Below are positions 1-41,324 of a DNA stretch of 41,324 bases, piece by piece. The stretch's first letter is position 1. Every line of letters begins with the position of its first letter. This DNA is from Comamonadaceae bacterium (GTDB lineage: Bacteria; Pseudomonadota; Gammaproteobacteria; Burkholderiales; Burkholderiaceae_C): NCBI GenBank assembly GCA_947450675.1, contig CANFWI010000028.1:1-41324 (forward strand), read 5' to 3'. Both the position numbers and the translations under genes were made by a program. Below the pieces are notes generated by a model. That model saw only the letters and a program-made list of their open reading frames with translations. It did not search any database and was not told the DNA's origin.

Positions 1-771
1 AAACAAGTCATGCGCGGCAAACTCGACGCGCTGCTGACGCTGGCCGAAGACACGCGCTGCCGCCGGGTCAGTTTGCTGAGCTACTTTGGCGAAGACAGCC
101 AGCCGTGTGGCAATTGCGACAACTGCCTGAACCCGCCGGCGGTGTGGGACGCCACCATCGCCGCACGCAAGATGCTGAGCTGCATTTACCGCGTGCAGCA
201 AGCCAGTGGCATCAGCTTTGGCGCCGGTCACATCATGGACATCTTGCGCGGCAAAGTCACCGACAAAGTCAACCAATATGCGCACGACAAACTCAGCACT
301 TTCGGCATTGGTGCCGAGCTGGCCGAAACGCAGTGGCGCGGTGTGCTGCGCCAGCTGATTGCCAACAACATGGTGCGCGTCGACAGCGAAGCTTTCAGCA
401 CCTTGCAGTTGCTGCCGGACGCCCGCGCGGTGCTGCGCGGCGAAGTGACGGTGATGCTGCGCGAGCAAGCGCTGGGTGGCAGCGCCGATCGTAAAAAACG
501 CAGCGTCAAAACCTCCGTCAAAGGCATGGCCGAAGCCAGCCTCAACGCCGGCGCCATGGAGCGCTTGGGCAAGCTCAAAGCTTGGCGCGCCGAAGTGGCC
601 CGCGAGCACAACCTGCCGGCGTTTGTGATCTTTCATGACGCCACGCTGCGGGCTTTGGCTGAACAAGACCCACAGAGCTTGGGCGACCTGGAAGGCATCA
701 GCGGCATGGGCGCGAAAAAACTGCAGGCTTATGGCGCAGAAGTCTTGCGCGTGTGCGCGGCTACCGCTTGA
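1..771 (+). CDS. recQ: ATP-dependent DNA helicase RecQ, C-terminal part
   Basis: The reading frame is open from base 1, so the 5' end lies outside the window; about 256 residues remain. RecQ is a 3'-5' DNA helicase of recombination and replication-fork repair. What is visible is the zinc-binding subdomain (CRRVSLLSYFGE followed by the CGNCDNC cluster), a winged-helix RQC region (about residues 55-150), a basic linker, and a C-terminal HRDC domain (about 185-256) ending in a helix-hairpin-helix-like stretch (LEGISGMGAKKL). The helicase ATPase core is not in the window. The next gene starts over 100 nt downstream in the same direction and belongs to an unrelated transport operon. The family call is secure from the Cys cluster plus HRDC. 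Confidence 0.95.
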   Translation, partial: KQVMRGKLDALLTLAEDTRCRRVSLLSYFGEDSQPCGNCDNCLNPPAVWDATIAARKMLSCIYRVQQASGISFGAGHIMDILRGKVTDKVNQYAHDKLSTFGIGAELAETQWRGVLRQLIANNMVRVDSEAFSTLQLLPDARAVLRGEVTVMLREQALGGSADRKKRSVKTSVKGMAEASLNAGAMERLGKLKAWRAEVAREHNLPAFVIFHDATLRALAEQDPQSLGDLEGISGMGAKKLQAYGAEVLRVCAATA

Positions 772-887
772 ATAGCCTCTGGGGCAGCCCATGAAATGTT
801 CAGCCAAAGGCGAGCGCTTGACGCTTGCGCTAGGATTTCACGACCTGCACGCCGCATGATGCGCGTGCAACACCCCTGTTTCGTTTC

Positions 888-1946
888 ATGGATTTCATGG
901 AGATGACCTTGTCCACATTTGCAAACAAAAATAATCTACGCGCACTGCTGGCCGGGCTCTGTCTGACGGCGGCCCTGCCGGCTTTCGCTGGCAAGACTCT
1001 AGACGCGATCAAGTCGCGTGGGCAAGTGGTCTGCGGTGTCAACACCGGCGTGGCTGGTTTCTCGGCGGCAGAATCGAGCGGCAACTGGTCGGGTCTGGAC
1101 GTTGATATTTGCAAAGCCGTGGCTGCTGCCACGCTAGGTGACGCCAACAAAGTCAGGTACGTGCCGCTGAATGCGCAGCAGCGCTTCACCGCCTTGCAGT
1201 CTGGCGAAGTCGATGTGCTGTCGCGCAACACCACCTTCAGTTTGTCGCGTGACGCCTCGCTCGGTTTGCACCAAACCGTTGTGACGTATTACGACGGTCA
1301 GGGCTTCATGGTGCCGGCCAAGTTCAACATCAAAAGCGCCAAGCAGCTCAAAGGCCAAACCGTTTGCGTGCAGTCCGGCACCACCACCGAAAAGAACCTG
1401 AGCGATTACTCGCGCACTAACAAGCTGGCCATCAAGCCGGTGGTGTTCGAGAAATTTGAAGCTGCCAACGCCGCCTATTTCGCGGGCCGCTGCGTCGCTT
1501 ACACGACCGACGCATCAGGGCTGGCGTCCATCCGCAACAAGGAGGCCAGGAATCCGGCAGAGCACGTCATCTTGTCCGATTTGATATCCAAAGAACCCCT
1601 CGGACCGCTGGTGCGCCGCGGTGACGACGAATGGTTCGCCATCGTCAAGTGGGTGATTTACGGCCTGATCGAAGCCGAAGAATATGGCATGACCCAAGCC
1701 AATGTCGACAAGCTGAAAACCAGCACCCTCGACCCGGTGATCCAGCGCATTCTGGGCAGCACCGAAGACACCGGCCGACTGCTCGGCCTGGACAAAGAAT
1801 GGATGCTCCGCGCCATCAAAGCCACCGGCAACTACGGCGAAATTTTTGAGCGCAATGTCGGCCCCAAGTCGCCCATCGGTTTGCCGCGCGGTCTCAACAA
1901 GCAGTGGAACCAAGGCGGCCTGATGTACGCCTATCCGCTGCGCTGA
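888..1946 (+). CDS. aapJ: General L-amino acid ABC transporter, periplasmic binding protein
   Basis: Periplasmic receptor of the broad-specificity L-amino acid importer AapJQMP. The N-terminus has a basic stretch, a hydrophobic core and an AFA-type signal peptidase site, so the mature protein begins near GKTLDAIKSRGQVVCGVNTG, typical of the SBP_bac_3 family. About 352 residues, as expected for AapJ rather than the shorter HisJ/GlnH type. ATGs at 888, 897 and 903 are all in frame and none has a good Shine-Dalgarno at proper spacing, so the exact start is uncertain; 888 is the longest choice. The two permeases and the ATPase follow directly, with a 6-nt gap to the first permease, which confirms the role by context. 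Confidence 0.93.
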   Translation: MDFMEMTLSTFANKNNLRALLAGLCLTAALPAFAGKTLDAIKSRGQVVCGVNTGVAGFSAAESSGNWSGLDVDICKAVAAATLGDANKVRYVPLNAQQRFTALQSGEVDVLSRNTTFSLSRDASLGLHQTVVTYYDGQGFMVPAKFNIKSAKQLKGQTVCVQSGTTTEKNLSDYSRTNKLAIKPVVFEKFEAANAAYFAGRCVAYTTDASGLASIRNKEARNPAEHVILSDLISKEPLGPLVRRGDDEWFAIVKWVIYGLIEAEEYGMTQANVDKLKTSTLDPVIQRILGSTEDTGRLLGLDKEWMLRAIKATGNYGEIFERNVGPKSPIGLPRGLNKQWNQGGLMYAYPLR

Positions 1947-1952
1947 AGCGGC

Positions 1953-3113
1953 ATGACGCCAAAGAAGAAATGGTCTTGGCGCAGCCGGGCCTTTCGCGGT
2001 CTGGTCTACCAAGCGCTGGCGCTGGTCTTGATTGGTTTAGCGCTCTGGTACTTGGGACACAACACGCTGATCAACCTGCGCGAGCGTGGCATTCAGAGCG
2101 GCTTTGATTTTCTGACGCAGACCGCCGGCTTTGACATTGGCGAAAGCCTGTTTCCGTACGACGCCAGCCAACCTTACTGGCAGGCTTTTTTGATCGGCCT
2201 GAGCAACACCTTGCGCGTGGCGCTGATCGGCATTGTCTTGGCCACGCTGATCGGTACCTTGGTCGGCGTGGGCCGCTTTTCGCGCAATGCGCTGGTGCGC
2301 GGCCTGTGCTCCGCCTACGTTGAGATTTTCCGCAACATTCCGATCTTGCTGCAATTGCTCATGTGGTATTTGCTGTTCACGGAAGTCTTGCCGGCCGCGT
2401 CGGAGGCTTGGCAACTGGGCTCGGTCTACCTCAGCAAAGGCGGCCTTAATTTCCCCGTTCCCATCTGGTCCGGTGGCCATGCGTTGGCGGCCCTCGGTTT
2501 GCTGGCTGGGATGGTGTTGGCGTGTCTGTACCGCCGTCGGGCTGTGGCCCATTTTGAGGCGACAGGCCAGTTGCGCAGCAAGGTCTGGCTGCCGTTGGGT
2601 TTGCTGCTCATCGGTGGCTTGCTGGGCTGGCTTATCGGTGGTGCACCGACCGCTATGAACTCACCTTCGCGCGGTTTGTTTGCGATTGAAAACGGTGGCG
2701 CGCTGACACCTGAGTTCATCGCCGTGTTGCTCGGCCTGACGGCGTACACCGCGGCCTTCATCGCTGAAGTGGTGCGCGCTGGTATTCAATCGGTCGCCCT
2801 CGGGCAAAGCGAAGCGGCAGCGGCCTTGGGCCTGAGCCGCCGCCAAGAAATGCGGCTGGTGATGCTGCCGCAAGCGCTGCGCGTCATCATTCCGCCGCTC
2901 ACCAACCAGTACCTGAACCTGACCAAAAACTCCTCTCTGGCGGTCGCCATTGGCTACCCCGACGTGGTTTCCATCTCCAACACCGCCCTGAATCAAACCG
3001 GCCGCGCTGTGGAGTGCATCAGTATCGTGATGGTTATTTACCTCAGTACCTCGCTGCTGACCGCGTGGTTGATGAGCCGCTACAACGCCCGTGCGGCGAT
3101 CCAGGAGCGTTGA
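1953..3113 (+). CDS. aapQ: General L-amino acid ABC transporter, permease AapQ
   Basis: Inner-membrane permease subunit of the Aap importer, 386 residues. It begins with a cytoplasmic basic segment (MTPKKKWSWRSRAFRG) and a first membrane helix, then the long periplasmic region typical of AapQ/BztB, then the conserved BPD_transp_1 core. The EAA loop that contacts the ATPase is seen as GQSEAAAALGLSRRQEMRLV with the following VMLPQALRVIIPPLTNQYLN. It heterodimerises with the next gene product. The start lies 6 nt after the aapJ stop, and its end is close to the likely start of aapM, consistent with one transcript. Confidence 0.95.
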   Translation: MTPKKKWSWRSRAFRGLVYQALALVLIGLALWYLGHNTLINLRERGIQSGFDFLTQTAGFDIGESLFPYDASQPYWQAFLIGLSNTLRVALIGIVLATLIGTLVGVGRFSRNALVRGLCSAYVEIFRNIPILLQLLMWYLLFTEVLPAASEAWQLGSVYLSKGGLNFPVPIWSGGHALAALGLLAGMVLACLYRRRAVAHFEATGQLRSKVWLPLGLLLIGGLLGWLIGGAPTAMNSPSRGLFAIENGGALTPEFIAVLLGLTAYTAAFIAEVVRAGIQSVALGQSEAAAALGLSRRQEMRLVMLPQALRVIIPPLTNQYLNLTKNSSLAVAIGYPDVVSISNTALNQTGRAVECISIVMVIYLSTSLLTAWLMSRYNARAAIQER

Positions 3114-3133
3114 GTGAATTCAGCCGTTTGCTT

Positions 3134-4237
3134 ATGACCGCTAAAACGTTCAACCCGATCCCTGCGCGTCCCGCACCCGTGCGCCACGGCGGTCTGCAGG
3201 GCTGGATCAAGCGCAACCTGTTTGCTGACTTGCGCACAGCGCTCGGCACGGTGTTGCTGGGTGGCTTGCTGCTGTGGACCCTGCCGCAGTTCATTCAATG
3301 GGCCTTGTTGTCGGCCACGTGGCAGCCTGATGCTGAGGCCTGCCGGGCGGCGACTGCAGGGGCCTGCTGGGGCGTGGTGGCCGAAAAATACCGGTTCATT
3401 ATCTTCGGCCGCTACCCGTTCGATGAGCAATGGCGGCCGTTGCTGGCCACCGTCTTGATGCTCAGCGTGCTGGTCTTCAGCTGCGTCCGGTTCTTCTGGA
3501 AGCCTTGGCTGAGCTTGCTGTGGGTGGCTGTGCTGGCGGTTTTCTTCGTGCTGATGTATGGCGACAGCTTTGGGCTGACGCGGGTTGAAACCGACCGCTG
3601 GGGCGGCTTTCCGTTGACGCTGTTGCTGGCTTCGCTGTCGATTGCAATGGCTTTCCCGTTGGCGCTGCTGGTGGCGTTAGGCCGCCGCTCTGACTTGCCG
3701 GCGATACGCAGCGCCTGCACGGTTTACATCGAGCTGGTGCGCGGTGTGCCTCTCATTTCTGTGCTGTTCATGGCCTCGTTTTTGTTCCCGTTGTTCATGC
3801 CGCAGGGCACCCGCATCGACGTGCTGATTCGGGTGCTGATCGGCATCACGCTGTTTGCCGCAGCCTACATGGCCGAGGTGATTCGCGGCGGTCTGCAAGC
3901 CATTCCCAAAGGGCAAGTCGAAGCAGCTGCCACGCTCGGACTTTCCTATTGGCAGACGCAGCGCAAGATCGTTTTGCCGCAAGCGCTGGCGATCGTCGTG
4001 CCGGGCATCATGAACAACTTCATTGGTATTTTCAAGGACACCTCCTTGGTGACCATCGTCAGTCTGTATGAACTCACCGGCGCGCTGGGGTTGGCCCTCA
4101 ACTCCGACGCCGACTGGCGCCCTTTCAAGGTCGAGGGCTATCTCTTCATCGCCCTGATCTATTTCACTTTTTGCTTTGCCATGTCACGCTACAGCCTGTG
4201 GGTGGAAAAGCAAGTTAACCAAGGCCATGCGCGATGA
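3134..4237 (+). CDS. aapM: General L-amino acid ABC transporter, permease AapM
   Basis: Second permease of the Aap system, about 367 residues from this ATG. A first membrane helix around residues 35-55 is followed by a periplasmic loop and the BPD_transp_1 core, with the EAA loop [20 protein letters not shown] and the sequence [19 protein letters not shown]. The start is ambiguous: an in-frame TTG at 3110 overlaps the aapQ stop and has AGGAG only 2 nt before it, which is too close; the ATG at 3134 gives the usual AapM N-terminus but lacks a clear ribosome site. The 3' end overlaps aapP by 4 nt (ATGA), so translation is likely coupled. Confidence 0.93.
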
Positions 4238-4977
4238 GCGATCCCATCATCACCTTCGACCAAGTCAACAAGTGGTACGGCAATGATTTTCATGTGCTGC
4301 GCGACATTGACTTGCAGGTCGCCCAAGGCGAACGCATTGTGATTTGCGGGCCCTCCGGCTCTGGCAAGTCAACGCTGATTCGCTGCATCAACCGACTCGA
4401 AGAACACCAGCAGGGCCGTCTCATCGTCGCTGGCATTGAACTGTCGGATGACATCAAAGCCATCGACGCCGTGCGCCAGCAAGTCGGCATGGTGTTTCAG
4501 CAGTTCAATTTGTTTCCGCATCTGACCGTGCTGGAGAACCTGACGCTGTCGCCGATCTGGGTCGGCAAAATGCCGAAAAAAGAAGCCGAAGACAAGGCCA
4601 TGCAGCAACTCGAACGCGTGCAGATCGCCGAGCAAGCGCATAAGTTTCCGCTGCAGCTGTCGGGCGGCCAGCAGCAACGTGTGGCGATTGCCCGCGCACT
4701 GTGCCTGAAGCCCAAAATCATGTTGTTTGACGAGCCCACCTCAGCGCTGGACCCGGAGATGATCAAGGAAGTGCTGGACGTGATTGTCGAGCTGGCTGAT
4801 CAAGGCATCACCCTGCTGTGCGTGACGCATGAAATGGGCTTTGCCAAAGCCGTTGCTGACCGCGTGATCTTCATGGACCAAGGCCAGATCGTCGAGCAAA
4901 ACACGCCCGATGCATTTTTCAATCATCCGCAAACGGATCGGGCGCAGGATTTTTTATCGAAGATTCTGGGACACTGA
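4234..4977 (+). CDS. aapP: General L-amino acid ABC transporter, ATP-binding protein AapP
   Basis: ATPase of the Aap importer, 247 residues, the usual length for polar amino-acid ABC ATPases (GlnQ/HisP/AapP family). Walker A is GPSGSGKST at residues 39-47, the Q loop lies in [16 protein letters not shown], the ABC signature is [15 protein letters not shown], Walker B is [15 protein letters not shown], and the switch His is in CVTHEMGFA. Its start overlaps the aapM stop (ATGA). It is the last gene of the operon; the next gene is on the opposite strand and converges on it with 24 nt between stops. I see no strong terminator hairpin there. Confidence 0.97.
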
Positions 4978-5001
4978 TTCTCGTTGGGTAATGGTCTGGC
5001 G

Positions 5002-5463
5002 TCAGTTCCAGCCAATCACGTCAAAGCCTTTTTCAGTCAAGCAGCGCTGCACAAAACTGCGGTAACCACTGTTCGGCCGGCCGCCCCGAACGGCCGCCTG
5101 GGTGGCGCCTGCCGCACCACCAATGGCCGCGCCGCCAGCCCCCGCCCGCAACATGCCTTCGGCACCCCGACCAAAGACCAGCGCCCCGACGGCACTGGCG
5201 ACGCCGGCCACCGCAGCGCTTTCGCCCGCCCGCTGCGCCACTTGGCTGCTGTCTTCGGGGCGCAGCCCGGCCGCACTGGCGCGTGACTGGCAGGCCGCCA
5301 CTTCGTTCTGGGCCTGAGCCTCACCGGCGCGGTTGTAGGTGGCGTTTGGATACAGCACCGGCTTGGCTGCAGCGCTTCCGGGGCCGGTGTTGGCACAGCC
5401 GGCCAAGCTCAGGGAAATCGCCAGCAAAGCGGCGTAGCCGTTTAATAAAAAGCGATAAGTCAT
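5002..5463 (-). CDS. Small glycine-zipper lipoprotein
   Basis: About 153 residues from the ATG at 5463. The first 23 residues form a lipoprotein signal with the lipobox LAGC, so the mature protein would begin at Cys23 and be anchored in a membrane leaflet, probably of the outer membrane. The centre is very rich in Ala and Gly (AGAGGAAIGGAAGA), the glycine-zipper pattern found in many small envelope proteins. The C-terminus has a conserved-looking RSFVQRCLTEKGF segment, common to a family of uncharacterised proteobacterial lipoproteins. An upstream in-frame TTG at 5493 would add ten residues but would put charged sequence before the signal, so it is less likely. Function unknown. Confidence 0.75.
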   Translation of the reverse strand: MTYRFLLNGYAALLAISLSLAGCANTGPGSAAAKPVLYPNATYNRAGEAQAQNEVAACQSRASAAGLRPEDSSQVAQRAGESAAVAGVASAVGALVFGRGAEGMLRAGAGGAAIGGAAGATQAAVRGGRPNSGYRSFVQRCLTEKGFDVIGWN

Positions 5464-5576
5464 GGCATGAGCCCGTGTTAGCGATTGATTCAAGACTTCT
5501 ATTTTGATCCCGCGTTCGAAGCCTCATCCTCAAAAATGTAAAATCACATCAGTTTTAAAAGTACCTAGGAGCCGCC

Positions 5577-5744
5577 ATGTCTAAGCCAGCTGATCATTCC
5601 ACCCACGATGCACACGCTCACAATGTGCCCGCTGTCGATGAGGATGTTGTCGACTCTATCGTTCCGATGATGCCTATCGTCTTGCCTTTGGCCGGTGCAG
5701 TTTTGATGTTTTTGCTGGCCTTCATCGCTGTCTCGATGGCCTGA
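5577..5744 (+). CDS. Small single-span membrane protein (55 aa)
   Basis: A 55-residue frame with a good ribosome site (AGGAG at 5567-5571, 5 nt before the ATG). The N-terminal half is polar and His/Asp-rich (MSKPADHSTHDAHAHN), followed by an acidic VDEDVVDS stretch, then one hydrophobic span of about 20 residues (roughly 31-53, starting VLPLAGAVLM). It looks like a small inner-membrane protein with its N-terminus outside the bilayer. A Rho-independent terminator follows 30 nt downstream, so it appears to be a monocistronic unit. A possible -10 (TAAAAT, 5539-5544) lies upstream with a weak -35. I do not recognise a named family. The terminator and ribosome site are the main reasons to accept it as real. 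Confidence 0.7.
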   Translation: MSKPADHSTHDAHAHNVPAVDEDVVDSIVPMMPIVLPLAGAVLMFLLAFIAVSMA

Positions 5745-5773
5745 AACCGCCCAGTAACTGGGTTGCTCAAGCC

Positions 5774-5802
5774 AAAAGGCCAGCCCTTGTGCTGGCCTTT
5801 TT
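5774..5802 (+). terminator. Rho-independent terminator after the 55-aa gene
   Basis: An 11-bp perfect stem (AAAAGGCCAGC pairing with GCTGGCCTTTT) with a 6-nt loop, ending in a run of five T. It starts 30 nt after the stop codon of the small membrane protein gene and separates it from pckG. The A-run on the left arm could make it work in both directions. Confidence 0.88.
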
Positions 5803-5858
5803 CACGTCCGAAATAAGCAACAATGCACATAACTTCATGCGAGTTTTGCATATATTTC

Positions 5859-5880
5859 AACCGTAACCGTCAGGTAACCG
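5859..5880 (+). promoter_or_regulatory. Direct repeats upstream of pckG
   Basis: AACCG occurs three times in 22 bp, and two of the copies extend to GTAACCG (5863-5869 and 5874-5880) with starts exactly 11 bp apart, one helical turn. This is the layout of a tandem binding site for a transcription factor on one face of the DNA. It lies about 190 bp before the pckG start in the 270-bp region between the preceding terminator and pckG. No factor can be named and no convincing sigma-70 pair was found beside it. Confidence 0.3.
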
Positions 5881-6073
5881 GCTTCAGAAGTTCTTAGAAT
5901 GGCTTTTTGTCTGTCTTTGATCATGGATAAATGGTCACTGACTGCGGCCTTGTAGCGCTGTATTTGCAGCCGCCCCTCAACGCGTTATGTCGCTAGCCCT
6001 TGCAGCACCCGGCTTGATTCCGGCTGTTAGCGCGGGCTACCGACATCACGTTTTACAACCTTGGAGCTTTACG

Positions 6074-7942
6074 ATGAACCATCCCGCGATGCAAGGGCTT
6101 GCCCTGAATACCCCGGCTTTTGTCAAGAACGCGAAATTGATCGCTTGGGTGGCCGACATGGCCGCCCTGTGCAAGCCTGACGCGATTTACTGGTGTGACG
6201 GCAGCGACGCCGAGTACCAGCGTCTGTGCCAAGAACTGGTCGACGCCGGCACTTTCCAAAAGCTCAATCCTGTCACCCGACCGAACAGCTTTTTGGCGCT
6301 CAGCGACCCGAGCGACGTTGCCCGCGTCGAAGACCGCACCTTCATCTGCTCGGCCCAAAAAGAAGAAGCCGGCCCGACCAATAACTGGGTTGCACCGGCA
6401 GAGATGCGCGCCACGCTGCAACCGTTGTTTGACGGCTGCATGAAGGGCCGCACGATGTATGTGGTGCCCTTCTCGATGGGCCCGCTGGGCTCGCCGATTG
6501 CCCACATCGGCATCGAACTGTCGGACAGCCCTTATGTGGCCGTGAACATGAAAATCATGACCCGCATGGGTCGCGCCGTGTATGACGTGCTGGGTGTCGA
6601 TGGCGCGTTTGTGCCTTGCGTGCACACCGTCGGTGCGCCGTTGGCGGCTGGTGAAAAAGATGTGAAATGGCCTTGCAACAAGACCAAGTACATCGTGCAC
6701 TACCCTGAGACCCGCGAAATCTGGTCTTACGGTTCAGGCTACGGCGGCAACGCGCTGCTCGGCAAAAAATGCTTTGCGCTGCGCATCGCCTCCAACATGG
6801 GACGCGACGAAGGCTGGTTGGCTGAGCACATGCTGATTTTGGGCGTGACCACGCCAACGGGCAAAAAATACCATGTGGCGGCAGCGTTCCCAAGTGCTTG
6901 CGGCAAGACGAATTTCTCGATGCTGGTGCCGCCTGCCGGTTTTGACGGCTGGAAGGTCACCACCATTGGCGACGACATCGCTTGGATCAAGCCTTCTGCC
7001 GATGGCCAGCTGCGCGCCATCAACCCAGAAGCCGGCTACTTTGGCGTGGCCCCGGGCACCAATATGCTGACCAACCCGAACTGCATGTTGAGCGTTCGCA
7101 GCGACACCATTTTCACCAATGTCGCCCTGACCGACGATGGCGATGTCTGGTGGGAAGGCATGGAGCAAGACGCGCCCGGCAAGGCACTGCCAAAACACCT
7201 GATCGACTGGCAGGGCAAAGACTGGACGCCAGAAATCGCCCGCGAAACCGGTGCCAAAGCCGCACACCCGAACTCGCGTTTCACGGTGGCGGCGACCAAC
7301 AACCCGGCGCTGGACAGCGCTTGGGACGATCCAAAAGGTGTGGCGATTGACGCCTTCATCTTTGGCGGCCGCCGCTCGACCACCGTGCCGCTGGTGTCTG
7401 AAGCCCGCAGCTGGGTCGAAGGCGTCTACATGGCTGCCACCATGGGTTCTGAAACCACCGCAGCCATCGTTGGCCAAGTCGGCGTGGTGCGCCGTGACCC
7501 GTTCGCCATGCTGCCGTTCATCGGCTACAACATGAGCGACTACTTCCAGCACTGGTTGAGCATTGGCGAACAACTCGCTGCCAAGGGCGCCAAGTTGCCA
7601 AAAATCTACACCGCCAACTGGTTTCGCAAAGGGGCTGACGGCAAGTTCGTCTGGCCTGGTTATGGTGAAAACATGCGCGTGTTGAAGTGGATGATCGAGC
7701 GCATTGAAGGCACGGCCAAGGGGCAAGACCACATCACTGGCGTCAGCCCAGGCTATGCCGATCTGACTTGGGACGGCCTGAACTTCAGCGCCGAGCAGTT
7801 CAACGCCGTCATCAACACGGACAACGCTGCTTTGCGCAAAGAACTCGAGCTGCACACGGAGTTGTTCACGCAATTAGCGCATCACTTGCCGACCGCCTTG
7901 ATCGAGACCAAAGCCGCTATCGAGCAGCGACTGGCCGCCTGA
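6074..7942 (+). CDS. pckG: Phosphoenolpyruvate carboxykinase (GTP)
   Basis: Cytosolic PEPCK converting oxaloacetate + GTP to PEP + GDP + CO2, the entry step of gluconeogenesis from organic and amino acids. 622 residues, as usual for the GTP-dependent family. The P-loop is SACGKTN at 274-280, with the active-site Cys typical of GTP-PEPCKs at 276; the metal/nucleotide motif [10 protein letters not shown] follows at about 297-306. [12 protein letters not shown] and the substrate-binding region near [13 protein letters not shown] are also seen. The ATG at 6074 is chosen because GGAG lies 7 nt before it; the frame runs open back to 5987, but those residues are not family-like. It has its own strong terminator downstream, so it is probably monocistronic. 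Confidence 0.97.
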
Positions 7943-7960
7943 CCCTGCCAAGCGCCCACG

Positions 7961-8000
7961 AAAAAGCCACCTGTGATGAATCATCACAGGTGGCTTTTTT
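7961..8000 (+). terminator. Strong terminator after pckG
   Basis: Near-continuous 40-nt inverted repeat: the 19-nt left arm (7961-7979, AAAAAGCCACCTGTGATGA) is perfectly complementary to the right arm, with one base between them, so the real loop opens a few pairs at the tip. It ends in six T and starts with five A. It can serve pckG and also the convergent membrane-protein gene that ends at 8036. Confidence 0.93.
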
Positions 8001-8035
8001 ATCGTCTAGAACAACCGCTTTTGCGGCGCTGGCGA

Positions 8036-8566
8036 TCAGCTGTTTTGACGCTGGTAAGCCCGCAGCTCTGCGCCGCCCAGACGGATGGCGCGAGCCGACA
8101 AACCGCTCGGTACTTGTGCCACTGCGGGCACAACCACTGTGTCGGCCAAGGACTCTTGACGGGTGATGGCCGCGTTCAAATCGGCCATGACGCGTGGATC
8201 AGACTTGGCGATCACCCACAAACGTTGGTCGGCACGCGCTTTGGCTTGGCCACGGGCCCAGCTGTCGAGTCCAGACTTCGTGCGAAGGATGATGTTCCGG
8301 ACGGTTCCAGAATAAAAAGCCATTGCAGCGAATGCCAAGGCCCACAAAGCCATCCACATCACCAGCAAGTTACCTTCCACCACGCTGTCCATGACCTCGT
8401 AAGCCACCACCAACACGGCAGCCACAACAGACGTCAACAACAAGGCGGCCAAACTGCTGACCGACGACCAGCGCTGACGCAACTGCAATGCGCCTTGAAT
8501 GGCAGACTCGACGCGCTGAACGCCAGGATGCTCGTTGGAATAATGGGTATGGATAAAAGTGCTCAT
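8036..8566 (-). CDS. Two-span membrane protein of unknown function
   Basis: 176 residues; the start has AAGGGA about 8 nt upstream. A polar N-terminus of about 35 residues precedes two hydrophobic helices (near 37-57, LAALLLTSVVAAVLVV, and 67-87, LLVMWMALWALAFAAMAF), separated by a short acidic loop, then a soluble C-terminal part of about 85 residues with basic RTKSGLDSWARGQAKARAD. It resembles uncharacterised two-helix proteins seen in Burkholderiales, but I cannot assign a family. It converges on pckG through the shared terminator and is divergent from the LysR gene, with a 170-bp gap that must hold both promoters. Confidence 0.75.
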   Translation of the reverse strand: MSTFIHTHYSNEHPGVQRVESAIQGALQLRQRWSSVSSLAALLLTSVVAAVLVVAYEVMDSVVEGNLLVMWMALWALAFAAMAFYSGTVRNIILRTKSGLDSWARGQAKARADQRLWVIAKSDPRVMADLNAAITRQESLADTVVVPAVAQVPSGLSARAIRLGGAELRAYQRQNS

Positions 8567-8736
8567 GATGATTCCCTTGGTTAGGGCCGTAAACCTTCGA
8601 GGGTCTGCTTGCTCACGACGGCCGCGTTGAACAAGGCCTTGATAATAGGGTTAATACTGATACGACTCCACTTTATCTTGATGATTAGATTCATTCACAA
8701 AGGTTATAGTCTGACGATTACTTGGAGATCTCCTGC

Positions 8737-9693
8737 ATGAGCCCGCCCAATTTCCGCACCCTTGACCTCAACTTGCTGCGAGTCTTCGACGAGGTCATGG
8801 CTGAGCGCAGCCTGACCCGAGCCGCCCGTAACCTGTCTTTGACGCAACCGGCGGTGAGCAATGCGCTGCGGCGCTTGCGTGAAACCTTGGACGATGAATT
8901 GGTCCAGCGCAGTGGTCAGGGCATGGCGCCCACGCCCCGGGCGCGGGCCATCTGGCCGGCGGTGCGCGAGGCGCTGCAACAGCTGCAATCCTCTTTGATG
9001 CCGAGTGAATTTGTGCCGGCGGAGGCCAACACCAGCTTTGTCCTGGCCATGGCTGACGCCACTGCCGCCGAGCTGATTCCCGGCCTCACCGACATCCTCG
9101 AACAAGAAGCCCCACGCGTTTCGCTGCGTGTAGTGCCGCTGACGACCCGCGACCCGCGCCGCATACTAGACGATGAAAGCTGCGACTTGGCCGTTGGCTA
9201 CTTTCCGTCGGTGCTGGCTGATTTAACCGCTGGCGCGCAGAGTGGCGAGCCGCAGCCGTTCGCGCACTTGCGGCTGTACGACGGCGAGTACGTCTGCGTC
9301 ATGCGACGTGACCATCCCTTGGCACACAGCCCGTTGACGCTGGACCAATTTTGCGCAGCGCGCCACATGTTGGTGAGCTTTTCCGGTCGGCCTTATGGCT
9401 TCATCGACGAATCGCTGGCCTCGCTGGGGCGCGAGCGCCGCGTGGTGCTGACGGTGAATCAGTTTTTCACCGCCGGGCTGGTGGTGGCGAACTCCAACTT
9501 GTTGACCGTCTTACCGCGTCATTTTGTACGGGTCACCGGCATTGCCGAGCAGCTGATCTTGCAACCATTGCCTTTTGATGTCTCACCCGTGCACGTGGAC
9601 GCCGTGTGGCACCGGCGTAGCCAGCAGCGCAGCGGCCATGTGTGGCTGCGCCAAGCGGTGGTGCGAGCTGCGAAGCAAAGCTTTTCGACCTGA
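8737..9693 (+). CDS. LysR-family transcriptional regulator
   Basis: 318 residues. The N-terminal winged helix-turn-helix is clear (LDLNLLRVFDEVMAERSLTR, then LSLTQPAVSNALRRLR), followed by the linker helix and a LysR substrate-binding domain from about residue 90. The opening words resemble the NodD/NahR/LinR branch, which often responds to aromatic or other small effectors. The ATG at 8737 is chosen because GGAG lies 9 nt before it; an in-frame TTG at 8722 would cover that site. The closest divergent partner is the two-span membrane protein, and a metallophosphoesterase follows 15 nt downstream, possibly on the same transcript. Effector and targets are unknown. Confidence 0.92.
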   Translation: MSPPNFRTLDLNLLRVFDEVMAERSLTRAARNLSLTQPAVSNALRRLRETLDDELVQRSGQGMAPTPRARAIWPAVREALQQLQSSLMPSEFVPAEANTSFVLAMADATAAELIPGLTDILEQEAPRVSLRVVPLTTRDPRRILDDESCDLAVGYFPSVLADLTAGAQSGEPQPFAHLRLYDGEYVCVMRRDHPLAHSPLTLDQFCAARHMLVSFSGRPYGFIDESLASLGRERRVVLTVNQFFTAGLVVANSNLLTVLPRHFVRVTGIAEQLILQPLPFDVSPVHVDAVWHRRSQQRSGHVWLRQAVVRAAKQSFST

Positions 9694-9708
9694 AGGCGGC
9701 GATTCACC

Positions 9709-10533
9709 GTGAACATTCAGCTGCTGTCCGACCTCCATCTCGAATCGAACCCGCATTTTGTCGCGCGGCCGATTCCGGGTGCCGACGTGTTGGTGCTGGC
9801 CGGCGACATCGGCTCTTATCAGCCAGGCTCCTCGCTGTCGCGCTTAGGCGTTGAAGACTTTGGCTTGGCGCGTTTTTCACCGCGCCCGGTCAGCGAAGGT
9901 GGCGCAGGCTGGCCATGCCCAGTGCTGTTCATTCCAGGCAACCATGAATACGACGGGCAAGAATTCGACGATGCAACGCGCCGCCTGCGGGCCGCTTGCG
10001 ATCGCTGGGGATTGATTTGGCTTGAGCAGCAAAGCTGGGTATTGCAAGACGTGCGCTTTCTGGGTTGCACGTTATGGACTGATTTTGATGCCTTGAACGG
10101 TGACTCCCTGAGCGCTTCGCTGGCCGGCCGCGACAAGGCTTTTCGGGCCGCCAACTATTACCTCCGAAAAAACCACTCGCTGCGTGACGCTGTGCCGATG
10201 CTCGCACCCGAGGTCCGAGAACTCGGCTTGCAAAGCCAAGCGTGGCTGCGTTCGGCGTTGGCTCAGCCCTTTGATGGGCCAACTGTAGTGGTCACTCACT
10301 TCGCCCCAAGCCTTATCAGTGCCGATCCGCGCTACGGACTGACGCCAGGGACAGCCGGTTTTTGCAACGCCTTGGATGAGCTGTTGCCAGCAGCGCAAGT
10401 GTGGTTGCATGGCCACCTGCACTGCCCACAAGACTATCTGAGTCAAGGCTGCCACGTGGTTGCCAACCCGCTGGGTTATGCGCACAAAGGTGAGCAAAAA
10501 AGCTATCGACCAGAACTGCTGATCCGCGTTTAA
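9709..10533 (+). CDS. Calcineurin-like metallophosphoesterase
   Basis: 274 residues from a GTG start with a GAAGGCGG stretch upstream. All five metal-binding blocks of the family are present in order: LLSDLHLE (Asp8, His10), VLVLAGDIG (Asp33), PGNHEYDG, VVTHFAPS, and LHGHLHC near the C-terminus. These coordinate a dinuclear metal centre that cleaves phosphoesters. There is no signal peptide, so it acts in the cytoplasm. The substrate cannot be told from sequence; relatives range from cyclic-nucleotide to nucleic-acid phosphodiesterases. It starts 15 nt after the LysR stop, which suggests co-transcription but does not establish a functional link. Confidence 0.9.
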   Translation: MNIQLLSDLHLESNPHFVARPIPGADVLVLAGDIGSYQPGSSLSRLGVEDFGLARFSPRPVSEGGAGWPCPVLFIPGNHEYDGQEFDDATRRLRAACDRWGLIWLEQQSWVLQDVRFLGCTLWTDFDALNGDSLSASLAGRDKAFRAANYYLRKNHSLRDAVPMLAPEVRELGLQSQAWLRSALAQPFDGPTVVVTHFAPSLISADPRYGLTPGTAGFCNALDELLPAAQVWLHGHLHCPQDYLSQGCHVVANPLGYAHKGEQKSYRPELLIRV

Positions 10534-10719
10534 CCGCGTGTTCATGTGGCCGAATCCGGCGCAGCGCAGAAGCTCATCAGGGGCAAAGCGCCAGACACCG
10601 CGCCCTTAATTACCAAGGAGTCACAAGAAAGACCATTGCGTTTATATTGATACCGACATGGCTTACATTGGATTGGCACTACCCGTTTGGTGCTTACTTT
10701 TAACCCAATGGAGTCACCC

Positions 10720-11175
10720 ATGAAAAAATCCCTTATCGCTTTGGCACTGAGCGCCAGCGCCGTCTTTTCAGCCCAAGCTGCAGACATCGTGGACACCGCT
10801 GTCAGCGCGGGCAACTTCAAAACCCTGGTCACCGCCGTCAAGGCCGCTGGTTTGGTCGACACCCTCAAAGGCCCAGGCCCGTTCACGGTGTTTGCACCCA
10901 CCGATGCAGCTTTTGCCAAGATCCCCAAAGCCGATTTGGATGCACTGCTGAAGGACAAAGCCGCCTTGGCCAAAGTGCTGACTTACCACGTCGTACCCGG
11001 CAAAGTGATGGCCAAAGACATCAAGGCCGGTAGCGTCAAGACCGTGCAAGGCGGCAACGTGACTTTGGCCACCATGGGCGGCGTGACAGTGAACGGCGCC
11101 AAGGTCGTGGCAGCAGATGTGGCCGCCGACAACGGCGTGATCCATGCCATTGACACGGTCATCATGCCGAAGTAA
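10720..11175 (+). CDS. Secreted fasciclin (FAS1) domain protein
   Basis: 151 residues with a Sec signal peptide ([20 protein letters not shown], cleavage after AQA) and a single FAS1 domain filling the rest. The FAS1 H1 box is seen in [19 protein letters not shown] and the H2 region in the C-terminal [17 protein letters not shown]1 domains of this single-domain bacterial type are periplasmic or extracellular and are linked to adhesion or surface interactions. The ATG at 10720 has GGAG 6 nt upstream; longer starts would bury the signal peptide. A tiny 21-codon frame upstream ends across this start codon (see findings). A GC-rich hairpin follows the gene. Confidence 0.93.
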
Positions 11176-11195
11176 TTAGGTTGGTGAGATGAATC

Positions 11196-11218
11196 AGCGG
11201 GGCCTGCGGGCCCCGCTT
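11196..11218 (+). terminator. GC-rich hairpin between convergent genes
   Basis: AGCGGGGCC (11196-11204), a 4-nt loop and GGCCCCGCT (11209-11217) form a 9-bp perfect stem between the FAS1 gene and the convergent TetR gene. The T tract is very short, so it is a plausible but weak intrinsic terminator. Confidence 0.6.
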
Positions 11219-11238
11219 GCGTTGGCGCGCTTGATTCG

Positions 11239-11886
11239 CTACTGGCGCAAACCGCCAAAGCAGGTGGTCACGACGAACTCGACGATCTCTTCGTCGCTGT
11301 ACAGAGCGCTTGATTTCATGAATTCAAGCACCGGGTCGCAAGCCCGTGAATACACGGTGTAGAGCACCAAGATAGGCGGCAAAGCCGGGTTCAAACTGCC
11401 GTCAGCCTGAGCCGCTTCAATCCAGCCGCCGATCTGGTCACTGACCTGTAGCAAGCCGTCCAAGTAGGCCCGATTGGCCATCAAGTTGGCCCGCAGGCTG
11501 GAGTTCTGACTCGGCAAAGACGGCATTTCGCCAGCCAATTGCAAACGCATCATCCAGCGCACCACGGCTTTGAGTTGGTCGACAGGCGCGGCCTCCACGG
11601 GCAAGCTGTCCAACAAAGTCTTGGCCCGCGCCAACACCCGCACCATGGCTGCGGCCGCCAAGTCTTCCTTGCTGGGAAAGTGCTTGTACAAGCTGGCCTT
11701 GGCGATGCCGACTTCAGCGGCCACCGCGTCAACCGTCATCAAATCGAAGCCTTTTTCCGCCAGCAGGCGGTTCACCGCTTCAACAATAGCGTCCTCCCGG
11801 GCCTGCAGCATTTGCGCCTTGAATGACACCTTGGCGGGGCGGGTCGCAGCGTTAGCGCTATTTCGAGAGGGCAAAGAAGGGGACAT
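11239..11886 (-). CDS. TetR-family transcriptional regulator
   Basis: 215 residues. After a basic N-terminal tail of about 28 residues comes the TetR DNA-binding domain: EDAIVEAVNRLLAEKGFDLM, TVDAVAAEVGIAKASLYKHF (helix-turn-helix) and PSKEDLAAAAM. The C-terminal part is all-helical and divergent, as usual for ligand-binding TetR domains; it contains the uncommon run GEMPSLPSQNSSLRANL. No ribosome site is obvious at the ATG, and an internal Met before LQAREDAIVEAV could also serve as start. It lies downstream of the histidine kinase on the same strand with a 92-nt gap, and its targets cannot be inferred from context. Confidence 0.93.
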   Translation of the reverse strand: MSPSLPSRNSANAATRPAKVSFKAQMLQAREDAIVEAVNRLLAEKGFDLMTVDAVAAEVGIAKASLYKHFPSKEDLAAAAMVRVLARAKTLLDSLPVEAAPVDQLKAVVRWMMRLQLAGEMPSLPSQNSSLRANLMANRAYLDGLLQVSDQIGGWIEAAQADGSLNPALPPILVLYTVYSRACDPVLEFMKSSALYSDEEIVEFVVTTCFGGLRQ

Positions 11887-11978
11887 AGGCGGAGTTTAAC
11901 GCCGTGAATTTCTGGTCGCCTATTTTCTGGGGTTTGCACCCATCGAGCAACCCGGCTGTGTGTTTTATGACCCGTGAG

Positions 11979-14222
11979 TTAGGCGCGAGCGGGCTTGAAC
12001 GCTTCGGGCCCCGTATCGTTCGGGTCGAGATGGCCCAGCGTGAAGCGAAACGTGGCGCCTTGCCCGGGTGAAGATTCACCCCAAATCCGCCCGCCATGGC
12101 GCGCGATGATGCGCTGCACAAAGGCCAAGCCAATCCCGGTGCCCTCAAATTCGGACGGCGAATGAAGCCGCTGAAAAGGGCCGAACAATTTTTGCGAGTA
12201 GGCCATGTTGAAACCGGCGCCGTTGTCGCGCACGGCATACACCACGTCACCGTTGGCGTCGGTCTCTGAACCAAACTCAATGCGCGTGACGGGTTCGCCG
12301 GCACTGAATTTCCAGGCATTGCCCAGCAAGTTATCGAGGACTTGACGCAGCAAGCGGTGGTCGCCCGTGGCGATGAGCCCGGGTTCGACTTGCGCCATCA
12401 AGACGCGGGTCGGATCGCGCTCACGGCAATGGGTCAGCACCTCGTTCGCCAGCGCGCTGAGGTCGACGCGCTCATGGCGCAACGGTGCACGTGCCAAGCG
12501 GGCCAAGGACAGCAAGGCGTCAATCAATTCGCCCATTTGCACCACCCCAGCGCGAACGCGCTTGAGGTAGTGCTGCCCTTTTTTGGCCATGGGCTCCGGC
12601 AAGGCCGCGACGGATTCTTCTAGCAGACTGGCAAAACCATCCACGGCGCTCAAGGGTGAGCGCAAGTCATGCGAGACCGAATAACAAAAAGACTCCATCT
12701 CTTCGTTGGCCAACTTGAGCTGCGCGGTGCGTTGTTGCACCCGCTCTTCCAAAGTCGCGTTCAAGTTGCGGATTTCGAGATCCGCCTGCAAGCGCTTCAG
12801 TTCGGCTGAGGCACGTGCTGCAAATATTTGCAGCGTGGAGACCATCAAGACGGTGTGTTTGAGCGGCTCGCGAAACATCACAAACAGCATGCCGGCCAAC
12901 TCTCCAGATGAGTTCTCTAGTCGATGGCCGACATAGGCTTCGGGGCTCAGTCCAAAAATCGTCGTGACCTCCGGGTAGCGGCTGAGCACCTGTTTGGGCA
13001 AGGTCACACTGACCGCATCAATCAGCTCGTGGCACGGCGACTGCGCCACCGGGTAGTCAAAACTATCGACCAAGCGACCGTCAACGACCCCGGCCACCCG
13101 ACGCGCCATCAACGGCTCACCGGGAAGCACCCGCGTCACAAAAGCCGCTTGCGCGCCCAACGCGTCGGACATGTTGCGCACCAAATGCTCAAAAAAGTTG
13201 CTGCCGCTTTGTACCGACACCCCCGCGGCGACCTTGGAAATAGCGGCTTCAAGCTGATCACGCCACTGACGCGAACGGATGCTGTCAATGCCAAAAGCCA
13301 GGTTGTTGGCCAGCTCATGCAGCAGCAGCACTTCTTCGGCTCTGGCGGGCAGCGCATCTGCAGAATAAAGGGCCAGCATGCCGAAGGTCTGATCAGCATA
13401 GGACAGCGGTATGGTGAGCAAGCTGCGGTAGCCGCGCGCTAACGCTTCTTTGGCCCAGTGCACGCGATCTGCCAATGACTCGAACGCATAAAAATCCGAC
13501 ACTTTGCGTTGCCGGATGACATCACCCACGGGACCGCCCGAACCGGCGGGCTCGTCAGCCCAGCTCAGCTGGATCGTCGACAAATAGCCGGCTTCATGGC
13601 CCGCATGCGCCATCGGCTCAATGCTGCGCTTGTCATCTTCCCGTGCATAGCCAACCCACGCCATGCGGTAGCCACCGACCTCAACTGCCAAGCGGCAGAT
13701 CTCTGCCAGCAACTGCCGCTCGTTATCGATCCGCGTCAGCGCACGGTTGCACAAGCTGAGCATTTCCAATGCCCGCGCGGTGTTAGCGAGCTCTGCAGCT
13801 GCATGCTTCTGGAACGTGATGTCGTGCGCAGTCCCCACCACCCGCTCGATCTGACCGTCTTCGCCGATGACGGGATGAGCGCTGTCCCGAACCCAACGAA
13901 TCTCGCCACTGGGAAGTACCAGCCGATACTCGATCTCAGTGGGTGTGCCGCTATGGTTTGCCGCATAGGCAGCCACCACAGCGCCGCGGTCTGCCGGATA
14001 AACCGCATCAATATAAGAGCCCGGATTCGCGTAAAGACTTTCGCAGCTCAAACCCCACAGCCGCTCGTACGCCGGGCTGATGTAGAGCATCGCGCCGGTG
14101 GCGCCATCATGGCTGTAGTAAACATCCTCAGTGTTGTCGGCTAGCTCTAGGAAGCGCAACTCTTTGGACAGTCGCGTGACGTTAGCATCGCGGCGTTCTT
14201 GCTCTTCAGCAGGAGATTTCAT
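11979..14222 (-). CDS. Multi-sensor histidine kinase (PAS-GAF-GAF-HisKA-HATPase)
   Basis: 747 residues with no signal peptide or membrane span, so a cytoplasmic sensor. Order: PAS fold with PAC motif (about 20-140, ending VVGTAHDITFQKH), a GAF domain (about 155-310), a second GAF-like domain (about 320-480), a coiled coil (EERVQQRTAQLKLANEEMES), then the HisKA dimerisation helix with the phospho-acceptor in SVSHDLRSPL (His518). The ATPase has the N box DNLLGNAWKF (Asn near 635), the G1 box DNGAGF (666-671), an F box in FGPFQRLHS and the G2 box GTGIGLAFVQRI. The bacteriophytochrome-like end (RLHSPSEFEGTGIGL) is typical of this subclass. No response regulator is adjacent, so it is an orphan kinase. 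Confidence 0.95.
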   Translation of the reverse strand: MKSPAEEQERRDANVTRLSKELRFLELADNTEDVYYSHDGATGAMLYISPAYERLWGLSCESLYANPGSYIDAVYPADRGAVVAAYAANHSGTPTEIEYRLVLPSGEIRWVRDSAHPVIGEDGQIERVVGTAHDITFQKHAAAELANTARALEMLSLCNRALTRIDNERQLLAEICRLAVEVGGYRMAWVGYAREDDKRSIEPMAHAGHEAGYLSTIQLSWADEPAGSGGPVGDVIRQRKVSDFYAFESLADRVHWAKEALARGYRSLLTIPLSYADQTFGMLALYSADALPARAEEVLLLHELANNLAFGIDSIRSRQWRDQLEAAISKVAAGVSVQSGSNFFEHLVRNMSDALGAQAAFVTRVLPGEPLMARRVAGVVDGRLVDSFDYPVAQSPCHELIDAVSVTLPKQVLSRYPEVTTIFGLSPEAYVGHRLENSSGELAGMLFVMFREPLKHTVLMVSTLQIFAARASAELKRLQADLEIRNLNATLEERVQQRTAQLKLANEEMESFCYSVSHDLRSPLSAVDGFASLLEESVAALPEPMAKKGQHYLKRVRAGVVQMGELIDALLSLARLARAPLRHERVDLSALANEVLTHCRERDPTRVLMAQVEPGLIATGDHRLLRQVLDNLLGNAWKFSAGEPVTRIEFGSETDANGDVVYAVRDNGAGFNMAYSQKLFGPFQRLHSPSEFEGTGIGLAFVQRIIARHGGRIWGESSPGQGATFRFTLGHLDPNDTGPEAFKPARA

Positions 14223-14386
14223 AGCTCAGTCCAAGGTGACAGCATGCGCCGCGACAGCACGCGGCAGCAGCCTGTTAAGGATGGACTTGCACTGAGCCAC
14301 CATCGTCAAAAGACATACACCGATGGTAGCTGGATGCGTCAGGGGAAAATTCCTTCTCTTTCAAGGAGGCCGCACGAACGTTGCGC

Positions 14387-15763
14387 TTAATCCATCAACC
14401 CGGTCAGTTCCCGAACATCATGCAAGAAGGGCAGACGCATAACGCGGTCCAAAAATGCCGCCACTCTTTCCGCTGGATAACGCTGCGCAAGCTGATGATC
14501 GGCGCTACTCAAATGATCCTCCAGCGCATAAGGCCGAGACACACTGCCCATGGGGGCCAGCACCAAAGCAGCATAGCGCTCGCCCGTTGCCAAGGTCAGC
14601 GTGACGCGAGCACTGACCGACTCCGTGCTGCTGGTCTTCTCAACTTCTTCATCAACAACGCAATTCACCAGTCGGGTGAGATGCCTGACCAGCGGTGCCT
14701 CAAGGTTGTTTTCAAAATCGTCGATGTCCAACGAAAACCCTTTCGGGCCACCCTTGCAAATGGCCAGCGCCACACTGAAAGGCGCACTCATCTGGGCCGA
14801 TTGCAAGTCCTTCGGCTGGTTCGATGTCAACCGACCTTGGATGACTTTGGGTATGCCAAGGGTGATAGCCGTGATGCTGTTGGCATCAATGCCATGCTGC
14901 CGGCACAAATCTGATGCCGCTTCCACGGCCGATTGCACGCGTGCGCTGCAGGCGTGCGGCTTGATGGCCACTTCAGTGCAGTGGTAAAGCCTTCCTAAGC
15001 CCTGCGTCATCACCGAAAAATCGGCCGCATCGGCATAGGCACGAGCGAAACCGTCCTGCCCCTCCAGAATGTCAATCGGCCCCGAAAAGCCAGCCTCCAC
15101 CATCAAGGCCGCACGCACGCCGGCGCTCGCCGCTTGGGCGGCATGCAGCCGCTTGACGGTGGACTCGGAATGGTAAAACTGTGTCAAGCCACCGCAGGTC
15201 GAGGCCGCAAGTCCTATCGATTGCGCAATGCGCGTCGAACGGTCGGCCCCATTGAAGATCAAACTGGCAGCGGCCACCGCAGCGCCAAAGACACCGCAGG
15301 TAGCGGTACTTTGAAAGCCACGTTTGAAGTGACTGGGTTGAATGCCAAGTGCAATGCGGATCATGACCTCATAGCCCGCAACAACCGCAGCCATGACTTG
15401 CGCACCCGTTATGTTTCGGCTGGCGCCTACCGCCAAAGCGGTTGAAAAAACGATGCAGCCGGGATGCAACATCGCGCCGACGTGGACATCATCGGCATCA
15501 ATGCTGCCAGCGTAAACCGTGTTCAAAAACGCGGCACTTGCCGGATCAACCTGCTGGGCAGAAAACAACAACGGTGCAGCGCCCATGCCGGCGTTTTGCT
15601 GGGTGTAGTCTCGCGCCCAAGTGCTCCAAGGCAATCGCTCGCCGATCGAGGCCACCCGAAAATAGTCGAGCGTCAAGCCGAGCATTTTGGCTTTCACCGA
15701 TGCCGGTAATGTCTGGTAGTTCAGGTCTGCCGCGAACGACGCCAGTGTCTGAGTCGGTCCCAT
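14387..15763 (-). CDS. MmgE/PrpD family protein (second copy)
   Basis: 458 residues of the MmgE/PrpD fold, whose characterised members include 2-methylcitrate dehydratase and cis-aconitate decarboxylase; this subgroup is not specific enough to name a substrate. It opens with ASFAADLNYQTLPASVKAKM and contains the family-like stretches DADDVHVGAMLHPGCIVFST, RGFQSTATCGVFGAAVAAA and AIKPHACSARVQSAVEAA. The ATG at 15763 is separated from the stop of the preceding paralogue by one base, so translation is likely coupled. It is a clear tandem paralogue of that gene, and together with the Bug receptor upstream forms a three-gene operon for an imported carboxylate, by inference. Confidence 0.9.
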   Translation of the reverse strand: MGPTQTLASFAADLNYQTLPASVKAKMLGLTLDYFRVASIGERLPWSTWARDYTQQNAGMGAAPLLFSAQQVDPASAAFLNTVYAGSIDADDVHVGAMLHPGCIVFSTALAVGASRNITGAQVMAAVVAGYEVMIRIALGIQPSHFKRGFQSTATCGVFGAAVAAASLIFNGADRSTRIAQSIGLAASTCGGLTQFYHSESTVKRLHAAQAASAGVRAALMVEAGFSGPIDILEGQDGFARAYADAADFSVMTQGLGRLYHCTEVAIKPHACSARVQSAVEAASDLCRQHGIDANSITAITLGIPKVIQGRLTSNQPKDLQSAQMSAPFSVALAICKGGPKGFSLDIDDFENNLEAPLVRHLTRLVNCVVDEEVEKTSSTESVSARVTLTLATGERYAALVLAPMGSVSRPYALEDHLSSADHQLAQRYPAERVAAFLDRVMRLPFLHDVRELTGLMD

Positions 15764-15764
15764 G

Positions 15765-17183
15765 TCAAGCTCGCAACGTAAAAAGTGGAGCCACAGACGC
15801 AAGCTGCTCAATTTGCCGCGCCTGAGACAGCCAGGCCTCACAAGCGGCCGCGCCGAAAGTAGGTGACGCAAGCGCCTGAAAGCGCTGCGACACTTCGTCC
15901 GATGTGATCGGGTTTTGCGGGCAACCTTTGGGGTGTTCGATGAAGTGTTCGTGGACGCGCCCGTCTGTGAGGTGACACGTCACCCGCGCAGGAACCGCCT
16001 CCGCGGTGGTGAGTCGCTCGACGTCGCTGTCGACCACGCAGGTCGTTCGGGCCGACAAGTCGCGAATCCATTCGTCCTGCATGGACTCTTCAAAATCATC
16101 GATCGAGAGCGTCAACGGGCCTTCGCGTTGACCTGCCAATGCAAAGGCCATGGCCACCGCAAACGGTGTACTGAGCTGCGCTTGCTGGTTGTCGACTGGC
16201 CGGTTCGCCGTCAGCTTACCCACCATGGCTGGGTGCACACCCACCTCAATCGAGGCAATCGACGCCATGCTGATGCCCTGTTTTGCCAGCACTGCGGCGG
16301 CTTCAATCGCCGACTGCATGCGCACACTGCCAGCGTGGGGTTTGAGCGAAATCAGCTGGGTGTGGAAAACGCTGCCCAAATGGTCTACGCACACCATCGG
16401 GTCAAATCGATCCGAGAAGGCGCGCGCAAATCCCTGAACCCCTTCGATCGCATCGTGCGGGCCTGTCAGACCCGCCTGCGCCAACAGCGCCGCCTCAACG
16501 CCATTGGCGGCCGCCTTGCCCGCATGAAAGCGCTTGATGTCAGAGCCGGATACAAAAAACTGCGACAAACCACAGGCAAAGGTGGCCGCAATACCCAGCG
16601 CGTCACGGGTTTGCTCCGTCGAGAGTTTGAGCAAGCTGGCGCACGCTGCTGCCGCACCAAAAGCGCCGCAGGTTGGCGTCCCCTGAAAACCGCGTAACGA
16701 ATGCTCGGGCTGAATCGACATGCCAATGCGAATCGCAGTTTCGTAACCCGCCAACACAGCGGTTAATAACTCACGTCCGTTGGCCCCGGTCACCTGCGCC
16801 ATCGCCAAGGCGGCCGGCCAGATCACCACGCCCGGGTGAATGATGGCGGCAACGTGCGAGTCATCCCAGTCGAGACTGCCACACGCCACGCCATTGACGA
16901 ATGCCGCCTTGGCAACATCCACCACTTGACCCGAAAAAAACAGACTCGCCGGCTTGTCCGATGAGTGATGCTGATACAGCGCCGTTATTTTTTGCGTCCA
17001 CGCCCGCTCACGTCCGGCCGCAGCCGCACGGAAGACGTCGACCATCAAAACCGGCATCAGCGTTCTGACATGCGCAGGCACGTCAGACCACTGCAGGTTG
17101 GCTACAAATGCGGCGAGTTGCGCGGTCACCGCCACAGCCGGCTGCGGCGGACGGGCTTTGATCGGGGATGACAAGGTGTTCAT
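15765..17183 (-). CDS. MmgE/PrpD family protein (first copy)
   Basis: 472 residues; same family and layout as the following gene: DWDDSHVAAIIHPGVVIWPA, RGFQGTPTCGAFGAAAACAS and SLKPHAGSVRMQSAIEAAAV mark the conserved helical domain and the active-site region. Members dehydrate, decarboxylate or isomerise di- and tricarboxylic acids; no specific reaction is assigned. The ATG at 17183 overlaps the stop of the Bug receptor gene by 4 nt (ATGA), which decides the start against an earlier in-frame codon. The order receptor, enzyme, enzyme suggests that the receptor's ligand feeds these enzymes. Confidence 0.9.
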   Translation of the reverse strand: MNTLSSPIKARPPQPAVAVTAQLAAFVANLQWSDVPAHVRTLMPVLMVDVFRAAAAGRERAWTQKITALYQHHSSDKPASLFFSGQVVDVAKAAFVNGVACGSLDWDDSHVAAIIHPGVVIWPAALAMAQVTGANGRELLTAVLAGYETAIRIGMSIQPEHSLRGFQGTPTCGAFGAAAACASLLKLSTEQTRDALGIAATFACGLSQFFVSGSDIKRFHAGKAAANGVEAALLAQAGLTGPHDAIEGVQGFARAFSDRFDPMVCVDHLGSVFHTQLISLKPHAGSVRMQSAIEAAAVLAKQGISMASIASIEVGVHPAMVGKLTANRPVDNQQAQLSTPFAVAMAFALAGQREGPLTLSIDDFEESMQDEWIRDLSARTTCVVDSDVERLTTAEAVPARVTCHLTDGRVHEHFIEHPKGCPQNPITSDEVSQRFQALASPTFGAAACEAWLSQARQIEQLASVAPLFTLRA

Positions 17184-18157
17184 TCGGATTTGATGTTGCC
17201 GCGTTTGACTACTTTTTCCCACTTGGCATAGTCTTGTCGCAGATAGTTGGACAGGTCGGTTGGGCTGCCACCACCGACTTCAATGGCCTCGTCGGCAAAA
17301 CGTTTGCGCAACTCGGGCGAGCTCAAAATCTTGTTCACCTCAGCATTCAACCGGGCAACGATCGGCGCCGGCATGCCGGCGGGTCCGTAAAGACCCCACC
17401 ACTGGTTCGACTCGAAGCCGGGCAAACCAGACTCTGCCAGCGTGGGGAACTCAGGTGCCACATCAAGCCGCTGAAGACTGGTCACACCCAGCGGCCGCAA
17501 ACGACCGGACTTGAGCATCGGGCTGACGCTGGCGTAAGCTGCAAACAAAGCCGTCACCTGTCCGCCGGCCGTGTCGGCAACGGCTGGTGCAGCACCTTTG
17601 TACGGAATGTGCAGCAGATCAACCCCAGACGTCTGCTTGAACAGCTCTCCCGTCAAGTGGCTCAAGGTGCCACTGCCATTTGAGGCATAGTTGAGTTCAC
17701 CGGGGCGCGCCTTGGCAGCAGCCACCAAATCAGCCACGGATTTGATCGGCAACTTGGCATTGACGACGAGCACATTAGGGGATGAGCCGATCAGCACGAT
17801 CGGCGTGAAACTGGTGAGCGGGTTGTAAAGCGGCTTGGCCATCAGATGGGGATTGATGGACATGGTGCTGCTCGATGTGATCAGCAAGGTATAGCCGTCT
17901 GGCTCTGCTCGAGACACATACTGGGTTCCGACGGCGCCCCCTGCTCCCACTCTGTTTTCAACCACGAACGTGCTTTTAAAAGCCTCGCCCAGTTTCTGTG
18001 TGACCAGACGGAGCACAACATCAGCGGCACCACCCGGTGGAAAGGGCGTGATCACATGAACCACTTTATCCGGGTAGTTTTGTGCCGCCGAAAAGGTTGA
18101 GACAAACAAGAACCAGCCCGTCAAGAACAACTTGGACGAAAAGACAGTGCATCGCAT
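17180..18157 (-). CDS. Bug/TctC-family tripartite tricarboxylate receptor
   Basis: 325 residues. A signal peptide (MRCTVFSSKLFLTGWFLFVS) ends at FSAAQ, and the mature part begins with the Bug hallmark YPDKVVHVITPFPPGGAADV. The second conserved loop is ENRVGAGGAVGTQYV, followed by AEPDGYTLLITSS. These proteins are periplasmic receptors for carboxylates, either for TctAB-type permeases or as orphan sensors; the membrane subunits are not in this window. The ATG at 18157 has AAAGGA about 8 nt upstream. It is the first gene of an operon with two MmgE/PrpD enzymes and is divergent from an esterase gene with a 246-bp gap. Confidence 0.94.
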   Translation of the reverse strand: MRCTVFSSKLFLTGWFLFVSTFSAAQNYPDKVVHVITPFPPGGAADVVLRLVTQKLGEAFKSTFVVENRVGAGGAVGTQYVSRAEPDGYTLLITSSSTMSINPHLMAKPLYNPLTSFTPIVLIGSSPNVLVVNAKLPIKSVADLVAAAKARPGELNYASNGSGTLSHLTGELFKQTSGVDLLHIPYKGAAPAVADTAGGQVTALFAAYASVSPMLKSGRLRPLGVTSLQRLDVAPEFPTLAESGLPGFESNQWWGLYGPAGMPAPIVARLNAEVNKILSSPELRKRFADEAIEVGGGSPTDLSNYLRQDYAKWEKVVKRGNIKSE

Positions 18158-18403
18158 GTGTGAATCCTTTGCTTTTAAAGATAACGTCAGTCCCCCCAAT
18201 TCTGATGGTTGCGCACTGGCAGCGAACTCATCTTTGTGATTATGGGAGGCTGCTAAAGCAGAGTAAAGTGCAAAAATTCCATCTATTCTTGCTTCAAACG
18301 CAAAAATCTATTGCGAAACACAAGTCCACGCGGATCACCAAATAAGCGTATTCTTTGCTGCACTGCAGCAATGCGACTTGGAGTGCCATCAGTGTCTTTT
18401 TGG

Positions 18404-19543
18404 ATGAACAAATTAGCCCGTGCCACCCGCCAATCTCATCTGGGTCGTCAAGTGGCTGCGGCCGAACGACTGTTGCGGCGCGTATTGCTTTCAGAAATCG
18501 CCATTCCGGGGTTGCCAGCGGCATGGGTAGCCGTTGCAGTGACCCCTGAGCCTGAAAGCAAGAAAATCCTCGCCAAAGAAGATCCTCCGTTGACCGAAGC
18601 ACTGGCTGCGCCAGAGTCATTGCCAAAGCCCCGTCGTGCGGCATTCACGCGACAGGTTTTTGAGTTTGACGGCGAACGCTATGACTTCAATCTGTATGTC
18701 CCGCCCTTATCGCCTTTATCGCCGGCAACCTCCACATCGGATGCCCTCACCCGTGTGCCGCTGGTCGTCATGCTGCACGGTTGCAAACAAGATGCCCCAG
18801 ACTTTGCACGCGGCACCCAAATGAACGAGTTGGCGGCCAAGACGCCGTGCCTGGTGCTGTATCCCGAACAGTTGGCCAAGGCCAACCAGATGCGCTGCTG
18901 GAACTGGTTTGACAGCGAACACCAAGGCCGGCACGCCGGTGAACCGGCCATGCTGGCCGCACTGACACGGCAAGTCATCGCACGTTACCCGGTCGACCCG
19001 ACGCGGGTCTACATCGCCGGTCTCTCCGCAGGTGGCGCCATGGCGGCCATCGTGGCGGCACACAATCCTGATCTTTTCGCCGCCGTCGGCGTGCACTCAG
19101 GCCTGCCGCCAGGGGCTGCGCACGACGTGATGTCGGCTTTCAGCGCCATGCGAAGCGGCGGTCAATCCCGCGCACCGGGTGGTCCTGCCGCGCTCAAGGA
19201 CGTGATGCCGACCATCGTCTTCCATGGCGACGCTGACCGCACCGTGCACCCGGACAACGGCGACCAGATCGTGCTGGCCGCCATCGCCGCACTGAAAGCT
19301 TCCGGTGTGGCGCTTAAACGCAGCATCATCCCGCAAGAAATGCCCGCGCCCACGGGTGAACTGCGGCACACGTTGCGCACGGTTTACAGCAACGATGACC
19401 AGCGCCACTTTGTCGAGTACTGGTCCGTCGAAGCGGGCCCTCACGCGTGGTCAGGCGGGAGCGCTGCGGGCTCTTTCACCGACCCTCACGGTCCGAATGC
19501 CTCGGCGGCCATATTGTCTTTTTTCCTGCAACATCGCCGCTGA
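18404..19543 (+). CDS. PHB depolymerase-family (LpqC-type) esterase
   Basis: About 379 residues from ATG 18404. Alpha/beta hydrolase of the esterase PHB-depolymerase family: the oxyanion region VMLHGCKQDAPDFARGTQMN, the nucleophile elbow GLSAGGAM, a catalytic Asp in VFHGDADRTVHPDN, and the C-terminal His in PHAWSGG. An N-terminal region of about 80 residues rich in Arg and Pro lacks a Sec signal, so it may be an intracellular enzyme acting on polyhydroxybutyrate or small esters. An in-frame ATG at 18371 is an alternative start; neither has a clear ribosome site. It is divergent from the Bug operon. A BktB-like thiolase gene elsewhere in the window is consistent with PHA metabolism, but there is no operon link. 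Confidence 0.88.
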   Translation: MNKLARATRQSHLGRQVAAAERLLRRVLLSEIAIPGLPAAWVAVAVTPEPESKKILAKEDPPLTEALAAPESLPKPRRAAFTRQVFEFDGERYDFNLYVPPLSPLSPATSTSDALTRVPLVVMLHGCKQDAPDFARGTQMNELAAKTPCLVLYPEQLAKANQMRCWNWFDSEHQGRHAGEPAMLAALTRQVIARYPVDPTRVYIAGLSAGGAMAAIVAAHNPDLFAAVGVHSGLPPGAAHDVMSAFSAMRSGGQSRAPGGPAALKDVMPTIVFHGDADRTVHPDNGDQIVLAAIAALKASGVALKRSIIPQEMPAPTGELRHTLRTVYSNDDQRHFVEYWSVEAGPHAWSGGSAAGSFTDPHGPNASAAILSFFLQHRR

Positions 19544-19669
19544 AGAAGTCCCACCCAGAGGCCGACCTTGCCATGCTTGAGATCGAAAAAACCGGTTCAT
19601 CGCAGACAATGATCATCCATAACTGTGACGACCTTCCTTTTTTGACTCACCGACTGCCGAGCAAGCCCC

Positions 19670-20197
19670 ATGACATCCCTGCTGTCCAGCGCCAAGATCC
19701 TCACTGCCAAGCATCCCAATTTTTCGCGACAGGAGTTTCGCAGCGCGCTCGGCATGTTCGCCACCGGCGTGACCATCATCACCGCCCGCACCGCTGACGG
19801 CGACTTGGTTGGGCTGACAGCCAACTCCTTCAACTCGGTCTCGCTGGACCCGCCGTTGGTGCTGTGGAGCCTGAGTCGTTCCGCCGCTTCCATGGTGGCA
19901 CTGAGCACGGGTTCACACTACGCCATCAACATTCTGGCTGCCGACCAAAAAGAGCTTGCCGAACGCTTTGCTGGCAAGCGCGAAGACCGCTGGGAGGGCG
20001 TTGAGTTTTCCGATGGGCTCTGCGGTGCGCCTCTGTTGGCTGGTGCTGCCGCCACCTTTGAATGCTTCAACCGCAGCCGCTATGAAGAAGGCGATCACGT
20101 CATCTTCGTGGGTGAAGTCGAGCGTTGCGAACACCGCACGGGTATTTCACCTTTGCTGTTTCACGGCGGCAAGTTCTACACCGAACATCCGCTTTAA
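19670..20197 (+). CDS. Flavin reductase family protein (FMN-binding split barrel)
   Basis: 175 residues. The family pattern is intact: FRSALGMFATGVTIITARTA, the flavin-binding LTANSFNSVSLDPPLVLWSL, YAINILAADQKELAERFAG, and the C-terminal DHVIFVGEVERCE with LLFHGGKFY. Such proteins reduce FMN or FAD with NAD(P)H and usually supply a partner flavin monooxygenase; none is adjacent, so the partner is unknown. It lies 126 nt after the esterase in the same direction with no hairpin between them, so it may be co-transcribed or have its own promoter. Family call secure, substrate unknown. Confidence 0.93.
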   Translation: MTSLLSSAKILTAKHPNFSRQEFRSALGMFATGVTIITARTADGDLVGLTANSFNSVSLDPPLVLWSLSRSAASMVALSTGSHYAINILAADQKELAERFAGKREDRWEGVEFSDGLCGAPLLAGAAATFECFNRSRYEEGDHVIFVGEVERCEHRTGISPLLFHGGKFYTEHPL

Positions 20198-20297
20198 GAG
20201 ACCTCCCTGATGGCTGGGGGCGGCGGCTGGCGTGAATTGCCACGTCGTCTGACTACACTTGTCCTTTTGAATCACACCAGCAAACGCCCCACACGAC

Positions 20298-20906
20298 ATG
20301 GAAATTTTTGTTCTTTCGATGATGTTCGCCTTCGTCGGCTACACGCTCAAGTCTCGGGCCGAGGGTCGACGTATCGCCTTGCTGGGGCTGCATCTTGGCA
20401 ACTACCAAATCGAAAAGCTCATGGAGACTCTGACCGACGGCTACGCCCGTGCGTTGGGTGAAAACGATGCAGCACGGCGCGCCTCCATCTGGCAATTGAT
20501 GAATGGCCCTGAAGACAAGCTGGCGGCACAACTCAAACAGCTCGCCGACAGCCTCGCCACCGTAGAGGCGGCCGAGACCGGCGTCAACCGCTGGCCCTGG
20601 CCCTTGAGTGAAGCCGCGCCATGGATCCCGACTATCCGCTTTGACTTGCGCAAGGCCTTGAAAATCCATGCTGACGGCTTGGCCCGCGCAGCCAGCCACA
20701 ACGATGCTGTCTCAGCACCGTCACGTGCCTTCACGCTCAGCGCCGAACTGTTTCTGATGCAACACACCTGCCATTGGTTTTGCAAATCAAAACCCATTGC
20801 CTCAGCGCGCATGCTGGTGCGACACAAAACAACTTACGAGATGGTGTTGCAGTCGGTTTCGCCTGAAACACGGCGGGCTTACAACGCGTTGGTCGAGCAG
20901 GCCTGA
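20298..20906 (+). CDS. Unrecognised protein with N-terminal hydrophobic helix
   Basis: 202 residues. The first 18 residues are hydrophobic (MEIFVLSMMFAFVGYTL), consistent with an N-terminal membrane anchor and a cytoplasmic C-terminal part. The rest is predicted mostly helical, with segments such as EDKLAAQLKQLADSLATVEA, a WPWPLSEAAPW loop and a His/Cys-containing region (LMQHTCHWFCKS). I do not recognise a family. The codon pattern matches its neighbours, so it is likely a real gene. It converges on the ABC ATPase gene with only 29 nt between the stops. Confidence 0.7.
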   Translation: MEIFVLSMMFAFVGYTLKSRAEGRRIALLGLHLGNYQIEKLMETLTDGYARALGENDAARRASIWQLMNGPEDKLAAQLKQLADSLATVEAAETGVNRWPWPLSEAAPWIPTIRFDLRKALKIHADGLARAASHNDAVSAPSRAFTLSAELFLMQHTCHWFCKSKPIASARMLVRHKTTYEMVLQSVSPETRRAYNALVEQA

Positions 20907-20935
20907 AGCCCTCTGCTCATGGAAGGCTCAGCGGC

Positions 20936-21634
20936 TCAACTGCTGAGCACCCGGCCGTCGACCAGCTCAATCACCCGGTCACAGCGCAGCGCCAGTCGCG
21001 GGTCATGCGTGACGATCAGGCAGGCACTGCCGTGGTCTCGGTTGAAGTCGCGCAGCAGTGAAAACACCTCGTCGGCACTCACCGTGTCCAGATTGCCCGT
21101 CGGCTCATCGGCCAAAATCAGCCGCGGTTTTTGCGACAAGGCGCGGGCAATCGCCACGCGTTGCTGCATGCCCCCCGAGAGCTCGCCGGGCCGCTTGTAT
21201 TCCGCGCCCTTCAAACCCACCCGAAGGAGCAGTTCACGCGCCAGCGCTTCGGCGGCGGCTGTGGCCGTGCCATGGCGGATGATGGACGGCAACAGAACGT
21301 TTTCCAGCGCAGTGAAGGCCGGCAGCAAATGGTGAAACTGAAAGACAAATCCGATGGTCGCACCGCGCAAGGCCGTCAGGCCGGTATCGTCGAGTGACTG
21401 CGCCGCCTGACCGGCGATGTCCAGCTGACCACTGGTCGACTTCTCCAGCAAACCAATGATGTTGAGCAGCGTGCTTTTGCCCGAGCCTGACGGTCCCTTC
21501 AAGGCGACAAACTCGGCCTGCTGCAATGCCAATGTGATGCCGTGCAAGACTTCGGTCTCGACCTCGGTGCCGATGTTGTAACGCTTGGTGATCGCCTCTA
21601 GGCGAAGAATGGGTGGCGCGCTCGACGGGTTCAT
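20936..21634 (-). CDS. ABC transporter ATP-binding protein (LolD/MacB type)
   Basis: 232 residues: Walker [11 protein letters not shown] loop in [18 protein letters not shown], signature [15 protein letters not shown], Walker [13 protein letters not shown] and switch His in [11 protein letters not shown]. The N-terminus [20 protein letters not shown] is typical of the LolD/MacB/FtsE type that works with FtsX-like permeases. The ATG at 21634 has GAAGG about 10 nt upstream; the frame is open further upstream only because it reads through the permease gene in another frame. It follows the permease by 13 nt and, with the adaptor gene, makes a three-gene export-type operon. Confidence 0.95.
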
Positions 21635-21647
21635 GTGTGGTTTACCT

Positions 21648-23000
21648 TCAGGCACGAATCGCTTGCACCGGGTCCATGCGGGCGGCGCTGCGCGCGGGCA
21701 CAAAGGCCGCGGCAAGGCCCACGCCGCAAGCCACCAGCGAGGCCAGCAAGACCAGCTGCGGGTCCAAATACGGCGTGAACATCGGGCTGCCATCGGGGCT
21801 TTTGAAGACGTGCGAAAACACCACCAGCAAGGCATACGCCAATGCTGCGCCGAGGATCGAGCCGGCCAAACCGACCAGTCCGCCCTGCAATAAAAAGACC
21901 GCCATGATTTGGCGCCGACCCGCCCCCATGGCGCGCAAGATTCCGATCTCGCGCTGCTTTTGCACCACGCTGACCACCAGCACGCTGGAAATACCCAGTG
22001 CCACGATGAGCACCACAAAACTGCGAATCAGGTTGTTTGAAACCGTCTGGTTGGACAGCGCATTCAGCAAGCCGGCGTTGGTCTGCATCCAGCTGTCCAC
22101 CGTCAGGCCGGTTTGCAGACGCAGCGTGTCGGCCACCCGGTCGGCGCCAAACAGGTCGGTCACTGTCAGGTCGATGTTCGACACACCACCGGGCAGATCG
22201 AGCAGCGTTTGCGACAACTTGAGCGTGACAAAAACCCAGCGTCGATTGAGGTCTCGGTTGCCCATGTCAAAGAGGCCGCTGACCTGCAGCGTTTCACTGC
22301 GACCCGTCGCACTGGTGACGCGCAGCTTGTCACCGAGCGAGAGACCCAGGTCTTGCGCGAGGTCAATGCCGATCAGCGCACCCGTGCCCGCCACATCAAA
22401 TGTGCCGCGCGTCATGTAGTTGTCCATCCGTACCACGCGGCGGTAAACGTCGGGCTTGACGCCCTGTAGCACGACGCTTTTGTTGTAGTTGCCGCGTGAC
22501 GCAAATGCCGGACCGCTGGCCACGGGTGACACCGCCAACACACCGGGCGTGTTGGCCGCCAGCGCCGCGATGCGCTCCCACTGGTCGACAGAGCGCAGGC
22601 GCTGTTCACGCGGCTGTACCGCAGCCGCGACGGCTTGGTTTTCATCAGCCCGCAACACCGGTCGGGTCAGCTCTTCAGTCGGTTTGATCACCACATGCGC
22701 TTGTGATCCCATGACGCGGTCAATGATGGTGCTTTGCAACTGGTTGATGAGTTGCGTCAGAAAAATAATCACCGCAACGCCACCTGTGACGCCCGCGAGG
22801 ATGAGCGTGCTCTGCATCCGGCCTTCGCGCAAAAAACGCAAGGCCAGCAGCAATTCAAAGGACATCCAACGAGCCCACGAACTGAGCTCTGGCCGGTGCC
22901 CCGCTTGATGCAAAAACGGCCAGTTGAAGCGCATGCGCGGCTTAGCGCCGACAACGGGGACAACAGACTCAGGCGGTGGGGTTGACGATGGACTCGACAT
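21648..23000 (-). CDS. ABC transporter permease, MacB/LolC (FtsX-like) type
   Basis: 450 residues. A cytoplasmic N-terminus of about 55 residues leads into [20 protein letters not shown], the start of the first membrane helix, then a periplasmic MacB_PCD-like domain (about 85-320) and three C-terminal helices with the FtsX core [20 protein letters not shown] and the end [16 protein letters not shown]. Such permeases act as mechanotransmitters for lipoprotein, peptide or drug export rather than forming a channel. It sits between the adaptor (37-nt gap) and the ATPase (13-nt gap). Because the adaptor is HlyD-like, a MacAB-type export role fits better than Lol lipoprotein sorting. Substrate unknown. 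Confidence 0.93.
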
Positions 23001-23037
23001 GACGGCGGATGGCTTTGTCGTTCAGAAATTCAGCGCT

Positions 23038-24279
23038 TCACCGCGTGACGAAAGACGGCACTTCCATGCCTTTTTCCCGTACGGTGTTGCCGGCCTGTCG
23101 CACGCTGTCGCCCGGCAACGCTTTTTCAGTTTGCGGAATAGCCAATTCGCCTTCTGCCAAACCGCTGACAATTTCGACCGTGCCGATACCGCGCAATCCC
23201 AGTTTGACCGGCACCCGCACCGCGCGGTGGTCGCGCAATGCCAAGACCCACGGCGAAGCACTGTCCGCCTCACGCACGGCCGTTGTAGGCAACACCAAGA
23301 CACCCTGGCGCTTGGCGCCAATCAGCTCCACCGACACCGTCATGTCGGGTTTGAGGAAGACGGGTGGCTGCGGCACCGCCAAGCGCACCTCGACAGTGCC
23401 GCGTTGCAAGTCGACCGCCGGGCCGATGTAGCTCAATTGCGCATCAAATGGCTCGGCGGGATAGGCATCGGCTGCAGCCCGAGCGGGCATGCCCAGCATC
23501 AAGATGTGCAGATTTTTTTCATCAATGCCGGCGTCAATCCTAGTACTGCCGGCGGCCAAGGCGAGCAATACCCGACCGGGCTGGGCCATCGTTCCGGGTT
23601 CAACATTGCGAACCAACACCACGCCATCAACCGGGCTGGTGATGGCCAAGCGGGCCAGCCGCGCCTCGGCCATTTGCACAGCGGCCAGCGCCTGCGCGAC
23701 GCGGTCAGCGGCGAGGCCGCTTTCGACCCCACGCGGCTGATTCGCTTCAGCTTGCACACGGGCAGCCTGCAAGGCGCTGGCCGACGTGTCGAGCGTGCGA
23801 CGGGCTTCGTCCAGTTTTTGCTGTGAGAAAAATCCTTGTGCGACGAGCTCTTGCGCGCGCTGAAAGTCACGCTCCGCATTGCGCCAGGCTGCATCGGCCT
23901 GCACCACCGTTTGCGTCGCCACCGGTGCCGCCACCGTGGCTTGCTGGGTGGCCCGATTGCGCGCCTCACCCAAAGCGGCGTTGGCCTGCTGCAAGGCAGC
24001 GCGCGCCTCCGCGTCTGACAGACGCACCAGCAATTGCCCTGATTTGACGTGGTCGCCTTCACGCACCTGCACCGCCAACACAGTCGCAGTGACTTCGGCA
24101 GCAAGATCAATCCGAGCCGGGGCATTCAAACGGCCTGTGGCGACCACCGATTGCAGCAAATCACTGCGCAGCACGGGGGCAACTTGAACCGACGTTCCAC
24201 GCTGCTGAAACAACAATCCACCCGCTAGCAGCAAGGTGAACGTCACGGCGGCAAAGATCCATTTCTGGCGAGATTTCAT
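23038..24279 (-). CDS. HlyD/MacA-type periplasmic adaptor
   Basis: About 413 residues from ATG 24279. A single N-terminal membrane anchor (WIFAAVTFTLLLAGGLLF) is followed by the first lipoyl half (LDLAAEVTATVLAVQVREGD-like region with HVKSGQLLVRL), a long coiled-coil hairpin with many Ala, Gln and Arg, the second lipoyl half (ARLAITSPVDGVVLVRNVEP) and a beta-barrel/membrane-proximal domain. This is the RND/ABC adaptor fold bridging an inner-membrane pump to an outer-membrane factor. No TolC-like gene is in the window. An in-frame GTG at 24300 could add seven residues; neither start has a clear ribosome site. It is the first gene of the three-gene exporter operon. Confidence 0.92.
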   Translation of the reverse strand: MKSRQKWIFAAVTFTLLLAGGLLFQQRGTSVQVAPVLRSDLLQSVVATGRLNAPARIDLAAEVTATVLAVQVREGDHVKSGQLLVRLSDAEARAALQQANAALGEARNRATQQATVAAPVATQTVVQADAAWRNAERDFQRAQELVAQGFFSQQKLDEARRTLDTSASALQAARVQAEANQPRGVESGLAADRVAQALAAVQMAEARLARLAITSPVDGVVLVRNVEPGTMAQPGRVLLALAAGSTRIDAGIDEKNLHILMLGMPARAAADAYPAEPFDAQLSYIGPAVDLQRGTVEVRLAVPQPPVFLKPDMTVSVELIGAKRQGVLVLPTTAVREADSASPWVLALRDHRAVRVPVKLGLRGIGTVEIVSGLAEGELAIPQTEKALPGDSVRQAGNTVREKGMEVPSFVTR

Positions 24280-24339
24280 AAGGAGCGAGCTTAACCGCAC
24301 CCGTGGCGCGTCAATTGATCTGCATCATGAAGACTTGGA

Positions 24340-24927
24340 TTAAGCCTGGCCGGTTGAGACCTCGCCTTCGCCCAGTTTTGCCAACCGTTCGCTCTTCCAG
24401 TACACGTCGTCACCGCCGTTCATGCGGTTCAGCACGCGCGACAGCACGAACAGCAAATCGCTGAGTCGGTTGAGGTATTGGCGAGGCGATTCATTGAGCG
24501 TCTCGGCCAAATTCAGCGCCACCACGGCGCGTTCAGCACGCCTGGCCACCGTCCGGCAAACGTGCGCTAATGCGGCAGCGCGCGTGCCCGCAGGCAAGAT
24601 GAACTCCTGCAAACGGGGCAAAGTCGCGTTGTATTTTTCGAGTGCAGTGTCGAGCGATATCACGGCGTCGGGCTTGAGCAATTCAAAGCCCGGAATGGAC
24701 AGCTCACCACCGAGATTGAACAGCTGATGCTGCACTTCAACCAGGAGTGCGCGCACATCGGCCGCCATGTCCTCACACAACAACACGCCAATGTTGGAGT
24801 TGAGTTCGTCCACATCACCCATGGCACGCACCCGCAGGTGGTCTTTGGAAACGCGGGTGTTGTCGCCCAAACCCGTGGTGCCGTTGTCGCCGGTGCGCGT
24901 GGCGATTTGGGTGAGTCGATTGGCCAT
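24340..24927 (-). CDS. PduO-type cob(I)alamin adenosyltransferase
   Basis: 195 residues. It transfers the adenosyl group of ATP to cob(I)alamin or cob(I)yrinic acid a,c-diamide to make coenzyme B12. The N-terminal ATP-binding signature TRTGDNGTTGLGDNTRVSKD is intact, followed by VRAMGDVDELNSNIG; the central helix has CRTVARRAERAVVAL and the C-terminal region YLNRLSDLLFVLSRVLN, all typical of the trimeric PduO/MMAB family. The ATG has GGGAA upstream. It is divergent from the FAD oxidoreductase gene with about 140 bp between them and lies 60 nt before the exporter operon on the same strand. No B12-dependent enzyme is nearby. Confidence 0.95.
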   Translation of the reverse strand: MANRLTQIATRTGDNGTTGLGDNTRVSKDHLRVRAMGDVDELNSNIGVLLCEDMAADVRALLVEVQHQLFNLGGELSIPGFELLKPDAVISLDTALEKYNATLPRLQEFILPAGTRAAALAHVCRTVARRAERAVVALNLAETLNESPRQYLNRLSDLLFVLSRVLNRMNGGDDVYWKSERLAKLGEGEVSTGQA

Positions 24928-25066
24928 GAGTTTCCCGTCAAAAATGTTGCAAGTTGCGGCATGGCCGCGGTCGCCTGTGTCAGCGGTCTTCGCCGAACCG
25001 ATGATTATTCACGACTTCGACGCAGACCATGCCAGCGTAAACTCCAAAAAACGCTGAAAACACCTC

Positions 25067-26488
25067 ATGAACGCACCGCTACCCGTCCACTTGCTGCCCG
25101 AAACTCTTCAACGCGAGACGCCGGTCGCGCTGATGGATGCCCTGAAAGCGCGCTTTGCCGAGCGCTGCACAACGGCGCTGGTGGTGCGCGAGCAGCACGG
25201 CCGTGACGAGTCGTCGTTTGCCTCGCCACCGCCCGCCGCCGTGGTGTTTGCCGAGAGCACAGCCGACGTGGCTGACGTTGTCAAACTGGCCAGTCTGCAC
25301 AACGTACCGGTCATTCCGTTTGGCGTTGGCACATCATTGGAAGGCCATTTGCTGGCGGTGCAAGGCGGCATCAGCATCGACATGGGCCGCATGAACCGCG
25401 TGCTGTCGATCAACGCCGAAGACCTGACGGTGACAGTGCAACCGGGCGTGACGCGCAAGCAACTCAACGAAGCCGTCAAAAGCACGGGTTTGTTTTTCCC
25501 GATCGACCCCGGCGCCGATGCCACGCTGGGCGGCATGTGCGCGACCCGCGCCAGTGGCACCAACGCCGTGCGCTACGGCACCATGCGCGAGAACGTGCTG
25601 GCGCTGGAAGTGGTGACTGCTAGCGGCGAAGTCATCCGCACCGGCACGCGAGCCAAAAAATCGTCGGCGGGCTATGACCTGACGCGGCTGATGGTGGGTA
25701 GCGAAGGCACGCTGGGCGTCATCACCGAAGTGACCGTCAAGCTGTACCCGCTGCCTGAAGCCATTTCGGCGGCGATCTGTTCTTTTCCGAGCATCGAGGC
25801 TGCCGTGCGGACAACGATCGAAGTGATTCAGATGGGCGTGCCGATTGCGCGTGTTGAGCTGATCGACGCCAATTCAGTGCGCATGGTCAACGCTCACTCC
25901 AAACTCTCGCTGCGCGAAGAACCGATGCTGTTGATGGAGTTTCACGGCTCGCCGACGGGCGTCAAAGAACAAGCCGAGCTGGTACAAGAGCTGGCCAACG
26001 GCCATGGCGGCCATGCTTTCGAATGGGCCAACACGCCGGAAGAGCGTACGCGGCTTTGGACTGCGCGGCACAACGCCTACTTTGCAGCGGTGCAATCACG
26101 CCCCGGTTGCCGCGTGATTTCAACCGACACCTGCGTGCCGATCTCGCGACTGGCCGACTGCTTGCTGGACTCGATCATTGAAGCCGATGCCAGCGGTATT
26201 CCGTATTTCTTGGTCGGTCATGTCGGCGACGGCAACTTTCACTTTGGTTACCTGATTGACCCGACCCAACCCGAAGAGCGCGAAGTGGCCGAGGCACTGA
26301 ACCATCAACTGGTGACGCGCGCGCTCCGGCTGGAAGGTACCTGCACTGGAGAGCACGGCGTGGGTCTGCACAAAATGGATTTTCTGGTGTCAGAAACCGG
26401 CGACGGTGCGGTCAACATGATGCGCAGCATCAAGCGCGCGCTGGACCCGAAAAACATCATGAATCCAGGGAAGATTTTTACGCTTTGA
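25067..26488 (+). CDS. FAD-linked oxidase, GlcD / D-lactate dehydrogenase type
   Basis: 473 residues of the PCMH-type FAD-binding oxidoreductases. The FAD domain shows VVKLASLHNVPVIPFGVGTS, then PGADATLGGMCATRASGTNA with VRYGTMRENVLALEVV; the C-terminal FAD-oxidase domain contains YFLVGHVGDGNFHFGYLIDP and the closing EGTCTGEHGVGLHKMDFL and NPGKIF. Such enzymes oxidise D-2-hydroxyacids (D-lactate, glycolate or relatives) and pass electrons to quinone or cytochrome c. No GlcE or GlcF genes follow, which favours a stand-alone D-lactate dehydrogenase (Dld-type) over glycolate oxidase. The next gene is convergent and its end is separated by one base. Confidence 0.93.
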   Translation: MNAPLPVHLLPETLQRETPVALMDALKARFAERCTTALVVREQHGRDESSFASPPPAAVVFAESTADVADVVKLASLHNVPVIPFGVGTSLEGHLLAVQGGISIDMGRMNRVLSINAEDLTVTVQPGVTRKQLNEAVKSTGLFFPIDPGADATLGGMCATRASGTNAVRYGTMRENVLALEVVTASGEVIRTGTRAKKSSAGYDLTRLMVGSEGTLGVITEVTVKLYPLPEAISAAICSFPSIEAAVRTTIEVIQMGVPIARVELIDANSVRMVNAHSKLSLREEPMLLMEFHGSPTGVKEQAELVQELANGHGGHAFEWANTPEERTRLWTARHNAYFAAVQSRPGCRVISTDTCVPISRLADCLLDSIIEADASGIPYFLVGHVGDGNFHFGYLIDPTQPEEREVAEALNHQLVTRALRLEGTCTGEHGVGLHKMDFLVSETGDGAVNMMRSIKRALDPKNIMNPGKIFTL

Positions 26489-26489
26489 A

Positions 26490-27043
26490 TCAGGACCACA
26501 AGCGTCGCGGCATGGGCGGTGCATGGCGGGCGTTCATGGCATTCATGAGCAGGCAAAAGACGGCCATGAATCGCAATGCAATCAGGCCTGCGACCCACTG
26601 CACCGGGGTCTGGCTCAGGTACACATACGCGTTGAAATAGTCCAGCAACAAGGCTGACACACCGATCCCTAGACTGACCAGCGACACTTGCTCGAAATAC
26701 CAGTCCTTGAGGTAGCTGTAAAGATACAGGGCGCTGATCAAGACAACGAAGCCCACGCGGTACTGGATGTACCGCGCAAACGTATCCGCTTCACCGCCGG
26801 GCTAAAATTAGCCGCCGCCATTTCTGGAAAGAAAAACAATTTGCAGGTGTAAGCCACCGCCACCGCGAGCAAGAACATGTTCCGGTACTTGAACCAGATG
26901 TCGATGCCGACATCGGCGCCCCACGATCTCGCAATAGACGCCGGTACTGGGTTGCCGAGACGCGATTGCTCGGGCACCGGCCCCAATAAAGCGATCAGCT
27001 CGTCTTCCGAGATGCGGATTTGGGCAGGTCGTTGATTGATCAT
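26490..27043 (-). pseudogene. Membrane protein gene split by a one-base frameshift
   Basis: Two minus-strand frames fit together as one gene. The upstream frame (from 27043) gives about 80 residues, MINQRPAQIRISEDELIALL onward, with a membrane helix (YRNMFLLAVAVAYTCKLFFF), and then goes out of frame near 26799-26801. The other frame continues with GGEADTFARYIQYRVGFVVL and three more hydrophobic helices. Adding one C to the CCC run there (GGG on the plus strand) restores a single protein of about 184 residues with four membrane spans. The break is therefore either a real inactivating deletion in a homopolymer or a sequencing error. I do not recognise the family. The upstream 135 bp is markedly AT-rich compared with the rest of the window. 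Confidence 0.75.
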
Positions 27044-27179
27044 GTGTAGGTTTGTAACCTTTGATTTTTAAATTAGTTTCAAATTATTACTTAAGTTGAA
27101 GATTGTAATTAAAAAATGTATGGGCTGGGCGGTGTGTCAGACAGTGCCGCAAAACGCTGTCAGCAGCGCGACCGCGCCC

Positions 27180-28115
27180 TTACTTGCCGCCGCGTAAGCG
27201 CTCGATCAGCCCGTTGAGCTCGTCCAGCGATGCAAACTGAATAGCTACTTCACCCATGTCTTCACGCCGGCCATTGCGTTTGACCTGCTTTTTCACGCGC
27301 ACTTCGACCTCAGCCATGAGCAGATCGGCCAGCTCTTCCTCGACACGACGCGTGTCGCGCGACTTTTCCTTGGAGACCTTTTGTGGCTTCAGCGAGAACT
27401 CGGCACTGAGTTTTTTGACCAGGCTTTCGGCCTCGCGGACCGACATTTTTTTGGCTGCAATCTGGTTCGCTGCCGTGATCTGCGTGGCGCGGTCTAGCGC
27501 CAAAAGGGCCCGCGCATGGCCCATGTCGATGTCGCCGGCCATCAACATGATTTGCACCGGATCGGCCAAATTGAGCAGGCGCAGCAAGTTGCTGGCGGCG
27601 CTGCGTGAGCGCCCAACGGCTTGCGCAGCGAGTTCGTGAGTGAGTCCAAACTCTTTCACCAAGCGTTGTAAACCCTGGGCTTCTTCCAAAGGATTCAGGT
27701 CTTCCCGCTGGATATTTTCGATCAGCGCCATGGCAGCGGCCGACTCGTCCGGCACGTCTCGCACCAGCACCGGCACGCTGTCCAGACCGGCAATTTTGGC
27801 CGCCCGGAAGCGTCGCTCGCCGGCGATGATTTCGTACTTGCCGTCGTTGACGCCACTGCTCAAGCGCCGCACCAAGATCGGCTGCATGATGCCCTGCGCC
27901 TTGATCGACTCGGCCAGCTCATAGAGCGCGCCCTCGTCCATGCGGGTACGCGGCTGGTACTGGCCCGCCACCATGTCGCTCAGCCGCAAGGACGCGGGCA
28001 AGCCGGTGCTATTGGCATCACTGCCGTTGTCGAAGACATTCGACGACTCGCCGATGGTGGGGCCTAGCAAGGCTTGCAATCCGCGGCCTAGGCCTTTGGG
28101 TTTTTTGGTGACCAT
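27180..28115 (-). CDS. parB: Chromosome partitioning protein ParB
   Basis: 311 residues. CTP-dependent DNA-sliding clamp that loads at parS and works with ParA to segregate the origin region. It starts with the typical KKPKGLGRGLQALLG, then the CTP-binding domain with the GERRFRAAKIAGL motif, ENIQREDLNPLEEAQGL, a helix-turn-helix region (GLTHELAAQAVGRSRSAASN), LLALDRATQITAANQI, and a C-terminal dimerisation domain ending in IQFASLDELNGLIERLRGGK. Its partner parA is two genes upstream, and three parS-like sites lie 2.2-3.4 kb upstream in rsmG and mnmG. A hydrolase gene is inserted between parA and parB. Confidence 0.97.
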   Translation of the reverse strand: MVTKKPKGLGRGLQALLGPTIGESSNVFDNGSDANSTGLPASLRLSDMVAGQYQPRTRMDEGALYELAESIKAQGIMQPILVRRLSSGVNDGKYEIIAGERRFRAAKIAGLDSVPVLVRDVPDESAAAMALIENIQREDLNPLEEAQGLQRLVKEFGLTHELAAQAVGRSRSAASNLLRLLNLADPVQIMLMAGDIDMGHARALLALDRATQITAANQIAAKKMSVREAESLVKKLSAEFSLKPQKVSKEKSRDTRRVEEELADLLMAEVEVRVKKQVKRNGRREDMGEVAIQFASLDELNGLIERLRGGK

Positions 28116-28164
28116 GTTGTTTTATCTTTCAGGTTTCTAAATATCAATGTGCCGAGAAAACGGT

Positions 28165-28755
28165 TCAGGTAGGCCGCGGGGCCTCTGCCTGTACGTGCGC
28201 TCGTAATTTTTGCAGGTGGGCGTGGCCTTCGGGCCAATCACCCAGCGGGCTGTCAGCGTTCAGATGCCCCTGCATGCCCGCGTTCACCCATTCAGCACCC
28301 CAGGCATCGGCGAATTGGCGCGCGCGCACTGCGCTGCAATACGGGTCGTTCTCGCTGCCTATCAACACGCTGGCAAAGGGCAAGCGCTGCATCGCCACCC
28401 GCGACCAGCTGGGCAGCACGGGCCGCAGGGCTTCGCGCTCAGGGTCGCCGGGCGCCACCAGCAGGGCGGCTTTGACACGGTGCGTGTTTTTTGAATGGGA
28501 AGCCCATGCGGCCACCAACTGGCAGCCGAGGCTGTGCGCCACCAACAACACGGGTTCATCTTGCGCCCCGGTTAAAAGCACGTCTTCAAGCCGCGAAATC
28601 CAATCGCCACGCAAAGGCCTCGACCAGTCGTGTTGCTCGACGCGCTGATAGCCGTGCACGGCTTCCCAGCGGCTTTGCCAATGCGAAGGGCCGCTGTTTT
28701 GCCAGCCGGGTAGCAGGAGCACGGAATTTGGAGTCAAGGTCGCGTCGCCACTCAC
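28165..28755 (-). CDS. RBBP9/YdeN-family alpha/beta hydrolase
   Basis: 196 residues from a GTG start that overlaps the parA stop (GTGA), so translation is coupled to parA. RBBP9/YdeN hallmarks: VLLLPGWQNSGPSHWQSRWE at the N-terminus, the nucleophile in VAHSLGCQLVAAW, a catalytic Asp in IGSENDPYC, and the His in MQGHLNADSPLGDWPEGHAH. Members are serine hydrolases of largely unknown substrate. There is no signal peptide. Its place between parA and parB is unusual for a generic parAB operon; whether it has any role in segregation is unknown. A 49-nt gap separates it from parB. Confidence 0.9.
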   Translation of the reverse strand: MSGDATLTPNSVLLLPGWQNSGPSHWQSRWEAVHGYQRVEQHDWSRPLRGDWISRLEDVLLTGAQDEPVLLVAHSLGCQLVAAWASHSKNTHRVKAALLVAPGDPEREALRPVLPSWSRVAMQRLPFASVLIGSENDPYCSAVRARQFADAWGAEWVNAGMQGHLNADSPLGDWPEGHAHLQKLRAHVQAEAPRPT

Positions 28756-29537
28756 ATGACTTTGATGCGTTCGACCATCTCGGTCGCAAAAGCCACAAAG
28801 GCTTGCGCGCCTTTCGAGGCCGGGTCGAAGACCACGCCCGGAACGCCGTAGCTGGGCGCTTCGGCCAAACGCACATTGCGCGGAATGACGGTGTTGAAAA
28901 CCTTGTCGCCAAAGTGCTGTTTGAGCTGTTCGCTGACCTGCAACTGCAGCGTGATGCGCGGGTCAAACATGACGCGCAGCAAGCCAATGATGGCGAGTTC
29001 TTTGTTGAGGTTGGCATGCACCTGCTTGATGGTGTTGACCAAGTCGGTCAGGCCTTCCAGTGCGAAGTACTCACACTGCATAGGCACGATCACGCCGTGC
29101 GCGCAGCACAAGCCGTTCAGCGTGAGCATGGACAGCGACGGCGGGCAATCGATCAGCACAAAGTCATATTGGCTGGCCACTTCTGCAATCGCTTGGCGCA
29201 GACGCTTTTCACGCCGTTCGACGTCAACCAGTTCGACCTCGGCACCGGCCAGTTCCCGGTTCGCGCCCAGCACGTCGTAACTACATCCCGCATCGACCAG
29301 CTTTTGACTGGTGACGCGCGCCTCTTCAATCGTCGCTGACTCCAACAGCACGTCGTACACCGTGAGCTCAAGCTGCCGCTTGTCGACGCCCGAACCCATG
29401 GTCGCATTGCCCTGCGGATCCAGGTCGATCATCAACACCCGCTGCCCGGCCTGCGCCAGACCGGCCGCCAAATTGACCGTGGTCGTGGTCTTGCCCACCC
29501 CGCCCTTTTGATTGGCTACGCAGAATATTTTGGCCAT
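28752..29537 (-). CDS. parA: Chromosome partitioning ATPase ParA/Soj
   Basis: 261 residues with no N-terminal DNA-binding extension, hence the chromosomal (Soj, type Ia-short) form. The deviant Walker A is KGGVGKTTT (residues 11-19), Walker A' is DLDPQGNATMGSG, Walker B is FVLIDCPPSLSMLTLNGL, and the MRP-like core continues with VPMQCEYFALEGL. It forms ATP-dependent dimers on the nucleoid that move ParB-parS complexes. No strong ribosome site precedes the ATG. Its stop overlaps the start of the hydrolase gene. Together with mnmG and rsmG upstream it forms the classical origin-proximal cluster. Confidence 0.97.
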   Translation of the reverse strand: MAKIFCVANQKGGVGKTTTTVNLAAGLAQAGQRVLMIDLDPQGNATMGSGVDKRQLELTVYDVLLESATIEEARVTSQKLVDAGCSYDVLGANRELAGAEVELVDVERREKRLRQAIAEVASQYDFVLIDCPPSLSMLTLNGLCCAHGVIVPMQCEYFALEGLTDLVNTIKQVHANLNKELAIIGLLRVMFDPRITLQLQVSEQLKQHFGDKVFNTVIPRNVRLAEAPSYGVPGVVFDPASKGAQAFVAFATEMVERIKVM

Positions 29538-29600
29538 AGAGTTGATTACGCTTGAAATAGGAGACGCTTAAAAAACCAGGAGAGTGCTGACCTTCAGCGC

Positions 29601-30227
29601 TTAGCGGGACAAGGCCAGTTTGAGGCCAAAGCCGATCAGAAAAACACCGGCCGCTTTTTCAAGCGCCGATGAGATGCGGGGATTGGCGCGCAGTCGCGCA
29701 GCCAAAAAAAAGGTCAGCAGCACGGCGCTCAAGCCGTAGACAAAAGTCAAGGCAGCGATGGTCGCCGACATCACGCCGAATGTGGTCAGGCCTTGGTGCC
29801 GAAGGGGGTCGACAAACAGCGGGAAGAACGCCATGTAAAAAACGATGGCCTTGGGGTTCAGCAGCGTGATGAACATGCTTTGGCGAAAGTAGTGACCTGC
29901 CTTCATTTTGAGAATAGGTGCGTCACCGGGTTTCGAAAACAACATCTTGGCCCCCAACCATGCCAAGTACGCCGCCCCCACCCACTGCACCAAATGAAAG
30001 GCCCGGGGGTACGCAGCCAACAGAGCCGAGACACCGGCCACCGCCGCCCACAGCAACACCTGATCGCCAGCAATCACGCCGAAGGTTGCCCCCAGACCGC
30101 CAGCAATGCCACCCTTACCGGTCGAAGTGATCAAGGCCAAATTGCCCGGGCCGGGAATAGCCAGAAAGACGATGACGGCGATAATGAAAGCGCCGTAATC
30201 GGCTACACCGGCAAAAGAACCCAGCAT
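29601..30227 (-). CDS. LysE/RhtB-family amino acid exporter
   Basis: 208 residues, six predicted membrane helices. The LysE-type signature is at the N-terminus (VFLAIPGPGNLALITSTGKG), followed by GGLGATFGVIAGDQVLLWAA and the central QSMFITLLNPKAIVFYMAFF with the conserved NPK motif. Members export amino acids or related metabolites driven by proton antiport; specificity cannot be read from sequence. The ATG has AAGGA about 8 nt upstream. It lies between rsmG (27 nt) and parA (63 nt) on the same strand, so it is probably carried on the mnmG-rsmG-parAB transcript although functionally unrelated. Confidence 0.93.
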   Translation of the reverse strand: MLGSFAGVADYGAFIIAVIVFLAIPGPGNLALITSTGKGGIAGGLGATFGVIAGDQVLLWAAVAGVSALLAAYPRAFHLVQWVGAAYLAWLGAKMLFSKPGDAPILKMKAGHYFRQSMFITLLNPKAIVFYMAFFPLFVDPLRHQGLTTFGVMSATIAALTFVYGLSAVLLTFFLAARLRANPRISSALEKAAGVFLIGFGLKLALSR

Positions 30228-30254
30228 GAAATGTCCTTGAATTGAGCGCTGAGT

Positions 30255-30929
30255 TTACGACAGGTGCTGTAGCGGCCTCAGCCAAACCACGCAGCGATCC
30301 GCACCCAAGCCCGGAACCACCAACTGTTCCACGTGAAACACCGACACATCCGCAGGCAACACCGCCAACTCGTCAGCCGGATGCTTGCCCTTCAGCGCCA
30401 TCCAAACACCATCAGGCGCCAAGGCCTTGGCGGACCAAGAAGAGAAGTCAACCAAGGAGGCAAAGGCACGCGAGCAAATCACATCGAATGGTTCGGTGAT
30501 GGTTTCAACGCGCGCATGCAAACCCTTCAGATTGCTCAAACCCAAAGACAAGGCCGCCTGGGTGATGAAAGCCGCCTTCTTACCGACCGTATCAACACAA
30601 GTCACGGACAGAGTCGGACAACAAATGGCAAATACAACGCCGGGCAGACCAGCGCCAGAGCCGACATCCAACAACTTAGCGCGCGCCCCTTCTGCATTTT
30701 GAAAGTCGCGGCTCAACAAGTGTTTTTGCAAAGGCAAGACCGCAGCCAGACTGTCCAGCAAATGATGCGTCAGCATCTCAGCCGGGTCACGCACAGCGGT
30801 GAGGTTGTAGACCTTGGTCCACTTGCCAATCAAGTCTTGGTAATCCAGTAGGCGGCCAACTTGAGAATCCGTGAGATCCAGCCCCAAGGACGCCAAACCA
30901 GCTCGGAGCGCTACTTCATTTGCACCCAT
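30255..30929 (-). CDS. rsmG: 16S rRNA (guanine527-N7)-methyltransferase RsmG
   Basis: 224 residues from ATG 30929 (an in-frame GTG at 30932 adds one residue). SAM-dependent methylation of 16S rRNA G527. The class I methyltransferase motif I is LLDVGSGAGLPGVVFAI, preceded by VYNLTAVRDPAEMLTHHLLD, the GidB hallmark, and followed by TLSVTCVDTVGKKAAFITQA and VICSRAFASLVDFS. The ATG overlaps the mnmG stop by one base (TGATG), so the two are translationally coupled as in many bacteria. A parS-like site lies within its 3' part at 30325-30340. Confidence 0.96.
   Translation of the reverse strand: MGANEVALRAGLASLGLDLTDSQVGRLLDYQDLIGKWTKVYNLTAVRDPAEMLTHHLLDSLAAVLPLQKHLLSRDFQNAEGARAKLLDVGSGAGLPGVVFAICCPTLSVTCVDTVGKKAAFITQAALSLGLSNLKGLHARVETITEPFDVICSRAFASLVDFSSWSAKALAPDGVWMALKGKHPADELAVLPADVSVFHVEQLVVPGLGADRCVVWLRPLQHLS
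30325..30340. promoter_or_regulatory. parS-like ParB site within rsmG
   Basis: TGTTCCACGTGAAACA matches the bacterial parS palindrome TGTTTCACGTGAAACA at 15 of 16 positions (one C for T in the left arm). It lies in the coding sequence of rsmG, in the same cluster as parA and parB. Confidence 0.85.
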
Positions 30930-32968
30930 CACGTCGACACCTTGTCAGCCTGATCGACGGACGACCCCTGATCTTGGGCAGGCTGTGCGACACCCTTCCA
31001 CAGGTTCTTTTTCAAGTGAACCAACAAGAGCGAGATCGTCGCGGGGGTAACCCCAGAGATCCGCGATGCCAAGCCAAGTGTCTCAGGTCGGTGTTTCGTC
31101 AGTTTTTGCCGAGCCTCAAAACTCAGGGCCGTGACTTGCAGGTAATCCAATTCCGGCGGCAGCTTCAAATTCTCATAATGAGCAGAGCGCTCGACCTCGG
31201 TCTTTTGCAAGTCGATGTAGCCCGAGTACTTGGCTACGATTTCGATCTGCTCTATCACCGCCCGGAGCATGTCAGCAGGCATTTGGGTTTCACGTGAAAA
31301 AACCGGTTCAGCTCTCGCTGCATCCAGGGTCAAGGCCGGTAACTCAGGATTCGAAAAGCGCCCGCCATCTAGAGACATCAGGCCAGCGTAGTCAACATCT
31401 GGACGGCGCAGCAAATCCAACAAGTTGTACTCACGCTCAATCGCCTTGCCCAGCACCCGCTCAGCTTCCGCCACCGGCAAATTATTCGGATGCACCCACA
31501 AGGATCGCAGTCGTTGTGTTTCACGTGAAACAGCATCGCGCTTGCGGTTGAATGCATCCCAACGGATGTCGTCAACCAAACCAAGCTCTCTGCCCTTTTC
31601 GGTCAGCCGCATGTCGGCATTGTCTTCACGCAACATCAATCGGTACTCTGCGCGGCTGGTGAACATGCGATACGGCTCGGTCACGCCTTTGGTGATCAAG
31701 TCATCGACCAACACGCCCAAATAAGCCTCGTCGCGACGCGGCAGCCAGGCCTCTTTGCCTTGGCACTGCAAAGCGGCGTTGATGCCGGCGAACATGCCTT
31801 GGGCTGCCGCCTCCTCGTAACCCGTCGTGCCATTGATCTGCCCGGCAAAAAACAAACCGCCAATCGCCCGGGTTTCAAAGCTGCTTTTCAGCGAACGTGG
31901 ATCAAAGTAGTCGTACTCAATCGCGTAGCCAGGTCGCAAGATGTGGGCGTTTTCCATGCCGGCCATGGAGCGAACCAAGGCGTACTGGATGTCAAACGGC
32001 AGACTGGTCGAGATGCCGTTCGGGTAAATCTCGTGCGTCGTCAAACCCTCTGGCTCGAGAAAAATCTGGTGGCTGGTCTTGTCCGCAAAGCGGTTGATCT
32101 TGTCTTCTACGCTCGGGCAATAGCGCGGGCCAACACCATCAATCTTGCCGGTGAACATGGGGCTGCGGTCAAAGCCGGAGCGGATGATGTCGTGGGTGCG
32201 TTCGTTGGTGTGCGTGATCCAGCAAGGCATTTGCTGCGGATGCTTGATACCCGCGCCCATGAAGCTGAACACCGGCACGCTGCTGCCCTCGCCGCCCGGC
32301 ATGCCGTCGCCCGGCTGAACCGTGCACTTGCTGAAGTCAATGCTGCGACCGTCCAGCCTCGGTGGCGTGCCGGTTTTCAGCCGGCCCTGCGGCAGCTTGA
32401 GTTCCTTGAGTCGAGCCGACAAAGACACAGCAGGCGGATCGCCAGCCCGGCCGGCGGCGTAGTTGTTCATCCCCACATGGATCTTGCCGTCCAGGAAAGT
32501 CCCGGCCGTCAGCACCACCGTGCGGCTGCGGAACTTGATTCCCACCTGTGTCACGGCACCCACCACCCGCTCACCCTCAACCAGCAGGTCGTCGACGGCT
32601 TGCTGAAACAGCCACAAGTTGGGCTGGTTCTCCAGCATGCGACGGATCGCCGCTTTGTACAAAATACGGTCAGCCTGCGCCCGAGTGGCGCGCACGGCAG
32701 GGCCCTTGCTGGAATTGAGGATGCGAAACTGGATACCGCCCTCGTCGGTGGCCAGCGCCATCGCACCGCCCATCGCATCGACTTCTTTGACCAAATGGCC
32801 TTTGCCAATGCCGCCAATCGAGGGGTTGCAGCTCATCTGGCCCAGGGTCTCGATGTTGTGGCTGAGCAGCAAAGTCTTGCAGCCCATGCGGGCCGAGGCC
32901 AGCGCAGCTTCAGTGCCCGCATGGCCACCACCGACAACAATCACGTCAAATTCTTCAGGGTAAAACAT
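30929..32968 (-). CDS. mnmG: tRNA uridine-5-carboxymethylaminomethyl modification enzyme MnmG (GidA)
   Basis: 679 residues. FAD enzyme that with MnmE makes the cmnm5U34 modification of tRNAs. The FAD-binding Rossmann motif is [16 protein letters not shown] at residues 9-24; family signatures are [45 protein letters not shown] and, later, [20 protein letters not shown]. The helical C-terminal domain contains [17 protein letters not shown] and ends with a short polar tail somewhat longer than usual. The start is 3 nt after the vapC stop, and the ribosome site GAGG (32977-32980) lies inside the last codons of vapC. Two parS-like sites fall within this gene. Confidence 0.97.
31286..31301. promoter_or_regulatory. 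parS-like ParB site within mnmG (degenerate)
   Basis: GGTTTCACGTGAAAAA matches the parS consensus at 14 of 16 positions, keeping the central GTTTCACGTGAAA 13-mer, and is 231 bp from the perfect copy. The two mismatches are at positions 1 and 15. Confidence 0.75.
31517..31532. promoter_or_regulatory. Perfect parS site within mnmG
   Basis: TGTTTCACGTGAAACA, an exact 16-bp match to the consensus parS palindrome bound by chromosomal ParB. It lies in the mnmG coding region about 3.4 kb upstream of the parB start. Confidence 0.95.
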
Positions 32969-32971
32969 AGA

Positions 32972-33391
32972 TCAAACCTCAATCAGTTCGGTTTTCAGGC
33001 CCAGCGCCTCGGCAGCTTGCGCTTGCCGGCGGTCAGCCGTGACAAAAAGGTCAACGCGCGCCGCGCGAGCGGCGCCAATGTGCAACGCATCGGTGGCGCG
33101 CAGCCGGCAGCTTTCCATGGCTTGAGCAGCATGCGCCTCGACCCGACCATCCAGCGCCACCAGCGTGAAATCGGCAAAGTCGTCTTGCACGATGCGCATG
33201 ATGCGGGCGTAGTCATCAGCACTCACCAACCCGTCATGGCGCTGGCGGTTCAACGCCGAGGCAATCTCGGTCTTGCAGTGGGCGGCCACCACCAGCTCAC
33301 TCGCGCGCTCGCCTGCGGCCATCACCTGCGCCCGTCCGGGCTCGGCGCTGTAGCGCTTGTAGAGCGCGGAGGTGTCCATCAAGATGCGCAT
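32972..33391 (-). CDS. vapC: PIN-domain ribonuclease toxin, VapC type
   Basis: 139 residues from ATG 33391. PIN-domain acidic residues are all present: Asp6 in MRILMDTSAL, Glu42 in CKTEIASALN, Asp101 in RATDALHIGAA and Asp120 in LFVTADRRQA. VapC toxins cleave tRNA or rRNA when freed from the antitoxin. The ATG overlaps the antitoxin stop by one base (TGATG), the usual coupling of type II systems. An earlier in-frame TTG and GTG at 33397 and 33394 add two residues at most. The stop lies 3 nt before mnmG, and the last codons carry the mnmG ribosome site. Confidence 0.9.
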   Translation of the reverse strand: MRILMDTSALYKRYSAEPGRAQVMAAGERASELVVAAHCKTEIASALNRQRHDGLVSADDYARIMRIVQDDFADFTLVALDGRVEAHAAQAMESCRLRATDALHIGAARAARVDLFVTADRRQAQAAEALGLKTELIEV

Positions 33392-33636
33392 CACCAACCC
33401 GCCTCACGCTCTTCAACAATCAACTGAGCGCCCGTCTTGCCGTCTGGCCTCGTGATGTGCAGCGGCTCAATCACCCGCTTCCAGCTGGGCACACGAGGCG
33501 TCACGTCACTACTCACCGGCACCAACTCAGCCACGGGTTTGCCGTGCCGCAAGATGCGCACGGTCTCGCCGCGCTCGACCAGATCAATCATGGCCGAAGC
33601 GTTCGCACGAAATTCACTCAAAGGGATGGTTTGCAT
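33391..33636 (-). CDS. vapB: Antitoxin of the Phd/YefM family (VapB role)
   Basis: 81 residues. The N-terminal Phd/YefM DNA-binding domain is clear: MQTIPLSEFRANASAMIDLV, then ERGETVRILRHGKPVAELVP. The C-terminal part, ending EEREAGW, would wrap the PIN toxin and block its active site. It precedes the toxin with one-base overlap. Antitoxins of this family repress their own promoter, and two copies of a TTTGTACA motif lie just upstream of the start. By sequence it is Phd-type rather than AbrB- or RHH-type VapB, so the vap name reflects the toxin partner. Confidence 0.9.
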   Translation of the reverse strand: MQTIPLSEFRANASAMIDLVERGETVRILRHGKPVAELVPVSSDVTPRVPSWKRVIEPLHITRPDGKTGAQLIVEEREAGW

Positions 33637-33650
33637 GGCTCAATCATCGT

Positions 33651-33679
33651 ATTTGTACAAAATATTCAATTTGTACATT
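33651..33679. promoter_or_regulatory. Putative antitoxin operator: paired TTTGTACA boxes
   Basis: TTTGTACAAA (33652-33661), a perfect 10-bp palindrome, and TTTGTACATT (33670-33679), with the same TGTACA core, are spaced exactly 18 bp apart, 15 to 43 bp upstream of the antitoxin ATG, in a locally AT-rich stretch. This fits dimeric Phd/YefM operators, which are often paired palindromes next to the promoter. The boundaries are inferred. Confidence 0.55.
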
Positions 33680-33789
33680 TTAACCTGTGGCTGTTGTCCT
33701 TCAGTCAGGTCAGGCCGCGCTGTCAGGCTCCTGTAGCCAAGCGGCGTAATATTTGGCAGTTGACTATTTAAAAACCACAGGAGACAAGA

Positions 33790-34974
33790 ATGAGTCGTGA
33801 AGTCGTGATTGCCAGCGGTGTACGCACCGCCATCGGTACTTTTGGCGGTAGCTTGAAGGACATTCCACCCACAGAGCTCGCGGCGCTCGTCGTCCGCGAA
33901 TCACTCGCGCGCGCTGGCGTAGAAGGCAAAGACGTCGGCCACGTGGTCTTCGGCCATGTCGTCAACACCGAAGCCAAAGATATGTATTTGTCGCGCGTCG
34001 CCGCTATCAACGGCGGTTGCGCCGAAGGCACGCCCGCTTTCAACGTCAACCGATTGTGCGGCTCAGGCCTGCAAGCCATCATCTCAGCCAGCCAGAGCAT
34101 CTTGCTGGGTGACACCGACATCGCCATTGGCGGTGGTGCCGAAAACATGAGCCGTGCGCCTTACGTCAGCTTGGCCACGCGCTTTGGTGCGCGCATGGGT
34201 GACACCAAGATGATCGACATGATGGTCGGCGCCCTGCACGACCCTTTCCACACCATTCACATGGGCGTGACCGCAGAGAACATCGCCGCCAAATGGGGCA
34301 TCACACGCGAGGACCAAGATGCCATCGCGGTTGAAAGCCACAACCGGGCCCAGCGCGCCATTGAAGGCGGCCGCTTCAAAGAGCAAATCGTGCCGGTCAC
34401 GCTGAAAAGCCGCAAAGGCGATGTCGCCTACGACACCGACGAACACTTCCGCCCGAACTGCACACTGGCCGACATGGCCAAACTCAAACCCGTTTTCATC
34501 AAGGAAAACGGCACCGTGACCGCCGGCAATGCCTCCGGCATCAACGACGCCGCCGCGGCACTGGTGATGATGGAAGCCGGCACGGCCCAGGCCCGCGGCA
34601 TCCAACCGCTGGCCCGCCTGGTGGCCTACGCGCACGCCGGCGTTGACCCCAAATACATGGGCATCGGCCCGGTTCCCGCCACACAGCTGGCACTCAAAAA
34701 AGCCGGGCTCACCGTCAAGGACTTGGACGTCATCGAAGCCAACGAGGCGTTTGCAGCCCAAGCTTGCGCCGTCACGCGCGACCTCGGCCTCGACCCCGCA
34801 AAAGTGAACCCCAACGGTTCCGGCATCTCGTTAGGCCACCCGATCGGCGCTACTGGCGCACTGATCACGGTCAAGGCCTTGTACGAGCTGCAGCGCATCA
34901 AAGGCCGCTACGCCTTGGTGACGATGTGCATCGGCGGTGGTCAGGGGATTGCGGCGATTTTTGAACGCATGTGA
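33790..34974 (+). CDS. bktB: Acetyl-CoA acetyltransferase / beta-ketothiolase (BktB-like)
   Basis: 394 residues, the usual thiolase II length. It condenses two acyl-CoAs to 3-ketoacyl-CoA (or the reverse), feeding polyhydroxyalkanoate synthesis or used in beta-oxidation. The nucleophile Cys90 is in NRLCGSGLQ, His350 in GHPIGATGA and the second active-site Cys380 in MCIGGGQG. The whole-chain pattern, including MSREVVIASGVRTAIGTFGG, is closest to BktB of Burkholderiales. The ATG has AGGAG (33779-33783) 6 nt upstream. It is divergent from the vapBC-mnmG block and convergent with soxA. Whether PhaA- or BktB-like in specificity cannot be settled by sequence alone. Confidence 0.93.
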   Translation: MSREVVIASGVRTAIGTFGGSLKDIPPTELAALVVRESLARAGVEGKDVGHVVFGHVVNTEAKDMYLSRVAAINGGCAEGTPAFNVNRLCGSGLQAIISASQSILLGDTDIAIGGGAENMSRAPYVSLATRFGARMGDTKMIDMMVGALHDPFHTIHMGVTAENIAAKWGITREDQDAIAVESHNRAQRAIEGGRFKEQIVPVTLKSRKGDVAYDTDEHFRPNCTLADMAKLKPVFIKENGTVTAGNASGINDAAAALVMMEAGTAQARGIQPLARLVAYAHAGVDPKYMGIGPVPATQLALKKAGLTVKDLDVIEANEAFAAQACAVTRDLGLDPAKVNPNGSGISLGHPIGATGALITVKALYELQRIKGRYALVTMCIGGGQGIAAIFERM

Positions 34975-35027
34975 AACTCGGCGGCCCCTGAAGCATCCCG
35001 TGCTGCCGGGTCCATGGGCATCACCGG

Positions 35028-35831
35028 CTACTTGCGAACGGCCGGCACTTCGAGGGGCAAACCATCGCCCCGCCACATCAGATACAGGCTGAGCTGGCGG
35101 GCCTCCAGCGCACCCCACGCGAGGGGTTCGGCACGCACACCCACAAAGCAGCTGCGCAAACGCCGCTCCAGAGACCCCATGCCCTGCCATTCAAGCCGAT
35201 AGACTGGATACGCGTTGGGCTGACCTTGGCTCAGGAGATCCGTGAACAAACGCTTGCCTTGATTCTGATCGTGGCAGTTGGCGCAAGACAAATTCAACTG
35301 CCCCTGCCGCTTGAAAAAAAGCGACTCACCTTGCGCCCAATGGGACTGCGCCGCGCCACTGATGTCCACGCGGATGGGTATGGCGTTTGACGCTTGGCTC
35401 ACATACAGGCTGAGCGCTAACAAATCATCCGACTCCCATGTCAGCTCCGGCCCCCGCTGGCGCAAAGTCCGGCACTGACGAATCCGGTCTTCAAGATTGA
35501 GAAGCTGCCCCGTCTTGAGATCCAGTGACGGGTAGCGCGTCGCAACGCCGCGCATGCGCTGCGGGGCCTCTCCGTGGCAGCTTTGGCAGCTTTTGCCCTC
35601 GACGCCGAGGGCTTCTCGCCAGCGCTGTTCACCACGGGACAACCACAGCTGTGCCGGGTTGCCAAAGTCATCGGCTTGCAATGCGCGCACATCAGCACCC
35701 GCAAATGCCAAGCCGGACTTGATCTGCAGCAGCGGCAAATGACGTGTCTGGGAATTTACGGACGGCGCCAATACCATCAGCCCAATGCTGAGCGCCAACA
35801 ACAGCACGCGCGATGAAAATCGGCTGATCAC
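35028..35831 (-). CDS. soxA: Sulfur oxidation c-type cytochrome SoxA
   Basis: 267 residues with an N-terminal signal (VLLLALSIGLMVLAPSVNS). SoxAX joins thiosulfate or another sulfur species to the carrier SoxYZ in the periplasm. Two heme-binding motifs are present, CQSCH (82-86) and CANCH (183-187), and the active-site Cys228 in RRLRSC is kept, followed by VRAEPLAWGALEARQLSLYL as in the family. Thus it appears to be an intact diheme SoxA. GTG start overlapping the soxZ stop (GTGA). It is the last gene of the ior-sox operon; soxB, which usually follows soxA in soxXYZAB clusters, is absent and the next gene is a convergent thiolase. Confidence 0.95.
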   Translation of the reverse strand: MISRFSSRVLLLALSIGLMVLAPSVNSQTRHLPLLQIKSGLAFAGADVRALQADDFGNPAQLWLSRGEQRWREALGVEGKSCQSCHGEAPQRMRGVATRYPSLDLKTGQLLNLEDRIRQCRTLRQRGPELTWESDDLLALSLYVSQASNAIPIRVDISGAAQSHWAQGESLFFKRQGQLNLSCANCHDQNQGKRLFTDLLSQGQPNAYPVYRLEWQGMGSLERRLRSCFVGVRAEPLAWGALEARQLSLYLMWRGDGLPLEVPAVRK

Positions 35832-36160
35832 GACGCAGGCGGCAGCACGGTCACACTTTGCCGCAACTCGCCGGTGACGCCGCGTTCATCGATCCACTGC
35901 ACCCACAGCTCGCCAGACTCACCTGCGCGAAAGTAAAACTCAAACAAGGGATTACCGGCCATACCCGACGATGGTTCAACCTTGAACACCTGCTGCCCAG
36001 CGTAGTCACAGGTCAGCCAAACAATCACATTGCGGGGTATCAACTGGCCCCGCAAGTCTTGCAAATAGCCGCTGTCCATCGGGTGTTGAATCAACAAGCG
36101 CGCCTTGACAACGTCACCACGGACGATGCGGGCGGGAAGCTGCAAACGGGCATTGCTCAT
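35828..36160 (-). CDS. soxZ: Thiosulfate carrier subunit SoxZ
   Basis: 110 residues, the usual SoxZ length, no signal peptide; it would be exported bound to SoxY. Family features: VKARLLIQHPMDSGYLQDL near the N-terminus, IPRNVIVWLTCDYAG, a GMAGNPLFEFYFRA loop and the C-terminal GELWVQWIDERGVTGE. Its ATG abuts the soxY stop (TGA immediately followed by ATG), and its own stop overlaps soxA. The protein is somewhat divergent from well-known SoxZ sequences but keeps length and order of motifs. Confidence 0.92.
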   Translation of the reverse strand: MSNARLQLPARIVRGDVVKARLLIQHPMDSGYLQDLRGQLIPRNVIVWLTCDYAGQQVFKVEPSSGMAGNPLFEFYFRAGESGELWVQWIDERGVTGELRQSVTVLPPAS

Positions 36161-36670
36161 TCAAGTGCCGTCCACACAAGCTGACTCTGTAACGATCACA
36201 TCCACGCTCTGGTAGCGAAAACTGCCATCGGACGAACGCGCCAGCGCCACCACCATTTGAGAGCCCGCCAGCCGAATACGCGAACTCACTTCTGCGCGAC
36301 CGGACCCGGGTCCAAGATGAAAAACGGCCATCTGCGTGGCGGGGTTTCGCTGCGACAAAAGATAAATGTGCGTGACGTGCGCCTCTGGCGTCATCGGGCT
36401 TTCTACCTGCACCGATACCGGCACCAAGTAGCCGTTGTCAGCCAAAACCGGCAACACCAACTTGACGCCCTGCGGCAACGCCACGCGGCCATTCAACAGC
36501 GGTGCCAACATCTCGTCAAGGCTGAGTAAATGACCGGAGATCATGCCTTGTGAACGGGCCGGCAACACGCTCAAAGCCAGCGTCGCCAAGACACCACGGA
36601 CAAATTGCTGCAACCAACGGCGGCGCTTTTGCGGCACGGTCAACGGACCAACGTCTCCCGCGCCACTCAC
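36161..36670 (-). CDS. soxY: Thiosulfate carrier subunit SoxY, divergent C-terminus
   Basis: 169 residues from a GTG that overlaps the soxX stop. A twin-arginine signal is seen in KRRRWLQQF (15-23) followed by a hydrophobic stretch and PARS, as expected for Tat-exported SoxYZ. The Ig-like carrier domain follows (LPQGVKLVLPVLADNGYLVP, VTHIYLLSQRNPATQMAVF, then RYQSVDVIVTESAC). Canonical SoxY ends in GGCGG, with the substrate-carrying Cys on a flexible arm. Here the end is ACVDGT: a Cys (165) is kept at the tip, but the Gly arm is missing and two extra residues follow. Active, altered or degenerate function cannot be told from sequence. Confidence 0.88.
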   Translation of the reverse strand: MSGAGDVGPLTVPQKRRRWLQQFVRGVLATLALSVLPARSQGMISGHLLSLDEMLAPLLNGRVALPQGVKLVLPVLADNGYLVPVSVQVESPMTPEAHVTHIYLLSQRNPATQMAVFHLGPGSGRAEVSSRIRLAGSQMVVALARSSDGSFRYQSVDVIVTESACVDGT

Positions 36671-37122
36671 GGCCGGCGACTTCCGAGATGAGCCGCAGGC
36701 GATTGATCGCGCAGCAGATAGGCCACGATGTCTTCAAGCGCTTGGCCAGACAGCACCGTCTGACCGACATATGCCGCGGCAACACGCTGCAAGCCTTGCG
36801 TGCTGAAGTAAGCCGGCATCACCGTGCCAGGATTCAAGAGCCGCGGGTCCGCGATGCGCTGACGAATCTGCTCTGCGTCAGCGCGTTCAGCCAGCCCAAG
36901 CAAGGAAGGGCCGATGTCACCGCCGCCGCCCAAACCGGGCACCACGTGGCACAACACACAACCGCTGTCTTGCCGGTTGCTGAGCAACGCACGGCCTCTC
37001 TCAACACTGGCCGAGGCCGTCCAAACGTTAGCAGGCAGGCGATCTTGCGCCAAGGCAGGCAAGGTGCACAAACCCAGCATCGCCCAAGCCAGCAAAGTAC
37101 GACGCCTAGCAGTCAGACTCAT
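36667..37122 (-). CDS. soxX: Sulfur oxidation c-type cytochrome SoxX
   Basis: 151 residues from ATG 37122 with a signal peptide (LLAWAMLGLCTLPALAQ). One heme motif, CVLCH (55-59), a GDIGPSLLGLAERADAEQIR segment and the Met ligand in GTVMPAYF (Met102), then ALEDIVAYLLRDQ near the end: the SoxX pattern throughout, distinguishing it from a generic electron-transfer cytochrome. It pairs with SoxA, four genes away in the same operon. Its start overlaps the stop of the molybdenum-hydroxylase large subunit (ATGA), which rules out an earlier in-frame start, and its stop overlaps soxY. Confidence 0.93.
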   Translation of the reverse strand: MSLTARRRTLLAWAMLGLCTLPALAQDRLPANVWTASASVERGRALLSNRQDSGCVLCHVVPGLGGGGDIGPSLLGLAERADAEQIRQRIADPRLLNPGTVMPAYFSTQGLQRVAAAYVGQTVLSGQALEDIVAYLLRDQSPAAHLGSRRP

Positions 37123-39275
37123 GCACGCGCCAAACTCAAGCCGTGGTTTTTCAGCGGCAAAGAACGAATCCGTTTGCCAGAGGCCGCAAAAATGGCATTG
37201 GCCAACGCCGGCGCCAACGGTGCCTGTGCCGGCTCGCCAACGCCGCCCCAAAAACCTCCGGTAGGCGCAATGACCGCCTGTACTTTGGGCATTTCATTCA
37301 GCCGCATGAGGCGGTAGTCATGAAAGTTCGATTGCTCGATGCGACCGTCCTTGAGCGTCATCTCGCCCCAGAAAATAGCGCTCAAACCATGCACCACACT
37401 GCCCTGAATTTGCGCCTCAATGTTGTCAGGATTGACCACATAGCCCGGATCGATCCCCATGACCACGCGGTGAATCTTGACTTCACCCTTGGCGCTGACA
37501 GAGACTTCACAAACGCACGCTGTGTAGCTGCCGTAGCCTTCGGTTTCAGCGATGCCGCGAAACACACCCTTGGGCAACGGAGTCCCCCAGTTGGCGGCTT
37601 TGGCGACGGCTTGCAAAATACTCCCGTCACGCGGCGATTTTTCGCCCAGCAAGCTCAGCCTGAACGCCAAGGGGTCCTTGCCAGCGGCATGCGCGAGCTC
37701 GTCAATAAAGCTCTCGCGCATGTAGGGATTTTGCGAATGCCCTACCGTGCGCCAAAAACCCACGGGCACGTTGGTGTTTCGCTGAGCGTAGTCGACCAGG
37801 CTGTTTGGAATATCGTACGGATGGTCTTGCAACGCAGCGACCGCCTGACCGTCAACGCCCTTCGGCAATGGCAGTTTGAGCAGCGTGGCCAAAAGCGAGG
37901 GCGCGCTCACACGGATGTGCAACGCATCGACCTTGCCACTGGCGTCCATCGCCGCCTTGAAACGCACTAGGCTGGCGGGACGGTACAAGTCGTGCTGAAT
38001 ATCTTCTTCACGACTCCAAATCATCTTCACCGGCTTACCCGCCATGGCCTTTGCAATCATCACACCCTGACGTGTGAAATCTTGAGGGCTCTTGCGGCCC
38101 AAGCCGCCACCCAACTGCATCGGATAAACCATCACCTTGTCTTGCGGTACACCCGCTGTCGCGGCAGAAACCGCCAGCGTTGCTTCCGGATTTTGCGTCG
38201 AGGTCCAAACCTCCAATTTGTCGCCCTGCAACCAAGCGGTGCAGACCATCGGCTCCATCGTGGCGTGCGCAAGATAAGGCGTGAAGTACTCGGCCTCATA
38301 GACCTTGCTGGCGCCAGCCAGCGCTTGCATGGTGTTGCCATCATTGCGCGCCACGGCCACATCGGGCTGGTCCATACCCGCTTGGAAGTGGGTCATGATG
38401 GCCGTATTGTTGAGGGTGCCGTGCTCGCCGGTGTCCCAATCAATCACCACTTCACGCAAAGCCTCTTTGGCGCGCCACCAGTTGTCGGCCACCACCGCGA
38501 CAAACCCACCCAAGTTGAGCACCTTGACGATTCCGCGGCGGCTTTCCACCTTTGACGCATCCATGGACTTGACGCGTCCGTTGAACACCGGACAGGCCGC
38601 CACGGCGGCATACAACATACCCGGCAATTGCGCATCAATACCGTAGCGAATCTTGCCGGTCACGATGTCGGGAATATCAACGCGCGCGATCGGCTTGCCA
38701 ACAATTTTCCAGTCTTTGGGGTCTTTGAGCTGAACCTCTTTAGGCGCTTCTTGCAGCGCCGCAGCGGCGGCCAACTTGCCGTAACTCAGCGATCGCTTGC
38801 TGGCCAAATGATGCACCTTACCGAGCGCTGTGCTGCATTGACTGGCCGGCACGCCCCAGCTTTGCGCCGCTGCCGCCACCAACATATGCCGTGCAGTGCC
38901 ACCCGCTTGACGGAGGTAAGCCTGCGAATTGCGAATGGTTCGGCTGCCAACGGAAGCCATGTCGCCGTAAACGCGTTTTTGACGCAGATTCTCGTGCGCT
39001 GTGGCGTATTCAACGCGAACATTTTTCCAGTCGGCATCCAGCTCTTCAGCCACCAACATGGGGGCCGAAGTTCGGCTGCCTTGCCCCATTTCAGCGCGGG
39101 CATAACGGATGATGATGGTCTCGTCAGGCTGAATCTCGATCCATGCATTCAACTTTGGCGTGTCGGCGGCCTGGGCGCGCTCAGGCAGGTAAAAAGCCAA
39201 ACTCAAACCAGCAGCGGCGGAAGCCGATACCTGCAAAAAATGACGACGCGCAGGGGACGTGACGAGCGGGTTCAT
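37119..39275 (-). CDS. iorB: Molybdenum hydroxylase large subunit (xanthine dehydrogenase family, IorB-like)
   Basis: 718 residues from ATG 39275, which has AAAGGAG about 8 nt upstream. A Tat signal is at the N-terminus ([20 protein letters not shown]), so the mature enzyme is periplasmic. Molybdenum-cofactor regions: [53 protein letters not shown], and the C-terminal [19 protein letters not shown] holding the catalytic Glu. Relatives (IorB, periplasmic aldehyde oxidoreductases) oxidise N-heteroaromatics or aldehydes and pass electrons to cytochrome c. Substrate unknown. Start and stop both overlap neighbours (iorA and soxX), tying it to the sox genes. Confidence 0.92.
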
Positions 39276-39730
39276 GCGCGGACTCCTTTGGCTGCAACAG
39301 CGTGAATCGCCTTGCGGATACGGGCATAGGTGCCGCAGCGGCAAATGTTCGTCATGGCCGCGTCAATGTCCTCGTCAGTGGGCTTCGGCTTCTTTTTCAG
39401 CAAAGCCACGGCCGCCAAAATTTGACCCCCCTGGCAATAACCACATTGCGGCACCTGATGGTCAACCCAGGCTTGTTGTACGGGATGCAGCTTGCCCTTA
39501 GACGCCAAACCCTCAATCGTCATCACCTGCTGACCGGCAGCAGCGGAAACCGGGTAAGAGCAAGAGCGCACCGGCTCTCCATTGAGCAGTACCGTACAAG
39601 CGCCACATTGCGCCACACCACAGCCGAACTTCGGACCCTTGATGTCGAGCTCATCGCGCAAGGCCCACAACAAGGGCATGTCGGGTTCGACATCCAGCTC
39701 AAGCGGTTTTCCATTGACATTGAGTTTCAT
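39272..39730 (-). CDS. iorA: Molybdenum hydroxylase small subunit, two [2Fe-2S] clusters (IorA-like)
   Basis: 152 residues, exactly the usual size. The plant-type cluster ligands are Cys37, 42, 45 and 57 ([20 protein letters not shown]), and the second cluster is bound by Cys95, 98, 129 and 131 (CGYCQGGQ and NICRCGTY). It passes electrons from the molybdenum centre of the large subunit. It has no signal of its own and would be exported bound to the Tat-dependent large subunit. GGAG lies 8 nt before ATG 39730, which fixes the start despite an open frame further upstream. It is the first gene of the six-gene operon. No XdhC-like chaperone gene is seen nearby. Confidence 0.94.
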
Positions 39731-39855
39731 TCGGGCAGCTCCGTCGTGTGCAAAAAACGCATACGTTAGGTAAATGTCTTGAAATTGACAATAGGTAATC
39801 ACCCCATGAAACCAACAACACCGGCGTCGTGCAACCCTCACAACATGCGTAGATG

Positions 39856-40149
39856 TCAACGCTCAAGGTCTGAGGCGCTCGCATTCAAATGGATCGCACT
39901 GACGCGGGCTGTATCAGCAAACCAATGCCTAGCGGTCAGGGCGATGATTTCTGCGCCGCGGCGCAATGTATCCAAAGCCAAATCACTGCGCGTGTGAGCG
40001 CGCAACCTGTTCACCAGCATCATCTCGGCCAAGCCGGCCTGCAGACTGACAACCCGACGATGCCGAACTTCTTGAATGCGATCAGGTTGGTGATGGTGCA
40101 AACGGAGCTGAGAGGGCAAACTGCGCAAGACTTTGAACTGGACGGTCAT
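39856..40149 (-). CDS. Uncertain 97-aa frame upstream of iorA
   Basis: A frame of 97 codons on the iorA strand, ATG at 40149 with GGAA about 6 nt upstream, ending 125 nt before iorA. The product is basic and rich in Arg, His and Leu (for example [20 protein letters not shown]) with no motif I recognise. An overlapping 94-codon frame on the other strand (39889-40173) is about equally unconvincing. Both lie in the 754-nt stretch from 39731 to 40484, which otherwise shows no gene; apart from the hairpin at 40370-40392 I see nothing definite there. This may be a degenerate gene or chance. Confidence 0.2.
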
Positions 40150-40369
40150 ACTATTTCCAACTTGGCAAGATGATGCCGCTAAGTTGATACGCTGGTGTTG
40201 AACTGACCATGTCAGTCCAAGAAAAAGTGAATGAACAGCAAGATTAAAGTCGCCCAGGACAAAGTCAAATCAGGAGCGCGCGCCTAGGCCTGTAGGACCC
40301 GGCCGACAACATCCAAAATACGGCCGGTGCCGAGCAGGAAAATTCAGAAACGACTAGCATCAACAGGTG

Positions 40370-40392
40370 TTTTGGATGCAACGCATTCAAAA
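40370..40392. promoter_or_regulatory. Inverted repeat upstream of the old-yellow-enzyme gene
   Basis: TTTTGGATGC and GCATTCAAAA form a 10-bp stem with one G-T pair and a 3-nt loop, 92 bp before the start of the downstream reductase gene. It could be an operator for a dimeric regulator or a remnant terminator; there is no T-run strong enough to call it a terminator with confidence. Confidence 0.35.
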
Positions 40393-40484
40393 ACTGCCAA
40401 AGCGCTAAAGACCTTTTTCAGGCGCCCATGCAACGCTGTTGCAGAAGTCACATTTTCTTTTCTTAACAATAACAAGGCTCTCCC

Positions 40485-41324
40485 GTGACCTCACTTTTTA
40501 CGCCCATCCAAGTTGGCGACATGAACCTCACAAACCGCATCGTGATGGCACCGTTGACGCGCAACCGTGCACCCAACGCCATTCCCACGCCGCTGATGAT
40601 CGAGTACTACACACAGCGCGCCACGGCCGGTCTGCTCATCTCTGAAGCCACTGCCATCAGCCAGCAAGGCCAAGGCTATTCAGACGTGCCAGGCCTGTAC
40701 GGCAGCGAGCAACTCGATGGCTGGAAAAAAATCACCGACAGCGTGCATGCAGCCGGCGGCAAGATGATTGTCCAGCTCTGGCACGTGGGTCGCATTTCAC
40801 ACACCGACCTGCAACCTGACAACGGCGCACCGGTCGCGCCATCGGCCATCACAGCCAAGGCCAAAACCGTGCTCATCAAAGACGGTACGCCGATGTTTGT
40901 CGACACCTCCACACCGCGCGCCCTCAGCGCCGAAGAGTTGCCAGGCATCGTGCACACCTACCAGGCGGCCGCGCGCAATGCAGTTGAAACGGCCGGCTTT
41001 GACGGCGTCGAAATCCATGCGGCCAACGGCTACTTGCTGGACCAATTTTTGAAAAATGGCAGCAACCAGCGCACCGACGATCACGGCGGTAGCATTGAGA
41101 ACCGTGCTCGTCTGACGCTCGAAATCGTGCGCGCAGTGACCGACGCGATTGGTGGCGGCCGAACCGGTATTCGCCTGTCACCGGTGACACCGGCTGGCGA
41201 TGTGCACGACACCGATCCGCAGCCGCTGTTCGAGTACGTGGTGCGCCAACTGGCAGCACTCAACTTGGCCTTTGTGCACATCATTGAGGGCTCTACCGGC
41301 GGTCCACGTGAGATGGCCGATCGG
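40485..41324 (+). CDS. nemA: Old yellow enzyme-family alkene reductase (NemA type), 5' part
   Basis: The first 280 codons are present; the 3' end lies outside the window. FMN/NAD(P)H enzyme reducing activated C=C bonds (maleimides, enones, nitro compounds). GTG start with AAGG at 40474-40477, 7 nt upstream; the product begins TSLFTPIQVGDMNLTNRIVM, as in the family. Further marks are APLTRNRAP, MIVQLWHVGRISH, the VEIHAANGYLLDQFLKNGSN block with the His/Asn pair that holds the substrate carbonyl, and NRARLTLEIVRAVTD. Truncation is due to the window edge, not a mutation. Its direction is divergent from the iorA operon. Confidence 0.94.
   Translation, partial: MTSLFTPIQVGDMNLTNRIVMAPLTRNRAPNAIPTPLMIEYYTQRATAGLLISEATAISQQGQGYSDVPGLYGSEQLDGWKKITDSVHAAGGKMIVQLWHVGRISHTDLQPDNGAPVAPSAITAKAKTVLIKDGTPMFVDTSTPRALSAEELPGIVHTYQAAARNAVETAGFDGVEIHAANGYLLDQFLKNGSNQRTDDHGGSIENRARLTLEIVRAVTDAIGGGRTGIRLSPVTPAGDVHDTDPQPLFEYVVRQLAALNLAFVHIIEGSTGGPREMADR

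Follow-up and report, generated by a model that had tools for sequence, protein, structure and literature searches.

The closest described relative of the operon analysed here is the second sox cluster of Starkeya novella, soxX2Y2Z2A2F2 with Snov_1975/1976, published in 2013 (PMC3797975). The sections of that paper dealing with the cluster regard its genes, in this single organism, as sox duplicates that were hardly expressed, thiosulfate included, and whose SoxAX and SoxYZ proteins were undetected on the substrates tried; they suggest no functional significance while allowing for untested growth conditions. Like our operon, it joins SoxXYZA to a xanthine oxidase (XO)-family molybdenum enzyme in one operon lacking SoxB and SoxCD, and S. 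novella, like the organism studied here, has a full sox cluster elsewhere. Judged by the paper's text only, its gene set is that of the alphaproteobacterial modules described below, whereas the form found here, matched by gene content, lacks soxF and the extra cytochrome. In Bradyrhizobium diazoefficiens, soxY2, which we infer to encode a module-type SoxY, is dispensable for thiosulfate oxidation according to the passages concerning it (PMC5748708). A more distant parallel is PP_2677, presented in the relevant part of its source as a SoxYZ-type carrier of the quinoprotein-dehydrogenase-associated kind, TIGR04557 (PMC12997753). There too the carrier adjoins a periplasmic dehydrogenase of another family, but it is a fused SoxYZ found with PQQ enzymes, whereas soxY and soxZ are separate genes here and their products reach 52.2 and 47.4 bits, respectively, against a TIGR04557 cut-off of 140. 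To date, the literature describes this gene set in a single organism, S. novella, and NCBI has a SoxY family for it, TIGR04487; the operon itself is widespread in bacteria and little studied.

The window, 41,324 nucleotides of a contig of a Comamonadaceae bacterium, contains all six genes proposed by a sequence-only reading of this DNA, iorA-iorB-soxX-soxY-soxZ-soxA, on one strand at 39730-35028 (-). Every junction overlaps or abuts, as that reading had noted: from iorA to soxA the junctions are ATGA, ATGA, GTGA, TGA directly abutting ATG, and GTGA, that is, four overlaps and one abutting pair. The features are listed below; many open reading frame (ORF) names in this study were assigned by eye.

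iorA, 39272-39730 (-): 152 aa, [2Fe-2S] small subunit with Fer2 and Fer2_2 domains, ATG start
iorB, 37119-39275 (-): 718 aa, XO-family molybdopterin large subunit with MoCoBD_1 and MoCoBD_2 domains
soxX, 36667-37122 (-): 151 aa, monohaem c-type cytochrome with CxxCH and a conserved Met
soxY, 36161-36670 (-): 169 aa, sulfur-carrier subunit with twin-arginine signal R16 R17
soxZ, 35828-36160 (-): 110 aa, carrier partner of SoxY
soxA, 35028-35831 (-): 267 aa, dihaem SoxA
iorB codons 675-682, FWGGVGEP, 37230-37253 (-): motif marking the Sox-linked clade, at the catalytic Glu loop
soxY arm codons 163-169, SACVDGT, 36164-36184 (-): replaces the classical GGCGG

Family scans confirmed the sox assignments, with SoxA at 212 bits to TIGR04484 (cut-off 110), SoxZ at 76.7 bits to TIGR04490 (cut-off 76), SoxX at 62.2 bits to TIGR04485 (cut-off 61) and SoxY at 92.7 bits to PF13501 (cut-off 28.4). 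The operon shares with the classical Sox system the SoxXA haem and active-site Cys ligands, the SoxYZ pair and a twin-arginine SoxY, but it differs in lacking SoxB and SoxCD, in an arm other than GGCGG, and in a molybdenum enzyme of the XO rather than the sulfite-oxidase family. The absence of SoxB and SoxCD claimed earlier is true of the ORFs of the window and does not extend to the genome, since contig C14 encodes a SoxB (857 bits to TIGR04486). The SoxY adjoining it ends in GGCGG and scores 170 bits to TIGR04488, and nearby ORFs were named by eye as SoxZ, SoxA, SoxX, SoxC and SoxD.

The twin-arginine signal of the iorB product (R10 R11), like that of SoxY, suggests export of the enzyme and its carrier to the periplasm by the corresponding route; no signal peptide was seen in the iorA or soxZ products. 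IorB belongs to the IorAB type, with MoCoBD domains, the glutamate of the GEP motif (Glu681) and a separate two-cluster 2Fe-2S subunit, the two four-cysteine sets of which were read directly from the iorA product. The window operon contains no FAD-subunit gene. The AF2 model of IorB (pLDDT 83) has 8gy3_C as its closest solved fold (TM 0.86). Members of the IorAB/8gy3 branch of the XO family resemble the window enzyme in their separate molybdenum and 2Fe-2S subunits and twin-arginine signal, but window-type IorB stands apart as a clade linked to soxYZ and mostly not to xdhC.

In the IorB tree, Sox-linked sequences formed one clade with support 100, marked at the active-site motifs by Trp676, Asn362, Glu364 and Arg499-Asn500. 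Trp676, just before the catalytic Glu loop, was present in 86 of 86 in-clade rows versus 0 of 19 outside, where this position is mostly Pro among the sequences compared, as it is by alignment in 8gy3_C; one row with a very long branch, L113_1329, was omitted from this comparison. Four in-clade iorB genes have no soxY nearby and keep Trp676 (the second copy at L169, L175 of Sinorhizobium meliloti, L177 of Rhizobium sullae, and L198), and IorAB with this active site may therefore work without a linked SoxYZ.

The order of the six genes is conserved well beyond the window, as had been anticipated. Of 163 distinct loci, 92, among them the window, had the exact order in a tblastn-based count with duplicates removed and with L084, L087, L089-L091, L235 and 20 control loci left out; this count superseded greedy ORF picking, which gave iorB in 57 of 80 loci. 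The loci belong to Beta- and Alphaproteobacteria and, judging by record titles, to other groups such as Rokuibacteriota. The operon is thus no accident of neighbourhood, and a chance juxtaposition of genes with no shared function, to which the SoxB-containing cluster elsewhere in the genome lends some colour, is scarcely credible given an order kept so widely. A short form, iorAB-soxYZ without soxXA, made up 31 of the 163 loci, some of them on short contigs, and soxXYZA quartets without iorB another 20. Among 23 named loci showing no iorB, ten such quartets were followed up, and all ten genomes had iorB elsewhere (47-52 percent). The constant partner of iorAB is the carrier SoxYZ.

Because iorAB and soxYZ occur without soxXA in those 31 loci, the earlier suggestion that SoxXA is a simple electron acceptor of the hydroxylase fits poorly. 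Under this explanation, IorAB would oxidise aldehydes or N-heterocycles as an ordinary periplasmic dehydrogenase, with SoxXA only its cytochrome and SoxYZ carried along; the short form is the opposite of what it predicts. Among solved structures, the membrane-bound aldehyde dehydrogenase from Gluconobacter lies nearest to IorB, and this enzyme is cytochrome-coupled. In keeping with such a role, iorAB of Sinorhizobium without soxYZ has its own c-type cytochrome gene, and the ORF list shows no separate cytochrome gene in the window operon. Against it, alphaproteobacterial modules carry a separate cytochrome as well as soxXA, and the active-site Cys of SoxA is retained in 96 of 97 module sequences. 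We consider this explanation doubtful.

Window SoxA pairs C82/C85/H86 with C120 and C183/C186/H187 with the active-site C228, and it matched solved SoxA proteins at E 1.5e-48 (2c1d_A) and 8.1e-48 (1h31_A). Across module SoxA, every haem ligand was kept in 96 or 97 of 97 sequences, while the residues surrounding the active-site Cys are the module's own.

The SoxY arm differs from the classical one. The arm was GGC in 26 of 26 SoxB-linked SoxY proteins versus 0 of 96 of the long form, encoded beside iorB and soxA, in which 94 of 96 had Cys with an acidic residue at +2. Short-form SoxY often lacked the acidic arm (16 of 37 were of other types and 1 of 37 was GGC). The best NCBIfam match of window SoxY was TIGR04487, at 129.9 bits and under the cut-off of 172, versus 84.1 bits to true SoxY, TIGR04488 (cut-off 125); TIGR04487 describes a SoxY-related protein with an AACIE arm, which differs from the SACVDGT of the window. 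Three of seven other module-type SoxY proteins scanned exceeded the TIGR04487 cut-off (L233, 226 bits; L048, 217; L141, 173), and L076, L043, L237 and L040 fell below it. The TIGR04487 score alone was rejected as a marker in Alphaproteobacteria, where GGC-armed SoxY proteins score 110-144 bits.

Among 399 genomes sampled from the window's order, 67 encoded a module-type SoxY, counting those with at least 110 bits to TIGR04487; iorB lay within 7 kb in 64 of the 67 and was not found near this SoxY in three. No convincing SoxB was found in 18 of the 67, a call based on genome rows with no match or a best E no better than 8e-26, and 17 of these 18 had a linked iorB. Within 80 named loci, SoxB was found in none, over flanks of up to 8 kb, shorter where the contig was short; control loci with classical-type SoxY had iorB in 0 of 20 and soxB in 14 of 20. 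In 60 genomes, IorB (>600 bits) and TIGR04487-type SoxY occurred together in 12, IorB alone in one, SoxY alone in none and neither in 47 (Fisher p 9e-12, uncorrected for phylogeny). The presence of the operon even where the SoxB hydrolase was undetected indicates that it probably has a job other than the classical thiosulfate pathway, and the earlier view of the set as one module separable from that pathway is upheld by these genomes and by the SoxY arm.

These distributions also bear on whether the operon supplies the cell's classical SoxB and SoxCD as a second copy of the Sox core, with IorAB a neighbour that has its own task. The kept SoxXA ligands and the presence of SoxB in 49 of the 67 module genomes, the window's included (one, G429, by a partial match only, at 1e-98), are consistent with such an isoenzyme. 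It is nevertheless unlikely, given the 18 genomes without a convincing SoxB, the lack of a GGC arm and the separate clade of linked IorB; as far as the cited sections go, the near-silence of the S. novella cluster on thiosulfate (PMC3797975) and, if its type is as supposed, the dispensability of soxY2 (PMC5748708) point the same way.

A further explanation assigns the sulfur to the enzyme itself: SoxYZ, once charged by SoxXA, would supply the sulfur with which the Mo=S ligand of exported IorB is made or restored, doing the work of the usual XdhC sulfurase. Within 5 kb of iorAB, XdhC was encoded at 12 of 19 out-of-clade loci and MobA at 8 of 19, versus 0 of 103 SoxY-linked loci, a count that includes near-copies and predates L232-L239. 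Replacement of XdhC, a strong candidate at first, was weakened by two of those later loci, L237 and L238 of Alphaproteobacteria, where an XdhC gene follows soxA closely (fused to MobA in L237 by scan; L238 by eye). XdhC is also encoded in the window's genome (contigs C11 and C42), and the contrast sets one clade against the rest and may therefore be lineage history. We retain this explanation as a rival, though quite an improbable one.

Flanking genes were rejected as a clue to the substrate: the one widely recurring neighbour across 60 anchored loci encodes a TctC-type binding protein (19 loci). FCSD-like flavoproteins were seen at five of the 60 (L091 is not a module locus, and that of L042 is on the opposite strand), bktB-like thiolases at eight, two of them remote (L046, L086), and mnmG at six, those of the window and the same genus. 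A desulfhydrase of ergothioneine breakdown that might be IorAB-like was dropped as a candidate, the literature search having returned nothing pertinent.

We conclude that the module is a carrier-coupled molybdenum hydroxylase distinct from thiosulfate oxidation. What was observed is the operon, its conservation, its pairing with one IorB clade, the arm type, the retained catalytic residues and its presence where SoxB was undetected; the substrate and its class, its loading on the carrier, the chemistry, the export route, the electron path and the sequence of steps are what we infer. Our preferred reading, to which we give a probability of about 0.45, is a periplasmic carrier system complete in itself, with IorAB replacing SoxB and SoxCD and oxidising an organosulfur compound on SoxYZ. 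SoxXA would first couple a thiol-type sulfur compound oxidatively to the arm Cys of a re-tuned SoxYZ (SACxD arm), which would then bring this compound, or something formed from it, to the molybdenum site of IorAB for hydroxylation. Electrons would pass via the two [2Fe-2S] clusters to a c-type cytochrome, either SoxXA or a separate cytochrome where present, and the carrier would be discharged without SoxB. The alphaproteobacterial modules have a flavoprotein in the operon, of FCSD type in the one scanned, and this flavocytochrome c (SoxF/FccB type) probably takes the remaining sulfane sulfur. Organic sulfur compounds, and not thiosulfate, would be the likeliest class of substrate; the sequence-only reading came close to this in proposing that the operon may act on an organosulfur compound or aldehyde and leave its sulfur on SoxYZ. 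More tentatively, SoxYZ could hold a carbon-bearing thiol as a mixed disulfide, with IorAB hydroxylating the carbon beside the sulfur to yield an aldehyde or acid and a SoxY persulfide.

Sox genes are commonly read as a sign of thiosulfate oxidation. Module SoxY occurs in 67 of 399 genomes, 18 of them lacking a convincing SoxB, and soxX, soxZ and soxA often accompany it in its operon; calls of thiosulfate oxidation can therefore be wrong. The arm motif, GGC versus xxC with an acidic residue at +2, tells SoxB-linked from six-gene-form SoxY in the loci read. If the persulfide-leaving chemistry is true, it would constitute a carrier-protein-based cycle of periplasmic organosulfur oxidation and an XO-family enzyme acting on a protein-bound substrate, for which we know of no precedent. 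More generally, if the proposed mechanism is true, the substrate of these molybdenum hydroxylases, a large clade still unstudied, would become a matter for direct experiment, and the Sox carrier would be a general periplasmic platform for mounting different oxidases.

Analysis of the open reading frames bore out the six-gene operon described in the sequence-only reading, with iorA, iorB, soxX, soxY, soxZ and soxA all present as described and all six names backed by domain scans.

39730-35028, minus strand: iorA-iorB-soxX-soxY-soxZ-soxA operon
32972-33636, minus strand: PIN-domain toxin and Phd/YefM antitoxin pair, between mnmG and bktB

Four of the operon junctions overlap (ATGA, ATGA, GTGA, GTGA) and one abuts (TGA then ATG). 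SoxY stands apart from the rest. Its top NCBIfam match was TIGR04487 ("SoxY-related AACIE arm protein"), with 129.9 bits against a cut-off of 172; the true-SoxY family scored lower, 84.1 bits against a cut-off of 125. At the C-terminus it has the arm SACVDGT in place of GGCGG.

The absence of SoxB and SoxCD, first noticed for the window, did not extend to the genome. Among the 97 contigs of the assembly, of which the window is C28, contig C14 encodes SoxB (857 bits to TIGR04486), a SoxY ending in GGCGG (170 bits to TIGR04488) and open reading frames named by eye as SoxX, SoxA, SoxZ, SoxC and SoxD; the organism thus has a classical cluster, and the window operon is an additional set. The SoxA of C14 lacks the first haem site, with L and D at the positions of C82 and H86, unlike the window SoxA, which keeps both sites.

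The gene order predicted to recur did so. Among 163 distinct loci, window counted, 92 showed the full six-gene order (long form), 31 the short form iorA-iorB-soxY-soxZ and 20 the quartet soxX-soxY-soxZ-soxA with no iorAB on the same strand within 7 kb, while the remaining 20 were truncated or had some other pattern. Because similarity to SoxY or SoxA was the basis for collecting loci, the counts are not random-sample frequencies. The six nearest SoxY outside the window's genome (loci L033-L038), all of the same genus, had ESACVDG[ST] arms and lay in the same operon, complete in L034, L036 and L037 and cut by contig ends in the other three, with bktB and mnmG flanking it where contigs reach far enough. 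A SoxA-based scan of named genomes gave at least 80 loci; those listed include Limnohabitans planktonicus, betaproteobacterium GR16-43, Oceanibaculum pacificum, Stella vacuolata and, by record title, Rokuibacteriota MAGs, and SoxB was found beside none of the 80 listed, in flanking DNA of up to 8 kb on each side and less on short contigs. The module also occurs on plasmids of Methylobacterium, Roseomonas marmotae and Neorhizobium galegae, the last with iorB matched in two tblastn pieces. Five contigs titled Akkermansia, Bordetella or Klebsiella (L105, L119, L150, L162, L168) carry Burkholderiales-like modules, and these MAG titles look wrong. TctC-like genes were found in 19 anchored loci, and short-form or cut modules lie near TctC-type binding proteins at L039, L043, L044, L059, L061 and L063.

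Quartets lacking a visible iorB did not necessarily lack the enzyme. All ten SACxD-type quartets examined, out of 23 named loci without iorB, had a 47-52 percent IorB elsewhere in the genome, five of them in short-form iorAB-soxYZ and two (genomes G440 and G443) reaching that identity only as fragments. SACxD-type quartets at L136, L144, L145 and L148 have three kinds of neighbour, a SoxC-like enzyme of the sulfite-oxidase family, a dioxygenase of TauD type and a small cytochrome c (domains confirmed by scan at L136), possibly reflecting partner exchange or a sulfonate link. With genes named by eye, SACWD/SACYD-arm quartets at L114, L124, L137, L138 and L141 share one conserved spot beside 2-oxoacid:ferredoxin-oxidoreductase-like genes, and at L116 and L140 soxX runs straight into soxA with an overlap, soxYZ not being seen in between, and acyl-CoA-synthetase-like genes lie nearby.

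A SoxY scoring at least 110 bits to TIGR04487 occurred in 67 of 399 genomes of the window's order. With one locus read in each, iorB lay within 7 kb in 64; the others were G278 (a 6-kb contig), G329 and G418. Only one of the 67 SoxY had a GGC arm (L260, with iorB nearby). As to whether soxB lies elsewhere, 49 of these genomes had a SoxB match at 1e-200 or better, except G429 (partial, 1e-98), and 18 had none better than E 8e-26; of these 18, 17 had linked iorB and 13 assemblies were at least 90 percent complete. Twenty lower-scoring control SoxY loci (arms 19 GGC, 1 GSC) had iorB in none and soxB in 14. Among 60 genomes searched for IorB, 12 had both an IorB above 600 bits and this SoxY, one had IorB alone, none SoxY alone and 47 neither (Fisher p 9e-12, a statistic that ignores shared ancestry); the sole IorB-alone genome (G081, L199) has an IorB outside the Sox-linked clade.

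Arm type followed neighbour genes among 190 distinct SoxY. Beside SoxB, all 26 arms were GGC; beside iorB and soxA, 94 of 96 had Cys with an acidic residue at +2, two had AAC[LV]IG and none GGC. SoxY beside iorB with no soxA in view, comprising true short forms and cut contigs, had 20 acid, 16 other and 1 GGC arms; where soxA was the sole one of these neighbours, 19 arms were acid and 4 GGC; and those with neither had 4 GGC, 3 other and 1 acid. SoxA beside iorB kept its haem ligands, C82, C85, H86, C183, C186 and H187 in 97 of 97 and C120 and C228 in 96, with residues of its own near C228 (E214, G219, R226, G231) compared with 24 SoxB-linked SoxA.

A tree built from 106 IorB after removal of near-copies placed 86 on one branch (support 100, length 0.48): 65 in long forms, 15 in short forms, two beside SoxX/A only and four unlinked. 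Outside were a long-branch oddity (L113_1329) and 19 unlinked sequences from the window's order; these 19 stem from 20 hand-picked places among the remaining matches of the 60-genome IorB search, the twentieth (L198) falling in the clade. Trp676 in FWGGVGEP, adjoining Glu681, was present in 86/86 in-clade versus 0/19 outside sequences, 95 percent of which had Pro; Asn362 and Glu364, close to Gln361, and Arg499-Asn500, preceding GFWR, were fixed in the 86 and rare in the 19. These residues fall on predicted active-site motifs, those that line the Mo site in XO-family enzymes. The AF2 model of IorB (pLDDT 83) best matched 8gy3_C (TM 0.86). [GD]FWGG.GEP also occurred in 15 further IorB, 12 beside soxY and three not (L223, L224, L226). 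XdhC lay near 12 and MobA near 8 of the 19 out-of-clade iorAB (L199-L217), whereas neither was found within 5 kb of any of 103 SoxY-linked iorAB, near-copies included; in contrast to these, an XdhC gene follows shortly after the module at L237 and L238.

Comparison with published data showed that the gene set was already known from one organism. Excerpts of PMC3797975 describe this gene set in Starkeya novella, where a second sox cluster includes a Mo enzyme of the XO family but neither SoxB nor SoxCD; in those excerpts its SoxAX and SoxYZ went undetected and no functional significance was suggested, other growth conditions being allowed for. Bradyrhizobium diazoefficiens has two soxY, thiosulfate oxidation needing soxY1 only (PMC5748708, in part); soxY2 may be the module's SoxY, because an alphaproteobacterial-type 7-Mb genome (G757; L234, L235) has one SoxY of each arm type. 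Partial texts also report three sox clusters in a Polynucleobacter (PMC3308952), flavocytochrome c next to SoxYZ in SAR324 (PMC4782131) and, as a parallel to the module, a fused SoxYZ-like carrier adjoining PQQ dehydrogenases (PMC12997753). Among the open-access papers searched, none found describes the module as conserved or states the arm rule, and "AACIE" led to no relevant paper.

Across the loci, IorAB and SoxYZ are the constant pair and SoxXA is extra in the long form; the alphaproteobacterial modules read usually add a cytochrome c and a flavoprotein, the one scanned (L233) being of FCSD type (PF21706, PF09242). This arrangement speaks for a functional tie between SoxYZ and IorAB and for the handling of sulfur at the sulfane level. 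SoxXA is known to load the arm cysteine by oxidative coupling, and XO-type enzymes to hydroxylate carbon; on these roles the simplest scheme would be a carrier cycle in which IorAB stands in for SoxB/SoxCD. For this cycle we infer a carrier-bound substrate, its membership of the organosulfur compounds and the sequence of steps. Counting against this cycle, unlinked in-clade IorB bear the same signature and some short-form SoxY have other arms. The mechanism is offered as a proposal. In sum, the module is real and conserved, its genes go together, and it is distinct from classical thiosulfate oxidation.
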